A DNA stretch of 64,000 bases from Nibricoccus aquaticus. GTDB lineage: Bacteria; Verrucomicrobiota; Verrucomicrobiia; Opitutales; Opitutaceae. Position 1 is the stretch's first letter. Every line of letters begins with the position of its first letter. The notes beneath the pieces were generated by a model that did no database searches, was not told the DNA's origin, and saw only the letters and a list, made by a program, of their open reading frames with translations. The stretch lies in assembly GCF_002310495.1 (NCBI RefSeq), contig NZ_CP023344.1:744001-808000 (forward strand), written 5' to 3'. A program made the position numbers and the translations under genes. Positions 1 through 64,000 of this stretch are shown piece by piece.

Positions 1-704
1 GCCCCACCATCTCCCCACATCAGATGCTCATGCATCCAGTGATGCACCGCCGGTTGCCCACGCACGAGCGTGAGCACGCCAAAAACCACCAGCGCCACCC
101 CGCTCGCCCGCACCAGCCAGCGCCGCTTCGCCACACTGATCTTCTGCCCCACGAGCGCCACCGCCAGCAGCCCCGGCAACGTCGCCAGCCCGAACACATA
201 CGCGCCCAGCACCACACCCTTCGCCGAGTTAAAACTCACCAAATAAAGCAGTGCCATCAGCGACAGCCCGCACGGCAGAAACCCATTCACCCACCCGATC
301 AACAAACTCTTAAACAACGACTGCGCGCGCCACAATCCTCCCAGCGCTCCGCACACCGCGCTCCCCTGCCACCAGCGCGCGACCACCGGCGGCAGCCGCC
401 ACTCCAGCGCATACGCCAGCCCCGCGACGATCATCGCCGCACCTGCGATCGCACCGAGCACCGTCTGGAAATTCTCAATCGATGTCCTCGCCTCTATCCA
501 CTGCCCCGCCAGCAGCAGCAAGACTCCAAGAAACACATACGACGTCGCCTTCCCCACTTGATAACTCACCTGCCGCAACACCACCCCGCCAGCCCCTTTT
601 GATCCCGCCGATGCCGCGATCGCGAACGCCCCGCACATCCCCACGCAATGCCCGCTGCCAAGCAAACCGAGCACGAGCACACCGACATAATCACTAAAAA
701 ACAT
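1..704 (-). CDS. TauE/SafE-like (DsbD_2) membrane protein, partial
   Basis: Reading leftwards from an ATG at 704, the frame stays open to the window edge, so the C-terminus is missing. The N-terminus carries GSGHCVGMCG at residues 16-25, the His/Cys signature of the cytochrome-c-biogenesis transmembrane family (PF13386, annotated as sulfite exporter TauE/SafE). Long hydrophobic stretches follow, including a FLPCGLSLMALLYLV segment. In many bacteria these proteins lie beside cbb3-oxidase assembly genes and are linked to copper or heavy-metal handling; no such neighbours are visible here. The family is secure. The transported substrate is unknown. Confidence 0.8.
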   Translation of the reverse strand, partial: MFFSDYVGVLVLGLLGSGHCVGMCGAFAIAASAGSKGAGGVVLRQVSYQVGKATSYVFLGVLLLLAGQWIEARTSIENFQTVLGAIAGAAMIVAGLAYALEWRLPPVVARWWQGSAVCGALGGLWRAQSLFKSLLIGWVNGFLPCGLSLMALLYLVSFNSAKGVVLGAYVFGLATLPGLLAVALVGQKISVAKRRWLVRASGVALVVFGVLTLVRGQPAVHHWMHEHLMWGDGG

Positions 705-865
705 TCCGCGTCACCTTTCGCACCCGCCCACCCGCCGCAAACCGAAAGCCACCGCGCCCCCCGTCTATCACCATCATCCGCACCTCGATCCACGGCTGCT
801 AATGACAATCGCTGCTCCCGATACTTCACCCGCCCGACCTCGCGTCCGCACTTCCCTCCTCCGGT

Positions 866-904
866 CCATCATCCGTGCCCTCCGTGCAATCCGTGGTTAA
901 AACA
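866..904 (+). repeat. Phrase repeat, family A (ATCCGTG)
   Basis: Three imperfect copies of an 8-10 nt phrase follow one another: ATCCGTGCCC, TCCGTGCA, ATCCGTGGTTAA. The distal part (GTGCAATCCGTGGTTA) recurs at 59287-59302. It lies in the leader of the ApaG gene, not in its conserved coding part. Confidence 0.7.
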
Positions 905-997
905 ATATCCCCGCCAGTCCGCCCGTCCACCCACACCGGCCCCCGTTTGCAAACCGCCCTTGCGTGCGTTTGTTCCCCTGTGCAAAGCAATCCGCCC

Positions 998-1381
998 GTG
1001 TCCGCTTCCGTCGCATTACCCGGCCTCACCGCCCGTCTCGATAAACTCGTTTATCACCACGGCGGCATGAGCCTGCCCGAGGACAAGCCCCACGCCTTCG
1101 TTTACTTCATCACCATCGAAAACGCATCCGACCGCACCATCACCCTGCTCGGTCGCAAATGGGTCATCCAGCACGCCGACGACACCCACCTCGTCGTCGA
1201 AGGCGATAAAATCGTCGGCGAAACCCCCCGCCTCCCCCCCGGCGAACACTTTTCCTACAACAGCTACCACGTCACCGGCGTCGATGCCCGCGCCGCCGGC
1301 TGCTTCCACGGTATCGACGAGCTCGGTAACAAAATCCACGTGCTCCTCGCCCCCTTCGACATGCGTGTCCCGGCCACCTGA
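998..1381 (+). CDS. apaG: ApaG-family protein
   Basis: A 127-residue protein when started at GTG 998, close to the usual ~125 residues of ApaG. An upstream ATG at 875 would add 41 residues that are Pro/Ser-rich and encoded partly by an intergenic repeat, so it is less likely. The ApaG beta-sandwich signature is readable: YFITIENASDRTITLLGRKW, then GEGxxVG-like VGETPRLPPGE and the C-terminal CFHGIDELGN segment ending in a hydrophobic strand. ApaG is linked in enterobacteria to Co2+ resistance, and its fold resembles fibronectin-III domains; the biochemical role is not settled. It is followed 24 bp later by a VOC gene on the same strand. Confidence 0.8.
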   Translation: MSASVALPGLTARLDKLVYHHGGMSLPEDKPHAFVYFITIENASDRTITLLGRKWVIQHADDTHLVVEGDKIVGETPRLPPGEHFSYNSYHVTGVDARAAGCFHGIDELGNKIHVLLAPFDMRVPAT

Positions 1382-1405
1382 GCCGCCCCCCGGCCCGACG
1401 CCACT

Positions 1406-1774
1406 ATGAGTCTCCCACCCCCGATCTCACGCATCATGCTTTATGTGCGAGACCCGCAAAAAATCGCGGACTTCTACATTACTCACTTCGGCTTCTCAGC
1501 CCGCTCCGAGGTCCACGCCGACCTGATCCAGATCGACACCGGCGACAGGAAATTCTCCCTCCTGCTTCACCAAGCCAGCAAAGGCCACCGCCTCGGCCAG
1601 TCCTGCATCAAAATCGTGTTCGATGTGGACGACATCGAAACTTTCAAAAGCAACTCGCTCAAAAAGGGGCTGAAGTTCGGCAAAACATTCAAAGGCGAGG
1701 GCTACGAATTTGCAAATGCCCGCGACCCCGCCAAAAACCCGATTCAGATCTCCCGCCGGGCTTTCCTGACCTGA
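1406..1774 (+). CDS. VOC (glyoxalase/bleomycin resistance) superfamily protein
   Basis: 122 residues, the length of a single vicinal-oxygen-chelate domain made of two beta-alpha-beta-beta-beta units. The first unit opens with MLYVRDPQKIADFY (residues 11-24), the classic N-terminal strand-helix of the fold. The second includes FDVDDIETFK and ends with ANARDPAKNPIQI, matching the usual DPxGNP-type C-terminal hairpin. Such proteins bind a metal and act as lyases, dioxygenases or resistance proteins; nothing here fixes the substrate. Confidence 0.8.
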   Translation: MSLPPPISRIMLYVRDPQKIADFYITHFGFSARSEVHADLIQIDTGDRKFSLLLHQASKGHRLGQSCIKIVFDVDDIETFKSNSLKKGLKFGKTFKGEGYEFANARDPAKNPIQISRRAFLT

Positions 1775-1852
1775 AACGTCCACCGTTTGTTCGGCGGGCA
1801 GAATCAACGCTTGCCGGTCACCCCCTGCGCCGTCTTCACTCATCCTTTATAC

Positions 1853-3211
1853 ATGAAGTTAATTGATTTGAACCGCGACGGCGGGATCGGGGCTAACAGC
1901 CATTTTCTCCAGATTGGCGACCTGAACATCGTCATCGACAGCGGCCTGAACCCGAAACAAACCGGCCGCACCGCCACCCCCGATTTCAGCCCGCTGCGCG
2001 GAGTGCGCGTGGACCTTATCATCATCACGCACTGCCACTTGGACCACATCGGCAGCCTCCCGGTACTTATGCGTGAGCAAAAGGATGCCGCCGTCGCCAT
2101 GACAACTTCCAGCCGCATGCTCATCGAGCGCATGATGCACAACTCCGCGAGCGTCATGCTCCGCCAAAAAGAGGATAACGGCGGCAAAGAACCCGTCCTG
2201 TTCACCCACGACGACATCGACCGCCTCTCCAAGCGCCTCCTCGGTTTCCCGTATAACCAGGCCAAACGCTTCCAGGGCCGCAAAGACGAGATCACCATCA
2301 TCTTCCACCCCGCCGGCCACGTTGCCGGTGCTGCCGCCGTCGAAATCCATCACAAGAAACGCCAGATCTTCATCACCGGCGACGTCCTCTTCGAAAACCA
2401 GCGCACCCTCCCCGGCGCGAAATTCCCCGCCGGTCACTTCGACACGATGATCATCGAGACCACGCGCGGAAACACTGAGCGCCCCCTCGGCAAATCCCGC
2501 GTCGAAGAAGTCGCCCGCCTCATCACCAGCATCAACGACACCATCAACCGCGGCGGCTCCTTCCTCCTCCCCGTCTTCGCCCTCGGCCGTCAGCAGGAAA
2601 TCCTCTCCATCCTCAGCGACGCCCGTAAATTCGGCAAACTCGTCGACTGCCCGATCTTCGCCGCCGGTCTCGGCATGGATCTCGCCGACTACCTCGACGA
2701 AATCGCGCGCAAGACCAAGCACGTGAACTTCTCCAAGAACGTCATCAAAGACCTCAAGATCCAGCCCGCTCCGCGCAAACTCGTCGCCGGCGAAGATCCC
2801 AAACAAAACGCCCTCTACATCATCAGCTCCGGCATGTTGGTCGAGCGGACGCCCTCTTACACGCTCGCCTCCGGCCTCATCAGCCACGCGCGCAACACCA
2901 TCGGTTTCGTCGGCTACTGCGACTCCGAGACCCCGGGTGGCGAACTCCTCGCCGCCAAGACCGGCGACGAATTCCTCTTCAAAACCGCCGGCGTCAAAGC
3001 CAAGATCAACGCCCGCGTCGAAAAATTCGAACTCTCCGGCCACGCCGACCGCGAAGAACTCCTCGAATTCGCCGTCCAGGCCACCCCGCGCAGCATCATC
3101 CTCACCCACGGCGAGCAATCCGCCCGTGACTGGTTCAAAGAACAGCTCGCCATCAAGCTCCCCCAGACGACGGTCATCGACCCCGTCCCGCTCCAGCCCT
3201 ACCAGGTCTAA
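1853..3211 (+). CDS. MBL-fold beta-CASP RNA-processing-type hydrolase
   Basis: 452 residues from ATG 1853; an upstream in-frame start at 1787 would add 22 residues without family resemblance. The metallo-beta-lactamase zinc motif THCHLDH is at residues 59-65. A further metal His lies in PAGHVAG (156) and an acidic ligand in TGDV (177). The middle part is a beta-CASP insertion and the C-terminus has the RMMBL-type SGHAD (about 395-399) and LTHGE (about 417-421) motifs. This layout is that of CPSF73/RNase J-like exonucleases and endonucleases, so a role in RNA cleavage in the cytoplasm is likely. A strong terminator follows 24 bp after the stop. Confidence 0.88.
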   Translation: MKLIDLNRDGGIGANSHFLQIGDLNIVIDSGLNPKQTGRTATPDFSPLRGVRVDLIIITHCHLDHIGSLPVLMREQKDAAVAMTTSSRMLIERMMHNSASVMLRQKEDNGGKEPVLFTHDDIDRLSKRLLGFPYNQAKRFQGRKDEITIIFHPAGHVAGAAAVEIHHKKRQIFITGDVLFENQRTLPGAKFPAGHFDTMIIETTRGNTERPLGKSRVEEVARLITSINDTINRGGSFLLPVFALGRQQEILSILSDARKFGKLVDCPIFAAGLGMDLADYLDEIARKTKHVNFSKNVIKDLKIQPAPRKLVAGEDPKQNALYIISSGMLVERTPSYTLASGLISHARNTIGFVGYCDSETPGGELLAAKTGDEFLFKTAGVKAKINARVEKFELSGHADREELLEFAVQATPRSIILTHGEQSARDWFKEQLAIKLPQTTVIDPVPLQPYQV

Positions 3212-3234
3212 GCTCGCGAAACGTCACCAATCTC

Positions 3235-3264
3235 AAACGCGCACTTTCCCGTGCGCGTTTTTTT
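3235..3264 (+). terminator. Rho-independent terminator
   Basis: Stem AAACGCGCAC / GTGCGCGTTT with a 6-nt loop (TTTCCC) and a run of seven T starting inside the stem. It lies 24 bp after the beta-CASP hydrolase stop and reads on the plus strand. Confidence 0.88.
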
Positions 3265-3306
3265 GCGTCCAGCCCTCGGCTGCCGCCAAAAAAACCACGC
3301 TCTCCG

Positions 3307-3375
3307 CCATAAGTCCCATAGGTCCCATGCTCAAACCTTCGCTCCGACCTTAGCGCCTTCGCATCTTTGCGATTC
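3307..3375 (+). repeat. Composite phrase repeat (CATAAGTCCCATAGGTCCCATG plus family B)
   Basis: Two short-period elements lie in series in the gap between convergent genes. The first repeats an ATANGTCCC phrase (ATAAGTCCC, ATAGGTCCC, ATG). The second, from about 3347, is the TTTGCG type: TTAGCGCCTTCGCATCTTTG then CGATTC. It matches the copies at 17725 and 58487. Confidence 0.65.
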
Positions 3376-3426
3376 ACTTCACCCTCGCCCGCGAACCGCC
3401 CAGCCCTCGTCCCGCCCGCACTCAAC

Positions 3427-4221
3427 TCACGCCCCGATCAACCCCCGCAGCTTCGCGCACACCGCCGCATTGCCCGCTACATACTGGATGCGCCCCATCT
3501 TCAGATTGAACTGCGTCATCGGAAACTGCTCGCCGTTCAAAAACTGCACCTCCCCTCCGCCCGCGATGCACAGCGGAATCGCCGCCGCGATGTCCCAGAT
3601 CTTCACATTGTGATCCACCGTCGCGTCGAGAATCCCCACCGCCACATAAGCCAGATGCAGCGTGCTGCTGCCCAGCCCGCGAATCTTAAAATTCTCCACG
3701 AGCGCTGACGCATGCTGCGCGTACTTCCGGTCAAACGGACTATGAAACCCCAGCAAACTCTGCGGCGTCGGCGCCTCGCTCTTCACCTTCGCCGGCTTCT
3801 CTCCATCCCACAGCCCGATCCCCGGCCCGCCATGAATCAACACCCGCCGGCTCATATCATAGACCAGCCCGTACACCGGCCGCCCGTTTTCAAAAAGCCC
3901 CAGTGAAATCGCGCAATGCGCGATCCCCGTCGCATAATTATTCGTCCCGTCGATCGGATCGAGCACCCAGAAAAACCGCGCTGTCACCGGCACCGGCACA
4001 TCCGTCTCCGCCAGCTCCTCACTGAACACCTGATCGCCGGGAAACTTTTCCCCGATCAACCGCACGATATTCTCCGAGATCGCAATATCGACCGCCGTCA
4101 CTCGCGTGCCGTCATACTTCCAGTTGCTCTGCGCGCGACCGAACTCCGCGTGCATCAATTCCGCCTGCGCCATCACCGCCGCTTTGCCCGCTTCAATCCG
4201 TGCCTGAAGATCTAAACTCAT
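3427..4221 (-). CDS. Inositol monophosphatase-family phosphatase
   Basis: 264 residues from ATG 4221 (MSLDLQARIE); a longer frame to 4431 encodes an unrelated-looking extension. The Mg-dependent phosphatase signature is intact: SEEL with the metal Glu (about 69), WVLDPIDGTNNY with Asp88 and Asp91, and KIWDIAAAI with Asp210. The family covers inositol-1-phosphatase, histidinol-phosphatase (HisN) and PAP phosphatase. The length fits the first two, and no his genes are nearby to decide. The protein is cytosolic, with no signal peptide. It converges on the beta-CASP gene across a repeat-filled gap. Confidence 0.87.
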   Translation of the reverse strand: MSLDLQARIEAGKAAVMAQAELMHAEFGRAQSNWKYDGTRVTAVDIAISENIVRLIGEKFPGDQVFSEELAETDVPVPVTARFFWVLDPIDGTNNYATGIAHCAISLGLFENGRPVYGLVYDMSRRVLIHGGPGIGLWDGEKPAKVKSEAPTPQSLLGFHSPFDRKYAQHASALVENFKIRGLGSSTLHLAYVAVGILDATVDHNVKIWDIAAAIPLCIAGGGEVQFLNGEQFPMTQFNLKMGRIQYVAGNAAVCAKLRGLIGA

Positions 4222-4315
4222 ATCGCACCACTCAGCACCGCCCGCCGCATTCGAGCAAGCACCTCCATGCATTTCGCCGCTGGAACCGAAGTTCCACCAC
4301 CTGGACCAACGGTCC

Positions 4316-5335
4316 ATGCGCTTCACGTCTCTTCTTTTCTTCTCCATCGCACTGTCAGTCTTATCCCTATCCGCGCAGACGCCTCCTCCCTCGTCACCGC
4401 GCGTTATCGACGACGCATTTGGCATCGCCATGGAAGGTGCGCCCTACCCGTTCCCCGTAAAATTCCTGTCCTTGGACGTCGAGGGTCAGCCAGTGCGGCT
4501 GGCCTACATGGATGTGCGGCCCGCCCACGCAAATGGAGATACCGTCCTCCTGCTTCACGGGAAAAATTTCTACGGCAGCTATTGGGAAAATACTATTCGT
4601 ACCCTCGGCGACGCCGGCTACCGGGTGATCGTCCCCGACCAGATCGGCTTCGGGAAATCGTCGAAACCAATTATCAACTACACGTTCGATCAACTGGCCG
4701 CAAACACCGCCCTCTTGCTGGACCGCCTCGCAATTTCCCAAGTCGCCGTGGTTGGTCACTCGATGGGCGGCATGCTCGCCGTCCGATTCACACTCAACCA
4801 TCCGGAATTTGTCACCCACTTGGTCCTGGAAAATCCGATCGGTCTGGAAGACTACGCGTCCGCTATTCCTCCACAGACGATCGAGACCCTTCGTGATGCT
4901 GAACTCACTCAGACAGCCGACGATTACCGCAAGTTTGTTTCCAACTACCACGCCACTCCGAGCCCCGCGATCGTCGAGCCTTTCGTCGAGATGCGCGACC
5001 GCTTGACGCGTGGCGCCGAGTTCCCTCGTTGGGCTCACGTTTCCGCGCTCACCTACGAGATGATTTATCAACAGCCCGTTCGTGGAGACTTCGCAAAAAT
5101 CGCGCGCCCTACTTTACTCGTCATCGGCCAGGCCGACCGCACAGCTGTGGGGAAAATCTATGCCACTCCCGACATGCGATCGCTGCTGGGCAATTATCCC
5201 GCTCTCGGGAAATCAGCCCAAGCCGACATCTCCGGCTCCGAGCTAGTCGAACTTGAAAATGTCGGCCACATCCCGCACCTCGAAGCGCCGGATCGCTTTC
5301 ATTCGGCGCTCCTCATATTTCTGAAGAAAAAATAA
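4316..5335 (+). CDS. Secreted alpha/beta hydrolase
   Basis: 339 residues beginning with a signal peptide (MRFTSLLFFSIALSVLSLSA, cleavage likely before QTP). The alpha/beta-hydrolase core is clear: an HGKNFYG oxyanion-hole strand, the nucleophile elbow GHSMGG with Ser149, and a late NVGHIPHLEAPDRF carrying the catalytic His. The acid is probably in LLVIGQADRT. This is the esterase/epoxide-hydrolase/lipase-like subgroup acting on small substrates; the exact reaction cannot be read. It stands alone between two minus-strand genes. Confidence 0.85.
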   Translation: MRFTSLLFFSIALSVLSLSAQTPPPSSPRVIDDAFGIAMEGAPYPFPVKFLSLDVEGQPVRLAYMDVRPAHANGDTVLLLHGKNFYGSYWENTIRTLGDAGYRVIVPDQIGFGKSSKPIINYTFDQLAANTALLLDRLAISQVAVVGHSMGGMLAVRFTLNHPEFVTHLVLENPIGLEDYASAIPPQTIETLRDAELTQTADDYRKFVSNYHATPSPAIVEPFVEMRDRLTRGAEFPRWAHVSALTYEMIYQQPVRGDFAKIARPTLLVIGQADRTAVGKIYATPDMRSLLGNYPALGKSAQADISGSELVELENVGHIPHLEAPDRFHSALLIFLKKK

Positions 5336-5366
5336 CCGCTCTGCTACAGCACGCCGCGGCTAGCGT

Positions 5367-6881
5367 TCACGCCAGCTTCCGCTGCGCCGGGAAAACCTCG
5401 CGCAGCGCCACGCTCAACCCGTCCTGCACTTTCTGCAGCTCCCGATAACGCGCCACGTTCGCTTTCGACGGCAGGCACCGCGTCTCTTCATCCACCGCGA
5501 CCACCCCGCTCGTGAAATCGCTAAGCTTCGCCTTCTTCTTTCCTTCGCGCAGCGCAACGCACCACGCCGCCTGCAACGCCCCGCCCACCGCCGCGCCTTC
5601 GTCCTCGACCATGCCGACCACCGGCACGCCAAAAATATCCGCCATGATCTGACGCCACACGCCTGACTTCGCGCCGCCGCCCGTGACGCGAATCTCCTTC
5701 GCCTTCACACCGAGCCCCGCCAGCCGCTGCAATCCGTAATTCATCCCCATCGTCACGCCTTCCATCGAGGCGCGCGCGATGTGTCCCGGGGAAAAAGTCT
5801 TCCCGTTCAACCCGAGCAACACGCCCGAGCCATCCGGCACATTCGGCGTCCGCTCGCCCGCGAGATACGGCAATAGCACGAGTCCGCCCGCACCCACCGG
5901 AGCCGCCGACACCGCCGCCGTCAGCGCCGCGTGATCGTAGCCAAACAACGCCCGCACCTGCTCCGTCACCGTCGTCACATTCATCGTGCAGAGCAACGGC
6001 AGCCACCCGCCCGACGACGAACAAAACGCCGCTATCTCCCCCGTCGGATCGACCACCGGCTTGTTTGCGTAAGCATAGATTGTCCCGCTCGTCCCGAAGC
6101 TCGCCGTCACCACGCCCGGCGAAACATTCCCGGTCCCGATCGCGCCCATCATATTGTCGCCGCCGCCAGCGCTCACGACCACGTCACTGGAAAATCCATA
6201 CTTCGCCGCGATCTCCGGCCGCAACGTCCCCGCCGCTTCGCTCGACTCCGAAATCTCCGGCAGCCAGTCCAACAGGTTCTTGTCGATCGCGTTGACAGCA
6301 TCCTTCGACCACGTGCGCTTCCGCACATCCATCAACGCCGTGCCCGACGCATCGCCGTGCTCCATGAAATAATTCCCCGTCAGATGGAAATTCAAATAAT
6401 CGTGTGGCAGCAGCACATGCCTCAACCGCTTGTAATGATGCGGCTCATTCCGCTTCAGCCACAAAATCTTCGGCGCCGTGAATCCCGGCAGAAACAACAA
6501 CCCCGCCTTCTTCAACGCCGCTTTGTCTCCGCCCAGCTTCTTCGTGAGCAGCGCGCATTCTTTCGTGGTGCTCGTGTCGCACCACAGCTTCGCCGGACGG
6601 ATCACCTCACCCTTCGCATCCAGCGGCACGAATCCATGCTGCTGCCCCGACACACCGATACCGCGCACCTGCGCGCGATCGATCTTCGACGCCACCTCTA
6701 GGATCACCTTGTCCATCGCCGCCGTCCAATCCTGCGGATGCTGCTCCATGTGCCCCACCGGCAGTCCCTCAATCAACTGATGCGACGCGCGCGCCTCCGC
6801 CACGACCTGGCGCGTATCGAGGTCGAGGACGACCGCCTTGGTGCTCTGCGTTCCGGAATCGATGCCGATGAAAAGACTCAT
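5367..6881 (-). CDS. xylB: Xylulokinase
   Basis: 504 residues from ATG 6881 (MSLFIGIDSG). FGGY kinase features are present: the N-terminal phosphate-binding GIDSGTQSTKAVVLD (6-20), the xylulose-binding SGQQHG (79-84), catalytic Asp242 in GGGDNMMGAIG, and the C-terminal ATP-site VTGGGAKSGVWRQIMADIFG. It phosphorylates D-xylulose to xylulose-5-phosphate, feeding the pentose-phosphate pathway. No xylose isomerase is adjacent, but the following genes are extracellular pectin lyases, which fits plant-polysaccharide use. An in-frame extension to 6980 is Phe/Arg-rich and not conserved-looking. Confidence 0.92.
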   Translation of the reverse strand: MSLFIGIDSGTQSTKAVVLDLDTRQVVAEARASHQLIEGLPVGHMEQHPQDWTAAMDKVILEVASKIDRAQVRGIGVSGQQHGFVPLDAKGEVIRPAKLWCDTSTTKECALLTKKLGGDKAALKKAGLLFLPGFTAPKILWLKRNEPHHYKRLRHVLLPHDYLNFHLTGNYFMEHGDASGTALMDVRKRTWSKDAVNAIDKNLLDWLPEISESSEAAGTLRPEIAAKYGFSSDVVVSAGGGDNMMGAIGTGNVSPGVVTASFGTSGTIYAYANKPVVDPTGEIAAFCSSSGGWLPLLCTMNVTTVTEQVRALFGYDHAALTAAVSAAPVGAGGLVLLPYLAGERTPNVPDGSGVLLGLNGKTFSPGHIARASMEGVTMGMNYGLQRLAGLGVKAKEIRVTGGGAKSGVWRQIMADIFGVPVVGMVEDEGAAVGGALQAAWCVALREGKKKAKLSDFTSGVVAVDEETRCLPSKANVARYRELQKVQDGLSVALREVFPAQRKLA

Positions 6882-7162
6882 GTGAGGATGAACTGAAACG
6901 GGGTGAAAGAATCGAAAAAATCGCGTCCGACCACCGTCCGCGAAGCCGCTTGTCTTGCCCGCCCACCCGCCCGATTCCAAAACAAAACGCGCGCAAACAT
7001 TCGCGCATCGTCCTCCGCCAACTGTCCATCCATCCAGTCAACACGGTGCGCAATAATCCCCTTGCCGCTCCTCCGTCACCCCAACCAAACCCATAATGAC
7101 TTCCCGCGTCTACCCGGGCTGTCTTCCCTTCCCCGCTTCCGTCGTTCCCTCCGTTTCTTTCC

Positions 7163-9994
7163 ATGCCTTCAGCACCGCTGCGTCTTCGCTCCATCCCCTT
7201 TCTCGCCTTTCTCGCACTGAGCTGCGGTAGCCCGCTCTCGGCCGGCGAGCTCAAAGTCGACATCAACCGCGACTCCAAAAACTCCGCCGCCGAAACCGAG
7301 ACCGGCTACACCAAGTGGAGCTCCGACACTACCGGCGGTGCCTCCTCCGGCCTCGCCGCCGTCACCAAATCCTTCACCTCCGCCACCGGAGAGGCGATCA
7401 CCGTCAGTTTCGCCCAGACCGCCACTTCTCAATCCCGTGGCGGCACCGGCCTCGTGAGCAACTGGTACCAAGTCGGCGCCCAGGGCACCGCCAAGCTCGT
7501 CAGTGACGGCCTCACCGTTGCCCCCGCCAATATGACCACCGGCGGCGAAATGCAGATGACCATCACCGGTCTCTCTGCCGGCCATCACACACTCCTCACG
7601 TATCACAATGCCTGGGACGCCGCTTCCGCTCTCGTCTCGCTCGCCCCCATCGACGTTTACGTCAACGGCGTCCTCATCGTTAACGACCTCCAGCCCACCA
7701 TCCGCGCCGCCACCAACATCGCCGCGCCCATCGCCTACCTGGAGTTCGACGTCGCTGACACCAGCACCGTCACGACCATCCTTTTCTCCACCGAGACTTC
7801 GTCCACCTCCACGACGAAGAACGTCATGATTAACGCGTTCGAAATCGATACCTCGAACGCTTCCCGCAACGCCAACACCCCTTCCCCCGCCGACGCCGAC
7901 GAACACGTCAACGCCGACTCCGGTTCGTTCCTACTCAGCTGGTCCGCCGCCCTAAGCGGCGACTCCATCTCCCGCGATGTTTATTTCGGCACCAGCCGCA
8001 ACGCCGTGCTCACCGCCACCCGCACCTCGCCGGAATTCAAAGGCAACCAAACCGCGCTTTCCTACAACGTCACCGGTCTCAACGGCCACCTCACGTATTA
8101 CTGGCGCGTCGATGAAATCGACTCCAACGGCAACGTCACCAAAGGCACCGTCTGGTACTTCCGTCCCCGCCTGCTCGCCTTCCCTGGCGCCGAGGGCTAC
8201 GGCCGCTTCGCACGCGGCGGTCGCGGCGGCAAAGTCGTGCACGTCACCTCGCTCGCGGATTACGCGACTGCGGCAACACCCATCCCCGGCACGCTCCGCT
8301 ACGCCATCGAGCAGGAGACCGGCCCGCGCACCATCGTCTTCGACGTCTCCGGTCTCATCACCCTCCAGAGCGACATCGTCATCAGCTCCGCCCAGCCTTA
8401 CATCACCGTCGCTGGCCAGACCGCCCCCGGCAAAGGCATCACCATCAAGCGGCAGCTCTTCGGCATGAGCGGCGCGAGCGACGTCATCGTCCGCTTCCTC
8501 CGCGTTCTCGTCGGCAAAGAAAGCGGCGAAACTCAAAACGCCACAGGCATCTCCGGCAGCAACAACGTTATCATGGATCACTGCTCCATTGGCTGGGGCA
8601 TCGACGAAGGTCTCAGCACCCGCACAGCCAAAAATGTCACCTTCCAGCGCTGCTCCCTTTCCGAAGCGCTCAACGTCGCCGGACACCAAAACTACCCGGC
8701 CGGCACCGCGCACGGCTACGCGGCCTCCGTTGGCGGCGACATCGTTTCGCTCCACCACAATCTCCTCGCCCACAACGAGGGCCGCAACTGGTCCATGGCC
8801 GGCGGCCTCGACGCTGCTGGCTACTACGCCGGCCGTCTCGATATCTTCAACAACGTCGTCTACAACTGGGGCGGACGCACCACCGACGGCGGCGCGCACG
8901 AGGTCAACTTCGTTAACAACTACTACAAGACCGGCGCCGCCACGACCAAGTTCACGGCGTTGAATCCTCAATACGGCGGCTTCCCCGGCACCCAGCAGTA
9001 TTACATGTCCGGCAATGTCATGCCCGGCCGCTTCGACGAATCTAACCAAGCCGCCGGCTTCACCATCGGCACCGAGAACGGCGGCACCCTCCCGCAAAAC
9101 TCCACGCCCGCCTACACCGCTCTCGTCAACGCCCCCTTCTTCCCGTCCTACGCCACGATCCACAGCGCCGCCGACGCCTACAAACAGGTGCTCTCCGATG
9201 TCGGCTGCAATCAGCCGCAAATCGACGACCGCGACATCCGCATCATCAACGAAACCCTCAACGGCACCTACACCTACACCGGCAGCATCAGCGGCAAACG
9301 CGGCCTCCCAGACACCACCGCTGACGTCGGCGGCTGGGAAAACTACCCCGAGATGAAGCGTGCCGACAATTTCGATACCGACCGCGACGGCATGCCCGAC
9401 TGGTGGGAAACCCTCTTCGGCCTCAACTCGCGCTCCGCCGCCAATGACTTCTCCGAGTCCAACGCCGACCTCGACAATGACGGCTTCACCAACCTCGAAG
9501 ACTACCTCAACTGGCTCGCCCTCCCGCGCTACAACTCCGCCATCAACGGTTCCGTCGACATCGACCTCAGTGCCCTCAGTCGCGGGTACACCAGCGTCCC
9601 TGTCTTCACGCTCGGCACTCCGACCGCCGGCACCGTTCAACTTATCGGCAACGGCAAAACTGTCCGCTACACCCCCGCCGCCAGCTTCGAAGGCATCGCC
9701 CGCTTCTCCTTCACCGTCACCGATTCCGTCGGCAGCACCATGACCCGCGACATCGGCGTCCGCACCTACGCCATCCCCGATCCCACTCTCGCACTCACCC
9801 GCAACGCCACCACCTTCAGCAACGAATTCATCGGCGTTCCCGGCCAGACCTATAAAATCCAATACTCCGACGACCTCGTCACTTGGATCGACCTGCAAAC
9901 CATCACCGCCACCGGCGAAGCCTACCCCTTCACCGTTCCCACGAACCTTACCGGCGCCACCCGCCGCTTCTTCCGCGCCACCTCCATTCCGTAG
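7163..9994 (+). CDS. Secreted multidomain PL1 pectate lyase
   Basis: 943 residues with a signal peptide (residues 1-27, ending SPLSA). Domains in order: an N-terminal beta-rich module (about 28-230) that may be a carbohydrate-binding domain; a fibronectin-III-like module (about 235-335, ending YYWRVDEIDSNG); a PL1-type right-handed beta-helix from FPGAEGYGR (about 340) to about 650, with MDHCSIGWGIDEG and VSLHHNLLAHN; a Ca-binding DTDRDGMPDWWE/DNDGF segment (about 738-775); a beta-sandwich; and a C-terminal module typical of verrucomicrobial exported proteins (GQTYKIQYSDDLVTW). It would cleave polygalacturonate by beta-elimination outside the cytoplasm. A terminator follows 28 bp later. Confidence 0.88.
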   Translation: MPSAPLRLRSIPFLAFLALSCGSPLSAGELKVDINRDSKNSAAETETGYTKWSSDTTGGASSGLAAVTKSFTSATGEAITVSFAQTATSQSRGGTGLVSNWYQVGAQGTAKLVSDGLTVAPANMTTGGEMQMTITGLSAGHHTLLTYHNAWDAASALVSLAPIDVYVNGVLIVNDLQPTIRAATNIAAPIAYLEFDVADTSTVTTILFSTETSSTSTTKNVMINAFEIDTSNASRNANTPSPADADEHVNADSGSFLLSWSAALSGDSISRDVYFGTSRNAVLTATRTSPEFKGNQTALSYNVTGLNGHLTYYWRVDEIDSNGNVTKGTVWYFRPRLLAFPGAEGYGRFARGGRGGKVVHVTSLADYATAATPIPGTLRYAIEQETGPRTIVFDVSGLITLQSDIVISSAQPYITVAGQTAPGKGITIKRQLFGMSGASDVIVRFLRVLVGKESGETQNATGISGSNNVIMDHCSIGWGIDEGLSTRTAKNVTFQRCSLSEALNVAGHQNYPAGTAHGYAASVGGDIVSLHHNLLAHNEGRNWSMAGGLDAAGYYAGRLDIFNNVVYNWGGRTTDGGAHEVNFVNNYYKTGAATTKFTALNPQYGGFPGTQQYYMSGNVMPGRFDESNQAAGFTIGTENGGTLPQNSTPAYTALVNAPFFPSYATIHSAADAYKQVLSDVGCNQPQIDDRDIRIINETLNGTYTYTGSISGKRGLPDTTADVGGWENYPEMKRADNFDTDRDGMPDWWETLFGLNSRSAANDFSESNADLDNDGFTNLEDYLNWLALPRYNSAINGSVDIDLSALSRGYTSVPVFTLGTPTAGTVQLIGNGKTVRYTPAASFEGIARFSFTVTDSVGSTMTRDIGVRTYAIPDPTLALTRNATTFSNEFIGVPGQTYKIQYSDDLVTWIDLQTITATGEAYPFTVPTNLTGATRRFFRATSIP

Positions 9995-10022
9995 CCGCGC
10001 TAGCTTGTTTCCCGCTTCGCCG

Positions 10023-10068
10023 AAAGAGCGATCCACGCCAATTCTGGATCGGCGTGGCTCGCTCTTTT
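10023..10068 (+). terminator. Rho-independent terminator
   Basis: A nearly perfect long stem, AAAGAGCGA-t-CCACGCC pairing with GGCGTGG-c-TCGCTCTTT, an 11-nt loop, and a short T run. It separates the two pectate lyase genes. Confidence 0.9.
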
Positions 10069-10184
10069 ATAGCCGTATAACCCGGCGCCACATCCCGTGG
10101 TTTCCTCTTGCCGGTCGTATGATCGCCTCTGCATTTTCCGGCCCGGCGGCGCTGGCACTCTCACCGGCATCCGTTTCCCGATCC

Positions 10185-12017
10185 ATGCTTCACCTCACCC
10201 CCGGTCCTCGCGTGCTCAACGTCATCGCACTTATCTGCGCCTTCGCCGCCAGCGCGGTATTCGCAAACGACCTCGCGCTCAACGCAGACTCCCTCGCCGC
10301 CGAAGCGGCACCTGTGATCGCAACCCAGCCGCTCTCACAAACCGTGAAGGCGGGTAGCGCCGTGACACTGTTCGTCGTTACGCGCGAATCCGACCTCGCG
10401 TATCAGTGGAAAAAAGACGGCTTCGCCATCGCCGCTGCCACCCGCGACTCATTCGAAATCGCCTCCGCGCAACGCGGCGACAGCGGAAACTACACCGTCG
10501 ATATAACCAATCCCTCGGCCACGACTACCAGCAGCACCGCCACCCTGGAAGTTTCTCCCGTGAGCGCCGCAAGCGTCGCCTTCCAAGGGCGCCTTTTTAC
10601 GGCCCCGCGCTTCGTTCCGGAACCCGGTGCTGTCATTACTGCTCCGATCGCCGACGGATTCGCACGAGGAGCCACCGGCGGAGGTAACATCACCCCCGTT
10701 ATCGTCACGACCGCTGCTGAATTCAAAACGCAAGCCGAGTCCTCCGCCCCAGCCGTCATCACCGTTTCCGGCACCATCGATCTTCGGGCCCTTCCCGGCG
10801 TCTCCATCAAATCCGACAAAACCATCCAAGGTCAGAACGCCGCCGCCTCGATCGATGGCCAGCTCTTCATTGGCCCGGGCGTGAGCAACGTGATCATTCG
10901 CGGCCTTAACTTAACCTACCCCACAGTGCCTGAAGACGGTGCCGAAATATCCCCGCCCTCCCTCGCAGATTTCGACGCCCTATGGAGTTCTCCCGGAGGC
11001 ACTCTGGCCGCTTTGGCCGGGACTGGCGGCACCCCCTTAATTATTTCAGGCGCTTCCCGCATCTACGTGACGCACTGCTCCTTCTTCGACGCCGAAGGTT
11101 ACCTCGCCACAGTCACCGGGGGCGCCGACAACGTGACTTTTTCCTGGTGCGAATTTTATTATCAACCCGGCCAGCCCCGTCTTCGCCTCGGCATGCTCAT
11201 CGGCGCCCCCTCCGGCGAAACCAAGCCGCTCCACATCACCCTCCATCACAATTGGTGGTCCGATCTCATTGAACAACGCATGCCGGTCACGACCTACGGC
11301 CACATCCACCAGTACAGTAATTACTTCAAACCCGCCCCCAGCACACCCAACGTCGCAGGCACCGAAGCACGTGCCAGCTCCCAGCTCCTCAGCGAGCGCA
11401 ATCTCTACCACAGCATCGCTTCACCACTCACCAAATCCAGCGGTGGCCTCATCCGGACACTCGGTAATACCTACACCGCTACCACCGGAACCGCACCCGA
11501 CACCGGTTCCGACAACGTCTTCGTCCCTCCGTACTCTTACGCCACCCTCAACAACACCGGCCTTCCCTCCGCGATCGCGACCTACGCCGGCAACACCGCG
11601 GGTGCACTCTCCGCGTCTATCCAGTTCGGCTCCATGTCGATCGCCGAAACGCTCTTCTCCATTCCCGTCGGCGGCACCTTCACGCTCCAGGCCTCGCTCA
11701 CCAACATCGCCGGAGCCACCTACCAATGGCGCCTCGACAACACACCCATTCCCGGCGCCACTGCCGCGAGCTACACCGTCTCCAACGCCCAACTCACGAA
11801 CAACGGCACCTACACAGCGACAATCACGCTCATGGACGGCGACACCATCGTCAGCTCGCCTAAAACCATCGCCCTCAGCGTCCCCTTCATCGCCGGCGAA
11901 AACCCGCCTGCATCAAACAGCGGAACTGGCGGCGGCGGTGGAGGCGGCTCCCCTTCAGTTTGGTTCTTAATCGCCCTGACCATATTGGCCGCCCATCGCA
12001 TTCATTCTCGTAAATAA
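10185..12017 (+). CDS. Secreted PL1 pectate lyase with Ig-like domains and Gly-rich sorting tail
   Basis: 610 residues from ATG 10185, which places a clean signal peptide at the N-terminus (hydrophobic core VLNVIALICAFAASAVFA). An Ig-like domain spans about 43-125 (YQWKKDG ... GDSGNYTVDI). A PL1 beta-helix follows (about 135-435) with VIIRGLNLTYP and a LHHNWWSDLIEQRMP pectate-lyase signature. A second Ig-like domain covers about 488-575. The end is a run of glycines, a single hydrophobic helix (VWFLIALTILAAH) and a basic tail (RIHSRK), the architecture of GlyGly-CTERM-type sorting signals. It shares substrate class with the preceding gene but has its own terminators on both sides. Confidence 0.87.
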   Translation: MLHLTPGPRVLNVIALICAFAASAVFANDLALNADSLAAEAAPVIATQPLSQTVKAGSAVTLFVVTRESDLAYQWKKDGFAIAAATRDSFEIASAQRGDSGNYTVDITNPSATTTSSTATLEVSPVSAASVAFQGRLFTAPRFVPEPGAVITAPIADGFARGATGGGNITPVIVTTAAEFKTQAESSAPAVITVSGTIDLRALPGVSIKSDKTIQGQNAAASIDGQLFIGPGVSNVIIRGLNLTYPTVPEDGAEISPPSLADFDALWSSPGGTLAALAGTGGTPLIISGASRIYVTHCSFFDAEGYLATVTGGADNVTFSWCEFYYQPGQPRLRLGMLIGAPSGETKPLHITLHHNWWSDLIEQRMPVTTYGHIHQYSNYFKPAPSTPNVAGTEARASSQLLSERNLYHSIASPLTKSSGGLIRTLGNTYTATTGTAPDTGSDNVFVPPYSYATLNNTGLPSAIATYAGNTAGALSASIQFGSMSIAETLFSIPVGGTFTLQASLTNIAGATYQWRLDNTPIPGATAASYTVSNAQLTNNGTYTATITLMDGDTIVSSPKTIALSVPFIAGENPPASNSGTGGGGGGGSPSVWFLIALTILAAHRIHSRK

Positions 12018-12044
12018 CGCCGACGCTTTCACACGCACGCGACT

Positions 12045-12076
12045 AGGCCCGCCCTCCCCGGCGGGCCTTTTTCTTT
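12045..12076 (+). terminator. Rho-independent terminator
   Basis: Stem AGGCCCGCC / GGCGGGCCT, 6-nt loop, then TTTTCTTTT. It ends the second pectate lyase transcript. Confidence 0.92.
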
Positions 12077-12083
12077 TCCAAAT

Positions 12084-12171
12084 TCCGCGCCTCCGCCCTT
12101 CCGCGTTTCCGCAATCGCCTCCCAACAGTTCTCTGAATTCCTGTTCCTCCGGTTAATCCTGTCCCAAAATT
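12084..12171 (+). repeat. Composite phrase repeat (families D and C)
   Basis: Between a terminator and the helicase start lie two phrase repeats. The family-D part runs CGCGCCTCCGCCCTTCCGCG-TTTCCGCAAT. The family-C part is an AATCCTG phrase (TTCCTGTTCC, TCCGGTTAATCCTGTCCCAAAA). The same C phrase recurs at 59200 and 60441. Confidence 0.6.
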
Positions 12172-12242
12172 CCGTCTCCGTCCTCCGCCCGTCACGCTTG
12201 CTCCTCCGCTCCAAACGTCTCCTCCTCCACCGCACCGCGTTC

Positions 12243-14879
12243 ATGTCCGACACCGCTCCGCAATCTTCGCTCCCGCCCGCCCCCCTCGCCCCACCTCCCG
12301 GCTTCCCCGATGCAGACGCCGCGATGACCCGCTTCATCGCCGTCATGGCCGAGCGCAAGATGCAGCTCTACCCCGAGCAGGAAGAAGCCATCCTCGAACT
12401 CTTCGGCGGTGCCAACGTCATCCTCAACACCCCCACCGGCTCCGGCAAATCCCTCGTCGCTGCCGCGTTTCACTACAAGGCCCTCTGCGCCGGCCGCCGC
12501 TCCGTCTACACCTGCCCGATCAAGGCCCTCGTAAACGAAAAATTTCTCTCCCTCTGCCGCGACTTCGGTCCCGACAACGTCGGCATGATGACCGGCGACG
12601 CCTCTGTTAATCCCGACGCCGCGGTCCTCTGCTGCACCGCCGAAATTCTCGCCAACATCGCCCTCGCCGGTGGCGAACGCGCCGACTCCATCGGCGCCGT
12701 CATCATGGACGAGTTTCACTATTACTCCGACCAGTCCCGCGGCACCGCCTGGCAAGTCCCGCTCCTGCTCATGCCGCGCACGCGCTTCCTCCTCATGTCG
12801 GCCACGCTCGGCCCGGCCGACTTCATCGAGCGCGAACTCACCCGCGTCACCAAAGCCCCCGCCGTCACCGTCCGCAGCGACCGCCGCCCCGTGCCGTTGA
12901 ATTTCGAATACAGCGAAACGCCCCTCGCCGAGCGCGTCGCCGATCTGCTCACGGGGAAAAAAGCGCCGGTCTACCTCGTCTACTTCACGCAACGCGACGC
13001 CTCCGAGGCCGCGCAGTCGTTGATGAGCCTCACGATCTGCACGCGCGAAGAGAAAGCCGAAATCGCCAAAGCCCTCGAAGGGGTCCGCTTCAACAGTCCC
13101 TACGGGAAAGAAGTGAAACGCTGGCTCCGCCACGGCATCGGCGTCCACCACGCCGGCCTCCTCCCGCGCTACCGCATCCTCGTCGAGCAGCTCGCGCAAA
13201 AAGGCCTCCTCAAACTCATCTGCGGCACCGACACCCTCGGCGTCGGCATCAACGTCCCCATCCGCACCGTCGTCTTCACCCAGCTCTTCAAATACGACGG
13301 CCAAAAAGCAGGCATCCTCTCCGTCCGCGATTTCCGCCAGATCGCCGGCCGCGCCGGCCGCAAAGGCTACGACGATGTCGGCTACGTCATCATCCAAGCC
13401 CCCGAGCACGTCATCGAAAACAAACGCGCCGAGGAAAAAGCCGCCGGCGATCCGAAGAAGGCCAAGAAGCTCGTGAAACAAAAAGCCCCCGAGGGCGCCG
13501 TCGGTTGGGATGCGAAAACTTTCGAGAAGCTCATGACTGCCCAGCCCGAAGGCCTGCAATCCCGCTTCGATGTTTCCCACGGCATGTTGATGCAGGTCCT
13601 CTCGCGCGACGAAGACGGCTGCCGCGTCATGCGCCAGCTCATTGCCGACAGCCACGAAACCCCGCACCGCAAAAAAGCCCTCCGCCGCCGCGCCTGGCAG
13701 CTCTTCCGCGCGCTCCTCGACCGCAAAATCATCGACTGGATTCCGCCCGAGCCCTCTGGCCGGAAACTCAAGGTCAACGTCGGCCTCCAGGACGACTTCT
13801 CTCTTCACCAAGCGCTCTCGCTCTATCTCATCGACACTCTCCCGAAGCTCGACCGCGAGTCACCGGATTATCCCTACGACGTCCTCACGCTCTGCGAATC
13901 CATCGTCGAAAATCCCGAGACGATCCTCCGCCGCCAGGTCGACGTCATCAAGACCGAGGAGCTCGCGCGCATGAAAGCCGCCGACATCCCCTACGACGAG
14001 CGCATGGAAAAACTCGAACTCATCGAGCACCCCAAACCGCTCCGCGAATTCCTCTACGATACCTTCAACGCCTTCGCCGCCGCGCACCCATGGGTCGGTC
14101 AGGAAAACGTCCGCCCCAAGTCCATCGCCCGCGAGATGTACGAGCGTTACATGTCCTTCGCCGACTACATCCGCGACTACGGTCTGCAGCGCTCCGAAGG
14201 CCTCCTCCTCCGCCACCTCTCCCAAGTCTGGAAAGTCCTCGCTCAAACTGTCCCCGACGACGCCAAAACCGAAGAGGTCGTCGAAATGGAACTCTACTTC
14301 CGCGAACTCATCCGCGGCATCGACTCCAGTCTCCTCGAAGAATGGGAACGCATGCGCAACCCCGACTACGTCGCCCAAGAACTCGCCACCGACAAACCCG
14401 CGCGCCCGTCCAACTTCGACATCACCCGCGACGTATCCGCATTCCAACGCCTCGTCCGCACCGCCATCCTCGGCTTCCTTCAGGACATCGCCGCCCGCTC
14501 CTGGGACGCCGCCCTCTACCGCCTCACGGCCTCTGGCCTCAGCGACGACCCCGAAGACCCCGCGCGCAAAGCCGCCGCCCGCAAACTCGAAGACGCCTTC
14601 AAGCCCTACTTCGACGCCCGCACCCGCTTCCGCCTCGACCCCGAAGGCCGCTCCGCGAAACACACCCATTTCGAATCCCTCGACGACACCCCGCTCAACG
14701 TCCGCTCCGTCTGGCCCGTCGCCCAAGTACTCGCCGACCCCGAATCGCTCAACGACTGGGAAGCCCAATTCACCATCGACCTCACCGCCTCTCGCCTCGA
14801 AAACCGCCCCGTCCTAGTCTTCAACACCATCCACGAAATCGGTACCTCCGAAAATGCCGATATCCCCGCCGGCTCCTAG
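12243..14879 (+). CDS. Superfamily II DEAD/DEAH-box helicase with DUF3516
   Basis: 878 residues from ATG 12243 (MSDTAPQ); an upstream start at 12198 is less likely because it falls in the leader. Helicase motifs are intact: NTPTGSGKS (Walker A, 62-70), DEFH (motif II, 156-159), LMSATLG (motif III), [12 protein letters not shown] and [19 protein letters not shown] (IV-V), and [13 protein letters not shown] (VI). The Ski2/HelY-like core fills roughly the first half. The remaining ~400 residues are the DUF3516 helical region found with these bacterial RNA/DNA helicases. Likely cytosolic, unwinding RNA or branched DNA. It stands alone, with no nuclease partner beside it. Confidence 0.87.
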
Positions 14880-14914
14880 TGCCGGGAGCGCCTATATCGT
14901 TCATCCCGTAATCC

Positions 14915-15214
14915 ATGCCTCAAATCCTATTCGTCCTCTTCATTTTGGTCTGGGCCAGCGCGCTCGTAGCGCTTCTCTACGGTACCGGATACTGGATCGC
15001 CGCGGCTTCAGAAATTCAGCCAGAAAAGAAGAGCCGCTATGGATGGAATCCTCTCAACGCCACGATCAGTCCGGCGAACTTGACGGTGCGGGGTCAGACT
15101 TACCGGAAGAAAGCCCTGCGCGGTCTCATCCTCTTCGTATCGCTGACAGCCACTGTCTTGGCCGCAGGCTTCGGACTTAAAATGATAGCCATGATTGCCG
15201 CCTCATTAAAATAA
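14915..15214 (+). CDS. Small two-helix membrane protein, unknown function
   Basis: 99 residues with two hydrophobic segments: residues about 3-30 (ILFVLFILVWASALVALLYG) and 69-95 (GLILFVSLTATVLAAGFGLK). They are joined by a polar loop rich in Lys and Asn. It starts 35 bp after the helicase stop and 20 bp before the next gene, so it may be co-transcribed with the secreted hydrolase. I do not recognise the family. The start ATG is the first in frame. Confidence 0.6.
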   Translation: MPQILFVLFILVWASALVALLYGTGYWIAAASEIQPEKKSRYGWNPLNATISPANLTVRGQTYRKKALRGLILFVSLTATVLAAGFGLKMIAMIAASLK

Positions 15215-15234
15215 CCAGACATCACTTTATCCCC

Positions 15235-16140
15235 ATGAAACTCTCCATCCTCGCCTCGCTCACACTGGCCTTCACCGCCCTCATGTCCGCCGCCGAACCC
15301 ACCGTCATTCCACTCTGGCCAGAAGGCGTTCCCAATCTCCGCGCCGACGCAACCGACGAGAAGACCACCGATAACCGCACGTCCAACATCCATCACCCTT
15401 CGCTGACCGTTTATCCAGCGCCAGCCGACAAAGCCAACGGCACCGCTGTCATCGTCTGCCCCGGCGGAGGCTACATGCGCCTCGCGATGGACAAAGAAGG
15501 CGTCGAGTACGCCCAGTGGCTCAACACCCGCGGCATCACCGCCTTCGTCCTCAAGTACCGGATGGTCGAATACGGCCAGCCCGCCCCGCTTCAAGACGCC
15601 CTTCGTTCCATCCGCCTCATCCGCTCCCGTGCCGCAGAGTTCGGTGTGAAGCCCGACCGCATCGGCATTATGGGCTCCTCCGCCGGCGGACATCTCTCTT
15701 CCTCCGCCGCCACACTGTTCGAGGCGCCCGAAGGCAAAACCGGCAACGCCCTCGACTCGGTCAGTGCCCGTCCCGACTTCGCGATCCTCTGCTACCCGGT
15801 CATCACCATGACCGAACCCAATACCCACGCCGGCTCCCGCAAAGCCCTCCTCGGCGAAAACCCCACGCCCGAGCTCATCGCCCGCTGGTCCACCGAAAAC
15901 CAAGTCACCGCCGCCACACCGCCCACCTTCCTCTTCCACACCACGGAAGACGGCGCCGTCCCTGTCGAAAACGCCCTCGCCTTCTACGCCGCGCTCAAGC
16001 GCAACAAAGTCCCCGCAGAACTCCACGTCTTCGAAAAAGGCGGCCACGGCGTCGGCATGAGAGCCGGCAACGGGCCCACCTCCGACTGGCCCGTCCTCCT
16101 CGAAGCCTGGCTCCGCCTCCACGGCTGGATCACCCCATAA
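15235..16140 (+). CDS. Secreted alpha/beta hydrolase, carbohydrate-esterase-like
   Basis: 301 residues with a signal peptide (MKLSILASLTLAFTALMSAA). The fold markers are CPGGGYMRLA (oxyanion hole), GSSAGGHL with nucleophile Ser149, an acidic residue in HTTEDGAVPVENAL, and a C-terminal His in EKGGHGVGM. This pattern (PGGGY...GSSAGGHL...GGHGF-like) is that of BD-FAE/acetyl-xylan-esterase-type enzymes that deacylate plant polysaccharides. The downstream convergent gene is a sugar-type MFS transporter. Together with the PL1 lyases this supports a plant-cell-wall degradation role, which remains an inference. Confidence 0.85.
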   Translation: MKLSILASLTLAFTALMSAAEPTVIPLWPEGVPNLRADATDEKTTDNRTSNIHHPSLTVYPAPADKANGTAVIVCPGGGYMRLAMDKEGVEYAQWLNTRGITAFVLKYRMVEYGQPAPLQDALRSIRLIRSRAAEFGVKPDRIGIMGSSAGGHLSSSAATLFEAPEGKTGNALDSVSARPDFAILCYPVITMTEPNTHAGSRKALLGENPTPELIARWSTENQVTAATPPTFLFHTTEDGAVPVENALAFYAALKRNKVPAELHVFEKGGHGVGMRAGNGPTSDWPVLLEAWLRLHGWITP

Positions 16141-16190
16141 TTCCGACGTAGGGCTCGCGCTCGCGCGACGCCTCCGATCGCGAAACTTCC
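16141..16190 (+). repeat. TTCCGnnGTAGG hairpin repeat, copy 1
   Basis: Begins TTCCGACGTAGGG directly after the esterase stop codon and continues into a self-complementary GCTCGCGCTCGCGCGA stretch. It shares its prefix with the elements at 43771 and 49382, but its hairpin is a different, less regular sequence. Confidence 0.5.
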
Positions 16191-16208
16191 TCCTCCCCCT
16201 GCGCCCTC

Positions 16209-17672
16209 TCAGCGCTTCCGCCCCTCCGCGTCTGCGCGATCTTCCGTATCCGTTTTTCCATTCTCCGGTTCGTCCACCTGCGCCGCGCCCCCCTTCTTCG
16301 GCTGCTCGATCAAACTCACCAGATACGACATCGCCCGGAACGGCCGCAGCACCGCACTCCCAATCGAAAGCGGCTCCACCTTCTCCTCCGTATTCTCCGG
16401 CAGCTTCTTCACGAGCCAGCTCAACACCAGCGCGCTCACGATCACGCTCACAAAAAACCACCCGAACACCGCGACATCGATCTCCCCGCCGCCACCGTTT
16501 TCGTCCGCCGGCGTTTTCAAAAACCAGCCCCACACAATCGGCGCGCATCCGCCCAGACACGATGTCACCGCGCCGTGAATCGACACCATCAGCGGCCGCT
16601 CCCCGTCCGGCACGATCTTCGGCAGATACCCCAGATTCGCGATCGTCCACCCCGCCACGCCCATTCCCAATAAAAAATACGCCACGATCACCCCCGGCGT
16701 TCCGCCAAAACCGCTCCGCAAAAACAGCCACCAAAAACTCCCCACAACCACATACAGCGCCAGCGAGATCAGTAAAAACGGCTTCGCCCCCACGCGATCA
16801 ATTCGTCCACGAATCACCGACGCCGACAGAAAAACGCCGAAGTACCGCACCACTTCGAAGCCGATGATCTCCCACAACGAAAACTTCGGCACCGCTTTCA
16901 AATAGTACGCCACGAACGCCGGAATCGGCGTCGAGATCACACAGTACCCCACGACGATCCACAGATACGTCCGGAAAATTCCCGGCGCAAAAATATGCCG
17001 CGGCGTGCTGCGCACCACCGACGCCACGCTGATCGCCACCGGCTTCGGCCCATCCGGCAGCTTCTTCAACGCGAAGAAACTCAACGTCGATCCCGTCAGC
17101 GCGATCGCATACTGCACCAGCAACGCGTTGAACACCGGCAGCAGCGCAAACAACCCGGCGCACACCAGCAGCGTCGCCACACTCGCGATACTCGACACGA
17201 ACTGGTCGTTCGCAAAATACCGCCCGCGCGCCCGCTCCGGCACGATCGCATAGATCCACGGATTAAACGCCGCCGCTCCCACCGACCGACACAGACAAAA
17301 GAAAAATACACTCCACACCAGCGCCTGCGCCATCCACCCAAGCACACCCCAGTACGGCACGAGCGCCGCCAGCACGATCGGCACCACCAGAAACAAACTC
17401 CGCGTCCCCCACCCGCCCAGCATCACTTTCTTAAACCCGTAACGCGGCAGCAACGCCGTGGACAAAATCTGAATCGGCGTGAGCAACAACACGAACGACG
17501 TCGCCAGCCCCACCTGCAACGGAGTCGCCCCCAGTTGCTGCGCAAACAACACCAGCGGCGTTCCAAGTCCAACCTGCCAGGTCAGCGCGTTGAAAAATCC
17601 AAACACCAACCCCGACCGCACCGGCGCCAGCTCCGGATCACTCTTCTTCGTCGGAAAAATTAAATGGAGCAC
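16209..17672 (-). CDS. MFS transporter
   Basis: 487 residues with about 12 hydrophobic segments, and the central cytoplasmic loop expected of the major facilitator superfamily near residues 205-225. It opens near residue 20 with LVFGFFNALTWQVGLGTPLV. An early loop carries YGFKKVMLGGWGTR, in the position of the MFS motif A but divergent. The substrate is unknown; the position beside a carbohydrate esterase suggests a sugar. The last ~15 residues (TDTEDRADAEGRKR) are encoded by a family-D intergenic repeat, so this tail is probably a recent extension of the frame into repeat DNA and not part of the fold. Confidence 0.85.
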   Translation of the reverse strand: MLHLIFPTKKSDPELAPVRSGLVFGFFNALTWQVGLGTPLVLFAQQLGATPLQVGLATSFVLLLTPIQILSTALLPRYGFKKVMLGGWGTRSLFLVVPIVLAALVPYWGVLGWMAQALVWSVFFFCLCRSVGAAAFNPWIYAIVPERARGRYFANDQFVSSIASVATLLVCAGLFALLPVFNALLVQYAIALTGSTLSFFALKKLPDGPKPVAISVASVVRSTPRHIFAPGIFRTYLWIVVGYCVISTPIPAFVAYYLKAVPKFSLWEIIGFEVVRYFGVFLSASVIRGRIDRVGAKPFLLISLALYVVVGSFWWLFLRSGFGGTPGVIVAYFLLGMGVAGWTIANLGYLPKIVPDGERPLMVSIHGAVTSCLGGCAPIVWGWFLKTPADENGGGGEIDVAVFGWFFVSVIVSALVLSWLVKKLPENTEEKVEPLSIGSAVLRPFRAMSYLVSLIEQPKKGGAAQVDEPENGKTDTEDRADAEGRKR

Positions 17673-17689
17673 GGGAATTAAGCAGTGAT

Positions 17690-17790
17690 CTCACGCCAAG
17701 CCTCCAAAAACGCAAAGTTGGTTTTCTTTGCGACTTGGCGTCTTTGCGTGAGCCCTTCCGCCCTTCAGCGTTTCCGCGATAAAATAAAAA
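17690..17790 (+). repeat. Composite phrase repeat with inverted copy (families B and D)
   Basis: CTTTGCGACTTGGCGTCTTT then GCGTGAG (17725-17752) is family B. Just to its left CTCACGCCAAG ... ACGCAAAG (17690-17717) is a partial copy in the opposite sense, so the two can fold on each other. A family-D phrase (CCCTTCAGCGTTTCCGCGAT) and an A-rich tail follow. The array fills the gap between argH and the MFS gene. Confidence 0.7.
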
Positions 17791-17805
17791 ACGGCACGCC
17801 CACGC

Positions 17806-19206
17806 TCACTTCAGCAGCTTCGCCCAGCGCCCAAACTGCTTCTTGATCTGCACCGGTCCCGGCATGCCAGTCCCAGCGCGCTTCTTCATCGCGCGCTTCA
17901 AATCGAAGACCTCCGTCCAGTCCGGCCCAAACGCCTTGTGCACCGAGCGCACTTCCTCGTACGGCAGGTTGTTCAACTTCACCGTGAGCTTCTCCGCGAT
18001 GCGTACCACCGCGCCCACTGCATGGTGCGCCTCGCGAAACGGCACGCCCTTCTCCACGAGGTAGTCCGCCATATCCGTCGCCAGCAGGCCCGGATCAGCC
18101 ACCGCTTCCGCGCAACGATTCCGAATCATCTCCGCACCCGTGAATGTGCCTGCGAGCACTTCCGCGCACAGTCCCGTTTGCTCAAACGAATCAAATACCG
18201 GCGGCTTGTCCTCCTGGAGATCGCGATTGTACGTGAGCGGCAGCCCCTTCGTGAGCGTCAGCAGCGTGTGTAGATTTCCCTGCAACCGCGCCGACTTGCC
18301 GCGCAACAGCTCGCACGAATCCGGATTCTTCTTCTGCGGCATGAGCGATGATCCCGTGCAGAACGTGTCCGGCAGTTCGATAAACTTGAACTCCGCGCTG
18401 CTCCACAAAATCAAATCCTCCGCGATGCGCGACGCATGCACGCCAAACAACGCGCACGCATGAGCGAACTCGATGAACGTGTCGCGATCCGCCACCGTAT
18501 CCATGGAGTTCTGCGTCACCCGCGGCTTGCCCTTCGCATCCACGAATCCGAGCTGCACCGCCGTGAACTCACGATCGATCGGCAGCGTCGTCCCCGCGAT
18601 CGCGCCCGCGCCCAGCGGACACCAGTTGGCGTGATCCGCCACTGCTTTCAGACGCTCGCGGTCGCGCTCCAGCATTTCGAGATAAGCGAAAAGATGATGC
18701 GCCAGCCACACCGGCTGCGCCCGCTGCAAATGCGTGTAGCCCGGGATCAGCACATCCTGATTATCCTCGGCCAGCTTCAAGATCGCCCGCTGCGCCAGGA
18801 CGATCTTCTCACCGAGCGCCGCGCACGCGTATTTGAAAAACAACCGCATGTCCGTCGCCACCTGGTCATTCCGGCTGCGCGCCGTGTGCAGCCGCGCCGC
18901 CGCCGGCACGCGCTGGGTCAGCGCCTGCTCGATGTTCATGTGGACGTCCTCGAGCTTCTTGTCCCAGACAAATTTCCCCGCCTCGATCTCGCCGAGAATA
19001 ACATCCAGCCCGCGATGAATCGCGTCGCGCTCCTTCGTCGTGATGATGCCAACATGCGCCAGCATGGCCGAGTGAGCCTTGCTGCCCTGAATGTCGAACG
19101 GCGCTAGCCGCCGGTCGAACGACACGGACTCGCTAAACGTGAGCATCAGTTCGGCAGGACCGGCGCTGAAGCGCCCGCCCCAGGTGACATGAGAGGGTTT
19201 GGCCAT
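17806..19206 (-). CDS. argH: Argininosuccinate lyase
   Basis: 466 residues from ATG 19206 ([13 protein letters not shown]). It splits argininosuccinate into arginine and fumarate, the last step of arginine synthesis. Fumarase/aspartase-superfamily motifs are intact: HTARSRNDQ (107-115), [10 protein letters not shown] (156-165, catalytic His), and the signature loop [12 protein letters not shown] (285-296) with the catalytic Ser. The length matches the family. A frame extension to 19245 adds only 13 residues. No other arg gene is nearby, so it is an isolated biosynthetic gene. Confidence 0.96.
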
Positions 19207-19330
19207 ACGACCTGCGAACACACGCCCTCCCGCCTCACCGCGCAACGCGAAAACCGTGGCAATTCCCGTAGCATAAACGGCACGAACAAACAGCAGTTGC
19301 CCGCCTCCGCCCCGCCCGCACTATCGCTCC

Positions 19331-19789
19331 ATGCGTTTCCGCGCACCGCTGTCACTCCGCAGTCTATCGCTGCTCGCCCTCGCGCTTTGCTCCGGCCTCC
19401 TGCCCGCCGCCCCGCACGATCAAGTGGTCATCCCTCCGGCAAAAACCTCCATCTACATCGGCAACGTCACGCTCACGCCCGGCATCCTGAAACGCGAAAA
19501 CGCGACCTACACGACCTCCTATCACGCCAAAGTCTTCCCCTATTTTTTCTACAACGAAGAGGGCCAGCTCTCCATCGACTTCTCCGACGAACAACTCGCC
19601 CAGCTCCAGCGCGGCGAACGCGTCCCCTTCACCGGCACCGCCAAAAATAAAGACGGCGAAGACCGCCGCATCGAAGGTCACGTCACCGCCAGCGCCCCCG
19701 GCGCCACCGAGGGCACCATCAAAGTCCGCATCTTCGTCACCAAGAAGATCGAACTCATCTTCAACAGCACCTATCAGTTCAAACCATAG
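19331..19789 (+). CDS. Secreted protein, unknown function
   Basis: 152 residues with a signal peptide (SLRSLSLLALALCSGLLPAA, cleavage near residue 27). The mature part is short, beta-rich and polar, with an aromatic KVFPYFFYNEEGQLSIDF stretch and a KKIELIFNSTYQF end. I do not recognise a family. It begins 124 bp from the divergent argH start and ends shortly before a tRNA-Arg on the other strand. Likely periplasmic or outer-surface. Codon use (C/G at third positions) is like the neighbours, so it is a genuine gene. Confidence 0.7.
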   Translation: MRFRAPLSLRSLSLLALALCSGLLPAAPHDQVVIPPAKTSIYIGNVTLTPGILKRENATYTTSYHAKVFPYFFYNEEGQLSIDFSDEQLAQLQRGERVPFTGTAKNKDGEDRRIEGHVTASAPGATEGTIKVRIFVTKKIELIFNSTYQFKP

Positions 19790-19800
19790 CAGAGTCCTCT

Positions 19801-19841
19801 CCCGCGCCTCGGCTCTTCAGCATTTCCGCGATGCCTTCAAA
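19801..19841 (+). repeat. Phrase repeat, family D (TTCAGCRTTTCCGCGAT)
   Basis: CGGCTCTTCAGCATTTCCGC-GAT followed by CTTCAAAAA. The same core, TTCAGC(A/G)TTTCCGCGAT, occurs at 17764 and, degenerate, at 59240. Confidence 0.55.
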
Positions 19842-19845
19842 AACG

Positions 19846-19922
19846 TGGTGCGGTGGAGGTGACTCGAACACCCGACCGGCGGTTTAGAAAACCGCTGCTC
19901 TATCCAGCTGAGCTACCACCGC
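19846..19922 (-). tRNA. tRNA-Arg(TCT)
   Basis: 77 nt on the minus strand. Acceptor GCGGTGG pairs with CCACCGC and is followed by discriminator A and an encoded CCA. The D-arm is GCTC...GAGC. The anticodon stem GCGGT/ACCGC encloses loop TTTCTAA with anticodon TCT, and the T-arm has the TTCGAGT loop. All stems close, so it looks functional. It reads AGA codons. Confidence 0.95.
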
Positions 19923-20052
19923 AAAACGACACCGGTAGTAAGGACGTCACCCCTTGGGACAAGAGGGAAAACCACGCCTCCGCCATTCTTTCAAAAACAC
20001 CGCTTGACTTGAAATCCTCCGTTTCTACCGTCCGCCCTCTTTCCTCATTTCC

Positions 20053-20129
20053 GGGGTGATAGCTCAGTTGGTTAGAGCGTCTGCCTGTCACGCAGAAGGT
20101 CGCGGGTTCGAGTCCCGTTCATCCCGCCA
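20053..20129 (+). tRNA. tRNA-Asp(GTC)
   Basis: 77 nt. Acceptor GGGGTGA pairs with TCATCCC (one G-U pair), then discriminator G and encoded CCA. Anticodon stem TCTGC/GCAGA encloses loop CTGTCAC with anticodon GTC, and the T-loop is TTCGAGT. It is divergent from tRNA-Arg and followed 6 bp later by a terminator. Confidence 0.96.
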
Positions 20130-20135
20130 GTTTTG

Positions 20136-20167
20136 AAACCCGCATCCTCACCCGATGCGGGTTTTTT
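20136..20167 (+). terminator. Terminator of tRNA-Asp
   Basis: Stem AAACCCGCATC / GATGCGGGTTT, 7-nt loop, then a T run. It lies immediately behind the tRNA. Confidence 0.9.
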
Positions 20168-20519
20168 ATGCACCTGCGGGTGCCCTTTGCACACCGGACA
20201 GAAAATTCCCCTCACGCCTGCACCCGCCCCGCCGACGGCACCACGCACAGCCACCGACACCTCCGCCGGCTTCACGCTGCACCCCTTCACGACCTCCCTG
20301 TCGCCCCGCCCCGTCACGCTCCTCGCGCTCGATGACAGCCATCGCCCCTCGTTCGCGGTTCCTGAGACGACTTGGTATCTACCGTTGAAACTCTCGCGAC
20401 GACCGGTGAGGGTGATCGAAATGCCCGGAAAACCAACCAGCTCCTCAGCCCGACCCGCCCCCACCACCTCTCCCGGCTATGTCCTTTTAGTGCGCCGCAG
20501 CATCGGCCGCGGATCGGTC
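20168..20519. other. Stretch without a clear gene
   Basis: Both strands are open here for more than 100 codons, with GC-rich third positions but no recognisable protein. The plus frame (from 20133) continues into the open frame at 20520. The minus frame (20467 leftwards) runs through the tRNA-Asp gene, which argues against it. I see no repeat or structured RNA. Confidence 0.4.
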
Positions 20520-20873
20520 ATGCAAAACGATCTTCACCGCAGTGCCCGCGGCAAAACCAGAGGCGAGGCCGTCCACGAAGCGGAAGCTCTCGAAAAAGCA
20601 CTCAACGGCGGGCTCACCTTCGCAGAAGCCGAGTCCGCTCAAATCCAAACCGCACGCGAGCGCCGCGATCCCAAAGTCACCGCCAGTTTGAAAGAAGGAG
20701 CCTACCTTGTCGGCGTCCAAACCCTCCACGGCGCCTCCAAAATGCAGGGCTTCGCCACATGGAGTAAGCGAAAAAACACCGACGCTCAGGTCCCGCAAAA
20801 AGTCCGGTACGGTTCCTCGCCCGCCACCGCGGCCAAGGGTACCAAAAATTCCTCCGGTCGCCGGAAGTCGTAA
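20520..20873 (+). CDS. Possible small cytosolic protein, unknown
   Basis: 117 residues from ATG 20520 (MQNDLHRSARGKTRGEAVHE); the frame is open further upstream, so the true start is unclear. The first ~85 residues look protein-like: charged, helical, with C-ending codons typical of this genome. The 3' end overlaps the last ~90 bp of selO on the opposite strand, which is unusual here. No family recognised. It could be a spurious frame opposite selO or a real gene that shares its end with it. Confidence 0.35.
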   Translation: MQNDLHRSARGKTRGEAVHEAEALEKALNGGLTFAEAESAQIQTARERRDPKVTASLKEGAYLVGVQTLHGASKMQGFATWSKRKNTDAQVPQKVRYGSSPATAAKGTKNSSGRRKS

Positions 20874-22321
20874 TCGAACGGTTTCGCCAGCACACCGAGC
20901 AACCGGTTCATCGGCGCGAGATTCCCCTGCTCGCCCGCCGCCAGCGCCGCCTCGACCATGTGATTGCGCGGGATCACCGCCGGACAACTCGCCCGCCTCA
21001 ACTGCGCCGACTCCTCGCGCGATTGCGGCTGACGTTTCAACCGTTCGATCCACCGCGCGCGCCATTCCGTGAATTCCAGATCGATCACGATCGGTCTTTC
21101 CACCGCGCCAACGCTTCCGCTCGCGTCCTCCGCTTTAGCGTCATCCACCGCGATCCGCGCGAACGTGTTCGTGAAATCCGCCTTCGTTTTCTGCATCCAC
21201 TCGAGCAGCCCTTCCACGAGGATCACGTCCTCCGGCTCCTCGTTAAACAACCCGAGCTTCCGCCGCCACCCCGCGAGCAGATGCCGGTGAAACTGCGTCC
21301 CGAATTCTGCCAGCGCCGTATTTGCCATCTCGATCGCTTGCGCCTCCACACGGTGCAGCAACGGCAGCAACGCCTCCGCCAGCCGCGATAGATTCCATTG
21401 CGCAATCGCCGGCTGGTTCCCGTACGCGTAGCGCCCGTGCCGGTCGATCGAGGAAAACACTGTCGCCGGATCATACGCGTCCATGAACGCGCACGGCCCA
21501 TAGTCGATCGTCTCGCCTGAGAGCGCCATGTTGTCGGTATTCATGACGCCGTGCACGAAGCCCACCAGTATCCACTGCGCGATCAACGCCGCCTGCCGCT
21601 CGATCACGCCCGTGAGCAACGCCAGCGCCGCATTCTCCGCGCCCGCCCGCTCCGGGAAATGCCGCCGCAACGTGTACTGCGTCAAAGCCCGCAACACCGC
21701 CTCATCGCGCTTCGCCGCCGCCCATTGAAACGTCCCCACGCGGATATGACTCGCCGCCACGCGCGTGAGCACCGCGCCCGGCAACGCCGCCTGCCGCCAC
21801 ACCGTCTCGCCCGTCGCCGCCACCGCGAGACTCCGCGTCGTCGGAATCCCCAGCGCAGCCATCGCCTCGCTGATGATGTACTCGCGCAACATCGGCGCCA
21901 ACGCCGCCCGCCCATCGCCCCGCCGCGAAAACGGCGTCGGCCCCGCGCCCTTCAGTTGAATATCGAAACGCCCGCCCCGCGGCGTGATCTGCTCGCCCAA
22001 TAAAATCGCCCGCCCATCGCCAAGCACCGTGAAGTGCCCGTACTGATGCCCCGCATACGCCTGCGCAATTGCCCGCGCCCCCCGCGGCAACCGGTTCCCC
22101 GCAAAAATCTCAGCGCCCTCCGCACCCGACAACGCCTCCGCCTCCAACCCCAACTCCGCCGCCAGCGCCTCATTGAAAACCACCAACCGCGCCCCCTTCA
22201 CCGCCGTCGGCCCCACCGCCTCATGCAACACCGCCGGCAACTCCGCATAAGAATGCTCCAACCGCCAGCCACCCGGCGCAGCCGCATTCACCGACGAAAA
22301 AGAAGAAAACTCATCAGCCAT
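20786..22321 (-). CDS. selO: SelO family protein (AMPylating pseudokinase)
   Basis: 511 residues. SelO (YdiU/UPF0061) is a pseudokinase that binds ATP inverted and transfers AMP to Ser/Thr/Tyr of other proteins. Family blocks are visible: QAYAGHQYGHFTVLGDGRA near residue 90, QLKGAGPTPFSRRGDGRA, REYIISEAMAALGIPTTRSL, HGVMNTDNMALSGETIDYGP (metal-binding Asn/Asp and DYG), and a C-terminus ending PYRTFCGT. The penultimate Cys-containing end recalls the conserved C-terminal Cys/Sec of the family. The length is typical. Confidence 0.93.
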   Translation of the reverse strand: MADEFSSFSSVNAAAPGGWRLEHSYAELPAVLHEAVGPTAVKGARLVVFNEALAAELGLEAEALSGAEGAEIFAGNRLPRGARAIAQAYAGHQYGHFTVLGDGRAILLGEQITPRGGRFDIQLKGAGPTPFSRRGDGRAALAPMLREYIISEAMAALGIPTTRSLAVAATGETVWRQAALPGAVLTRVAASHIRVGTFQWAAAKRDEAVLRALTQYTLRRHFPERAGAENAALALLTGVIERQAALIAQWILVGFVHGVMNTDNMALSGETIDYGPCAFMDAYDPATVFSSIDRHGRYAYGNQPAIAQWNLSRLAEALLPLLHRVEAQAIEMANTALAEFGTQFHRHLLAGWRRKLGLFNEEPEDVILVEGLLEWMQKTKADFTNTFARIAVDDAKAEDASGSVGAVERPIVIDLEFTEWRARWIERLKRQPQSREESAQLRRASCPAVIPRNHMVEAALAAGEQGNLAPMNRLLGVLAKPFDYDFRRPEEFLVPLAAVAGEEPYRTFCGT

Positions 22322-22422
22322 GAAAAAGACCTTCCCCGAAAACCGTTAGACGTCCAGACCCTGCAACGGAAAAGCGGCAGTGCCTCGCCCGCGATTCGCT
22401 CTCAACGCGCTTTGCTCGCCAG

Positions 22423-22450
22423 AGCGGGTTCGATTCCCCGTGGGGGCACC
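22423..22450 (+). other. tRNA 3'-end-like fragment, possible attachment remnant
   Basis: GCGGGTTCGATTCCCCG-TGGGGGCACC has the T-loop (TTCGATT), part of a T-stem and an acceptor-like 3' strand, but only three T-stem pairs form and no matching full tRNA body precedes it. Such 3' halves are what integrase-mediated insertion at a tRNA leaves behind. It lies between selO and a low-GC NTPase gene. No integrase is present, so the reading is tentative. Confidence 0.35.
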
Positions 22451-22552
22451 GACTCACGAAAGAAAACCCCAGCAGGGGTGATTTTTCGACCGGAATACGA
22501 CCGCCACGAAAAGGCTGATAGATGGCCAAGGGCTAAATGCCTGCTTTTATGT

Positions 22553-24340
22553 TTAGGGCCTCGGTGCCGCAAAATTGGTGAGCTTGTGTCTGTGGAGAGG
22601 GTCTATGGCAGCCAACTCGTCTACGATTTTGTCGATGCGTCGGATAATACTGGAGCGCGCATCTTGAGAGAGTTCGTCAATGCTGTTTAAGCGTCCCCGG
22701 AGCCGGCGGATCCGATCCATAGCGTCGGGTTCGTTTAGACTCATGAACAGACTTTTAATTTCCGCGTCAGAATACTTTGCGATAATGGCAAACTGTCCGG
22801 ATTTATTCCAACCCTTGGGATCACCTGCCACCTCGTCGAACGCCTGTCGGAGGGTTGGATTATCGTCGAGAGAAGGCTCATATGGAATTTTCTGAATGAC
22901 GCCGGACGCAAGCAGTGATGGATATACCTTCAAGTTGCCTTCCCGTTGCTCTGGAGGCACGGACTTGAAGATGGGAGTCATTAACTTCTCCACCGAGGCC
23001 ATTGCCTCACGCGATTTATCGACCGCAAGGAGCAGGTCAGAGATTACGGCAATAGTTCCGCGCGGAACGGTTTTTAGATCCTCAGAGAAAAACTCCCTGA
23101 TCTCTTTGGACAAATCGGCCGCCGTTGCTTGAAGACCTGATCGCAGCCCTCGCAAAATAGCGTCAGCTCTTTTGTTTTTTGTGTCTGCCTTGTGGCTTTC
23201 TACGGAAAGCTTGAATGCCGCTTTGAGCGCTTTTTCATCGAATGCTCCATCGTTAATGAGTTCGACGATGTGTGTGTCGTAGCCCTCGGGGTAATAGTCC
23301 AAGTCGTCCAAGATGTCGGAATAACTATCCGCGGCCGGTTTGTCCTTCTCGTTTCCTTTCCTCATCTGGCGCGCGTAGATAACACTCCAATTTCGAGTGA
23401 GAACTCTCTCGAAATCGTCTCGGCTTAGCCCTCGCTCGAATTTCAGAAGAGTGAGGACCGCCGCGTGGCGGACCACCCGTGGCCATATAAAATTCCGCCC
23501 AGAAACTTTTATTTTTCCAATCTCGGCCAGCACCCAGGCGAGGCGTTGCATCACACGAATGTTGGCAGAGCCGAACGCCTTAAAAATCGGCAAGGCTGCT
23601 TCCTGCTGTTGCTTATTTTCGATGGCCAAATGAACCACGTCGGACGGTTCAGGACGAAAATCGAGTGTGAGGTCAAAAACCTTCTCTTCAAAGATTCTCA
23701 TGACAGCGCCGTCCGTGAGTTTCTCCTTGTTGAGGATCAGCAGAACCTTGCATTCACGTTGCTCAGTGAGTTCCGAGATGAATCCGAGTACATCAATGGG
23801 ACGAAGGCCTTCACCGGCACGTTCGAGATCGTCGATGCAGACATATAGGCCCTTTAGAGTAGCATTTTCGACCAGCTCTTTGGCGATGTCTCCAACTTTG
23901 GAAATATCGAATCCGCCTGCCTCACCAGAAACCCAACCCTTCAAAAGTGCTGCTTTTCCGATCGTGGTAAGTGATTTTTTCTCTGCCGCGATTGCGGCGG
24001 CAGCCAACCGGGCTCGAGCTTCAGCCAGACTTTGAACACCGAACAGCGACAGATATGCAAATTTCAGCTTTGCGGACTTGAGCGTGTCGGCATGCGTTTG
24101 GACGAAGTGTTTCACGAGGTAAGTTTTCCCCGTGCCCCAAGGACCGGACAACGCGACAGCTCCTAGCCTTTCGTCCTTTGCGAGACCTACGAAAGCATGG
24201 ATTGCAGTGTTAGTTCTTTTAGCATGCTGGCCCATAGTGCTCAAAATGGATAAACGCAGGCCGTTAGCCACGAAAGCTGTTTCTACAAAGTAAGCGTCCG
24301 CTCCCATCAGAGAATCAGACCGGTCTCGCAGTCTGGACAT
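22553..24340 (-). CDS. KAP-family P-loop NTPase
   Basis: Up to 595 residues; ATGs at 24307 and 24235 are alternative starts. The NTPase core has Walker A GPWGTGKTY (66-73) and Walker B YVCIDDLERAGE (Asp170/171), the pattern of KAP NTPases, followed by a long helical region with no evident membrane segment. KAP proteins often occur in mobile or defence-related loci, but no partner gene is present. Base composition is clearly lower in GC than its neighbours, and codons are more AT-rich at third positions, pointing to transfer. It is divergent from the symporter, 31 bp away. Confidence 0.82.
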   Translation of the reverse strand: MSRLRDRSDSLMGADAYFVETAFVANGLRLSILSTMGQHAKRTNTAIHAFVGLAKDERLGAVALSGPWGTGKTYLVKHFVQTHADTLKSAKLKFAYLSLFGVQSLAEARARLAAAAIAAEKKSLTTIGKAALLKGWVSGEAGGFDISKVGDIAKELVENATLKGLYVCIDDLERAGEGLRPIDVLGFISELTEQRECKVLLILNKEKLTDGAVMRIFEEKVFDLTLDFRPEPSDVVHLAIENKQQQEAALPIFKAFGSANIRVMQRLAWVLAEIGKIKVSGRNFIWPRVVRHAAVLTLLKFERGLSRDDFERVLTRNWSVIYARQMRKGNEKDKPAADSYSDILDDLDYYPEGYDTHIVELINDGAFDEKALKAAFKLSVESHKADTKNKRADAILRGLRSGLQATAADLSKEIREFFSEDLKTVPRGTIAVISDLLLAVDKSREAMASVEKLMTPIFKSVPPEQREGNLKVYPSLLASGVIQKIPYEPSLDDNPTLRQAFDEVAGDPKGWNKSGQFAIIAKYSDAEIKSLFMSLNEPDAMDRIRRLRGRLNSIDELSQDARSSIIRRIDKIVDELAAIDPLHRHKLTNFAAPRP

Positions 24341-24371
24341 CGCCTGAACCGCTCAACACCGTCCGGCCCGC

Positions 24372-25706
24372 ATGGATCACTTTGCCCAGATTGCGGAGGC
24401 GGGGGCTTCGGCGTCATCGACGTTGTTCATCGGACCGTTTGCCCTGCTCGTACTCGCCATTCCGGTGCTGCTGCTGGGTGAATTCATTTTCCACCGCGTC
24501 GGCTGGCTGCATCGGGCCAATGTGCCAGCGCCGATCATCGGCGGACTACTCGTCGCCATTACCCTCGCGATCCTCGCGCAAGCCGCTCCAGGACTCGTCA
24601 CTCTGCAAGGAAGCACGGCCAACGCCGTCTGGCTCTGGCCCGTTCTCCCGCAGTGGGGACTCGGCGCGCCGTCGATGACCGATGTCGAGCGACCGCTGCT
24701 CATCCTGTTTTTCACCTGCATCGGTTTTAACGCGAGCTGGAGCGTCGCGCGTCAAGGCGGTCTACCGCTCGTCATCTTGCTCGCGCTCTCGATCGGACTC
24801 TCCGCCGTCCAGGCAGCCACCGGTGCGCTCACCGCGCTCGCCCTCGGCGAAACGCCTCTCCTCGGCCTCATGGCTAGCAACGTCTCGCTCATGGGAGGCT
24901 TCGGCACCGCAGCGGGATTCGCTCCCGAATTCGAAAAGGCTGGCCTCGTCGGCGCCGCCTCCATCGGGCTCACCGCGGCCGTGTTCGGTGTCGTGGCCGG
25001 CGGACTCGTCGCGGGCTGGACCGGCGGACGCCTCGTGCAACGAAAACTCCATCGCGTGGGCGAAGGCTCAGTCAGTCTCCAGCAACTCGAATCGGCATCC
25101 GCCGAACCGGCTGGCTTCATCGCCGAACTCAAGGAACTCGCCCGCTCTGCGCGCAGCGTGTTGCTGCACCTGGCAGCGCTCGTCGTGTGCATGAAGCTCG
25201 GCGCGTTTCTTAGCGTTTTCATCCAAAGCTCCGGCCTCACGTTCCCCGTGTACATGGGCTCGATGATTGTCGCCGCGATCCTGCGCAACGCGCACGATCT
25301 GCTCCGCGGCAACGTGCTCAAAACAGAGCGTGTGGACGCCATCGGCTCAGTCGCGCTCATGTGGCTCCTCGCCGTCGTGATGATCGACCTGCAACTCGCT
25401 CAGCTCCTCGGCTCCGCCCTGCCCTTGCTGGTGATCCTCGCCGTGCAAGTCGCGTTGATGGCGGCACTCGCCTACTTCGTGACGTTCCGCCTGATGGGCC
25501 GAGATTACGAAGCCGCCGTGACCAGCGCCGGCATGATCGGCTACGGACTCGGCGCGACGTCGAACGCCATGGCGACGATGCGCGTGATGATCCGCCGCTT
25601 CGGCCCCGCACCGCGCTCCATGCTGATCGTCCCCATCGTCGGCTCCTTCCTCGTCGATTTCTTCAACGCCGTGCTCACCACGACGGCGCTGAACGTTCTG
25701 AAATAG
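24372..25706 (+). CDS. gltS: Sodium/glutamate symporter (GltS family)
   Basis: 444 residues with about ten to twelve transmembrane segments in two inverted halves. GltS markers include LLFFTCIGFNASWSV in the first half, NVSLMGGFGTAAGFAP in the centre (the family's GGHGTA-like re-entrant loop, with His replaced by Phe) and MIGYGLGATSNAMATM in the second half. It would bring in glutamate with Na+ across the inner membrane. The His-to-Phe change in the loop may alter specificity. Confidence 0.85.
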   Translation: MDHFAQIAEAGASASSTLFIGPFALLVLAIPVLLLGEFIFHRVGWLHRANVPAPIIGGLLVAITLAILAQAAPGLVTLQGSTANAVWLWPVLPQWGLGAPSMTDVERPLLILFFTCIGFNASWSVARQGGLPLVILLALSIGLSAVQAATGALTALALGETPLLGLMASNVSLMGGFGTAAGFAPEFEKAGLVGAASIGLTAAVFGVVAGGLVAGWTGGRLVQRKLHRVGEGSVSLQQLESASAEPAGFIAELKELARSARSVLLHLAALVVCMKLGAFLSVFIQSSGLTFPVYMGSMIVAAILRNAHDLLRGNVLKTERVDAIGSVALMWLLAVVMIDLQLAQLLGSALPLLVILAVQVALMAALAYFVTFRLMGRDYEAAVTSAGMIGYGLGATSNAMATMRVMIRRFGPAPRSMLIVPIVGSFLVDFFNAVLTTTALNVLK

Positions 25707-25777
25707 TGCGGGCCGCGGAGTCAGACTCCGTGATAGTTGAGGATTGAAAAACGCTCCGCGTCGTCGTTAATCAAATT

Positions 25778-26086
25778 ATGTCTGAGGCGGAGACATTATA
25801 CCAGTGGCTGATGGTGGCTGCGCGTGACCGGGATATTGAAACACTGGTTTTGATTCTGGATTTTCTTGAGGAGAAAGGTCCATGGGGGATCTCCATCCGG
25901 ACCGAAGTGCATTTTCTGCGAGCGTTTATTCGGCGACTCGTCGATCTGGGAAATGCCGATACCGCGGCCCGAGACTGGCATGTGGTGGTGCTCGGAATTG
26001 TGAGGCTTAAAGTCGCGATGCTTCAGCTAAACAGCCCTGCCGAGTATCCCCAGCCTGAGCCGACGGGTAATCTGTCTCGCCAATAA
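25778..26086 (+). CDS. Hypothetical protein
   Basis: 102 residues, acidic N-terminus (MSEAETLYQWLMVAARDRDI), strongly helical up to about residue 85, then a Pro-rich end. Helix pattern (LVLILDFLEEKG, HFLRAFIRRLVDLGNADTAARDW) suggests a small helical-bundle cytosolic protein. GC is somewhat lower than in most neighbours. No family recognised. It starts 71 bp after the symporter stop. Confidence 0.55.
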   Translation: MSEAETLYQWLMVAARDRDIETLVLILDFLEEKGPWGISIRTEVHFLRAFIRRLVDLGNADTAARDWHVVVLGIVRLKVAMLQLNSPAEYPQPEPTGNLSRQ

Positions 26087-26296
26087 AACCCAAGAGCGCC
26101 CGGGACGGCACGCCGGGATTCAATCCGTCGAACGCAGCGAACCGGGACAGAAGACCCAGTGCGTTCAGTTGCTTGCGGCGGGCATCTCGTGAAACGCGCG
26201 CACCACCGGCATCCGACAGGCCACAGAGGAGTTCTTCCCCACTCCAATGCTTCGTTCATGCTGGCGGCTTGGAGCGACCAATGGCGGTGCGAGTGA

Positions 26297-26749
26297 CTAG
26301 CTCTTCGGTGGCCACACGGCACTCGTTAACTCAGGCGGCAGCTGCGTCGGCTCGACCGGATAAATCAGACTCCGGTCAATCACCCCCGACTCGAACTCCT
26401 TCTCGGGCGCACCGATGATCAACCAAAGCGTCTCCTCTTTTTCCGAGTCGTTGAAAACCTGCCTCAACATCGCCGGGCCCACCAGCACGCTGCCATATTT
26501 CGGCACCGTCAGCGTTTCCTCGTCGACACGAATGCGCCCCGTGCCTTCGAGGACGAAATAAAATTCCTCCTTGAGCACGTGCTTGTGCAGCGTGTTCGCG
26601 CTCATGGGCGGCATGCGCCATAAACGCGCACCGAGCAGTTCGCTTCCCGTGCGCTCCAGAAAATCCGCATTGGGAATGCGCATCATGTTCGAAGGACGCC
26701 AGGTCAGTTCACTCGGAGGAATCAATCGGTAGCCTTCAATGGGCGTCAT
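26297..26749 (-). CDS. Cupin-domain protein
   Basis: 150 residues from ATG 26749 (MTPIEGYRLIPP); the frame continues upstream to 26896, so the start is uncertain, but the longer N-terminus is not cupin-like. The double-stranded beta-helix motif is readable: NTLHKHVLKEEFYFVLEGTG (the G(X)5HXH-like metal site with two His and a Glu) and later PKYGSVLVGPAMLRQV (second motif, with no clear metal His). Likely a small metal-binding enzyme or sensor; the substrate is unknown. Its neighbours are unrelated. Confidence 0.78.
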   Translation of the reverse strand: MTPIEGYRLIPPSELTWRPSNMMRIPNADFLERTGSELLGARLWRMPPMSANTLHKHVLKEEFYFVLEGTGRIRVDEETLTVPKYGSVLVGPAMLRQVFNDSEKEETLWLIIGAPEKEFESGVIDRSLIYPVEPTQLPPELTSAVWPPKS

Positions 26750-27060
26750 GCTCTTGATCGTTGAAAGCACAGCCTCCGCGCCGCAAGCGCAGGCAACCAT
26801 GACAGGGGTAGAGTTCTTCACGTCTTCAACCGACGCAGTTGAGTCGGCGTCAGCCGGGAGCCGAAAGACCAAAAAAACCAATGCCCACCGGATCACCCGC
26901 GCCGTCCAGCCTTCATCGTTTTACCGCGCGCCGATGCAAAACGTCCGTCTTCTATGTGAACCCACTGCGATGTGCGCACCACAGCGCATTCAACCATGGG
27001 AGTTTTCCCGAATGAGGCTCCTATTCCGAACGTCTCTGTGCGTCACAGGTCTGCCAGCAC

Positions 27061-27582
27061 ATGAAACAAGAACTCGAATCCCACTACGAAAGCGTCTCCG
27101 GTTCAGCCGCCGCCGAAAAAATCCGCGGCCTCGCCAAATCTGCCCGCTACTGTCTCTTCGGCACCGATCTATCCCATCCGCCCGTAACTGTTCGTCCGAT
27201 GACCGTGCAGAGCGTGGATGACGCCGGTAATCTTTGGTTCCTCAGCGGGCGCACTACGCACATCAATCGGCAGATCGAAGCCGATGCGCAGGTACAGTTG
27301 TTCTTTGCGAATCCCAGCAGCTCGGAATTCCTAACGCTCGATGGACGCGCCACCATCAGCGACGACTACGCTCTGCGAAAGGAGCATTGGACGCCGCTCG
27401 CAAAAACTTGGTTCAACGGCGGCGTGGACGATCCGGATCTCACGGTGATCAAGGTCGAGCCAAACGACGGTTATTATTGGGACACCAAGCACGGCAAAGC
27501 AGTTGCCACGCTCAAGATCGTCGTCGGCGCAGTGACGGGAAAAACCATAGATGACAGCGTCGAAGGCGCAGTCCGCCCCTAG
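27061..27582 (+). CDS. PPOX-type (pyridoxamine 5'-phosphate oxidase-like) FMN protein
   Basis: 173 residues. The split-barrel flavin fold of the general-stress-protein-26 group is suggested by RYCLFGTDLSHPPVTVRPMT, then NLWFLSGRTTHINRQIEAD and VQLFFANPSSSEFLTLDGRA, the usual strand order in this family. Members bind FMN or F420/heme and act in stress responses. There is no signal peptide. It starts with ATG at 27061 and no close upstream gene on its strand, so it is probably transcribed alone. Confidence 0.82.
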   Translation: MKQELESHYESVSGSAAAEKIRGLAKSARYCLFGTDLSHPPVTVRPMTVQSVDDAGNLWFLSGRTTHINRQIEADAQVQLFFANPSSSEFLTLDGRATISDDYALRKEHWTPLAKTWFNGGVDDPDLTVIKVEPNDGYYWDTKHGKAVATLKIVVGAVTGKTIDDSVEGAVRP

Positions 27583-27759
27583 CCTCTTCTCAACGTATAC
27601 AAGCTCACAAGCCGCAGCCATAAACTGCGTCTTGTTGTGTTCTGATACGATGCCGCCGCCACTCTGAGAAAACATCTACGGCATGTCCGCTTCGTCCGTG
27701 ATCATTCGTTGAAGATAGGACCGCCCCTTAACTTCCCCCGGTCTGAAAAAAATTCCCAC

Positions 27760-28197
27760 ATGACCACCATGATCAAAAGCCCTTTCACCGGCGGCTGTTA
27801 TTGCGGAGCTGTCCGCTACGAATGCACCGCAAAGCCCGACCAGATTGAAATGTTCACCTGTCACTGCCGTGATTGTCAGCACATCACGGGAGGCGGTCAC
27901 ACGCCGGTCATTTTCGTGCCGACTTCGACTTTCCTGTTCACGCGAGGCACCCCGCGCTATTTCAGTACGGATAGCGATCAAGCCGGCCCGCGCTCGCACA
28001 AACGCAGTTTCTGTTACGAGTGCGGCTCCCGTCTCACCGGCGGCGAATTTGCCGGCTCTCCCAACATCGGCCTAACCGTTGGCAGTCTCGACGATCCCAG
28101 TGTATTCAAAGCGTCAGCCGACTTCTGGATTTCAGACGCGCAACCGTGGGATATCATGAACTCCGCCACGCCAAAATTCGACAAAGTTCCCGGCTAA
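27760..28197 (+). CDS. GFA (Gfa/CENP-V) family zinc protein
   Basis: 145 residues from ATG 27760; an upstream ATG at 27709 adds 17 unconserved residues. Zinc ligands are in place: GGCYCGAVRY (Cys13, Cys15), FTCHCRDCQ (Cys34, Cys36, Cys39) and FCYECGSRL (Cys85, Cys88). This is the glutathione-dependent formaldehyde-activating family, now known as a general small zinc-fold family, so catalysis on S-hydroxymethylglutathione is not assured. No formaldehyde dehydrogenase is nearby. Confidence 0.9.
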   Translation: MTTMIKSPFTGGCYCGAVRYECTAKPDQIEMFTCHCRDCQHITGGGHTPVIFVPTSTFLFTRGTPRYFSTDSDQAGPRSHKRSFCYECGSRLTGGEFAGSPNIGLTVGSLDDPSVFKASADFWISDAQPWDIMNSATPKFDKVPG

Positions 28198-28237
28198 CTA
28201 CTCCCACCTCAGCTCGAGAAGTCTCCCTTCACTCCAC

Positions 28238-29257
28238 TCACGGTTCGACCAAAACGGGCAGCCCCGTCCACGCCATCGCGAGCAGCGAGCGCGCGTCCCA
28301 ATTCGCCAGGCGGAAACAGCCATGTGATTCCGTGCGCCCCACTTTCTCCGGATGCGGCGTGCCGTGGATTCCGTAGCCGGGCCGATCCAGCCCGATCCAG
28401 GCAACGCCTACCGGATTGTTCGGACCGGGTGGCAAAATCAATTTCCGCCCCAGCGACCGCGCTTCCTCCGATTCCGTGAAAACCTCTGGATCAAATGTGT
28501 AATCGGGATCGGCCACCACCACCGCCACGCGCAGTTCTCCCTCCGGCCGCTTCTCGGCATCGCGCGCGATGCTCACCGGAAAATGCGCCACCAGCTGGCC
28601 TGTCTCATCGCGCACTTGAAGACTGCGCGCGGAAAGACCGATACGGATTTGCGCCGCATTGATCTTCACCGCCGGAAGTGCGACCGCCGGCACGCGCAAC
28701 GTCGCACCCGGCATCAATTGATCCCAATTCACCTCCGGATTTAGTTTCTGAAGCAACGCCGTGCTCGCGTGCGTTCGTTCGGCGAGAAGCTCGAGCACAC
28801 TCTCATACGCGAGCGCTGTCTGCTGAGACTTGCCCAGCCAGGTTGCGCTCACCGGCTGCAAACCCGCCAGATCTTCCGTGGTGAGTACGAGCTCCATGAT
28901 CCTGTCATCCTCGCTCAACAGTGCCGCCGCCGTCTCCGTATCCAATTCGCCCGTTCGCGGAAGTCCCCGGCTCTCCTGAAACGCAAATAGCGCCGCCGTC
29001 GTCTGAGCTCCTTTCACACCATCAATGGGACCGCATGAAAACCGGTTTCGCCCAAGCGCGATCTGCGCGCGCAGCCACAAGTCGGCATCCTCAGCGGAGG
29101 CAACCTGCGCATTTCCCACCGGTGCAGTCGGCGTGATCGCCGGAGGTCGCGTGGGCTTTGCCAAAGCAGGCCCGGTTTCCGTGGCCGCCGATAAAACCGC
29201 CGCAGGCAGGAACGATGCGAATAGCAAAGCAGAAGTCAGTCGCTGGAATGGACGCAT
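28238..29257 (-). CDS. L,D-transpeptidase with peptidoglycan-binding domain
   Basis: 339 residues with a signal peptide (about 1-24). A peptidoglycan-binding-like helical domain follows (GPIDGVKGAQTTAALFAFQ, about 75-110). A LysM-like or linker segment (LNPEVNWDQLMPGATLRVP) leads to the C-terminal YkuD domain with GIHGT (His298) and SHGCFRLANWDA (catalytic Cys314). It would cross-link peptidoglycan (3-3 links) or attach proteins in the periplasm. The catalytic motif is complete. The gene stands alone, convergent with the GFA gene. Confidence 0.92.
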   Translation of the reverse strand: MRPFQRLTSALLFASFLPAAVLSAATETGPALAKPTRPPAITPTAPVGNAQVASAEDADLWLRAQIALGRNRFSCGPIDGVKGAQTTAALFAFQESRGLPRTGELDTETAAALLSEDDRIMELVLTTEDLAGLQPVSATWLGKSQQTALAYESVLELLAERTHASTALLQKLNPEVNWDQLMPGATLRVPAVALPAVKINAAQIRIGLSARSLQVRDETGQLVAHFPVSIARDAEKRPEGELRVAVVVADPDYTFDPEVFTESEEARSLGRKLILPPGPNNPVGVAWIGLDRPGYGIHGTPHPEKVGRTESHGCFRLANWDARSLLAMAWTGLPVLVEP

Positions 29258-29388
29258 CGTACTCTGACCGAAAAAACATCACTTGGTCACTCGATCCCGG
29301 ATACTTTTCTTAAGAAGTGAACACCTGCGCCGCCGCACCTTACGCGACGAGAGCTTGCGCGAAAAAATCACCTACTCAGTTTCCATCC

Positions 29389-29829
29389 ATGCCAAACTAC
29401 GTGGCCTTGATCCGCGGTGTCGGTCCGATGAATCCAAACATGCGTAACGACAAACTCGGTGCCGTCCTGAAAACCCTCGGCTGCACCAGCGTCCGCCCCG
29501 TCCTCGCGAGCGGCACGGCGCTGCTGGAGACCAAGATCGAGAAAGCCTTCGGCGATAACCTCGGCCTCTCCAGCGACGTACTCGTCCGCACTCAGGACGA
29601 ACTCGAAGCGATCGTTAAGAAAGCCCCCTTCCAAGGCGCGGAGCACGGCAAGCAATGGTACCTCATCGTCACCTTCCGCAAAGACGGCGCACCCGTCTTC
29701 AACAAAATCGACCGCGCCACTATGGACGGGCCCAACGCGATGATCGATCTCGAGAAGCGCTACGGAAAACACATCACGACCCGCACCTGGAACACCGTGC
29801 TCAAGATAGTCGCAAAAATGCAGAGGTGA
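29389..29829 (+). CDS. DUF1697 protein
   Basis: 146 residues from ATG 29389 (MPNYVALIRGVGPMNPNMRN). DUF1697 proteins open with this strand (ALLRGINVGGNNKI-like) and continue with LKTLGCTSVRPVLASGTALLE and a C-terminal DGPNAMIDLEKRYGKHITTRTWNTV segment, all readable here. Structure is known for relatives but function is not. A start further upstream (29317) gives a cysteine/alanine-rich leader without similarity. Confidence 0.85.
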   Translation: MPNYVALIRGVGPMNPNMRNDKLGAVLKTLGCTSVRPVLASGTALLETKIEKAFGDNLGLSSDVLVRTQDELEAIVKKAPFQGAEHGKQWYLIVTFRKDGAPVFNKIDRATMDGPNAMIDLEKRYGKHITTRTWNTVLKIVAKMQR

Positions 29830-29875
29830 CCAAACCCTTCTGCATCCGAAAATCGCCGCTCTTCGTTTTTCACGC

Positions 29876-30601
29876 ATGACTCCTCTCGCCCTTCCGCCCG
29901 GCTACACCCGCATCCAATGCGTGAATAGTTTCCAAGAACTGCTCTCCACGCCTCTCGCCAACGGCGTCAACGCCCTCTGCTGGCCTCGCACTCTCTCGGG
30001 CAACTTCAGCGAAGTCGTCACCGCCCTCTGCGACAGCACTCAAGGCATCGGCGACGGCATCACACCTCTCGATGAAACCCGTCTCCGCGCGCTCTCCGTG
30101 AGCGCATCAGGCCGCACCGCCATCGACTTCATGCTCGAAGACCTCCGCCTGCTCCGCGAACACGGCCGCGCACCCGAGCTCAACTGCATCCGCGCCTATC
30201 CGCGCGAAGAAGAGCCCACCGTAGTTCCCATCGACGTTTACTCCTACCACGCCGACAGCGCCCCCGTCGAAGCCGACACCTGGCTTTGCACGTATCACGG
30301 CGCATCGAGCGAAGGCCTCCGCAACGACGAAACTCGCCGCCGCGTGGACGTCCCCGAAACCCGCGCCGAACTCCTCAAACTCTTCGGCGGCGAAGACGAC
30401 AAATCCTTCCGCGAGTTCCTCAACGAAAACTGTTACGATCTTCACTACGCTCCCGCTCCCGGCGCACAGCCGTTCTCCTTCGGCCTCGGCAACCTCTGGC
30501 GCATCGCGACCGACTGGCCCGGCAGCCCAGTCCCGCCCTGCGTCCACCGCGCACCGGAAAATCTCCCCGGCCAGCCACCGCGCTTGCTGCTGATCAGTTG
30601 A
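29876..30601 (+). CDS. Hypothetical protein, DUF1826-like
   Basis: 241 residues, soluble. The end HRAPENLPGQPPRLLLIS and the central YSYHADSAPVEADTWLCTYHG resemble the His/acid and TYxG blocks of DUF1826 proteins, a family linked in other bacteria to zinc-responsive loci. The typical N-terminal Cys cluster is reduced to single cysteines. The family call is tentative. It lies 46 bp after the DUF1697 gene in the same direction. Confidence 0.6.
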   Translation: MTPLALPPGYTRIQCVNSFQELLSTPLANGVNALCWPRTLSGNFSEVVTALCDSTQGIGDGITPLDETRLRALSVSASGRTAIDFMLEDLRLLREHGRAPELNCIRAYPREEEPTVVPIDVYSYHADSAPVEADTWLCTYHGASSEGLRNDETRRRVDVPETRAELLKLFGGEDDKSFREFLNENCYDLHYAPAPGAQPFSFGLGNLWRIATDWPGSPVPPCVHRAPENLPGQPPRLLLIS

Positions 30602-30670
30602 GGTGCCGCAGCACGCCACTGTCTTTCTACCACCCACTACATCATCCCAAATCACACGCCCCACCTCCTC

Positions 30671-31318
30671 ATGGACCGCTCCGCAACCAACCACGTCTTT
30701 ATCGATTTTGAAAATGTCCATGCTGTCGACTTGGACGCCCCTATCGACAAGCCGTTGTCACTCGTGCTGCTGGTAGGAGAGAAGCAAACGAGCCTGAAGA
30801 CCGACCTGGTCGAACAACTGCTCAAACGCGCTGCGCACGTTCAGCTGGTTCGCCTCGGCGCATCTGGAAAAAACGCCTTGGACTTCGCGCTGGCATATCA
30901 CCTTGGCCGGGCGGTCGCCGCCGATCCGACGGGGTTCTTTCACATCATTTCGAAAGACAAGGGCTTTGACCCACTGATCGCGCATCTCAAGCAGCAGCAC
31001 ACCCGCGTAGCACGTCACGATACATTCGCCGCGTTACATCCATTGCTGGCCAAAATCGTTCCCGCACCAACCTCACCGGCGCTTGTGATAACTACTCCCG
31101 CACCGATCACAAAAGATCGTGTGGCCGAGTTCATTGATAACCTGAAACGCAACGCGTCCAACCGACCCAAGCGCAAGGCCACGCTCCTCTCCCACCTAAA
31201 ATCGCATTTGGGCGGCACCCTGAGCGAATCCGAACTCGCTTCAAAATTTGAACTGCTCCGCACGCGCACCGGCCTCGTGATCGATGCCAAGGGCGCTGTG
31301 ACCTACCCCGTCTTCTGA
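30671..31318 (+). CDS. PIN/NYN-domain protein with C-terminal extension
   Basis: 215 residues. The first ~125 residues have the PIN-like nuclease layout: HVFIDFENVHAVDL with Asp12 and Glu14, a NALDFALAYHLGRAV helix with an acidic residue, and HIISKDKGFDPLIAHLK with Asp residues near 97 and 101. These acids normally bind Mg2+ for RNA cleavage. The C-terminal ~80 residues (KRKATLLSHLKSHLGGTLSE) are basic and helical and may bind nucleic acid. A related arrangement, NYN plus a winged-helix (OST-HTH), is known in bacteria. It sits 69 bp after the previous gene. Confidence 0.75.
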   Translation: MDRSATNHVFIDFENVHAVDLDAPIDKPLSLVLLVGEKQTSLKTDLVEQLLKRAAHVQLVRLGASGKNALDFALAYHLGRAVAADPTGFFHIISKDKGFDPLIAHLKQQHTRVARHDTFAALHPLLAKIVPAPTSPALVITTPAPITKDRVAEFIDNLKRNASNRPKRKATLLSHLKSHLGGTLSESELASKFELLRTRTGLVIDAKGAVTYPVF

Positions 31319-31346
31319 TCAACAGCCGCAGAAAACCCGGATCGAG

Positions 31347-31526
31347 TTAGACGCAAAATCTCCTGCATCCCCCCAGCTCGATCTGCGCGTCGGCGTCCTT
31401 CCGCTCCGCTTTGTGCGCCGCGCGTTTCTCGCGGCGCACGCTGCCAGTGCGGCACAGGCGCTTCACCCACCCGTAGGCCAGCTCGCTCGCGCGCGCTTCC
31501 TCGATCACGGAGCACGGCAAGCTCAC
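31347..31526 (-). CDS. Possible small basic protein downstream of sigma factor
   Basis: 59 residues from GTG 31526 (VSLPCSVIEEARASELAYGW), rich in Arg/Lys (VRREKRAAHKAERKDADAQ). It begins 34 bp past the sigma-factor stop on the same strand and keeps the GC-rich third-position bias of the genome. No recognisable family and no strong ribosome-binding site. It could be a co-transcribed small regulator or a chance frame. Confidence 0.3.
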   Translation of the reverse strand: MSLPCSVIEEARASELAYGWVKRLCRTGSVRREKRAAHKAERKDADAQIELGGCRRFCV

Positions 31527-31560
31527 TCGCCTACATGCGGCCGGGATTTCGAACAGGCTT

Positions 31561-32268
31561 TTAGTCTCGCTCAAACGACAGCAGCGACTGCCAGATCGCC
31601 AGCACCGCGAAATCCGCGCGGAGTTTTTTCTCACCCGCTTCGCGAATCTGGCGCACACGTTCCTTCGAGATACCCATCTCGGCGGCGATGACGTCGAGCG
31701 TGGCGTCTTCGAAGTAATAGCGGTAAAGAACGGCCGCCTGATTGCCCGCGAGACGCTGAAGCGCGCTGCGCAGACTCATGCGGAGATCGTCCGCTTCGAC
31801 GACTTCCGCAGGCGACGCGGCCTCATGATCCGGCAGCGCGCTCAAATCGAAATCCACAAACTCGGACTCCTGGTTGAGCGTGCGCAAAATCTCCGCGACC
31901 TCGGAGACCGCCACCTGCGACCCGACCGCGATCTCCGCCGTGGTGGCGGCGCGCGCGAGCCGGCCGCTGAGTTCCGCCTGCGCACGCAGCACGCGGTTCA
32001 CCTTATCGCGCTGGTTACGCGAAAGTGGATCGAGACGACGCAGTTCATCGATCAGAGCACCGCGCACACGCACGAAGCAGTAAGCGCGAACTTCGTCCAC
32101 CGAGCCCTTGCATTGCGCGAGCGCGGCAATGAGCGCGAGTTTGCCGACCGACAAAAGATCGTCGGCCGCGACATGAACTGGAATACGCCGGGAAACGGTC
32201 GCCACCGCCGTGTCCACAATATCGAGACAGTCGGTGAGCAAGAGAGAATTAGGAGCAAGAGGAGACAT
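31561..32268 (-). CDS. FliA/WhiG-like sigma factor
   Basis: 235 residues from ATG 32268 (MSPLAPNSLLLTD); the frame upstream to 32484 is not conserved-looking. Region 2 is readable as DDLLSVGKLALIAAL and FVRVRGALIDELRRLDPLSR, the RIRGAMLDELR block of sigma-28 proteins. Region 4 has ALQRLAGNQAAVLYRYYFED and MGISKERVRQIREAGEKKLR. It directs RNA polymerase to alternative promoters. FliA usually serves flagellar genes, but no motility gene is in the window, so its regulon here is open. Confidence 0.88.
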   Translation of the reverse strand: MSPLAPNSLLLTDCLDIVDTAVATVSRRIPVHVAADDLLSVGKLALIAALAQCKGSVDEVRAYCFVRVRGALIDELRRLDPLSRNQRDKVNRVLRAQAELSGRLARAATTAEIAVGSQVAVSEVAEILRTLNQESEFVDFDLSALPDHEAASPAEVVEADDLRMSLRSALQRLAGNQAAVLYRYYFEDATLDVIAAEMGISKERVRQIREAGEKKLRADFAVLAIWQSLLSFERD

Positions 32269-32582
32269 GTGAAATGACAGCGTTGACGGAGGGAAGAAAC
32301 GATGGGCGCGCTTCCCCCGACCCGCTGTTTCAGGAAGGGAGGAAGTGCCGCCAGTAGGGATGCTTGGCCTCGCGGATGGAGGCTGCGGCGTTGCGTGAAA
32401 GGACGGTGGGCTTGTTAGAAATTTCGGCGGACATAGGTGTGTGCATGGGATGATTGGAAAAAGAAAATGGCCCGCGCTGAGCACAGCTCAGCCAACGTCG
32501 GTGCGTGTCTTCTTTTGCGATGAGGCACGCCATGCGGGTGCCGCTCTAAACCTCCTCTGCCAAAAACCCTACGACTGAAAAG
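32269..32582. other. Leader region between sigma factor and tRNA-Cys
   Basis: 314 bp. A minus-strand frame from ATG 32533 to 32330 (67 codons, ending KHPYWRHFLPS) is open, with an AGGAGG-like sequence 17 bp upstream of its ATG, too far to be convincing. No repeat or clear promoter pair is visible. Confidence 0.4.
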
Positions 32583-32658
32583 TGGACGCGATGGCGGGAC
32601 TCGCACCCGCGGCACACGGCTTTGCAGGCCGGTCCCTTCGCTGCTTGGGTACATCGCG
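32583..32658 (-). tRNA. tRNA-Cys(GCA)
   Basis: 76 nt on the minus strand. Acceptor CGCGATG pairs with CATCGCG, discriminator T (the identity base of tRNA-Cys) and encoded CCA. The anticodon loop CTGCAAA, between GGC-type stems, gives GCA. The T-arm is GCGGG-TGCGAGT-CCCGC. Confidence 0.94.
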
Positions 32659-33074
32659 TTAATCTGCGGCTCAGGTCGCTCGGCGCCGGAAGACTTCTCC
32701 GACGTCCGCCCTCAGTGACCGCAGGTAATTGGTGGAACCCGTGCGGAGAGCAGGAACCTCAACAAACAATCAATCACCGACGGTTCATGACTCATGCGCG
32801 CGGAAAAATGAAATGCGTGGCCGGCCTCGCCGTTGACCGCCCGAAGGCGCACCACGCGTTGAGCAGAACCGCCTAGCGTCCCTGCATCGCAAAAAAGAAC
32901 ACACACCGTCGTCCCTCTCTCGCCGATGAAGTCGGCGCGGATTGGACGGCCGCGGGATTGGGTGCGGACGTTGGCTGATTGATCTGGGCTCAGCGGTGAA
33001 GCCACGAACGGAATCTGAAAGTCGAACGAGCACGCGGCTCGGTGATCCCGGAAGCGGCCCAGTATTTCTGAGCA
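32659..33074. other. Stretch without a convincing gene
   Basis: Several frames are open but none reads like protein; the longest minus frame (33228-32785) is Arg/Ser/Pro-rich and runs through the hairpin at 33075. GC is mixed, with no repeat of the families seen elsewhere. Confidence 0.4.
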
Positions 33075-33104
33075 CAAAAAACCCACTTCCGGGCAGGAAG
33101 TGGG
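33075..33104 (-). terminator. Rho-independent terminator, minus strand
   Basis: Stem CCCACTTCC / GGAAGTGGG with a 5-nt loop; read on the minus strand it is followed by TTTTTT. It lies 27 bp downstream of the stop of a 51-codon minus-strand frame. Confidence 0.85.
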
Positions 33105-33131
33105 CGCGTATGGCTGCGAAATTATTCGCGG

Positions 33132-33287
33132 TTACGTGGCACCACTTCCCTGTGAATTCGCATAGCCGGGTCGTTTGGAACCGAGCCCTTTGCCATGCTT
33201 GATCGTACGCATCATGCCTGTCGCACACGACCAGTCGGCAGTCCCAAAAAGGACAGCCATCGCAGTATGTAGTCGGGTGGATTTCAT
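33132..33287 (-). CDS. Possible 51-residue protein
   Basis: Frame from ATG 33287 (MKSTRLHTAMAVLFGTADWS) to TAA at 33132, ending in a basic, Gly-rich tail (TIKHGKGLGSKRPGYANSQG). No good Shine-Dalgarno is visible. Its support is the strong terminator 27 bp after the stop, which shows that some transcript ends here in this direction. An alternative is that the transcript is a small RNA, or belongs to the gene at 33462 upstream. Confidence 0.35.
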   Translation of the reverse strand: MKSTRLHTAMAVLFGTADWSCATGMMRTIKHGKGLGSKRPGYANSQGSGAT

Positions 33288-33461
33288 GAGGTGAGAGGGA
33301 GAAAAGGTTAAAGTATTCGGAAGGTTAGAACGGAGTGAGCGAATCGAAATTCAAGAGGAACTCGAAAGATTTCCTGAAATTTCTTCTGACCGGCTTTTTG
33401 CTGACGATCCTCACAGTACCAGAGCCCCGCCCTCGTCCGCCAGTCATTCCCCGAAAACCTC

Positions 33462-34019
33462 TCAGCTCAACTTAGCTAAACTCCGCCTCACCGCATTTCC
33501 CATCGCCGCCGCCCACAACTCCGCCTCTCCCGCGTGCCCGTGCTCGCGGAGTTTTTCCCGGATCAACTCCCGCGACGGCTCCTCGACCACATGCTTCAGA
33601 TCGCCCGGTAGATGCGGCAGCACCTCACGCGCGATCGCCCAGCACGCCCAAGCCCGCCACCGGCGTTGCTCGCGACGCGGCTCATTCATGCGCCCGGCGT
33701 AATGCTGAAAATGCACGCGAGGATTCCCCATGAAGACACCCTCCGGCGTGTGCGCGAGAAACCACGCCATCGCCGCATACGGCATCGGCCATTTCTTCAA
33801 CGCGTCTTCATCGCCGCGCAGATCGGCCCCCATCGCGCGGTCCAGACAAAGCATCGCCCGAGCCGACTGCCCGCGCCGCCACAGATAATGCCCGTACTCC
33901 AGCACCGTCGCATAAAACTCTGCGCCGCGCCTCTCCCCGTGGCCGTCGAGATCGCGCCAGTCCATGTGCTCACGCGGCACCGGCAGATGCGGACAATCGG
34001 GAAAACGTTCGCTGCTCAT
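33462..34019 (-). CDS. Hypothetical protein
   Basis: 185 residues from ATG 34019 (MSSERFPDCPHLPVPREHMD). Cytosolic, rich in Arg and Trp, with helical segments (FYATVLEYGHYLWRRGQSAR, a TPR-like helix pair) and a WFLAHTPEGVFMGNPRVHFQ block. The pattern of a workload of small helices suggests a conserved protein of Verrucomicrobiota, but I cannot name the family. It is divergent from the acyltransferase at 34199. Confidence 0.65.
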   Translation of the reverse strand: MSSERFPDCPHLPVPREHMDWRDLDGHGERRGAEFYATVLEYGHYLWRRGQSARAMLCLDRAMGADLRGDEDALKKWPMPYAAMAWFLAHTPEGVFMGNPRVHFQHYAGRMNEPRREQRRWRAWACWAIAREVLPHLPGDLKHVVEEPSRELIREKLREHGHAGEAELWAAAMGNAVRRSLAKLS

Positions 34020-34198
34020 GGCCGCGCTTGGTGAAGCCAAATCCCTCTCTCCGCGAGCAAGATTTTTTATCCAGCGCCTCGCTCCATCCTCCACCCCGGA
34101 CTTACACCCACACCGCGCACCCGCCACCCCGCATCCCCGCGCTCCATGCTTGGCGAAACCGCCTCTATCCTCCAACTAACCCACGCAAAATCCGCCTC

Positions 34199-34930
34199 GT
34201 GCCCTCCGCTCCGCACAACTTTCCCATCACACCTCCACCCGCGCCCGCACCCAACTCCACGCGCGTCAAAGCCATCCACGGCTGGCGGCGCGCCCTGCTC
34301 TTTCCCCTCGGCCTCATCCTCCGCGCCTGGAGCGCGAGCCTGCGCTTCGAAGCCTCGCCCGCCGCACTCCGACTCCTCTCCAAATCAGACCAGCCCGTCG
34401 CCTTCGTCCTCTGGCACAACCGCCTCATCCTCACCTCCGAGATCTTCCGCCGCTACCGCCGGGGCCGCACAGTTTACGGCCTGGTCAGCGCCAGCAAAGA
34501 CGGCGCGTGGCTCTCCGCATTTTTTTCGCTCGTCGGCATCCGCACCGTGCGCGGCTCCAGCAGCCAGCTCGGTCGTGAAGCCGTCAACGCCCTCGTCGAG
34601 GTCATGCGCGCGGGCCACGACATCGGCATCACCCCCGACGGCCCGCGCGGCCCGCTCTACGAATTCAAAGCCGGCGGCCTGATCGTCGCCCGCCGCGTCC
34701 ACGCGCCACTGCTGCTCCTCGGCGCCTCCTTTGAATCGGCCTGGCAACTACGCAGTTGGGACCGCTTCTACCTGCCAAAGCCTTTTTCACGCGTCTTCCT
34801 GCGCTGCGAATGGATTCCCACCGCCGCACTCCACGACCGCGATCAAGCAGCCCAAACCCTGCGCGCCCGCCTGCTCGCCATGAATTCCGACGCCACCAGC
34901 GCCCGTACCTCGCACGAACCTGTCGTGTAA
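34199..34930 (+). CDS. Lysophospholipid acyltransferase-like (DUF374) protein
   Basis: 243 residues from GTG 34199; the frame is open upstream but Pro/His-rich. The DUF374 acyltransferase block is clear: FVLWHNRLILTS (His73), then ISASKDG-like VSASKDGAWLSAFF, RGSSSQLGREAVNALVEVMR, and GITPDGPRGPLYEFKAGGL. These proteins move acyl chains onto lipid or lipid-A-type acceptors at the inner membrane. The short form here has one hydrophobic helix near the start (ALLFPLGLILRAW). Confidence 0.83.
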   Translation: MPSAPHNFPITPPPAPAPNSTRVKAIHGWRRALLFPLGLILRAWSASLRFEASPAALRLLSKSDQPVAFVLWHNRLILTSEIFRRYRRGRTVYGLVSASKDGAWLSAFFSLVGIRTVRGSSSQLGREAVNALVEVMRAGHDIGITPDGPRGPLYEFKAGGLIVARRVHAPLLLLGASFESAWQLRSWDRFYLPKPFSRVFLRCEWIPTAALHDRDQAAQTLRARLLAMNSDATSARTSHEPVV

Positions 34931-35028
34931 CCGCTCCGCACCTCTCCGCCCGCACGTCGGCGCTACCTCCGCTCGCCCGCTCCACATACCGCCGCTTGTC
35001 GTCCTCTCGCACGAGCCGACTCGCACTT

Positions 35029-35661
35029 CTACAACGTCGTCGCCGCTACCATCGCTGCCAGCGACTCCCGCACGAACCGTTTCTGCAACCGCCGCGCCAG
35101 CGGCTTCATCAACTTCACCGGCCAGAAGCGCGGCCGCGAAAACGCCCGCAGGTCATACCACACCGTGCCGTCCTCGAGCATCTCCGCCATGAACCGCTCC
35201 TCCCCTTGCTCCACATGCGTCGTGAGCGTCCCATACGCGAAACCAAACCGCCTCACCGGCCCCGCCTCCTCGACCATGTACACGATCCGGCAGCCGCTCA
35301 TCCACCAGACCCCGTAGCCGCGCGCCAGCATCGTCAACGTCTGCCCCGCCCGCACAGTTTCGTCCGCCGGTTCGATCGCCGCCCAGCCCTTCGGAAACAT
35401 CTGCCACGTCTTCAGCGCCTCACACGCTCGCGTCCACGTCTCCTCGCCCCGCCCCAGTCTCACCGAATTGTGATCCACGTGGTACCCCGCCGGATACCCG
35501 CTCGCCGACTGCCCAAGCTCATCATAACTAAGCGCCGCCCGCTCGTTCTTCATCCGAAACGCCGTCACTTCCGCCGCCCTCGGCCGGTGCAACCGAAACT
35601 CCGGCCGCGTCTTTTCCAACGCTCCATCCGTGGTCATTACCTGCGGCATCCGCTTGTTCAT
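35029..35661 (-). CDS. DUF1990-family protein
   Basis: 210 residues from ATG 35661; ATGs at 35649 and 35637 are alternatives. DUF1990 signature stretches are present: a START-like hydrophobic core with FGFAYGTLTTHVEQGEERFM, LEDGTVWYDLRAFSRP and a C-terminal basic helix (LARRLQKRFVRESLAAM). Members are small proteins of unknown function, often about 170-220 residues. It is convergent with the DUF374 gene. Confidence 0.8.
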   Translation of the reverse strand: MNKRMPQVMTTDGALEKTRPEFRLHRPRAAEVTAFRMKNERAALSYDELGQSASGYPAGYHVDHNSVRLGRGEETWTRACEALKTWQMFPKGWAAIEPADETVRAGQTLTMLARGYGVWWMSGCRIVYMVEEAGPVRRFGFAYGTLTTHVEQGEERFMAEMLEDGTVWYDLRAFSRPRFWPVKLMKPLARRLQKRFVRESLAAMVAATTL

Positions 35662-35827
35662 GACGTTGCACTCTGAGCAACCCACAGCTCCCTGCAATCA
35701 CGCTCCCGCCCCAACCGCATCGCTGCCATTGTCTCCAAAATGTCGCCACACCCGGCTTGGCGCCCCCCGGCACGCGACCTGCATTTTCAGCCGTGCCATC
35801 CGGCCATCTCCCCGCATATTTCTCTTC

Positions 35828-36598
35828 ATGAAGACCCGCCGCGAAATCGTCGAAAACTGGCTCCCCCGTTACACCGGCGTCCCGCTCAGCGAATTCGGCG
35901 ACCACATCCTCCTCACGAATTTTCAGAGCTACGTGAAGCTCTTCGCCCAGTGGCACAAAGTTCCCGTGCGCGGCAAGGACAAGCCCATGTCCAGCGCCAC
36001 CAAAGGCCGCATCACCATAATCAACTTCGGCATGGGCTCCGCCACCGCCGCCACCGTGATGGACCTCCTCAGCGCCATCCACCCAAAAGCCGTCCTCTTC
36101 CTCGGCAAATGCGGCGGCATCAAACACCGCGCCGAACTCGGCGACCTCATCCTCCCCATCGCCGCCATCCGCGGCGAAGGCACCAGCAACGATTACTTCC
36201 CGCCCGAGGTTCCCGCGCTCCCCGCCTTCGCCCTCCAAAAAGCCATCTCCACGACCATCCGCGACTTCGCCCGCGATTACTGGACCGGCACCGTGTACAC
36301 CACCAACCGCCGCGTCTGGGAACACGACGACGCCTTCAAAGCCTACCTCCAAAAAATCCACGCCCTCTGCGTGGACATGGAAACCGCCACCATCTTCATG
36401 ACCGGTTTCTACAACGAGATCACCACTGGCGCGCTCCTCCTCGTCAGCGATCAACCCATGACTCCTGACGGCGTGAAAACTGCCAAGAGCGACCGCGCCG
36501 TCGATCACACTTACGTCGAAGACCACCTCAAGATCGGCATCGCCTCCCTCAAGCAGCTCATCAATCAGGGCCTCACCCTGAAGCACCTGAAGTTCTAA
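35828..36598 (+). CDS. amn: AMP nucleosidase, short form
   Basis: 256 residues from ATG 35828 (MKTRREIVENWLPRYTGVPL). The nucleoside-phosphorylase fold is readable: TIINFGMGSATAATVMDLL, VLFLGKCGGIK, TSNDYFPPEVPALP and a VDMETATIFMTGF block with the catalytic acid. It hydrolyses AMP to adenine and ribose-5-phosphate. The enterobacterial enzyme has an extra N-terminal regulatory domain of ~170 residues. Its absence is typical of the short form in Bacteroidetes and relatives. Confidence 0.87.
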   Translation: MKTRREIVENWLPRYTGVPLSEFGDHILLTNFQSYVKLFAQWHKVPVRGKDKPMSSATKGRITIINFGMGSATAATVMDLLSAIHPKAVLFLGKCGGIKHRAELGDLILPIAAIRGEGTSNDYFPPEVPALPAFALQKAISTTIRDFARDYWTGTVYTTNRRVWEHDDAFKAYLQKIHALCVDMETATIFMTGFYNEITTGALLLVSDQPMTPDGVKTAKSDRAVDHTYVEDHLKIGIASLKQLINQGLTLKHLKF

Positions 36599-36616
36599 AG
36601 CCTTCCGCCCTCGCCT

Positions 36617-36742
36617 CCGTAATGGAGGGACGACCTCCGTGTCGTCCACGTCTTCTCTTCCAGCGCGTCGCCTTCGAAATTCCGTCCGACCAGCGCCCGA
36701 CTTTTCCACTGGTCATTGGTCACTGCTCATTGGTCACTAGTG
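36617..36742 (+). repeat. Hairpin repeat and ATTGGTCACT tandem repeat
   Basis: First TCCGTAATGGAGGGACGACC with the hairpin GGACGAC-ctccgt-GTCGTCC. Then, from about 36705, a tandem phrase TGGTCATTGGTCACTGCTC / ATTGGTCACTAGT. Both lie in the leader of the deacetylase gene, and a longer frame starting at 36622 would translate them, which is why a later start was chosen. Confidence 0.6.
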
Positions 36743-36753
36743 CCCTCCCGCCC

Positions 36754-37593
36754 GTGTCCGCCTCCTCCACAGAAACCGCCCGCCCCCTCTCCGTTCACGC
36801 GGCCACCCCGCTCCGCCGCCCCCTCGCCTTCAAGATCTGGTTCTACTGGACCGTCGCTGCAAAAATCACCGGCACCGTCCTCTTCCTTCGTGGCCACCAC
36901 ACCCTCGCACCGTTCGTCTTCTTCAGCGGCGCCCCCTGGCTCCTCTGGCAATTCCTCGTCCCGACGTCCCACGGCTTCGGCCCCGCCATCCGCCGCTTCC
37001 GCACCGACCGCCTCGAGATCTGGCTAACGATCGACGACGGCCCCGACCCCGCCACCACCCCGCGCGTCCTCGATCTCCTCGATCAACACCGCGCCCGCGC
37101 CACCTTCTTCCTCATCGGCGAAAACGCCGCCCGCCACCCCGCGCTCGTCGTCGAAATCCTCCGCCGCGGCCACACCTTGGGCAACCACACCCACACTCAT
37201 CCCCACGGCACCTACTGGGGCGCCCTTCCCTCCGCAACCGGCGCACAGATGGACAACTGCGATGCCGCCATCCGCGCCGTCGGCGCGCCCTCGCCGCGTT
37301 GGTTCCGCCCGCCCGTCGGCCTGAAAAGCCTCTCGCTCCACCCCCAGCTCGCGAAGCGTGGCCTCGAACTCGTCCTCTGGAGCGCCCGCGGCTACGACAC
37401 CCAGACCCGCGATCCCGACGCCGCCGTCCGCCGTATCCGCCATTCCCTCACGCCCGGCGCCATCATCCTCGCCCACGAATCCGGCCCGCCCGGTTCCCCC
37501 CGCGTCGAAGTCATCGCCCGCCTCCTCGCCCGTCTCACCGCAGACGGCTACCGCTGCGTCATCCCTTCCGCCGAAAGCCTGGAGCGCACCTGA
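36754..37593 (+). CDS. Polysaccharide deacetylase-family protein
   Basis: 279 residues from GTG 36754. An N-terminal hydrophobic region of one or two helices (KIWFYWTVAAKITGTVLFLR, then FVFFSGAPWLLWQFLV) anchors it in the membrane. The NodB domain follows with TIDDGPDP (metal Asp94/Asp95 region), GNHTHTHPHG (His147/His151 type metal site, residues 143-152), RWFRPPVGLKS and VLWSARGYD, and ends with HESG. It would deacetylate N-acetylated sugars such as chitin or peptidoglycan. NamZ follows 82 bp later, which supports cell-wall work. Confidence 0.87.
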   Translation: MSASSTETARPLSVHAATPLRRPLAFKIWFYWTVAAKITGTVLFLRGHHTLAPFVFFSGAPWLLWQFLVPTSHGFGPAIRRFRTDRLEIWLTIDDGPDPATTPRVLDLLDQHRARATFFLIGENAARHPALVVEILRRGHTLGNHTHTHPHGTYWGALPSATGAQMDNCDAAIRAVGAPSPRWFRPPVGLKSLSLHPQLAKRGLELVLWSARGYDTQTRDPDAAVRRIRHSLTPGAIILAHESGPPGSPRVEVIARLLARLTADGYRCVIPSAESLERT

Positions 37594-37675
37594 ACCTCCC
37601 GCCGCCTCACTTCATCGCATCCCGCGCGTCTTCACTCTCGACGCACCTCCCACCGCTCGCACTGTGAGCCTTCGC

Positions 37676-39151
37676 ATGACCGGCCCCGCCCGCCCCTCCC
37701 TTTCCCGCCAGCCCCGCATCGTCAAAGCGCTCCTGCTGACCGTTTCCCTTTTGCTGCTTTCCCTCGTCGCAGGCTATGCGGCCGGCCAGCCCGGTACACG
37801 CTCCAGCTCCCCGGCCAAACAACGCGTCAAACCCGCCCGCGCCACCAGCCAGCCCTCCGCCCGGCCCGTCGTCCAGGCCCCGACCGCCCCCGCCTCCGCC
37901 AGCTCCGCCGCGCAACCGTCCGCCGCCTCAACACCTGTCTACTTCCCCGGCCCCCGCTCCGGCCCCGCCGTCATGCTCGGCATCGACGTCCTCGCCGCGC
38001 AAAACTTCGCTCCCATCGCCGGCAAACGCGTCGGCCTCCTCACCCACCCGCCCGGCGTGAACCGCCTCGGCGTCAGCACCATCGACGTCCTCCGCGCCGC
38101 CCCCAATGTCAAACTCGTCGCCCTCTTCGGCCCCGAGCACGGCATCTACGGCAAAACCGCCGCCTCGGTGAACATCACCGACACCATCGACAAACGCACC
38201 GGCCTCCCCGCGTATTCGCTCTACGGTAACAACCGCAAACCCACCAAAAAACAGCTCCAAGGCCTCGATGCCCTGCTCATCGACATGCAGGACATCGGCG
38301 TACGCTCCTACACCTTCTCCGTCTGCATGAAGTACGCGATGGAGGCCTGCTTCGAACACGGCATCGAAGTCATCGTCCTCGACCGCCCCAACCCCCTCGG
38401 CGGACTCAAGGTCGATGGGCCCCTCCTCGACCGCCAGTTCTTCAGCGGCGTCGGCCAGTTCGCCATGCCTTACGTGCACGGCCTGACCATGGGCGAGCTC
38501 GCCCGCCTCGCCGCCGGCACCCCCGGCGGTCTCGACATCAGCGAAGCTGCCCGCGCCCGCGGCAAACTCACCGTCATCCCCATGCAAGGCTGGCGCCGCT
38601 CCATGCGCTGGCCCGAGACCGGCCTCAAATTCGTCCCCACCTCCCCCTACATCCAGGACTTCGCCGCCTGCGTCGGCTACGCCATGACCGGCCTCGGCTG
38701 CCAGATCGGCGGTTTCTCCCACGGCATCGGTACCCAGTATCCATTTCGCGGAGTCTCCACCAAACTCCGCTCCATGGATCAGGTGCAGAAGGAACTCACC
38801 GCCCTCCGTCTCCCCGGCCTCGCCTTCAAAAAAGTCTCCCTCACCTCCCCCAATGGCGCCCCCATGGGCATCGGCATCTACGTCGAGGTAAACGACTGGG
38901 ATGACTGGAACCCCACCGAGCTCAGCTTCCACCTCATGCGCCTCGCCGCGCTCTATAACGCGAAAAACCCCTTCGCCGCCGCCACTTCAGCTGAAGCCCT
39001 GCTCTTCAATAAACACACCGGCTCTGCCGAGTGGTGGAACGCTATCAAGCGCGACGGCTCCCGCGTGGATCTCACTGGCTTCCTCCGCAAATGGAAGCAG
39101 GACGCCCTCCTCTTCCAGCAGTCCAGCCGCCGCTTCTGGCTCTACGAATAA
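37676..39151 (+). CDS. namZ: NamZ-type exo-beta-N-acetylmuramidase (DUF1343, GH171)
   Basis: 491 residues from ATG 37676, with GTG 37664 possible. It begins with a signal-anchor (LLLTVSLLLLSLVAGYAAG) and a Pro/Ala/Ser-rich linker of ~60 residues. The DUF1343 domain runs from VMLGIDVLAAQNF through GLLTHPPGVNR, LFGPEHGIYG, LIDMQDIGVRSYTFS, VLDRPNPLGG, PYVHGLTMGELA and GTQYPFRGVS. In Bacillus subtilis NamZ removes MurNAc from the non-reducing ends of peptidoglycan fragments. The linker suggests display outside the inner membrane. Confidence 0.85.
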   Translation: MTGPARPSLSRQPRIVKALLLTVSLLLLSLVAGYAAGQPGTRSSSPAKQRVKPARATSQPSARPVVQAPTAPASASSAAQPSAASTPVYFPGPRSGPAVMLGIDVLAAQNFAPIAGKRVGLLTHPPGVNRLGVSTIDVLRAAPNVKLVALFGPEHGIYGKTAASVNITDTIDKRTGLPAYSLYGNNRKPTKKQLQGLDALLIDMQDIGVRSYTFSVCMKYAMEACFEHGIEVIVLDRPNPLGGLKVDGPLLDRQFFSGVGQFAMPYVHGLTMGELARLAAGTPGGLDISEAARARGKLTVIPMQGWRRSMRWPETGLKFVPTSPYIQDFAACVGYAMTGLGCQIGGFSHGIGTQYPFRGVSTKLRSMDQVQKELTALRLPGLAFKKVSLTSPNGAPMGIGIYVEVNDWDDWNPTELSFHLMRLAALYNAKNPFAAATSAEALLFNKHTGSAEWWNAIKRDGSRVDLTGFLRKWKQDALLFQQSSRRFWLYE

Positions 39152-39272
39152 TCCGCCCCGGTTAGCCGCCCCGGCACGTCCGAAACTCAGCGCGCCAGCT
39201 GGAAAAAACTCGCCTTCGGACAACTCCAGCGGCCTCGTGTCCGCGTCAGTAGTTCTCACCCGTCCGGTTCTC

Positions 39273-39284
39273 TTCCCTAGGGAA
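39273..39284. promoter_or_regulatory. Palindromic operator candidate upstream of LacI gene
   Basis: TTCCCTAGGGAA is a perfect 12-bp palindrome, 34 bp before the GTG start of the LacI-family gene, flanked by CGGTT and AACCG half-sites. LacI regulators commonly repress their own promoter through such a site; this is inferred from position. Confidence 0.45.
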
Positions 39285-39318
39285 ACCGAACACGCTCCTG
39301 GCCCCACCCCATTACCCC

Positions 39319-40410
39319 GTGTCCTCGCTGCCTCGGAAAGTTTCCCAGGCCCAGATCGCTCGCGATTTGGGCGTGTCCCAAGCCCTCGTCTCGCTCGTCC
39401 TCAACGGCCGCCGCGACGGGATTAACGCCGCCACCTACGAACGCATCTGGCAGCACACCGCCCTCTGCGGCTACCGCGCCAAAGGCATGAACCCGGCCGC
39501 TGCCCCCGCCGCCGCCCTGCATCCCCAGATCGGCGCCATCCTGCGCCCTTCGCTCACGCTGTCACGGCTCGGCAACTACTTCAGCCACGTCCAGCACGGC
39601 CTCCACGCCGGCCTCGAAGCTTCCGGCGGCTCCACCGCCTTCCTCGGCTCCGCCGACGAGTTCGACGCCGCCCGCCTCGCCCGCCTCTTTCCCACCGGCC
39701 ACCGTTTCCACGGCCTCGCCATCTTCGGCGAAGTCTCCCCCGCCTTCCTTCGGAAACTCCTCTCCCGCCAGCCCCGCCTCGTCAGCATCTCCGCCTGCCC
39801 CGACCGCCCGGGCCACACCGTCAACGGCGACGAAAAACAGTCCCTCGATCTCCTCGTCCAGCACCTCAAAAAACTCGGCCACCGCCGCATCGGCTGGCTC
39901 GGCGGCAAAGCCGGTCAGGGCCGCCACGAAACCCGCCGCGACGCTTTCCACGCCGCCCTCCTCGCCGCCGGACTCGCCTCCGATCCCCGCTACGAAACTG
40001 CCCGCACCGAGGCCGATCGCGCCGAAGGAGCCGAGGCCATCCACAAACTTCTCCCCCTCGCCCGCCGCGCCGATTTCCCCACCGCCTTCATCTGCTACAA
40101 CAGCCTCATGGCCACCGGCGCCACCCTCGCCCTCAACCACGCCGGCTGGGAAACTCCATCGCGCCTCAGCATCGTCGGCGCCGATCTCCCGCGCCCTCCC
40201 ACCAAACGCGAACCCGCCGTCACCGGTGCCGGCACCTGCGCTCATTCCCTCGGCCACGCCGCCGCCAGCCTTCTCCTCGAATCAGCGCCCGCCGCCACTC
40301 TCGACTACCAGCACCTCACCCTGCCCGCCCGCCTCATTATCGGCGAGACCTCCGGCCCCGCTCCCTCCGCTTTCTCTTCACATCAGTTCGCCGAGCTCGC
40401 CCGCGCCTGA
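39319..40410 (+). CDS. LacI-family transcriptional regulator
   Basis: 363 residues from GTG 39319. The N-terminal helix-turn-helix reads VSQAQIARDLGVSQALVSLV with the usual hinge (LNGRRDGINAATYERIW). The effector domain is a periplasmic-binding fold: GAILRPSLTLSRLGNYFSHV, DGNGDEKQ-like VNGDEKQSLDLLVQHLKKLG and HRRIGWLGGKAG, then TAFICYNSLMATGATLAL and RLSIVGADLPRP. It represses genes until a sugar ligand binds. Its position between NamZ and an alginate lyase suggests control of uronate or cell-wall sugar use. Confidence 0.88.
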   Translation: MSSLPRKVSQAQIARDLGVSQALVSLVLNGRRDGINAATYERIWQHTALCGYRAKGMNPAAAPAAALHPQIGAILRPSLTLSRLGNYFSHVQHGLHAGLEASGGSTAFLGSADEFDAARLARLFPTGHRFHGLAIFGEVSPAFLRKLLSRQPRLVSISACPDRPGHTVNGDEKQSLDLLVQHLKKLGHRRIGWLGGKAGQGRHETRRDAFHAALLAAGLASDPRYETARTEADRAEGAEAIHKLLPLARRADFPTAFICYNSLMATGATLALNHAGWETPSRLSIVGADLPRPPTKREPAVTGAGTCAHSLGHAAASLLLESAPAATLDYQHLTLPARLIIGETSGPAPSAFSSHQFAELARA

Positions 40411-40506
40411 CGCGATCACGGCCCCGGCCACCCGTAACCTCAGCCGCTTCCGCTGAAAACGCATCACCTTCACCGGTGCTCGTGCGTCAGTCTGTGAACC
40501 CCCGCC

Positions 40507-41670
40507 ATGATCCGCCCACTCCTGCTGCTCTCGGTTCTGTTCTCCACTTTCAACGCCTTCGCCGCCGATGAGCCGTGTACAGTTTCTCTCGAAGCCAGCC
40601 GTGTCGCCGCAGCGCGCGCCCAACTCACTTCACCCGGTTCTCCGCTCCAGCCTTCGCTTCAAAAGCTACGCCGCGACGCCGACCGTCTCCTAAAAACCCC
40701 CTCCGCCTCCGTTCTCGATAAAACCAAGACCGCCGACAGCGGAAACAAACACGACTACTTCAGCCTCGGCCCCTACTGGTGGCCCAACCCCACCAAACCC
40801 GACGGCCTTCCCTACATCCGCCGCGACGGCCACGTGAATCCCGAAAGCAAAACCGGCACCGACTCCATCGCCTTCGCCCGCACCTGCAACGCCGTCCGCA
40901 CCCTCGGCCTCGCCTACGCCCTCACCGGCCACGAACCCTACGCCGCGAAAGCCGCCGCGCTCACCCGCGCCTGGTTTCTAGACCCCGCGACCGCCATGAC
41001 TCCGCATCTCGAATACGCCCAGGCCGTCCCCGGCAAAAACGAGGTGCGCGGCACTGGCGTCCTCGAATCCCGCCACCTCACCGCCCTGACCGACGGCCTC
41101 GCCCTCCTCGCCCGCTCACCTTCCTGGCCCCACTCCGATCAAACCGCCCTGCACGACTGGCTGGAAAAATTCTACGACTGGCTCATCAAGAGCCCGAACG
41201 GACTCGCCGAAGCCGCCGCCCGCAATAATCACGGCAGTTGGTACGATGTGCAGGCCGCGCATCTCGCGCTGTACCTTGGCCGCACCAACGACGCCCGCAC
41301 CATCATCCAGCAGGCACTCTCCAAACGCATCGAGCACCAGATCGAGCCCGATGGACGCCAGCCCCTCGAACTCGCCCGCACCAAATCGCTCGACTACTGC
41401 ATTTTTAATCTCGAAGCCCTCGCCCAACTCGCCCGCCTCGGCCGCCACGTCGACATTGATCTCTGGACCCACACCAGCGCCGATGGCCGCAGCATGATCT
41501 CCGCCCTCCGCTTCATCGCTCCCTACGCCGATCCCTCAAAACCCTGGCCAAAGGAAGATCTCAAAGAAGCCGACCGCAGTCGCATCACCGATCTCATCCG
41601 CGACTACCGCCGCCATCACGACGACCCCACGCTGCCGCTTTCACCCGCACCCGCAGAGTTCGATTTCTAA
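40507..41670 (+). CDS. Secreted alginate lyase-family protein (PL5)
   Basis: 387 residues with a signal peptide (MIRPLLLLSVLFSTFNAFAA). The alpha/alpha-barrel PL5 signature is present: DYFSLGPYWWPNPTKPDGLP, then RNNHGSWYDVQ (Asn241/His242/Tyr246), which contains the Asn-His-Tyr catalytic set, and a SLDYCIFNLEAL helix. It would cleave mannuronate-rich alginate in the periplasm. It follows the LacI gene by 97 bp and is probably in its regulon. Confidence 0.87.
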   Translation: MIRPLLLLSVLFSTFNAFAADEPCTVSLEASRVAAARAQLTSPGSPLQPSLQKLRRDADRLLKTPSASVLDKTKTADSGNKHDYFSLGPYWWPNPTKPDGLPYIRRDGHVNPESKTGTDSIAFARTCNAVRTLGLAYALTGHEPYAAKAAALTRAWFLDPATAMTPHLEYAQAVPGKNEVRGTGVLESRHLTALTDGLALLARSPSWPHSDQTALHDWLEKFYDWLIKSPNGLAEAAARNNHGSWYDVQAAHLALYLGRTNDARTIIQQALSKRIEHQIEPDGRQPLELARTKSLDYCIFNLEALAQLARLGRHVDIDLWTHTSADGRSMISALRFIAPYADPSKPWPKEDLKEADRSRITDLIRDYRRHHDDPTLPLSPAPAEFDF

Positions 41671-41695
41671 ACGCCCGCAACGGCAGGCCTATAGC

Positions 41696-42982
41696 TCACT
41701 CCGCCCGCACCTTCACCTCGCCGTCGCCGAAGACGACATCGAGCCGCTGCTCCGCCTTCACGTCAGCGCGCCGCATCACCGGCTTCCCCTGCTCATCGCG
41801 CACCATCGCGAAACCGCGATTGAGTACCGACGCCGGACTCGCCGCCTGCAACCGCTTCCACAGCGCCAGCAACCGCTGCGATTCCCCCTGCACGCGAAAC
41901 TCCGGCGAACTCCGCTCCAGCCGCGCCGCCGGCACCGCCAGCTGCTGCCGCTTGCTCTGCACCGCCTGCCTCAACGCGAGTGACAACCGCCCCGAAAGAT
42001 CGTCCAGCCGCAAAAACCCGCGCTCCACCTGCGCCTCCGGCGACAACAACCGCAACCGGCTCCGCGCATGGTCCAGCCGCTCGCCCGCCGCCTCCACTGC
42101 GCGCTCCAGAGCGTCCTTCATCGCTTCCGCCGCCCGCCTGGTCCGTTCCGCCGCGTCGATGAAACGGCTCGAAATCAACTCCGCCGCCCCGCTCGGCGTT
42201 TCCGCCCGCACATCCGCTGCAAAGTCGCACAGCGTCACATCGATCTCATGCCCCACCGCCGAGATGATCGGTATCCGGCATCCAGCGACTGCGCGCACCA
42301 GCGGCTCTTCGTTAAACGCCCACAAATCCTCCAGGCTCCCGCCGCCGCGCCCGATCACCAGCAAATCAAAAATCCCCAGCTCCTCCGCCGTGCGCAGCAT
42401 CGCCGCCATCTCCACCGCCGCGCCTTCGCCCTGCACCTTCGAAGGCAGCACAATCAGTCGTCCGCGCCACCCGCGCCGCGTCAGGATGCGGATGAAATCC
42501 TGCACCGCCGCACCCGTCGGTGACGTGATAAATCCGATCGTCGCCGGGACCGCCGGCAGCGCCTTCTTCCGCGCCGCGTCGAAAAGCCCTTCCTCCGCCA
42601 GCCGCCGCTTGAGCGCCTCGAACTCCTGCTGCAACCGCCCCACCCCGTCTTCGAGCACCGCGCGCACGATCAGCTGATACTGCCCGCGCGCCTCGTACAC
42701 ACTCACCCCGCCGTAAACCACGACCTGCAATCCATCGCGCAGCTTCACCGTCTGCCTCGCCGCATCGCCGCGAAACATCACCGCCGAGATCTGCGCGCCC
42801 GCGTCCTTCAGAGAAAAATAAACATGCCCGCTCGCCTGCGGCCGCAGATTGGAAACCTCCCCGCGCACCCAGCCTCCGCGCAAATTCGTTTCGAGCAGTT
42901 CCTTCACCCGCCGCGTGAACTCCGTCACGCTCTGCACGCGCTCATCGCTCCCGTCCCCGAGTTCTTCGTCCACGCGGCCCAT
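41696..42982 (-). CDS. xseA: Exodeoxyribonuclease VII large subunit
   Basis: 428 residues, typical of XseA. The N-terminal OB fold (VRGEVSNLRPQASGHVYFSL) precedes the catalytic block with PATIGFITSPTGAAVQDFIR, LLVIGRGGGSLEDLWAFNEE and VGHEIDVTLCDFAADVRAET. A coiled coil follows. With XseB it degrades single-stranded DNA; xseB is not in the window. Its ATG lies 2 bp after the stop of the VTT gene (TAATCATG), so the two form an operon. Confidence 0.94.
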   Translation of the reverse strand: MGRVDEELGDGSDERVQSVTEFTRRVKELLETNLRGGWVRGEVSNLRPQASGHVYFSLKDAGAQISAVMFRGDAARQTVKLRDGLQVVVYGGVSVYEARGQYQLIVRAVLEDGVGRLQQEFEALKRRLAEEGLFDAARKKALPAVPATIGFITSPTGAAVQDFIRILTRRGWRGRLIVLPSKVQGEGAAVEMAAMLRTAEELGIFDLLVIGRGGGSLEDLWAFNEEPLVRAVAGCRIPIISAVGHEIDVTLCDFAADVRAETPSGAAELISSRFIDAAERTRRAAEAMKDALERAVEAAGERLDHARSRLRLLSPEAQVERGFLRLDDLSGRLSLALRQAVQSKRQQLAVPAARLERSSPEFRVQGESQRLLALWKRLQAASPASVLNRGFAMVRDEQGKPVMRRADVKAEQRLDVVFGDGEVKVRAE

Positions 42983-42984
42983 GA

Positions 42985-43704
42985 TTATTCCTTAACGAAC
43001 GCCACCGGCTCCACACCCGTGACCAGCCCTGATTTTTTTTTGCTCAACATCCGCTTCCGCAAAAACCTGAACCCCACCGCCAGCGCCACCAGTCCCCCAA
43101 ACGCCAGCAGCGCCAGTTTCCCCTTACCCTGCGCCAGAGAGTCCCCGAAATAGATAAACACGACCCCAAACACCATCGCGATGGGCCACGACACCAGCAT
43201 GTAGGTCCGAAAAGGTATCCCCGCTAATCCCAGCAAATAACCCTGCACGCAATGCGGCGGCCCCGGCGTGACCCGCAGCAACACCGTCACTTCCGTCTGA
43301 TCCGCCACCGCCACCTGCGGCAGCTCATAGCCCAGCTTGCGCACCAGCCACACCAGCAACGGCCGAAACGCGTACCGGGCCAGCCAGTACGTGAGGACGA
43401 GATTCACCAGCAGACTCGCCCCCGCCAGTGCGATTACCAGCGGAAGTCCCAGCTCCGGCCCGAACACCGGCCCCGCGCTCAGCCAGAATGGCGACAACGG
43501 AAATCCGGCCGCCGGCAGCACCGCCATCGCCGCGAAAAACGCCCACGGCCCCACTTCGCGCATCAGCCGGAGCGTGTCGTCGAACAACGCCCGCACATCC
43601 AGCCCGCGCAGCACCAGCAACGCCCCCGCCAGCAACACAACCGCGATAATGCCCAGCTTGATGAGGAGCGCCTTCTTCTGAGCCGGAGTCGGTTTCTGCG
43701 ACAT
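42985..43704 (-). CDS. VTT-domain (TVP38/TMEM64, DedA-like) membrane protein
   Basis: 239 residues from ATG 43704 with six or so hydrophobic segments. The SNARE-associated/VTT core is visible as AAGFPLSPFWLSAGPVFGPE (re-entrant loop, G-x-x-FG type) and LLRVTPGPPHCVQGYLLGLA. Family members act in lipid scrambling or undecaprenyl-phosphate recycling at the inner membrane. It is the first gene of the operon with xseA. The family is sure, the function is inferred. Confidence 0.83.
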   Translation of the reverse strand: MSQKPTPAQKKALLIKLGIIAVVLLAGALLVLRGLDVRALFDDTLRLMREVGPWAFFAAMAVLPAAGFPLSPFWLSAGPVFGPELGLPLVIALAGASLLVNLVLTYWLARYAFRPLLVWLVRKLGYELPQVAVADQTEVTVLLRVTPGPPHCVQGYLLGLAGIPFRTYMLVSWPIAMVFGVVFIYFGDSLAQGKGKLALLAFGGLVALAVGFRFLRKRMLSKKKSGLVTGVEPVAFVKE

Positions 43705-43770
43705 GCCCCGCGAACATGCCGCCACCGCCGCGCTGGAGACAATCCTTTAGGTGCCGCTTCCCGATGACGT

Positions 43771-43806
43771 TTCCGATGTAGGCGGGGTGCCCTCACCCCG
43801 CATCCC
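43771..43806 (+). repeat. TTCCGnnGTAGG hairpin repeat, copy 2
   Basis: TTCCGATGTAGGCGGGGTGC continues CCTCACCCCGC, forming a perfect 8-bp stem GCGGGGTG / CACCCCGC with a 4-nt loop. It matches the element at 49382 almost base for base. Confidence 0.75.
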
Positions 43807-43814
43807 GCAGGCCC

Positions 43815-44324
43815 TTACTTCTGCTCCACCCGCGTGCGCAGAAACGACAGTACATCCTGAAACTTGCTCATATTCGCCGCATCCGTCGTCACCAGATTTT
43901 CGTGCGCTTGCAGCACCAGCCGCGCGCTATCCAGCTCGCTGCGCGCTTCGCACTGGAGCGCCGTGCCCGGCTGCCCGGCACCGATCGAGGTCTCGCCCGC
44001 ATCCACCGTCACGAGCCGGTGAAGGCCAAGATTGCGGACCAGTTCGAGATTCCGCGTGCCCACGCGCGCAAGCACCAGACTTCCCGCGGGCTTGAGTTTG
44101 CGGAGCTGAAGTCCGGCCCCGGCAATCACGCCGAGGAACGTGCTGTCCATGCTCGCGCAGTTTTGAAAATCGATCACGAAGCGCGTCTTCCCTTCCTTGA
44201 TGCGCTCGTTGAAAAAATCATGGATGCACGCGCTGTTCTGAAACGAGGCGCGACCATCAATCCGGATCACGATGGGATCGGAAAAGGCATCGACGAGGAA
44301 TACGGGTTTGGCGGAGTCGGCCAT
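43815..44324 (-). CDS. STAS-domain protein (anti-sigma factor antagonist-like)
   Basis: 169 residues. The STAS fold is shown by VIRIDGRASFQN, RFVIDFQNCASMDSTFLGV with a phosphorylatable Ser61 in the DST motif, and AGLQLRKLKPAGSLVLARV. Such proteins receive a phosphate or bind anti-sigma kinases. About 50 residues beyond the standard domain are helical. No kinase or sigma partner is adjacent; the sigma-28-like gene is 11 kb away. The gene is upstream of the VTT/xseA operon and read in the same direction. Confidence 0.85.
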   Translation of the reverse strand: MADSAKPVFLVDAFSDPIVIRIDGRASFQNSACIHDFFNERIKEGKTRFVIDFQNCASMDSTFLGVIAGAGLQLRKLKPAGSLVLARVGTRNLELVRNLGLHRLVTVDAGETSIGAGQPGTALQCEARSELDSARLVLQAHENLVTTDAANMSKFQDVLSFLRTRVEQK

Positions 44325-44341
44325 GGCGGAGGGAGAGAATG

Positions 44342-44381
44342 ACCGGCCCGGAGAGGCGGTAAAGCCAGACTCCGGGCCGGT
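44342..44381 (-). terminator. Long perfect hairpin behind aconitase
   Basis: A 12-bp perfect stem ACCGGCCCGGAG / CTCCGGGCCGGT with a 16-nt loop begins 20 bp after the acnA stop. It lacks the T run of a standard terminator, so it may be a Rho-type pause, an RNA-stabilising end, or a bidirectional stop. Confidence 0.55.
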
Positions 44382-44401
44382 GGGATGAATGAAACAACTA
44401 C

Positions 44402-47245
44402 TTAGTTCTTCGACACGATCTGGCGTAAAACATACGGCAAAATCCCGCCGTGCTGGTAGTAGTCGATCTCGATGGGCGTATCGATGCGGCAGCGCACCGG
44501 CACCAGCTCCACGAGGCCGTCCTTGCGCGTGATCTTCAACGTCAGGTCTTGCTGCGGCTTGATCGCCGGATTGAGGCCGACGACATCGTACGTCTCAGTA
44601 CCGTCGAGCTTCAGCGTCTGAGCCGTCACGCCTTCCTTAAACTGGAGCGGCAGCACGCCCATGCCGACGAGGTTGGAGCGGTGAATACGTTCAAAGCTCT
44701 GCGCCACCACGATCTTCACGCCAAGCTGGTTCGTGCCCTTCGCGGCCCAGTCGCGCGATGAACCGGTGCCGTATTCCTGGCCAGCGATGACAATCAACGG
44801 CGTGCCGTTCGCGATGTGCTTCGCGGCCGCATCGTAGATCGCCATCTTCTCGCCGGTCGGCTGATAGATCGTGTTACCGCCTTCTTCGCCGCCGAGCATC
44901 AGATTCTTGATACGCACATTGGCGAACGTGCCGCGCGTCATGATGCGGTCGTTGCCGCGACGCGAACCGTACGAGTTGAAGTCCTCAAAGGTGACGCCGT
45001 TATCGACCAGGAACCTGCCTGCGGGCGACGACTTCTTGATAGCGCCAGCCGGCGAGATGTGGTCGGTCGTGACTGAGTCACCGAAGATGCCCAGCGCACG
45101 CGCCCCCGAAATCTCAGTGATCGTGCCAGGCTGGAGACCGAAGTTCGCGAAGAACGGCGGCTCCTGAATGTAGGTGGATTTGGAATCGAACGCGTACACA
45201 TTGCCCACGCTCGACGGGATCTCGTTCCACTTCGGATTCTGCGACGCGAAGTCCGTATACAGAGAACGGAATACCTCGGGCTTCAGCGCGGCCTGCATCT
45301 GATCGCGCACTTCCTGAATCGTCGGCCAGATGTCCTTCAGGTAAACCGGCCCTTTCGTTCCGTTACCGATCGGCTCGGTCGTGAGATCCACATCGACCCG
45401 ACCCGCCAGCGCGAACGCGACGACGAGCGGCGGCGACATGAGGAAATTCGCCTTGATGTTCTGGTGGACGCGCGCCTCGAAATTGCGGTTGCCCGAAAGC
45501 ACCGACGCCGCGACGAGATCGTTCTTCACCACAGCATCCTCGATCGGGCCGGAGAGTGGGCCAGAGTTACCGATACAGGTCGTGCAACCGTAGCCGACCG
45601 TCTGGAAACCGAGCTGGTCGAGATACGGCGTGAGGCCTGTCTTGTTCAAATAATCGGTCACAACGCGTGAACCGGGCGCGAGCGAAGCCTTCACGACAGA
45701 GTTGGGCTTCAACCCTTTTTCCACCGCCTTCTTCGCGAGCAGACCAGCGGCGAGCATGACCGACGGATTCGAAGTATTCGTGCAGCTCGTGATGGCGGCG
45801 ATGAGCACCGAGCCGTGGCCCAGCGTGGCAGGCGGCGTATTCAGATTCACCTGCAACACCGTGTCGGGCGTCGGCCGGTTGTTCGCCATTTCCAACTCGG
45901 TATGCGGGTTGGTGTCCTGCGCCTTGGCCTTCGCCGCCGACGGTGGTTCCTGGCTGCCGCCGCCGGAAGCGAGCGCCACTTCTTCGGTGCCGATGCGGAC
46001 GCGACGGATGAAGTCGTCCGCCTTTTTGCCAAAGCCGTTTTCCGTAACCGGCTTCGAGAACGACGTAGTAAACTCGTTCTTGAGATTGCTCAGGACAATG
46101 CGGTCTTGCGGGCGCTTCGGTCCAGCCACACTCGGGACGACCGACGCGAGGTCGAGCTCGACGACTTGCGAGTAGTCGATCTGGCCCTGCTGAGGAATGC
46201 CCCACAGGCCCTGCGCCTTGTAGTAAGCTTCATAAGTCTGGACGAGTTTCTCGTCACGACCGGTGGCGCGGAGATAGTTCGTGCACTCGGCGTCGATGGG
46301 GAAAAAGCCCATCGTCGCGCCGTACTCGGGCGCCATGTTGGCAATCGTCGCGCGATCAACCAGCGGCAGTGCGGCCGCGCCAGGGCCGAAGAACTCGACG
46401 AATTTACCGACGACCTTCGTCTTACGCATGAGCTGCGTGACGGTGAGCGCGAGATCGGTCGCGGTGACGCCTTCCTTGAGCGAACCCGTCAGATAAACGC
46501 CGACCACATCCGGCGTGAGGAAATAGACCGGCTGCCCGAGCATACCCGCCTCGGCCTCGATACCACCCACGCCCCAGCCAACGATGCCGATACCGTTGAT
46601 CATCGTCGTGTGCGAGTCGGTGCCGACCAGCGTGTCGGGATAATAGACACCGTTCGCATCGCTAAGCACGCCCTTGGCGAGATACTCAAGATTCACTTGG
46701 TGGACGATGCCGATGCCTGGAGGAACGACCTTGAAGGTATCAAACGCCTGCATGCCCCACTTCAAGAACTGGTAGCGCTCGCGATTGCGCGAGAACTCCA
46801 GCTCCAGATTTTTCTGAAACGCATCCGAGGTGCCCGCGAAATCCACCTGCACCGAGTGGTCAACCACCAGATCCACCGGCACGAGCGGCTCGATTATCTT
46901 CGGGTTCTTCCCGAGCTTCGTCACCGCCGAGCGCATCGCCGCGAGATCGACCAGCAGCGGCACGCCCGTGAAGTCCTGCAGCACGATGCGCGCGACGACG
47001 AACGGGATTTCCTCCGTGCGTTCGCCCTTCGCACTCCAGTTGGCGAGCTCCTTCACGGCTTGCTCGGAGACGCGTTTGCCGTCGCAGTTGCGCAGCAACG
47101 ATTCGAGCACGAGACGGATGGAAACCGGCAAGCGGGAGATGTTACCGATACCGGCTTTTTCGAGCGCGGGCAGCGAGTAAAGTGAGTGCGTGGCTCCGGC
47201 AGCCGTGAAGGTCTGGAGCGTGTTGAAGGGATTCGGGAGGCTCAT
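44402..47245 (-). CDS. acnA: Aconitate hydratase A
   Basis: 947 residues (family about 890), starting [15 protein letters not shown]. It isomerises citrate to isocitrate in the TCA cycle. The iron-sulfur ligands are in [13 protein letters not shown] and [13 protein letters not shown]. Also visible are the [12 protein letters not shown] block, [14 protein letters not shown] and the C-terminal swivel signature [17 protein letters not shown] with catalytic Arg/Ser. An extra ~50 residues rich in Pro/Ala/Asn (near [20 protein letters not shown]) is an insertion not present in E. coli AcnA. Confidence 0.96.
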
Positions 47246-47328
47246 CGAAGGTTGATTGGGGAAACTCGAAACAAGTGGCGGAGGTTTTTCACCGCGCCGC
47301 CACGCGGCCCGGCGTTGACAGTATTTAA

Positions 47329-47799
47329 TCAGGCGAGAGCGGCCTGGACGGCTGCAAAGTTGGGGAGATCCTTCGGCGTGGCGGTTTGCTCGGCATATTT
47401 GACGACGCCGTCCTTGCCGATGACGAACGCAGCGCGAGCCGAGGTGTCACCGATGCCGGCGAGCCCGGGGAAAAGCACGCCGTATGCCTTGGTCGTCTCC
47501 TTGTTCAGATCGCTCACGATCGTGAGCTTGATCTTGTTGGCCGTCGCCCACGCTTCCTGCGCGAACGGGCTGTCCACGCTGATCGCGATCACATCCGCAC
47601 CCAATTTCTCGTAGCCGCCCAGACCGGCCGTCATGTCGCACATCTCCTGCGTGCAGACGCCTGTGAATGCCAGCGGGAAGAACAACAACACCGTCTGCTT
47701 CTTGCCGAAATTATCGCTCAGTTTGATGTCCTTGAGACCATCAGCGGCCTTGGACTTGAGAGTGAAATCAGGAGCTTTGGAACCGACAGCGATAGGCAT
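47329..47799 (-). CDS. Peroxiredoxin (AhpC/TSA-type redoxin)
   Basis: 156 residues. The peroxidatic motif is [15 protein letters not shown] with Pro42, Thr46 and Cys49, and Cys54 a possible resolving residue. The thioredoxin-like fold continues with [17 protein letters not shown] and [13 protein letters not shown]. It reduces peroxides using thiols in the cytoplasm. The single close Cys pair fits the AhpE/BCP-like subgroup. It is read toward acnA on the same strand, 83 bp upstream of it. Confidence 0.9.
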
Positions 47800-48086
47800 G
47801 GTATGTGGAGTCTTTGTTGTTGTGAACCCGGCAAGCGCACAGGACGCACCGGAAAAGGCCGCGAGACATAGAGGCGCGCCCGGAGCTTAGACAAACCGAT
47901 TTTCCCGCTAGAAGAGACGGTGTTATTTTCCCAACGCCTCCCATTAAATCGGCTCACACCCCTTCCCTCCAAAAACCTCCCGCATCCACTGGCTCCCACA
48001 CGCCCCGCCCACTCGCACACAAGCCGCCCCTCTCCCACGCCCGGCCTTGACCCTCCCCCGCCCCGCCCGCTTGTCTTCGCCCTCCC

Positions 48087-49373
48087 ATGAATCTCATCGA
48101 CGACCTGAAATGGCGCGGCCTCCTCGCCGATTGCACCGACCTCGCCGGCCTCGGCGAACGCATCGCAACCGGAAAGCCCATCACGGTCTATTGCGGCTTC
48201 GATCCGACCGGCGACTCCCTCCACGTCGGTCACCTCATGGGCCAGCTCACCCTCGCCCGCTTCCAACGCGCCGGCCACCACGTCATCGCCCTCGCCGGCG
48301 GCGCCACCGGCATGGTCGGCGATCCCTCCGGCCGCTCCTCCGAACGCAATCTCCTCACCCGCGAACAACTCGCCCACAACATCGCCTGCATCAAGGCCCA
48401 GCTCTCGCGTCTCCTCGACTTTACCGCCTCCGCCAACCCAGCCCGCCTCGTCGACAACGCCGACTGGATCGCCCCCTTCACCTTCCTCGATTTCCTCCGC
48501 GACGTCGGGAAATATTTCTCGCTGAACGTCATGCTCGCAAAGGACTCCGTGAAGTCCCGCATGGAGGGCGACGCCGGCATCAGCTACACCGAGTTCAGCT
48601 ACCAGTTGCTCCAGGCGTACGACTTCCTGCACCTCCGCCAGACCTTCGCCTGCGAACTCCAGATCGGCGGCTCCGACCAGTGGGGCAACCTCACCGCCGG
48701 CACCGATCTCATCCGTAAAAAACTCGGCAGCGACACCACGGCCTTCGGCTGGACCTTCCCGCTCATCACCAAGAGCGACGGCACCAAATTCGGCAAAACC
48801 GCCGGCGGCGCCGTCTGGCTCGATGCCACCCGCACCAGCCCGTACAAACTCTACCAGTTCTTCGTGAACACCGAAGACGCCAAGGTCGGCGAATACCTCC
48901 GCAAGTTCACATTCCTCAGCCGCGAAGAAGTCGAGCCACTCGAAGCCGCCCACGCCGTCAATCCCGGCGCACGCGAAGCCCATAAAGCCCTCGCCCGCGA
49001 AGTCACCAAACTAGTCCACGGCCAAGCCGCGCTCGATGCCGCGCTCAAAGCCAGCGAGATCCTCTTCGGCGCCGAGATCGGCGACACCAGCGAAGAAACC
49101 TTCAACGACGTGGTCGGCGAAATCCCCACGAAGTCCGTCGAACGCGCCAAACTCGAAGCCCCCGGCACCGCGCTCACCGAGCTCCTCGTCCACAGCGGAC
49201 TCGCCCCCTCAAAAGGCCAGGCCCGCAAAGACATCGAGGGCGGCGGCATCTACGTGAACAACGTGAAGTCCCCCGACATCGCCCGCGCGATCACGTCGGC
49301 CGACCTCCTCTTCGGCAAACACCTCCTCCTCCGCAAAGGCAAACGCAGCTACGCCGTCCTCACCGTCGCGTAA
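48087..49373 (+). CDS. tyrS: Tyrosyl-tRNA synthetase
   Basis: 428 residues. Class I aminoacyl-tRNA synthetase motifs are present: the HIGH region as DSLHVGHLM and the KMSKS region as KFGKTAGG, with the tyrosine pocket YCGFDPTGD, QLLQAYDFL and QIGGSDQWGN. The C-terminal S4 RNA-binding domain is seen at LVHSGLAPSKGQARKDIEGG. It charges tRNA-Tyr. The ATG at 48087 follows a long leader and the gene is transcribed alone. Confidence 0.96.
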   Translation: MNLIDDLKWRGLLADCTDLAGLGERIATGKPITVYCGFDPTGDSLHVGHLMGQLTLARFQRAGHHVIALAGGATGMVGDPSGRSSERNLLTREQLAHNIACIKAQLSRLLDFTASANPARLVDNADWIAPFTFLDFLRDVGKYFSLNVMLAKDSVKSRMEGDAGISYTEFSYQLLQAYDFLHLRQTFACELQIGGSDQWGNLTAGTDLIRKKLGSDTTAFGWTFPLITKSDGTKFGKTAGGAVWLDATRTSPYKLYQFFVNTEDAKVGEYLRKFTFLSREEVEPLEAAHAVNPGAREAHKALAREVTKLVHGQAALDAALKASEILFGAEIGDTSEETFNDVVGEIPTKSVERAKLEAPGTALTELLVHSGLAPSKGQARKDIEGGGIYVNNVKSPDIARAITSADLLFGKHLLLRKGKRSYAVLTVA

Positions 49374-49381
49374 GCCTCGCC

Positions 49382-49413
49382 ATTCCGTTGTAGGCGGGGT
49401 GCCCCCACCCCGC
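49382..49413 (+). repeat. TTCCGnnGTAGG hairpin repeat, copy 3
   Basis: TTCCGTTGTAGGCGGGGTGC continues CCCCACCCCGC, with stem GCGGGGTG / CACCCCGC and a C4 loop, starting 8 bp after the tyrS stop. Nearly identical to 43771. Confidence 0.75.
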
Positions 49414-49450
49414 TAACGCCCATCCCGCTCTCAACCGCGCGCCCCTCCGC

Positions 49451-49789
49451 CTACGCAGCGATCAGCGCCATCACGCCCGCCACCACCATCGCGAGCGCCC
49501 CGGCCACCGGCAGCCACCGTGCCCGGTAACTGACTACAAGCGTCACGACAAAACCCGCCGCTCCCAGCGCCAGCAGCCAAAGCACCACGCCCACGCCCCA
49601 CCCGTGCCCGCGCAGCGCCGCCGCAAGCGTCAGCGCCACACCGAGCCAGCCAGCGCCTTTCCACACCGCACGCGGCACATTCGCCAGCCGTCCGCCCGCC
49701 AGCGCCGCGCGCCCATGCGTTCCCATCCCGAGCGCCAGCCACGCCATCGCCGCAAACGCCGCACACACCACCACCACATCCGCGCTCAT
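49451..49789 (-). CDS. DUF3325 membrane protein
   Basis: 112 residues with four hydrophobic segments (VVVCAAFAAMAWLALGMGTH, GWLGVALTLAAALRG, GVVLWLLALGAAGFVVTLVV, VAGALAMVVAGVMALIAA). DUF3325 proteins are encoded beside TonB siderophore receptors with PepSY and DUF3649 partners, and that is its place here as the last gene of the iron cluster. Its ATG overlaps the preceding PepSY stop by 4 bp (ATGA). The molecular role is unknown. Confidence 0.83.
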   Translation of the reverse strand: MSADVVVVCAAFAAMAWLALGMGTHGRAALAGGRLANVPRAVWKGAGWLGVALTLAAALRGHGWGVGVVLWLLALGAAGFVVTLVVSYRARWLPVAGALAMVVAGVMALIAA

Positions 49790-51399
49790 ACCGCCTCCTC
49801 CGCCGGCCGCGATTTCCTCTCACGCGCCGCATCTGCCTTCCGTTCACCGTCACGCCCGCGCCCCGCTCCGATCCTCGACACCTTCCACGCCACCACCGCC
49901 AGCATCGCGCCCGTCGCCAGCACCGTGACGTGAAACCCCAGATACGCCGCATTTCCATCCGCCCACGCCCGCGCTAAAAACGGCCCCGTCACCGCATCGA
50001 CCACCGGCAGCGCCGTGAACAACACCGCCCCCGCCCACAACTGCTCGCGCCACGCCGCCAGCACCGGCCGCACCACCGCATGCGCCAGCATCGCCGCCCA
50101 CGTATAGAGAAACGCTTTCACCTCCCAATCGCCGCGCGCATCCATCCCGACCGGCAGCAACCGGTTCGCCCAAAAGATCGCGCCCATCGCCACAAACAAT
50201 CCCGCGATCCCCGCGATATTCAGCCGCTCGACAAGCCCATGCCCAAAGCTGAAGCGCCCCGCCTTCGCATACTTCGCGCGCCGCTTGATCGTCCACATCA
50301 CGAGCCCCGTCGCCACCAGCGCGCTCCCGAAAAGCCCCATGAGAAAAAACGTCCACCGCATCGCCGGCCCTGCGAACCGCGCCATGTGCAACCCGTACAA
50401 CGTCCCATGCACCTCCGTCGCCACGCCGCCCATCTTCTTCTCCTCGGGTAACAACTCGCCCGTCGCTCCGTTGAACCGCAGCTGCTCGCGCTGCGTGATC
50501 GAAACGCTCCCCGCCTCCGCGCGCGTGAACGTCACGACCATCTTCTCCGTCCCGCGCTCCGTCACATCCATGCGCTTCACCGTCGGATGCTCCCGCCCCC
50601 AACGCCGCGCGACTTCCTCCAGCATCGGCCCCACCGGCGCAGGAGAAACCCACGGCTTCTTCTCCACACCGCCCGCCTTTTTCTCCGCGCCACTCTGCCC
50701 GCCCCGCTCGCGCACCGCGCCCGCCGCCCTCGCCTGCGCATCCGTCAAGACCTCGCGCCCCCACGGCATATACATCGCCATGAAGATCACCAACGCCGAG
50801 TAGCTGATCATAAAATAAAACGGCAGCGCCAGCACCGCCGTCACGTTATGAAAATCCAGAAACGACCGCAGCGACGTCCGCCCCGGCCGGAACGTGAAGA
50901 ACTCTTTGAAGAACTGCCGGTGCGTGATCACCCCGCTGATCAACGCGACAAACATAAACATCGCCGCCACTCCCGCCAGGTAGCGCCCCCACGGATGCGG
51001 CAGCTGCAGCTGGAAATGAAACCGATAGAAAAACTCCGCGCCCCGGCTCTCACGCGCCGTCACCACCTCGCCCGTCACCGGATCGAACGTCGCGCTCCCC
51101 GAGCGTTTCCCGCCCGTGCCCGGCTGCCAGAACGCCGTCGTCGCCGTCGCCCGATCATCCGGCAGCCCGACAAACCACCGCGTCGATTCCGGCGCGCGCT
51201 CCTCCAGACTCTTCCACGCCACCGCCGCCGCATCCACCGGCGAGTCTCCACGTCTCAACTCCGGCTGCATCCACTGCGTGATCTCCGCCTTGAAATACGT
51301 CGCCGTCCCCGTGACGAAAATCGCGAACAGCACCCACCCCAGCAGCAACCCCGTCCACGTGTGCAGCCAGGTCATCGACAGTCGAAACGTGTTCTTCAC
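49786..51399 (-). CDS. PepSY-domain transmembrane protein (siderophore uptake-associated)
   Basis: 537 residues from GTG 51399, which has a GGAGGAG ribosome-binding site 8 bp upstream; the longer frame to 51525 lies inside the preceding gene. The PepSY_TM family pattern is seen: the first helix WLHTWTGLLLGWVLFAIFVT with two His, HPWGRYLAGVAAMFMFVALISG, FLDFHNVTAVLALPFYFMIS and several further helices with His pairs (ALHMARFAGPAMRW-like). Such proteins reduce or release iron from ferric siderophores at the inner membrane. A long charged extracytoplasmic loop (about 245-330) carries the PepSY part. Confidence 0.87.
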   Translation of the reverse strand: MKNTFRLSMTWLHTWTGLLLGWVLFAIFVTGTATYFKAEITQWMQPELRRGDSPVDAAAVAWKSLEERAPESTRWFVGLPDDRATATTAFWQPGTGGKRSGSATFDPVTGEVVTARESRGAEFFYRFHFQLQLPHPWGRYLAGVAAMFMFVALISGVITHRQFFKEFFTFRPGRTSLRSFLDFHNVTAVLALPFYFMISYSALVIFMAMYMPWGREVLTDAQARAAGAVRERGGQSGAEKKAGGVEKKPWVSPAPVGPMLEEVARRWGREHPTVKRMDVTERGTEKMVVTFTRAEAGSVSITQREQLRFNGATGELLPEEKKMGGVATEVHGTLYGLHMARFAGPAMRWTFFLMGLFGSALVATGLVMWTIKRRAKYAKAGRFSFGHGLVERLNIAGIAGLFVAMGAIFWANRLLPVGMDARGDWEVKAFLYTWAAMLAHAVVRPVLAAWREQLWAGAVLFTALPVVDAVTGPFLARAWADGNAAYLGFHVTVLATGAMLAVVAWKVSRIGAGRGRDGERKADAARERKSRPAEEAV

Positions 51400-51722
51400 G
51401 ACGCCGCTCCTCCACTCTTCAAAAACCACACCGCCGCCGCGATCACCGCGCTGGGAATCGCCACACCCGCCCACGCCCGCCAAGCCGTGCGCGCCGCAAA
51501 CACCCACACCACCGCGCCCGCCCACACGAGAAACGCAGGCATCGTCGCCAGCAGGATCACGTCTTCGCGCGGCCCGCTATTTTTCAACGCCAGCGCGAGC
51601 GCCACGTTCACACCCGCCGCCAGCGCATAGCCGCCCAAAACGGCGGCCAGCGCCCGCGACGCGATCGCCCATCGCGATGTTTTCACGCCGCCACTCGTCG
51701 CTCTCGTCGTCCTGATCGTCAT
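51396..51722 (-). CDS. DUF3649 membrane protein
   Basis: 108 residues with about three to four helices (AIASRALAAVLGGYALAAGV, ATMPAFLVWAGAVVWVFAAR, WAGVAIPSAVIAAAVWFL). DUF3649 occurs in iron-siderophore loci between the TonB receptor and the PepSY gene, exactly as here. It overlaps the PepSY GTG by 4 bp and starts 19 bp after the receptor stop, so the four genes 49451-53952 are one transcript. Confidence 0.82.
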   Translation of the reverse strand: MTIRTTRATSGGVKTSRWAIASRALAAVLGGYALAAGVNVALALALKNSGPREDVILLATMPAFLVWAGAVVWVFAARTAWRAWAGVAIPSAVIAAAVWFLKSGGAAS

Positions 51723-51741
51723 CGTCCGTGCGTGCTGCCGC

Positions 51742-53952
51742 TCAATAACTCCACCGCAGTGTCGCCGTCACATTCCGCGGCTCGCCGTAGTTCGGATAAT
51801 CCAGCGTCGCCCAGTACTGATAATCCGTCGCGTTGCGCACGCTCAGCGTCGCCGTGAGATGATCGGTGAACCGGTAGTTCGCGAAGACATTGATCAAAGC
51901 AAACGACGCCTGCTCCGCCGTCGTCGTTCCCAGCAGCGGATGATTGATCCCGTACCCCGTCGCCTTGCCCTGCCAGTTCGCACCCGCGCCGACCGACAGC
52001 TTTTTCCACGCGCCCGGCAGTCGGTAGTTCGTGGAAAACTGTATCAGATGCTCGGGCACGTTCGCATACGTGAGATCGAGCGGATGACGGCGCGTGTTCA
52101 CGTTCGTGTAGCCCAGATTCGCCGTCCACTCCGGCAGGATGTAGCCCGACATCTCGAACTCCACGCCGCTGCTCTTCGTCCCATCCACGCCGATGTACGC
52201 GTCCGCCGTGCCATCCGGAATTTTCAACGTCCCGTCGCGCACCGCATAGTTGTCCTGCTTCGTCTCGAACACGCCGAACGACACCTGGAACCGCTTCGCG
52301 AAAAACTCCGCCTTGAGTCCGCCTTCCACGTTCGATCCCAGCACCGGCTTCAACAAATCTCCGTTGCGGTCCTTGTTACTCTGCGGCCGAAACACATCCG
52401 TGTAGCTCGCATAGGCCGACCACACCGCGTTGATGTCGTACACCACGCCGAGGTACGGCGTGACTTCATCGTTCACCTCATACGCCCCAGTCGCGCTCCG
52501 CGCTCCGCTCGGCGCATAGACATCCGTCCGTGTTTCCCACGAACTGAGCCGCGCGCCCACGATCACCGATAACGGATCCATCACTCGATAACGCAGCGAC
52601 GCATAAAACCCGCTCTGATCGGTCGTCGCCACCTGCTTGCCGCCAGTCTTAAGCACCGTCGGCATCGGCGCGTTGCCGTCGTACGTGCGGTAGTCGGGAA
52701 TCACGTACTGCCAGAGATAAGTGCCGCCCGTGATCGAATAAAAACTCGGCGACTCCGCCTCCAGATTGTTCATGTTCCAGCCGAGCACCACGTCGTGCTG
52801 CCGGCCAAACAGCTCCACCTTGCCCGTCGCGTACACGTCGAGATTGTCGCGTACATCCTCGGTCTCGCCGAGCCCCGCCAGCAGCCGCAGCCCGCCGCCC
52901 GTCGTCGGATTGGGAAACTGCCCCGCCCCCGAAGCCGTCGCGTAAACGCGCAGACTGAACACATAACCTTCCGTCCGGTTGTACGCCGCGCGGAGATTCC
53001 AGTTCTCACCCAGCTTCTGATCGAGCGTCACGAACGCCGTCTCCGACGTCCGGTCCCACTGCGTCCAGTTCGTGGAGAAATTCGTCCCCACCGGCAGATT
53101 CAGCTCCGAGCCGTCCGACGCGAACCGCGGCAGCGTTCCCCACATCGGCGCCGTCGGATCGTTGTCCTGATACTGATAACCCGCACCCAGCGTCGTCGTC
53201 GCCGTCACGTCGCCCTCGACCGACGCCATCCACGCGAGCTTCTTCTCCGCATAACGGTCGCGAAAACTCTCCGCATCCTGCGCCGCCACGACGAAACGGC
53301 TGCGAAACTTACCGTCCTGCGACAGCGGCACATTCACGTCCGTCTCCGCCCGATAAAAATCCCACGAGCCCACCGTCGCGCGCGCCGACGCCGCAAACGC
53401 TTTCCCCGCCCGCTTGCGCACGAGATTGATCGTCGCCGACGGGATGCCCGCGCCGCTCGTCAGCCCGTTCGCGCCGCGAATCACATCGATGCGCTCGTAC
53501 AACGCCGTGTCGTACTCCTGATTCGTCGAGCCGCTATACGTCGGAATCCCGTCCACCTGAAAATCCGTGATCTGGAATCCGCGCGCGAAGTAGAGCGGCC
53601 GCTGCGTGTCGTAGAACGACACATGCACGCCCGTCACATTCTTGAGCACGTCGTTCACGTTGAAGAGCGACTCCTCGTCCATCCGCAACCGCCCGATCGT
53701 GCTGATCGACTGCGGCGTCTCACGGATCGTGAGAGCGAGGCGCGTCGAAGCGACCATCGGCGCGCTCCCGACCTGCGAATCGCTCACCTCGAGTTTTTCG
53801 AGCGCGATCACCTCTCCCTCAGAGCTGGCCGCCGGAGCGTTCGGCCCCTTCGGAGTTTCTTGCGTGAGCGCCGAAACGGCGCTGAGCGCAACCAGCACAG
53901 AGCCCGCGACAACACGCGCAGGCCGGGAGAACTTTCCAAACGATGTCTTCAT
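51742..53952 (-). CDS. TonB-dependent siderophore receptor
   Basis: 736 residues from ATG 53952, with a signal peptide (to about residue 30, ALSAVSALTQE). A plug domain (about 55-185) contains the receptor-type IRETPQSISTIGRLRMDEE and the DVLKNVTGVHV motif, then the 22-strand barrel. The C-terminus ends in an aromatic residue (RNVTATLRWSY), as outer-membrane proteins do. This FhuE/FpvA-like class imports ferric hydroxamate or similar siderophores with TonB energy. A tandem operator lies 37 bp upstream of the start. Confidence 0.94.
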   Translation of the reverse strand: MKTSFGKFSRPARVVAGSVLVALSAVSALTQETPKGPNAPAASSEGEVIALEKLEVSDSQVGSAPMVASTRLALTIRETPQSISTIGRLRMDEESLFNVNDVLKNVTGVHVSFYDTQRPLYFARGFQITDFQVDGIPTYSGSTNQEYDTALYERIDVIRGANGLTSGAGIPSATINLVRKRAGKAFAASARATVGSWDFYRAETDVNVPLSQDGKFRSRFVVAAQDAESFRDRYAEKKLAWMASVEGDVTATTTLGAGYQYQDNDPTAPMWGTLPRFASDGSELNLPVGTNFSTNWTQWDRTSETAFVTLDQKLGENWNLRAAYNRTEGYVFSLRVYATASGAGQFPNPTTGGGLRLLAGLGETEDVRDNLDVYATGKVELFGRQHDVVLGWNMNNLEAESPSFYSITGGTYLWQYVIPDYRTYDGNAPMPTVLKTGGKQVATTDQSGFYASLRYRVMDPLSVIVGARLSSWETRTDVYAPSGARSATGAYEVNDEVTPYLGVVYDINAVWSAYASYTDVFRPQSNKDRNGDLLKPVLGSNVEGGLKAEFFAKRFQVSFGVFETKQDNYAVRDGTLKIPDGTADAYIGVDGTKSSGVEFEMSGYILPEWTANLGYTNVNTRRHPLDLTYANVPEHLIQFSTNYRLPGAWKKLSVGAGANWQGKATGYGINHPLLGTTTAEQASFALINVFANYRFTDHLTATLSVRNATDYQYWATLDYPNYGEPRNVTATLRWSY

Positions 53953-53988
53953 GGGAAAGGCGAAGTATCCCAATTCGCCGCCCAAAAA

Positions 53989-54030
53989 TTCCACCTGCCC
54001 CCGGCCAATAGCCGCCTGCTGACGGCCAAA
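53989..54030 (-). promoter_or_regulatory. Tandem 21-bp direct-repeat operator of the TonB receptor
   Basis: On the minus strand, TTTGGCCGTCAGCAGGCGGC is followed one 21-bp turn later by ATTGGCCGGGGGCAGGTGGA. The conserved core of each is TTGGCCGnnnGCAGG. The second copy is followed by 19 nt and GATACT, then 11 nt to the ATG. The same layout occurs at 54754-54795. AraC-family activators bind such 21-bp-spaced direct repeats next to the -35 position, and an AraC gene is adjacent. Confidence 0.7.
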
Positions 54031-54085
54031 AAAAAACGCCGGCGATAAAGCTGGCGTCACGAATCACAAAAACGGCGCAGCTCGC

Positions 54086-54718
54086 TCAGCTCTTCACATC
54101 GAACGTCAGCGTGAATACATGCCGCACGCCTTCGTACGCGCGCCCATCGAGCTCGCCCGCCTTCTTCTCCAGATGCCCGACCTCGATCACCGCCTGCCCC
54201 GGCCACGGCGTCTCGATCGTAACCTTGCCCGCCGCATCCGTTTTCCAGGTACGGCTCCAACCCGACGACGTGAACAGCACCACATCCGCATCCGCGAGAG
54301 GCGCACCGTGCAGCAGCAACGTGAAGCGGTTGCTGTCCGCCGCGACCGGCACCAGCTCCAGCTCGAACTTCCCCGCCGTCTCCGTGCGCCCCAGCTTCGC
54401 CTGATAAAACGAAACGCTCTTCGCCTTCTCGCCGAAGTACGTGTTCGTCAGCCGCACATCGCCCGCCACACCGCCCGCCGCGATGTTGATCCGGTCATTC
54501 GCCCGAGTCACCGCGAGCTCCTTGCCGTCCGCCGCGAACGCCTTCGGCTTCGCGATGAGTTTTAGATAACCCTCCTCCGTCTCGCGCACATTCGCCGCCC
54601 ACTCGCCAAAGTACGCCGCCGTCCCACCCGACGCGTCGCGCTCGATCCAGACAAAATGCGCCCGCAGCGGCAACGAGGCCGCGACCAAGAGGAGAAATGT
54701 AACGAAATAATTTTTCAT
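54086..54718 (-). CDS. DUF4198 periplasmic protein
   Basis: 210 residues from ATG 54718, signal peptide MKNYFVTFLLLVAASLPLRA. The DUF4198 pattern is seen as HFVWIERDASGGTAAYFGEW and a late IEVGHLEKKAGELDGRAYE with a C-terminal HVFTLTFDVKS. Members are periplasmic metal-related proteins, often with Ni/Co or iron uptake genes. Here it lies between the regulator and the receptor and has its own tandem operator 36 bp upstream. Confidence 0.83.
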   Translation of the reverse strand: MKNYFVTFLLLVAASLPLRAHFVWIERDASGGTAAYFGEWAANVRETEEGYLKLIAKPKAFAADGKELAVTRANDRINIAAGGVAGDVRLTNTYFGEKAKSVSFYQAKLGRTETAGKFELELVPVAADSNRFTLLLHGAPLADADVVLFTSSGWSRTWKTDAAGKVTIETPWPGQAVIEVGHLEKKAGELDGRAYEGVRHVFTLTFDVKS

Positions 54719-54753
54719 AGGGACGCCCATCATCCCACGCCTCGCCCGCCCGC

Positions 54754-54795
54754 TTCCACCTGCCCCCGGCCAATTCTCACCTGCGCGCGGCCAGC
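54754..54795 (-). promoter_or_regulatory. Tandem 21-bp direct-repeat operator of the DUF4198 gene
   Basis: Minus-strand copies GCTGGCCGCGCGCAGGTGAG and ATTGGCCGGGGGCAGGTGGA lie one 21-bp turn apart, followed by 19 nt, GATGAT, and 10 nt to the ATG. The proximal copy is identical over 21 bp to that of the receptor gene. The distal copy overlaps the last six codons and stop of the AraC gene. Confidence 0.7.
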
Positions 54796-55664
54796 TGAAA
54801 TTCCTTCGGATTCATCCCGAACTGACGCCGGAACGCGGAGGCAAAATTACTCGGGTTGCTGTACCCGACCATCGTCGCCGCCTCGATCACCGTCGCCTCG
54901 CCCGACTGCAACAACTCCCGCGCGCTCTCCATGCGCAACCTGCGCAGATGCTCGAAAACCGTCGTCCCGAAAACCTGCCGGAATCCCCGCTTCAGCGTCG
55001 TCTCGCTCAGCCCCGCCTCGCACGCCAGCGCCTCCAGCAACGGCGTCTCCTCGATCCTCCGCTCCAACGCCGCCGCCGCCGCCCGCACCCGCGTCTCCGT
55101 CTCAGACATCAACGCCGTCGGCCTCGCCTCTCCCGCCGTGATGAACTCCACCAGCAGATCGTGACAGCGCGCCGCCAACACCAGCATCCGGCACGCCCCC
55201 GCCAGCGGACACCGCCGCACCGACTCCATCGCCATCCGCGCCGCCGCCGTCAGCGCCCTCTCCCGCCCCATCTCCAAAACGACCTCGCGAAAAATCTCCC
55301 GCCGCACGTCGCCGCTCAGTTCCACGATCAGATGAAACGCCACCGCCCTCGCCGCGTCGCGCACCCGCCCCAGCTCTTCACGCCGCAACGCCACCATCCA
55401 CCCCATCGCGCCCGCCGGATTTCCCGCGCACGCCGCCGCCCCGCTCGCACGCGCCTCCTTCAACGCGAAAAAAAAACACACCGTCTCGTCCTCACCCGGC
55501 CCACCGCCCTCCACGTCTTCCCCACACAACCCGTCTTCACTCCAGCGCACCGTCATCCCCGGCCGCAAAACCTGCATCCCCGCCCCGCGATCCACCGCGC
55601 ACACCGGCAGTGCAACCGCCTGTGTCCGCGAGGCGCGCTCATCGGCGAATGAAAGCAGTGTCAT
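54777..55664 (-). CDS. AraC-family transcriptional regulator (PchR-like)
   Basis: 295 residues from ATG 55664. The N-terminal ~190 residues form a sensor domain with a TVRWSEDGLCGED block. The C-terminal double helix-turn-helix is clear: LACEAGLSETTLKRGFRQVF and EAATMVGYSNPSNFASAFRR then FGMNPKEFQ. Regulators of this type (PchR, AlcR) switch on ferric-siderophore receptors when the siderophore is bound. Its stop overlaps the downstream tandem operator. It is probably the activator of the 53989 and 54754 sites. Confidence 0.88.
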   Translation of the reverse strand: MTLLSFADERASRTQAVALPVCAVDRGAGMQVLRPGMTVRWSEDGLCGEDVEGGGPGEDETVCFFFALKEARASGAAACAGNPAGAMGWMVALRREELGRVRDAARAVAFHLIVELSGDVRREIFREVVLEMGRERALTAAARMAMESVRRCPLAGACRMLVLAARCHDLLVEFITAGEARPTALMSETETRVRAAAAALERRIEETPLLEALACEAGLSETTLKRGFRQVFGTTVFEHLRRLRMESARELLQSGEATVIEAATMVGYSNPSNFASAFRRQFGMNPKEFQLAARR

Positions 55665-55695
55665 GACGATAACGCCCCGAAGTCTCCGGCCACGC

Positions 55696-55788
55696 TCAGT
55701 GCAACGAGAGCACAAACGCCGCCAGCAACGCCAGCGACAGCGCCAGGCAAAGCGTGAAACGCAGCGAATAAGCGACGTCGGCTCTCAT
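55696..55788 (-). CDS. 30-residue single-span membrane peptide
   Basis: Short frame MRADVAYSLRFTLCLALSLA then LLAAFVLSLH, stop at 55696. A GAGGAACGG ribosome-binding site lies at the right distance before the ATG at 55788. It begins 10 bp after the flavodoxin stop and ends 31 bp before the AraC start, in the same direction. One hydrophobic helix of ~20 residues. Too short for standard gene prediction. Function unknown; candidates are a small anchor or a membrane-bound partner of the flavodoxin. Confidence 0.65.
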   Translation of the reverse strand: MRADVAYSLRFTLCLALSLALLAAFVLSLH

Positions 55789-55798
55789 GATCCGTTCC

Positions 55799-56275
55799 TC
55801 AGCGCGTCAGGCTCGCCGCTTCCTTTAACACATCGCCCACCAGCGGAAACACCCGGTTCTCCCACTCCGCGTACGTGTCGTCGAAATCCAGATCCGCCTC
55901 GATCCGCTCGTGCAACCGCTGCGCCCCGAGCGACACCAGCCGCTCGTCCAGCTTCCGCGCAAACGCGTTGAAATCGGAATAGTCTTTGTCGCCGAGCCCA
56001 AGGATCGCAAAGCGCAACGCAGGCAGCGCGGGCGCGGAATCTTTCTCCAGATCATAGTGGAAATCGCACGCATCCGCCGGCGGCTCGCCGTCGCCCCACG
56101 TCGAAACGATGAAGAGCGCGAGCGTCTCCGCACCGAGATCCGCCGGCTTCACCTCCGACAGATTGATGAGCCGCGCGCTCCACCCTTCGTTGAGGGCGCG
56201 TTCATGCGCGCGACGCGCAAGCGTCTCGGCGTTGCCGGTCATGGTGGCGTAGTAGATGGCGAGTGAGTTTTGCAT
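55799..56275 (-). CDS. Flavodoxin-domain protein
   Basis: 158 residues from ATG 56275. The FMN-binding pattern is readable: YYATMTGNAETLARRAHERA (phosphate loop), LFIVSTWGDGEPPADACDFH (the 50s loop), and FAILGLGDKDYSDFNAFARK (the 90s loop). This matches the MioC/CysJ-type flavodoxins. It carries single electrons in the cytoplasm, and a place in an iron cluster suggests a donor for ferric-siderophore reduction. It is followed by the 30-residue peptide. Confidence 0.9.
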   Translation of the reverse strand: MQNSLAIYYATMTGNAETLARRAHERALNEGWSARLINLSEVKPADLGAETLALFIVSTWGDGEPPADACDFHYDLEKDSAPALPALRFAILGLGDKDYSDFNAFARKLDERLVSLGAQRLHERIEADLDFDDTYAEWENRVFPLVGDVLKEAASLTR

Positions 56276-56304
56276 GATGAAAAAAAATGCTCGGACCGAA
56301 AAAT

Positions 56305-56640
56305 TCACGCCGTCTTCCGCCTCCGTGAAACCCGCGGCGGCGCAGGCGCGAAGGTATTTTCGCCGCGCACCAGCACGCTCACCCGCGCGCTCGGGCAGAA
56401 ACACGCCAGCCGGCACGCCAGGCACCACACGCGATGCTGCGCCTCCGCCAGTTCGACCGGCAGATGCAGCGTGAGCGACGGCTCCACGCAGTCCGCACCG
56501 ATCGCGAGGGTCCGCGCGATCAGCGCCTGCCCCACATCACGCGCGCACACCGCCGCGATCTCCGCCAGCGCCGCCGCCTGCGACGAACGCGGCGCATGGA
56601 TCTCGCAGATGATCGGCAGCGATTCGACCCGCGCACTCAT
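56305..56640 (-). CDS. Small Cys-rich protein, unknown function
   Basis: 111 residues from ATG 56640, whose first base overlaps the preceding stop (ATGA). N-terminus MSARVESLPIICEIHAPRSS, helix-forming middle, and a CLACRLACFCPSARVSVLVR segment with four Cys in eight residues, a possible metal or iron-sulfur site. No recognised family. It lies directly upstream of the flavodoxin. Confidence 0.65.
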   Translation of the reverse strand: MSARVESLPIICEIHAPRSSQAAALAEIAAVCARDVGQALIARTLAIGADCVEPSLTLHLPVELAEAQHRVWCLACRLACFCPSARVSVLVRGENTFAPAPPRVSRRRKTA

Positions 56641-56807
56641 GCCCGCCCCCCGCCCTGAAAATCAATCCCCCGGATCACGAAAACCACACCGTCTTCCAGC
56701 CGCGATTGGCCCCCCACGCCAACTCCGAATCCTTCAACAAATCCCCAGTTGCTCCCCGCCTCGACCCACACAACTGGCGGCCATGATTCATTAAGATCGA
56801 GTCTCAT
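56637..56807 (-). CDS. 56-residue protein opening the iron cluster
   Basis: Frame from ATG 56807, MRLDLNESWPPVVWVEAGSN to TGA at 56637, overlapping the next gene by 4 bp (GCATGAGT), a hallmark of translational coupling. It is Gly/Val/Trp-rich with two or three beta-like strands (EDGVVFVIRGIDF). Below usual length cut-offs. No known family. As the first gene after the AT-rich operator region it should be the first translated product. Confidence 0.7.
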   Translation of the reverse strand: MRLDLNESWPPVVWVEAGSNWGFVEGFGVGVGGQSRLEDGVVFVIRGIDFQGGGRA

Positions 56808-56873
56808 TTTCACATCTAGTGAGACACGGCCTTAATGATCCGCCGTCAAGTCAGATTATGAGAACCGATCTCA
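56802..56873. promoter_or_regulatory. TGAGA/TCTCA palindromes at the head of the iron cluster
   Basis: TGAGA-accga-TCTCA at 56859-56873 is a palindrome with 5-nt spacing, and TCTCA ... TGAGA at 56802-56824 is a second, wider one that includes the ATG region. On the minus strand the first overlaps a CATAAT -10-like box. The pattern resembles part of a Fur box (TGAGAAT...), and the block is clearly more AT-rich than its surroundings. Binding protein not known. Confidence 0.45.
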
Positions 56874-56937
56874 AATTCACATTAAGCCTCTAAGGAAGAA
56901 TGTGTTAATCGACGTGATTGCTAAGTCCAAAACCCGC

Positions 56938-58149
56938 CTAGGCCAGACACGCCTCCAGCGCCGCCGTGATTTTACCTTCCTCCAACCCTGTCCCAATAAA
57001 CACCAACTCCTGCCGCCGGTCCCCCTGCGGCTCCGCCCAGACCGCCTGAATCGCCTCCGGCCGCTCGTCCATCCGCACCTTCCCGCTCCCGACCAGCGCC
57101 GCCCACCAATAATTCAGATAATCCATCCGCGCCACGCCCCCCGCGACCGACAAAAACCCCATCTCATCCGGCCGCTCTCGCGTCCAAAAAAAGCCCTTCG
57201 CACGCAACAACCCCTCCGCCTCATTTACCAAAAACGCCCGCAACTTCTCCTCCACGAAAGGCCGCCGCGCCTGATAGATCACCGTCCGAATCCCAAACTT
57301 CCGCTCATGCTCCGGCACCGCATTCGTCGTGGCCGCCTTGCGCGCATTGATCACCACGCCCGCCACTCCTGCCGCGCCGCCCGCCGGAGCAAGCCGGTTG
57401 AGCGTCCTTAGCCACGTCGCGGCCTTCAGCGTTTCCTGCGCATCGAAACGCCGCCGCCCCAGCAAAAACCCCTCATCCACCCGCCCCTGCTCCGCCCGCA
57501 CGATCTCCGCGCGCTCATTCAATCCCCGCAAAACCCCCTCCAGCTCCGCCAGTTCCGTCTCCGGGGCCAGATCGCATTTATTGAGCACCAGCACGTCCGC
57601 GCACTCCGCCTGCTCCAGCATCAACTCAAACACCGGCCGCGTCCCGCCGGGCGCGGGAAACTCCCGGTGCCCACGTTCCTGATACGCACGCCACTCCCGC
57701 AAAAAATGCGCCGCGTCGATCACGCTCACCAGCGCCGACAGCCGCGCGAAATCCGACAGACTCCGCCCAAACGGATTCTTCTGCGTGAACAACGCCGCCA
57801 CGCCCCTCGGCTCCGCCACGCCCGTCGTCTCCACCAGGATATGCTCGTAGTCCCCCGTCGCCGCCAGCTCCGCCAGCGCCTCGCCGAGTTCATCGCGACT
57901 CGAACAGCACACGCACCCATTACCCAGATCGATGATCTTCCGCCCCTCACTTCCCGCTCCGTCGCCGCCTTCGCTCCCCCGCACCAGCGACACGTCGATG
58001 TTCAGCGACGCCACATCATTCACCACCACCGCCCACTTTCGCCCCGCCGCCTGCGTCAGCAGATGCGTGAGCAACGTCGTCTTCCCCGCCCCGAGGAAGC
58101 CGCAAAAAACCGTCACCGGCGGGCGCGCGATTGAACAAGTATCCGACAT
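56938..58149 (-). CDS. COG0523 (CobW/ZigA-type) metal-chaperone GTPase
   Basis: 403 residues from ATG 58149; a TTG at 58161 is an alternative start. The P-loop GFLGAGKTT is at 17-25, the metal motif GNGCVCC at 76-82, with NKCD for guanine and a C-terminal CobW_C domain. Such GTPases deliver zinc or cobalt to target proteins and are usually made under zinc limitation. Two genes upstream on the same strand are small and metal-related, so these form a cluster. Confidence 0.9.
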   Translation of the reverse strand: MSDTCSIARPPVTVFCGFLGAGKTTLLTHLLTQAAGRKWAVVVNDVASLNIDVSLVRGSEGGDGAGSEGRKIIDLGNGCVCCSSRDELGEALAELAATGDYEHILVETTGVAEPRGVAALFTQKNPFGRSLSDFARLSALVSVIDAAHFLREWRAYQERGHREFPAPGGTRPVFELMLEQAECADVLVLNKCDLAPETELAELEGVLRGLNERAEIVRAEQGRVDEGFLLGRRRFDAQETLKAATWLRTLNRLAPAGGAAGVAGVVINARKAATTNAVPEHERKFGIRTVIYQARRPFVEEKLRAFLVNEAEGLLRAKGFFWTRERPDEMGFLSVAGGVARMDYLNYWWAALVGSGKVRMDERPEAIQAVWAEPQGDRRQELVFIGTGLEEGKITAALEACLA

Positions 58150-58157
58150 CGCCCCAC

Positions 58158-58466
58158 TCAACTCCTCTTCGCAGGCGTGGCGAGCGTCTGCATCACCATC
58201 ATCTTAGTCACCGCCACGCGCGGCCGCGTAAACCGCCAGCTCCGCGTCTCGCCCTCCGCCGCGAACACCGCGACCACCGTCTCCACCAGCGGACACCCCG
58301 CATCCACGCACGCGATTTCACTCACCGTCACCACATCGTCCTCGCCCAGCCGCAACACCTCACGCGTCCACCGCTTGATCGCCTCCGCATATGACGGATC
58401 GATCACAGCCGCAATCGCCGCGCCTTCGCCACCCGACTCATTCGCAGGAATAAACCGATGCGTCAC
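58158..58466 (-). CDS. Small protein of zinc-responsive type, conserved hypothetical
   Basis: 102 residues from GTG 58466, with a GGAGGG ribosome-binding site 8 bp upstream. The longer frame to 58541 would translate a repeat (family B) and is rejected. The VSEIACVDAGCPLVETVVAV segment with its two cysteines is typical of small proteins often encoded next to COG0523 genes. The stop is 8 bp before the GTPase start, so they are translationally linked. Function not known. Confidence 0.7.
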   Translation of the reverse strand: MTHRFIPANESGGEGAAIAAVIDPSYAEAIKRWTREVLRLGEDDVVTVSEIACVDAGCPLVETVVAVFAAEGETRSWRFTRPRVAVTKMMVMQTLATPAKRS

Positions 58467-58486
58467 GGCCTCATCCCTCCGCCCGT

Positions 58487-58519
58487 CTTCCTTTGCGCCT
58501 TCGCGTCTTTGCGTGAGCC
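58487..58519 (+). repeat. Phrase repeat, family B (CTTTGCGNCTTNGCG)
   Basis: CCTTTGCGCCTTCGCGTCTTT then GCGTGAG, three copies of a TTTGCG phrase, matching 17725-17752. It lies just upstream of the GTG start of the 102-residue gene. Confidence 0.7.
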
Positions 58520-58587
58520 ATTCCACCCACCGCCTCCGCACGCCCCGATCGACATATTCCCAAAGCGCATGCCCACAGTCGCGCGTC

Positions 58588-59085
58588 TCAATGCCCGTGA
58601 TCGTCCGATCCCTTGGGAAAATTAAACTTCACGTCGGTGAACTTCGCTCCCCGGATCTCGATCCCCGGGACAACCACCTCGAACTGCTCCGCCGTCTTCA
58701 CCCACTCCGCCTGCGCGACGAATTGCGATGTGCTCCCCACCGTCTCCCCCGTCGCCGCATTCGCTGTCGCCATCATCGTCAGCGGCTGCGCCACACCCTT
58801 TACCGTAGCGACGAGAGCGATCACCGGCATCGGCACGCGCACGAAATTCTCCGCGTGCCCATCCAGCAGATACACAGTCAGCGTGCCCGCCCCCGCATCG
58901 CGCACCAGCTCCAGGTTATATTGATGATCCCCAAGCTCCACCAAGGTCCCGCCATGCGGGGCCGTGTGATGATGATGCGCGTGCGAATGCCCATCGCCAC
59001 CCGACTTCTTTGAACAGCCCGCGCCCGCCACCAACGCCACCGCTGCTCCGATCACCAACACCAATACTTTGATTTTTTTCGTCAT
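58588..59085 (-). CDS. His-rich lipoprotein, periplasmic metal-binding
   Basis: 165 residues from ATG 59085. The N-terminus KKIKVLVLVIGAAVALVAGA is followed by GC, a lipobox, so Cys24 would carry the lipid. Then comes the metal-binding run GDGHSHAHHHHTAPHGGTLV, seven His within 20 residues. A beta-rich domain (about 45-155) follows and the protein ends in another His (SDDHGH). It probably buffers zinc in the periplasm and works with the two downstream genes. Confidence 0.82.
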   Translation of the reverse strand: MTKKIKVLVLVIGAAVALVAGAGCSKKSGGDGHSHAHHHHTAPHGGTLVELGDHQYNLELVRDAGAGTLTVYLLDGHAENFVRVPMPVIALVATVKGVAQPLTMMATANAATGETVGSTSQFVAQAEWVKTAEQFEVVVPGIEIRGAKFTDVKFNFPKGSDDHGH

Positions 59086-59199
59086 GGGATAAAGGGATGC
59101 CGCACCGCGCGGCGTTTCACAAAGCGCCAACCCTACTAAAACCGTCAAGCCCCCAACCGCGTGGGCAAAGCTCCACACGCGGCCGCCCTCCATTTCTCC

Positions 59200-59308
59200 C
59201 AATCCTGCTAATCTTCTCAATCCTGTCCAAAACTCAGCCCTCAGCCGTTCAGCATTTTTGCGATATTTCCGAATCCATGCCCATCCGTGCAATCCGTGGT
59301 TAGAAAAA
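59200..59308 (+). repeat. Composite phrase repeat array (families C, D, A)
   Basis: In order: CAATCCTGCTAATCTTCTCA and AATCCTGTCCAAAA (C, 59200-59231); TTCAGCATTTTTGCGATATT (D, from 59240); CATCCGTGCAATCCGTGGTT (A, 59282-59301) and a T/A tail. The 109-bp array fills most of the divergent promoter gap between the lipoprotein and the gene at 59386. Confidence 0.7.
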
Positions 59309-59385
59309 ATCCCGCCGCCCTTCTTGCCCCCCCGCCAAAACCCCTTTGCTTCCGGCACACTCCTCCGCAACAACACCGCCCGCGC

Positions 59386-59721
59386 ATGGCCCCTCCCTTT
59401 GCGTCCCCGACGCCCGCGTCCTCACCTTCCTCCGAATCGCCCCCGCCCGGCAGCATCGCCGCTTGGCGCATCTTCCTTCGCTTTATCGGCGCACTCCTCG
59501 CCGTGGTGATCTTCACCTACTGGGCCGCCGCCGGCGCCAACACCGGCTTCACCAAAGACAAGATCGCCCTCAAGAAAACCGACGAAGTCACCGGCATCGA
59601 ATTCGTCGAGTATCAGGACCACTTCCTCCCCGGCATTGAGTTTCTCGCCGCCGGCACCGGCCTGGGCCTGGCCCTCATCGCCATCACTTTCTTCCGCAAG
59701 AAAACCAAACACACATCATGA
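59386..59721 (+). CDS. Small two-helix membrane protein, unknown
   Basis: 111 residues from ATG 59386; the frame upstream runs through the repeat array. A Pro/Ser-rich N-terminal segment is followed by a helix (WRIFLRFIGALLAVVIFTYW), a charged loop, and a second helix (GIEFLAAGTGLGLALIAITF) then KKTKHTS. No family recognised. Its last bases overlap the start of the YceI gene (ATGA), so the two are co-translated. Confidence 0.62.
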   Translation: MAPPFASPTPASSPSSESPPPGSIAAWRIFLRFIGALLAVVIFTYWAAAGANTGFTKDKIALKKTDEVTGIEFVEYQDHFLPGIEFLAAGTGLGLALIAITFFRKKTKHTS

Positions 59722-60335
59722 AAAAAATCCTGTCCACCGGCCTCATGGCCCTCGGTCTCTCCAGCGCGCTTCTCGCCGCTCCCATCTCCTTCGATTTCAA
59801 AGATCCCAAGGGCGTCAACGCCGCCTCCTTCCACCTCGACGCCCTCCTCGAGCCCATCTCCGGCTCCGCCAACGGCGTTACCGGCACCGTCTCCTTCGAT
59901 CCCTCCGCCCCCGGCTCCACGACCGGCAAGATAGTCGTCGCCGCCAATACGCTCACCGTCACCAACTCCACGATGACCGAGCATCTCCGTGGCGGTCAGT
60001 GGCTCGATGTCGCCGCCAACCCCGAGATCAGCTTCGAACTCGCCTCGCTCGCCAATGTGAAGACCAGCGGCAACACCACCACCGCCGACGCCACCGGTAA
60101 GTTCACCCTCCACGGCGTCACCAAAGACATCACCGTCCCCGTGACCCTCACCTTCCTCCCCGACGCCCTCGAAAAGCGCACCAAGCCCGGCAACAAAGGC
60201 GACATCCTCGTCGTCCGCACCAAGTTCACCATCAAACGCGCCGACTACGGCATCAAGCCCGGCCAGATGGAAGACAAAGTCTCGCCCGAGATCGAAATCT
60301 CCCTCGCCATCGCCGGCAGCGCCCCGAAAGCCTGA
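59718..60335 (+). CDS. YceI-family periplasmic protein
   Basis: 205 residues, signal peptide MKKILSTGLMALGLSSALLA. The YceI lipocalin-like barrel is shown by ISFDFKDPKGVNAASFHLDA, VTGTVSFDPSA, MTEHLRGGQWLDVAANPEI and GKFTLHGVTKDITVPVTLTF. YceI proteins bind isoprenoid or amphiphilic ligands and are often tied to respiratory or stress functions. A membrane partner precedes it with a 4-bp overlap, as is common with cytochrome b561-type partners, though this one is not a cytochrome. Confidence 0.9.
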   Translation: MKKILSTGLMALGLSSALLAAPISFDFKDPKGVNAASFHLDALLEPISGSANGVTGTVSFDPSAPGSTTGKIVVAANTLTVTNSTMTEHLRGGQWLDVAANPEISFELASLANVKTSGNTTTADATGKFTLHGVTKDITVPVTLTFLPDALEKRTKPGNKGDILVVRTKFTIKRADYGIKPGQMEDKVSPEIEISLAIAGSAPKA

Positions 60336-60391
60336 CGCACTCGCGCCCCTCGGCGCCTTTCACTCCTCCCCCTTCACCATTCACTCTTCTC

Positions 60392-60420
60392 AGGACGGCC
60401 CCAAAAAGGCCGTCCTTTTT
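60392..60420 (+). terminator. Rho-independent terminator of the YceI transcript
   Basis: Stem AGGACGGCC / GGCCGTCCT with a 7-nt loop and a T run. It begins 57 bp after the YceI stop. A TTCAC/CTTC-rich phrase (60359-60391) lies just before it. Confidence 0.92.
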
Positions 60421-60440
60421 CATGCCCGCACACGACGGCC

Positions 60441-60568
60441 ATATCCGCCCAATCCCGTTAATCCTCTTAATCCTGTCCAAAAACTCCGCCCCACTCCACC
60501 CGCGCTCGGCCCCGTTCCTTCAACATTCAAACTTTCACCCTTCACCCTTCTCCCCTCACTCTTCACAA
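60441..60568 (+). repeat. Phrase repeats, family C and family G
   Basis: CCCAATCCCGTTAATCCTCT and TAATCCTGTCCAAAAA (C), then CAAACTTTCACCCTTCACCC and CTTCTCCCCTCACTCTTCAC (G, a TTCACCC phrase). The C element is the third copy of that family in the window. The G element recalls 60359-60391. Confidence 0.6.
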
Positions 60569-60576
60569 CACGACCC

Positions 60577-60939
60577 ATGCCCGACGCCGACGACATCCAA
60601 TCCCTCATCGAAGACGCCACCTTCGACTACACCATGGGCGACCACGACACCGCCCTCGCCAAACTCGCCCGCGCCACCGAGCAATCCCCCGCCTCCTTCG
60701 AAGCCTGGCACGCCCTCGCCGAAATCAATTTCAGCCTCCGCCGCTTCGACAACGCCCTCCACGCCGCCGAACAAGGCCTGGCCCTCCGCCCCGACGACCT
60801 CTTCATCAACACCACCCTCTCCCGCATCTGGATGGAAAAAGGCGACAAAACCACCGCCGAAAAATACGGCGCCCAGGCCAAAATGCTCAGCTGGAAAGAC
60901 CAGCTGAAAAACCCCGCCAATTACACCGGCGGCCTGTAA
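60577..60939 (+). CDS. TPR-repeat protein
   Basis: 120 residues. Two to three TPR units are readable: DYTMGDHDTALAKLARATEQ, EAWHALAEINFSLRRFDNAL and HAAEQGLALRPDDLFINTTL, with the usual A/G/Y/P positions. TPR domains mediate protein contacts. The partner is unknown. Likely cytosolic, as no signal peptide is seen. Confidence 0.85.
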   Translation: MPDADDIQSLIEDATFDYTMGDHDTALAKLARATEQSPASFEAWHALAEINFSLRRFDNALHAAEQGLALRPDDLFINTTLSRIWMEKGDKTTAEKYGAQAKMLSWKDQLKNPANYTGGL

Positions 60940-60969
60940 GAAGTCCCGGCAACAGTCGTATTACCACTG

Positions 60970-61410
60970 ATGCTCCCCGGCAAATTCGCACGCATCCGGC
61001 TCCTCACCTACCTCGTTCTTACAGCCCTGATCGCCTGGCACTTTTACGGGAGAAAGCGCGTCATCGAGACCAGTCTCTCCGCACTGCCTTTCCCAGAAAT
61101 AGTCGCGACCGATCTCCGCAAGCCCGACATCCCCCGCCTTGATCGTCCGCAGGATTTCCCCGCGCTCTACCGCGACCCCGTAGTCACCGTCAGCAAAGCC
61201 ATCGAAGAAACCGGACTACGCCCCTCCGAGTACTGGGTCGAGCTCCGCTTGGAAGACTCCGGCCGCCGGTTGGATTTCTCGCTCTGGCATGAAAGCATCG
61301 TCGGCGAAAACTATAGCAACGAATTCAAAGGCGACATCAGCGGAAAGAGCCGGACCGTCGAGTACGACGCCTTGTCCGGAAAAGTGGTGAAAATTTCCAG
61401 CTGGCGATAA
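60970..61410 (+). CDS. Membrane-anchored protein, unknown function
   Basis: 146 residues with one N-terminal helix (IRLLTYLVLTALIAWHFYG) and a soluble domain with alternating polar and hydrophobic strands (YWVELRLEDSGRRLDFSLWH). No family recognised. It lies 30 bp after the TPR gene and its stop abuts the end of the convergent ATPase (no gap). Confidence 0.6.
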   Translation: MLPGKFARIRLLTYLVLTALIAWHFYGRKRVIETSLSALPFPEIVATDLRKPDIPRLDRPQDFPALYRDPVVTVSKAIEETGLRPSEYWVELRLEDSGRRLDFSLWHESIVGENYSNEFKGDISGKSRTVEYDALSGKVVKISSWR

Positions 61411-63387
61411 TCACTCCACCCCGCTCGACCGCATCGCCCGCACGCTCACCCACACGCTCGATCCTACCATCAGCAACGCCGCCGCCACAGGGTGCAACAC
61501 CCCGCCCGCCGCCAGCCCCATGCCGATGATATTATAGACCGACGCGAACCACAGATTCCCGCGAATCCCTTTCCGCGTCGCCCGCGCCACGCGAATCGCG
61601 TGCGGCAAAAACCGCCAGTCCTCCCCCGCGAAAACCGCCATCGCCGACGCCCGCGCCAGCTCCGAACCGCCCCGCATCGCGACCGACACCTCCGCCGCGC
61701 TCATCGCCGACGCATCGTTCACCCCATCGCCAAAAAACGCCACGCACCGCCCCGCGCGCACGAGCTCCTCCACCCGTGTCTGCTTCGCCTGCGGCGTCAT
61801 CCCACCGCGCACCGTGACCTCCGCAAGCCCGCGCAACGCCCGCTCCGCCTCCGGATCGCCGCTTAACACCTCCGCCTCCACCTCCAGCGCGCGCAATCCC
61901 GCCAGCGCCTCGCCCATCCCTTCGCGCCACCGCTCGCTCAACTCCACCCGCGCCGCGATCCGCCCATCGACAAACACCCACACGTTCTTCCCCAAAACGT
62001 CCGCACGTTTCCCATCCTCACCCGCACCCACTCCGACCTCGCGCCCCAGCAACGCCAGCTCTCCCACCGCCACCTCCATCATCGCCCCTTCCGTCTCGCT
62101 CACACGCGCCACCACACCCGCACCCGGCACAATCCGCCTCTCCACCACGCGCACCACCGCCTCGCCACTCGCACTTCCCTCCGCCCGCAACGCCGCCGCC
62201 ACCGGATGCGCCAGCCCTTCCTCGACCGCCGCCACCGCCGCGCGCAACCACGCTTCCTTCGCAACAAACCCAGGCTCCACCCGCCACGCCTTTACCTCCC
62301 GCGCCTCCATCGACAACGTACCCGTTTTGTCGAGACACACGTGATCCACCCGGCCGAGCGCCTCCAGAAAATCCCCCGTCCGCGCGACGAGCCCCAGCTT
62401 CGCCAGCCGCGCCAGCCCGCCCCACACTGCCACCGGCGTCGCCAGTCCCATCGCGCACGGACACGCCACCAGCAACACCGCCATCGCGTTAAACAACGCC
62501 CGCTCCCACGGCGCATAAAACCACCACCCCGCAAACGTCCCCGCACTCACGCCCACCACCAGCGGCAAAAACCACGCCATCAACCTATCCGCCTGCGCCT
62601 GCAACCGCGACGGCGCCACCCGCGCCCGCTCCACCGCCGACAAAATCCCATCCAGCCTCCGTTCTCCCGCGTCCGCCCGGATCTCGAAACTCCCATCCAC
62701 CGAAAACGTCCCCGCCAGCACCCGCTCGCCCGGCCCGCGCGACACCGGCTGCCACTCGCCCGTCATCGACGTTTCCTGCACATACCCGCGCCCGCTCACG
62801 ATCTCCCCATCCACCGCGATCGCCGCCCCCGGCGCCACCCGCACGCTCTCCCCTCCCGTCAATTCCCTCACGCTCCTCTCCACAACCAAACCATCCGCCC
62901 CCACCACCGCACACACCTCAAACACTTCCCGCGTCCGATCCACCGCGCGCAACGCCGACACCCGGCTCCGCGCCCCGAGCATCTTCCCCGCCGTGTGGAC
63001 CACGATCAGCACCGCCACCACTTCGTAGTAAACTGATCCCGCCTTCGTGAACGTCCCGATCAGCGATCCGCTCAACGCCCCCGCCAGCGTCACCAAAAAC
63101 AACAAATCGATGCTGATCCTCCGCGCCCGCGCCGCCTCCCACGCCGACCGCACCAAGTCTCCGCCAAGAAAATACAGCGACCCCAGCGCCGCAAAAATTA
63201 AAATCCCATGCACCACGCCGTAAGCCCAAGCGTTGTCCACTTCCGATAAATTCACCGCCAGGCTGAACACCATCGCCTGCGCCGCCACCGCCAGCCCCGC
63301 CCCGATCTTCAGCCACCCGCGATCGAGCAGCCGCTGATCGGCCTGAAGCCCGGGCTCGACGTCGATGATTTCGGCAGCGTTGCTCAT
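61411..63387 (-). CDS. CPC-type P1B ATPase (copper/heavy-metal), no N-terminal HMA domain
   Basis: 658 residues from ATG 63387. Motifs: TGE actuator (TSMTGEW, about 207-212), CPC in TM (ACPCAMGLATP, Cys309/Cys311), phosphorylation DKTGT (Asp353), HP (GLAHPV) and GDGVNDASAM. The usual N-terminal heavy-metal-binding CxxC domain is absent, leaving only ~25 residues before the first helix. This form is seen in FixI/CcoI-type pumps that supply copper to cbb3 oxidase. The final helices (MGLAAGGVLHPVAAALLMVG) carry the conserved MSS-like region. Confidence 0.88.
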   Translation of the reverse strand: MSNAAEIIDVEPGLQADQRLLDRGWLKIGAGLAVAAQAMVFSLAVNLSEVDNAWAYGVVHGILIFAALGSLYFLGGDLVRSAWEAARARRISIDLLFLVTLAGALSGSLIGTFTKAGSVYYEVVAVLIVVHTAGKMLGARSRVSALRAVDRTREVFEVCAVVGADGLVVERSVRELTGGESVRVAPGAAIAVDGEIVSGRGYVQETSMTGEWQPVSRGPGERVLAGTFSVDGSFEIRADAGERRLDGILSAVERARVAPSRLQAQADRLMAWFLPLVVGVSAGTFAGWWFYAPWERALFNAMAVLLVACPCAMGLATPVAVWGGLARLAKLGLVARTGDFLEALGRVDHVCLDKTGTLSMEAREVKAWRVEPGFVAKEAWLRAAVAAVEEGLAHPVAAALRAEGSASGEAVVRVVERRIVPGAGVVARVSETEGAMMEVAVGELALLGREVGVGAGEDGKRADVLGKNVWVFVDGRIAARVELSERWREGMGEALAGLRALEVEAEVLSGDPEAERALRGLAEVTVRGGMTPQAKQTRVEELVRAGRCVAFFGDGVNDASAMSAAEVSVAMRGGSELARASAMAVFAGEDWRFLPHAIRVARATRKGIRGNLWFASVYNIIGMGLAAGGVLHPVAAALLMVGSSVWVSVRAMRSSGVE

Positions 63388-63476
63388 GAGATAAACGGAA
63401 CCCGGGACCGTGCCCGCCGTCGCATTCACCGTCAACGCCCGCGCCTCATCACCGCCTCTCTCGACACACGCTCACC

Positions 63477-64000
63477 ATGAAACTCCCTCGCCGCCTCCCC
63501 ACCTTCCTCGCCGTCACCTTCTCCGCCCTCGCGCTCTCCGCGCACGCCGGCAGTACCGTCACCGGTGTCATCGTCGTCCCCTACGAGGGCCAGCGCTCCA
63601 CTTCCATCGCCCTCGTGCAACCCGCCGACTACGTCTGCGCCACCGTCGCCATCTCCAGCCGCGAAAAAGACTCCGCCCGCCAGGCCGACGACGTCCGCAA
63701 CACCGTCAACCTCCTCTCCGCCACCATCGCCAAAACTCCCCGCCTCCAGATCCACCAAGGCCCCCTCCGCTTCTTCTCCACCGGCGGCAGCGGAAAAATT
63801 TTCTCCAGCACCAGCTACGGCGGCTCCTCCCAACTCTCCACCAGCGTCCGCATCCTCTACAAACTCGACGACCCCGAGCACGACGCCTTCTCCGCCTCCG
63901 TCGCCGTCCGCAAACTCGTCGACGAACTCAAATCCCCCGCCCAGACCGACGTCCGCATCGTCTCCGTCACCCTCGCCGTCGACTCCCCCGAACGTCAGCG
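63477..64000 (+). CDS. Secreted protein, partial at window end
   Basis: At least 174 residues from ATG 63477, open to the edge. A signal peptide (LPTFLAVTFSALALSAHA) leads to a domain with strand/helix repeats (YVCATVAISSREKDSARQAD, DDVRNTVNLLSATIA). This recalls SIMPL/DUF541-type periplasmic domains, but the match is weak. It is divergent from the ATPase, 89 bp away. Confidence 0.6.
   Translation, partial: MKLPRRLPTFLAVTFSALALSAHAGSTVTGVIVVPYEGQRSTSIALVQPADYVCATVAISSREKDSARQADDVRNTVNLLSATIAKTPRLQIHQGPLRFFSTGGSGKIFSSTSYGGSSQLSTSVRILYKLDDPEHDAFSASVAVRKLVDELKSPAQTDVRIVSVTLAVDSPERQ

Follow-up and report, generated by a model that had tools for sequence, protein, structure and literature searches.

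The closest described counterparts of the sites reported here are the operators of the AraC-type regulators XylS and MekR. In the accessible part of the source, each operator is described as two direct 15-bp half-sites of two boxes apiece, which lie 6 bp apart and so repeat with a 21-bp period: TGCA-N6-GGNTA-N6-TGCA-N6-GGNTA for XylS at the Pm promoter and CACC-N5-CTTCAA-N6-CACC-N5-CTTCAA for MekR (PMC4514859; for XylS also PMC5481539). Other AraC-type proteins are known from siderophore genes. According to the portions of the sources that were available, PchR of P. aeruginosa activates siderophore receptor genes, its effector being the siderophore itself (PMC8477383), and AlcR of Bordetella, DesR, PbtA, and YbtA are AraC-like positive regulators of siderophore genes (PMC8639528). 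In Synechocystis, which reportedly does not secrete pyochelin or other siderophores, AraC-type genes lie upstream of TonB-dependent receptor genes whose promoters are bound by IutR (annotated as PchR), as the accessible text of that report describes it (PMC11221513). Among the papers listed by a literature search, no title or beginning of an abstract described a regulator like the present one for Verrucomicrobiota, which is no proof of absence because most subscription journals lie outside its coverage. At Pm, the XylS and RNA polymerase sites reportedly overlap, if the title of a reference is followed, and Michel et al. 2005 is said to be the PchR-box study.

Here, we studied a 64,000-nt stretch of a single-contig 4.73-Mb genome (C1:744001-808000; "the window"), in which two pairs of tandem repeats precede iron-uptake genes. 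The two sites are very probably class II operator-promoters of an AraC protein, probably PchR-like, encoded just upstream. This reading rests on a model of the site, its co-occurrence with the regulator, an alignment of 18 sites, the layouts of three further genomes (G045, G106, and G128; G and L numbers are our handles for genomes and loci), a comparison of receptor loci, and the published 21-bp periods.

The locus and its tandem repeats

All features of the locus lie on the minus strand, where the genes follow one another in the order flavodoxin, small ORF, AraC, DUF4198-like, TonB receptor, DUF3649, PepSY_TM, and small hydrophobic ORF. The AraC gene (54777-55664) encodes a 295-aa regulator, probably of the PchR-like kind, with a double-HTH C-terminal domain; its matches to PF12833 (HTH_18; 84.2 bits, cut-off 33.6) and PF00165 (HTH_AraC; 39.8 bits, cut-off 26.6) place it in the AraC/XylS family, and its best NCBIfam models score far below their cut-offs. 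Structure prediction is confident for the DNA-binding part (block pLDDT 82-95 from residue 191, with high-confidence helices) and of low confidence for the N-terminal sensor half, and a search of PDB sequences matched only the DNA-binding part of AraC-type chains. The nearest named relatives come from Candidatus Didemnitutus, a genus in the Opitutaceae (Verrucomicrobiota). Relatives that are 37-38% identical over ~155 C-terminal residues are encoded in three cyanobacterial loci, which have TonB receptor matches downstream. Across 14 orthologues, mean pairwise identity is 67% in residues 186-295 and 29% in residues 28-120. The idea that the sensor part tracks the receptor type is not supported, because residues 28-120 of the window protein are 20-23% identical to those of L031, L032, G106, and G128 even though the receptors of these are 66-68% identical to the window's.

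Downstream, the DUF4198-like protein (54086-54718) scores 33.2 bits with PF10670, just below the 34-bit cut-off. The 736-aa product of the next gene (51742-53952) is a TonB-dependent siderophore receptor by TIGR01783 (291.7 bits, cut-off 223.5); its nearest equivalog models, FhuE (474.9 bits, cut-off 666) and FauA (461.7 bits, cut-off 900), remain below their cut-offs. A DUF3649 protein (51396-51722; PF12365, 34.2 bits, cut-off 21.2) and a PepSY_TM protein (49786-51402; PF03929, 229.9 bits), which may have a ferrisiderophore-reductase-type role, come next, and the gene run ends with a small hydrophobic ORF from the ORF list (49451-49789) that has no NCBIfam match and may be "DUF3325-like". Upstream, a 30-codon ORF for a hydrophobic peptide (55696-55788) lies between flavodoxin and AraC. 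A small conserved protein of 111 aa (56305-56640) matches no Pfam or NCBIfam model; L031, L032, and G045 (L046) encode homologues of it upstream of AraC, and in G051 a homologue stands directly behind an operator copy and ahead of a ferritin-like gene. A CobW-family GTPase (56938-58161) is also encoded upstream of AraC, close to the iron operon; its nearest model is the ZigA zinc metallochaperone (330.8 bits against a cut-off of 600).

The original prediction, made from the letters of this DNA, was that a 15-mer occurs in tandem before both the TonB receptor and the DUF4198-like gene. The minus strand carries exact copies of TTGGCCGNNNGCAGG at 53994-54008, 54015-54029, and 54759-54773; these are the only three in the 4.73-Mb genome, all of them at this locus, and a reversed control pattern has none. 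The predicted 21-bp step is present in both pairs, but the last of the four copies, at 54780-54794, departs from the motif at one position (CTGGCCG). Identity of the proximal unit between the two promoters is complete, as had been noted, over all 21 positions (ATTGGCCGGGGGCAGGTGGAA), and in both cases 19 nt separate this unit from a -10-like hexamer, GATACT with 11 nt to the ATG of the receptor and GATGAT with 10 nt to that of the DUF4198-like gene. The AraC gene had been placed between the two promoters. This was a mistake, as the gene (55664-54777 in its own direction) is upstream of both, and the order in the direction of transcription is AraC, operator 1, DUF4198-like gene, operator 2, TonB receptor. 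The 15-mer itself was too short, since the unit conserved in 18 sites is TGRCCG-N4/5-CRGGTRGAA.

These 18 sites, drawn from the scans described below, align without gaps from the distal half-site to the -10, with the consensus yTGRCCGCCnGCAGGTRGAAA, then TTGGCCGGnnnCRGGTGGAAT, 15 nt, and TGNGATACT. Positions C6, C12, G15, C27, C33, G36, T37, G39, and A40 of the half-sites and G59, A62, and T66 around the -10 are invariant in all 18. Likeness between the two half-sites peaks at a shift of 21 (12.3 of 21 matches, against 3.4-7.4 at other shifts from 8 to 44). The proximal half ends at position 42 and so covers the -35 position (37-42), and the -10 occupies positions 61-66; the putative -35 hexamer is TGGAAT, with which the proximal unit ends, 18 nt ahead of the -10. 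Direct half-sites 21 bp apart, the proximal one overlapping the -35, constitute the class II layout of AraC-type activators in the 18 sites. Deviant -10s are seen in G126 (CATCAT) and G051a (GACAAT). In the window, operator 1 thus comprises a distal half-site at 54774-54794, which overlaps the AraC gene at its 3' end, stop codon included (assigned from the sequence and the alignment), a proximal half-site at 54753-54773 that overlaps the -35 position (exact motif, genome model, and alignment), and GATGAT at 54729-54734 (alignment). Operator 2 comprises a distal half-site at 54009-54029 (exact motif and alignment), a proximal half-site at 53988-54008 (exact motif, genome model, and alignment), and GATACT at 53964-53969 (alignment).

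The distance to the start codon is equally restricted. An ATG lies 8-12 nt past the -10 in 13 of the 18 sites (the exceptions are G283, G005, G051b, L031, and L032), and none of these 13 has GGAG, GAGG, AGGA, or AAGG between the -10 and the ATG. Transcription usually begins 6-8 nt after the -10; if it does so here, the mRNAs from these 13 sites are predicted to be nearly leaderless.

Sites in the genome and across the family

With up to two mismatches allowed, the bare 15-mer shows no enrichment in the window (15 copies against 12.9 expected from shuffles), and significance therefore rests on a model of the tandem arrangement. Our first model, sequence-only and 66 positions long, was built from six sites of six other Opitutaceae genomes, located next to or near AraC orthologues fetched from those genomes, and the window was left out. 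Over the whole genome, with 150 of 1671 first-look candidates scored and with E-values that are rough, the window sites reached 43.0 bits (E 1.9e-10) and 29.4 bits (E 3.4e-6), and the next-best places 12.6 bits (E 0.62) and 10.8 bits (E 2.27). The latter two, on the strand opposite to nearby ORFs (methyl-accepting-protein-like and methylenetetrahydrofolate-reductase-like, named by eye), were taken as chance. The same scan of 150 of the 1671 candidates placed no operator ahead of the AraC gene itself. The window's two sites are thus the only significant ones, which fits the earlier description of the regulon as self-contained, as far as this genome goes.

A second model (R2), built from all eight sites (six from the other genomes and the window's two), was run over 250 Opitutaceae genomes, with the best 20 first-look candidates scored per genome. 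There were 17 matches at E <= 1e-6, a line set after viewing the match list, and they fell in 13 genomes. An eighteenth site (G051b, E 4.9e-5) does not reach this line; it was kept because of the TonB receptor gene downstream and counts in the anatomy only, whereas a G098 match at E 4.8e-5 was dropped. Altogether, matches in G098 (two), G251, G217, G057, and G164, at E 4.8e-5 to 2.2e-4, were dropped as noise, and tblastn with eight window proteins matched nothing (E <= 1e-4) in the stretches retrieved around them. Further matches at E 6e-4 to 0.05 stand outside the count. A search for the AraC protein in 250 family genomes, taken as the same draw with no new genomes among those listed, found an orthologue in 14 genomes at 161 bits or more, the next protein match having 96 bits.

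Strong sites are almost exclusively associated with this regulator: at E <= 1e-6, 13 of the 14 genomes with the orthologue have them, against none of the 236 without it. Excluding the seven genomes that supplied training sites leaves 6/7 against 0/236 (Fisher p 2.6e-11, a nominal value because related genomes are not independent). The sole miss is G019, whose orthologue (179.6 bits) has no significant site; its best match (15.7 bits) lies elsewhere in the stretch, and beside AraC there is a degenerate stretch with a -10-like GCGAAACT, recognized by eye. In G106 and G128, the two-promoter layout of the window recurs. An order-wide scan of 273 genomes gave matches at E <= 1e-4 only in G000, G005, and G126, all of them Opitutaceae.

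Receptor genes provide a second comparison. Orthologues of the window receptor, at 54-68% identity, are found in ten genomes including the window's own. All six of these that also have the AraC orthologue (the window, G166, G196, G106, G128, and G045) have a site, which stands before the receptor itself or, in G166 and G196 (whose loci are L031 and L032), before the DUF4198 gene that precedes the receptor. In the four that lack the orthologue (G259, G034, G130, and G167), no site was found in the loci with ~1.5 kb flanks, and neither was one in two more distant receptor loci (G177 and G097; ~1.5 kb flanks). Thus, the site follows the regulator. In L122, L124, and L125 (G259, G130, and G167), the DUF4198-like gene appears by eye to be on the other side of the receptor from that in the window, so another control is to be expected there.

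Outside the group of orthologues, the cyanobacterial relatives showed no pair of 17-mers with at least 14 matches at steps of 17-25 within 900 bp past the gene, and no match to R2; the 17-mer scan was too strict, missing the site-bearing L031 and L032 as well, and carries no weight against cyanobacterial sites. The flanks of second-rank AraC proteins (85-96 bits) contained nothing recognizable by eye, in a look that is no test because several of the loci were in contig orientation. That the repeats would be the operators of this AraC protein is well supported by these comparisons of sequence. This assignment stands on the genome scan, the co-occurrence, the siteless receptors of four genomes without this AraC, and the XylS-like 21-bp period, and the motif is present in orthologous promoters, with G019 as the one exception.

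Target genes, effector, and alternative explanations

Sites precede TonB receptor genes in the window, G053, G282, G193, G126 (a match to the Plug domain only), G045a, G045b, G051b, G106b, and G128b, and DUF4198-like genes in the window, L031, L032, G106a, and G128a, the last assigned by position and by similarity of its start to that of G106a, without a tblastn match. The G005 site is before a protein with a TonB C-terminal domain, whose start is 128 nt away; G051a is before a small conserved gene with a ferritin-like gene behind it; and G283 is before smaller ORFs followed by a TonB receptor. The receptors of G053, G282, G193, and G045a share only ~24-25% identity with that of the window.

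By analogy with PchR, AlcR, and IutR, the likeliest effector would be a scavenged siderophore. The earlier label "siderophore-activated" is a prediction, in keeping with an operon of the iron-uptake type and with the receptor's match to the siderophore-receptor model. Matches to IucA/IucC (PF04183) and to the NRPS condensation domain (PF00668) number zero in the genome, and control genomes are positive, which makes a scavenged siderophore likelier than one of its own. No E. coli-type Fur box with up to three mismatches was found in the window, so dual control by iron is not supported, although this consensus may not be that of this phylum. It is also conceivable, if rather unlikely, that AraC binds the sites and responds to something other than a ferri-siderophore, such as another metal-loaded or metal-free ligand, or that it acts mainly as a ligand-free repressor. 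The sensor part is weakly conserved, as given above, and poorly modeled; the AraC-type siderophore regulator YbtA is described as activating together with Cu(II)-yersiniabactin in the accessible part of one report (PMC8725597); and the CobW-family GTPase upstream is nearest to a zinc chaperone model, ZigA, albeit below its cut-off. Against this, the receptor passes the siderophore-receptor model, and elsewhere the operators have an iron-uptake context, in that the genes behind them encode TonB receptors and a TonB-type protein or, in one case, are a small gene and then a ferritin-like gene.

A conserved site does not itself name the protein that binds it, and a search with the AraC protein gives 15 matches (E <= 0.001) in the genome of the window. 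The repeats might belong to some other regulator, be it a second AraC protein, a response regulator, or an alternative sigma factor, which is co-inherited with this AraC gene. We consider this improbable, because strong sites are confined to genomes with the orthologue, although AraC-type matches are common in the family. In G045, moreover, 3.4 Mb separate the AraC gene from the second site, which precedes a TonB-DUF3649-PepSY operon, and close linkage therefore fails to account for the co-occurrence.

The distal half of operator 1 calls for a separate consideration. In the window, the last AraC codons (CTG GCC GCG CGC AGG) and the stop (TGA) overlap it, and the distal unit likewise forms the end of the AraC gene in G053, G282, G193, G283, and G126, making six of the 13 genomes with sites; some of the six are closely related, so these are not six independent events. 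With the copy placed inside the last codons in these genomes, it could in principle reflect nothing but protein-coding conservation of the AraC C-terminus (QL[AT]ARR), with no half-site at all. This has slightly less to recommend it than a different regulator, as in the other 12 of the 18 sites the half-site keeps its 21-bp step without lying in the AraC gene, and codon usage also speaks against it. The final codon is AGG in five of the six overlapping genes (GGG in G283), and AGG is otherwise used for 0 of 14, 14, 14, 20, and 21 Arg codons in the scanned gene parts of G053, G282, G193, G283, and G126, respectively; in the window AraC, it makes up 5 of the 34 other Arg codons, and the codon argument is accordingly weak there. 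The stop is TAG in five of the six (TGA in the window) versus TGA in all eight orthologues without the overlap. This pattern suggests that the overlapping codons and stop have been shaped by selection at the DNA level for the operator. Finally, chance similarity in GC-rich DNA, with which the ordinary frequency of the two-mismatch 15-mer in shuffles would agree, has next to no probability given the genome search with an independent model and the cross-genome co-occurrence.

Proposed mechanism and comparison with known systems

Under the operator reading, two AraC monomers would bind head-to-tail on half-sites 21 bp apart, and the two HTHs of each monomer would read its TGRCCG and CRGGTRGAA boxes from the same face of the DNA. 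RNA polymerase would be recruited to a -10 of the TGNGATACT type by the proximal monomer, which overlaps the -35, and the DUF4198-like and TonB receptor-DUF3649-PepSY transcripts would begin only a few nucleotides from the ATG. As effector, a ferri-siderophore that is imported and probably made by other organisms is most likely; the receptor would then be under positive feedback. More tentatively, and with somewhat less than an even chance of being right, the whole may be a portable cassette: the last codons and stop of AraC would serve as the distal half of its own operator under DNA-level selection (AGG, TAG), and operator, -10, and ATG would form one rigid ~80-bp unit from which nearly leaderless mRNAs start. 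Within a single Verrucomicrobiota family, this unit would have come to stand ahead of several TonB receptors that are only distantly related to one another, while the sensor part diverged.

This is a real, conserved AraC-type regulon of a known kind, its operator now defined and its architecture textbook. Sequence alone was enough to pair a previously uncharacterized AraC regulator with a precise DNA target, and the 66-bp model predicts target genes in new genomes. The locus suggests siderophore scavenging that is controlled by the substrate rather than by biosynthesis, and it offers a clean case of coding sequence as operator combined with activator-dependent, possibly leaderless promoters.

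With the Synechocystis system, the locus shares its gene arrangement, and cyanobacterial AraC-TonB receptor loci are among the relatives of the window AraC; IutR1, however, is described as a global regulator in the part of the report that was available (PMC11221513), whereas two sites alone were found for the window AraC. PchR, in the portion of its source that was accessible, differs from our reading of the window AraC in also controlling pyochelin biosynthesis and in being combined with Fur. The AlcR group is similar in that the window receptor is near the FauA and FhuE models; its effectors are known or have been studied, as far as the available text goes, whereas IucA/IucC or NRPS condensation biosynthesis genes were not found in the genome of the window. 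In DNA layout, the window operators match those of XylS and MekR, as the accessible source presents them, in having a 21-bp direct-repeat period next to the -35, and they differ from these in half-site sequence and in standing before iron-uptake genes.
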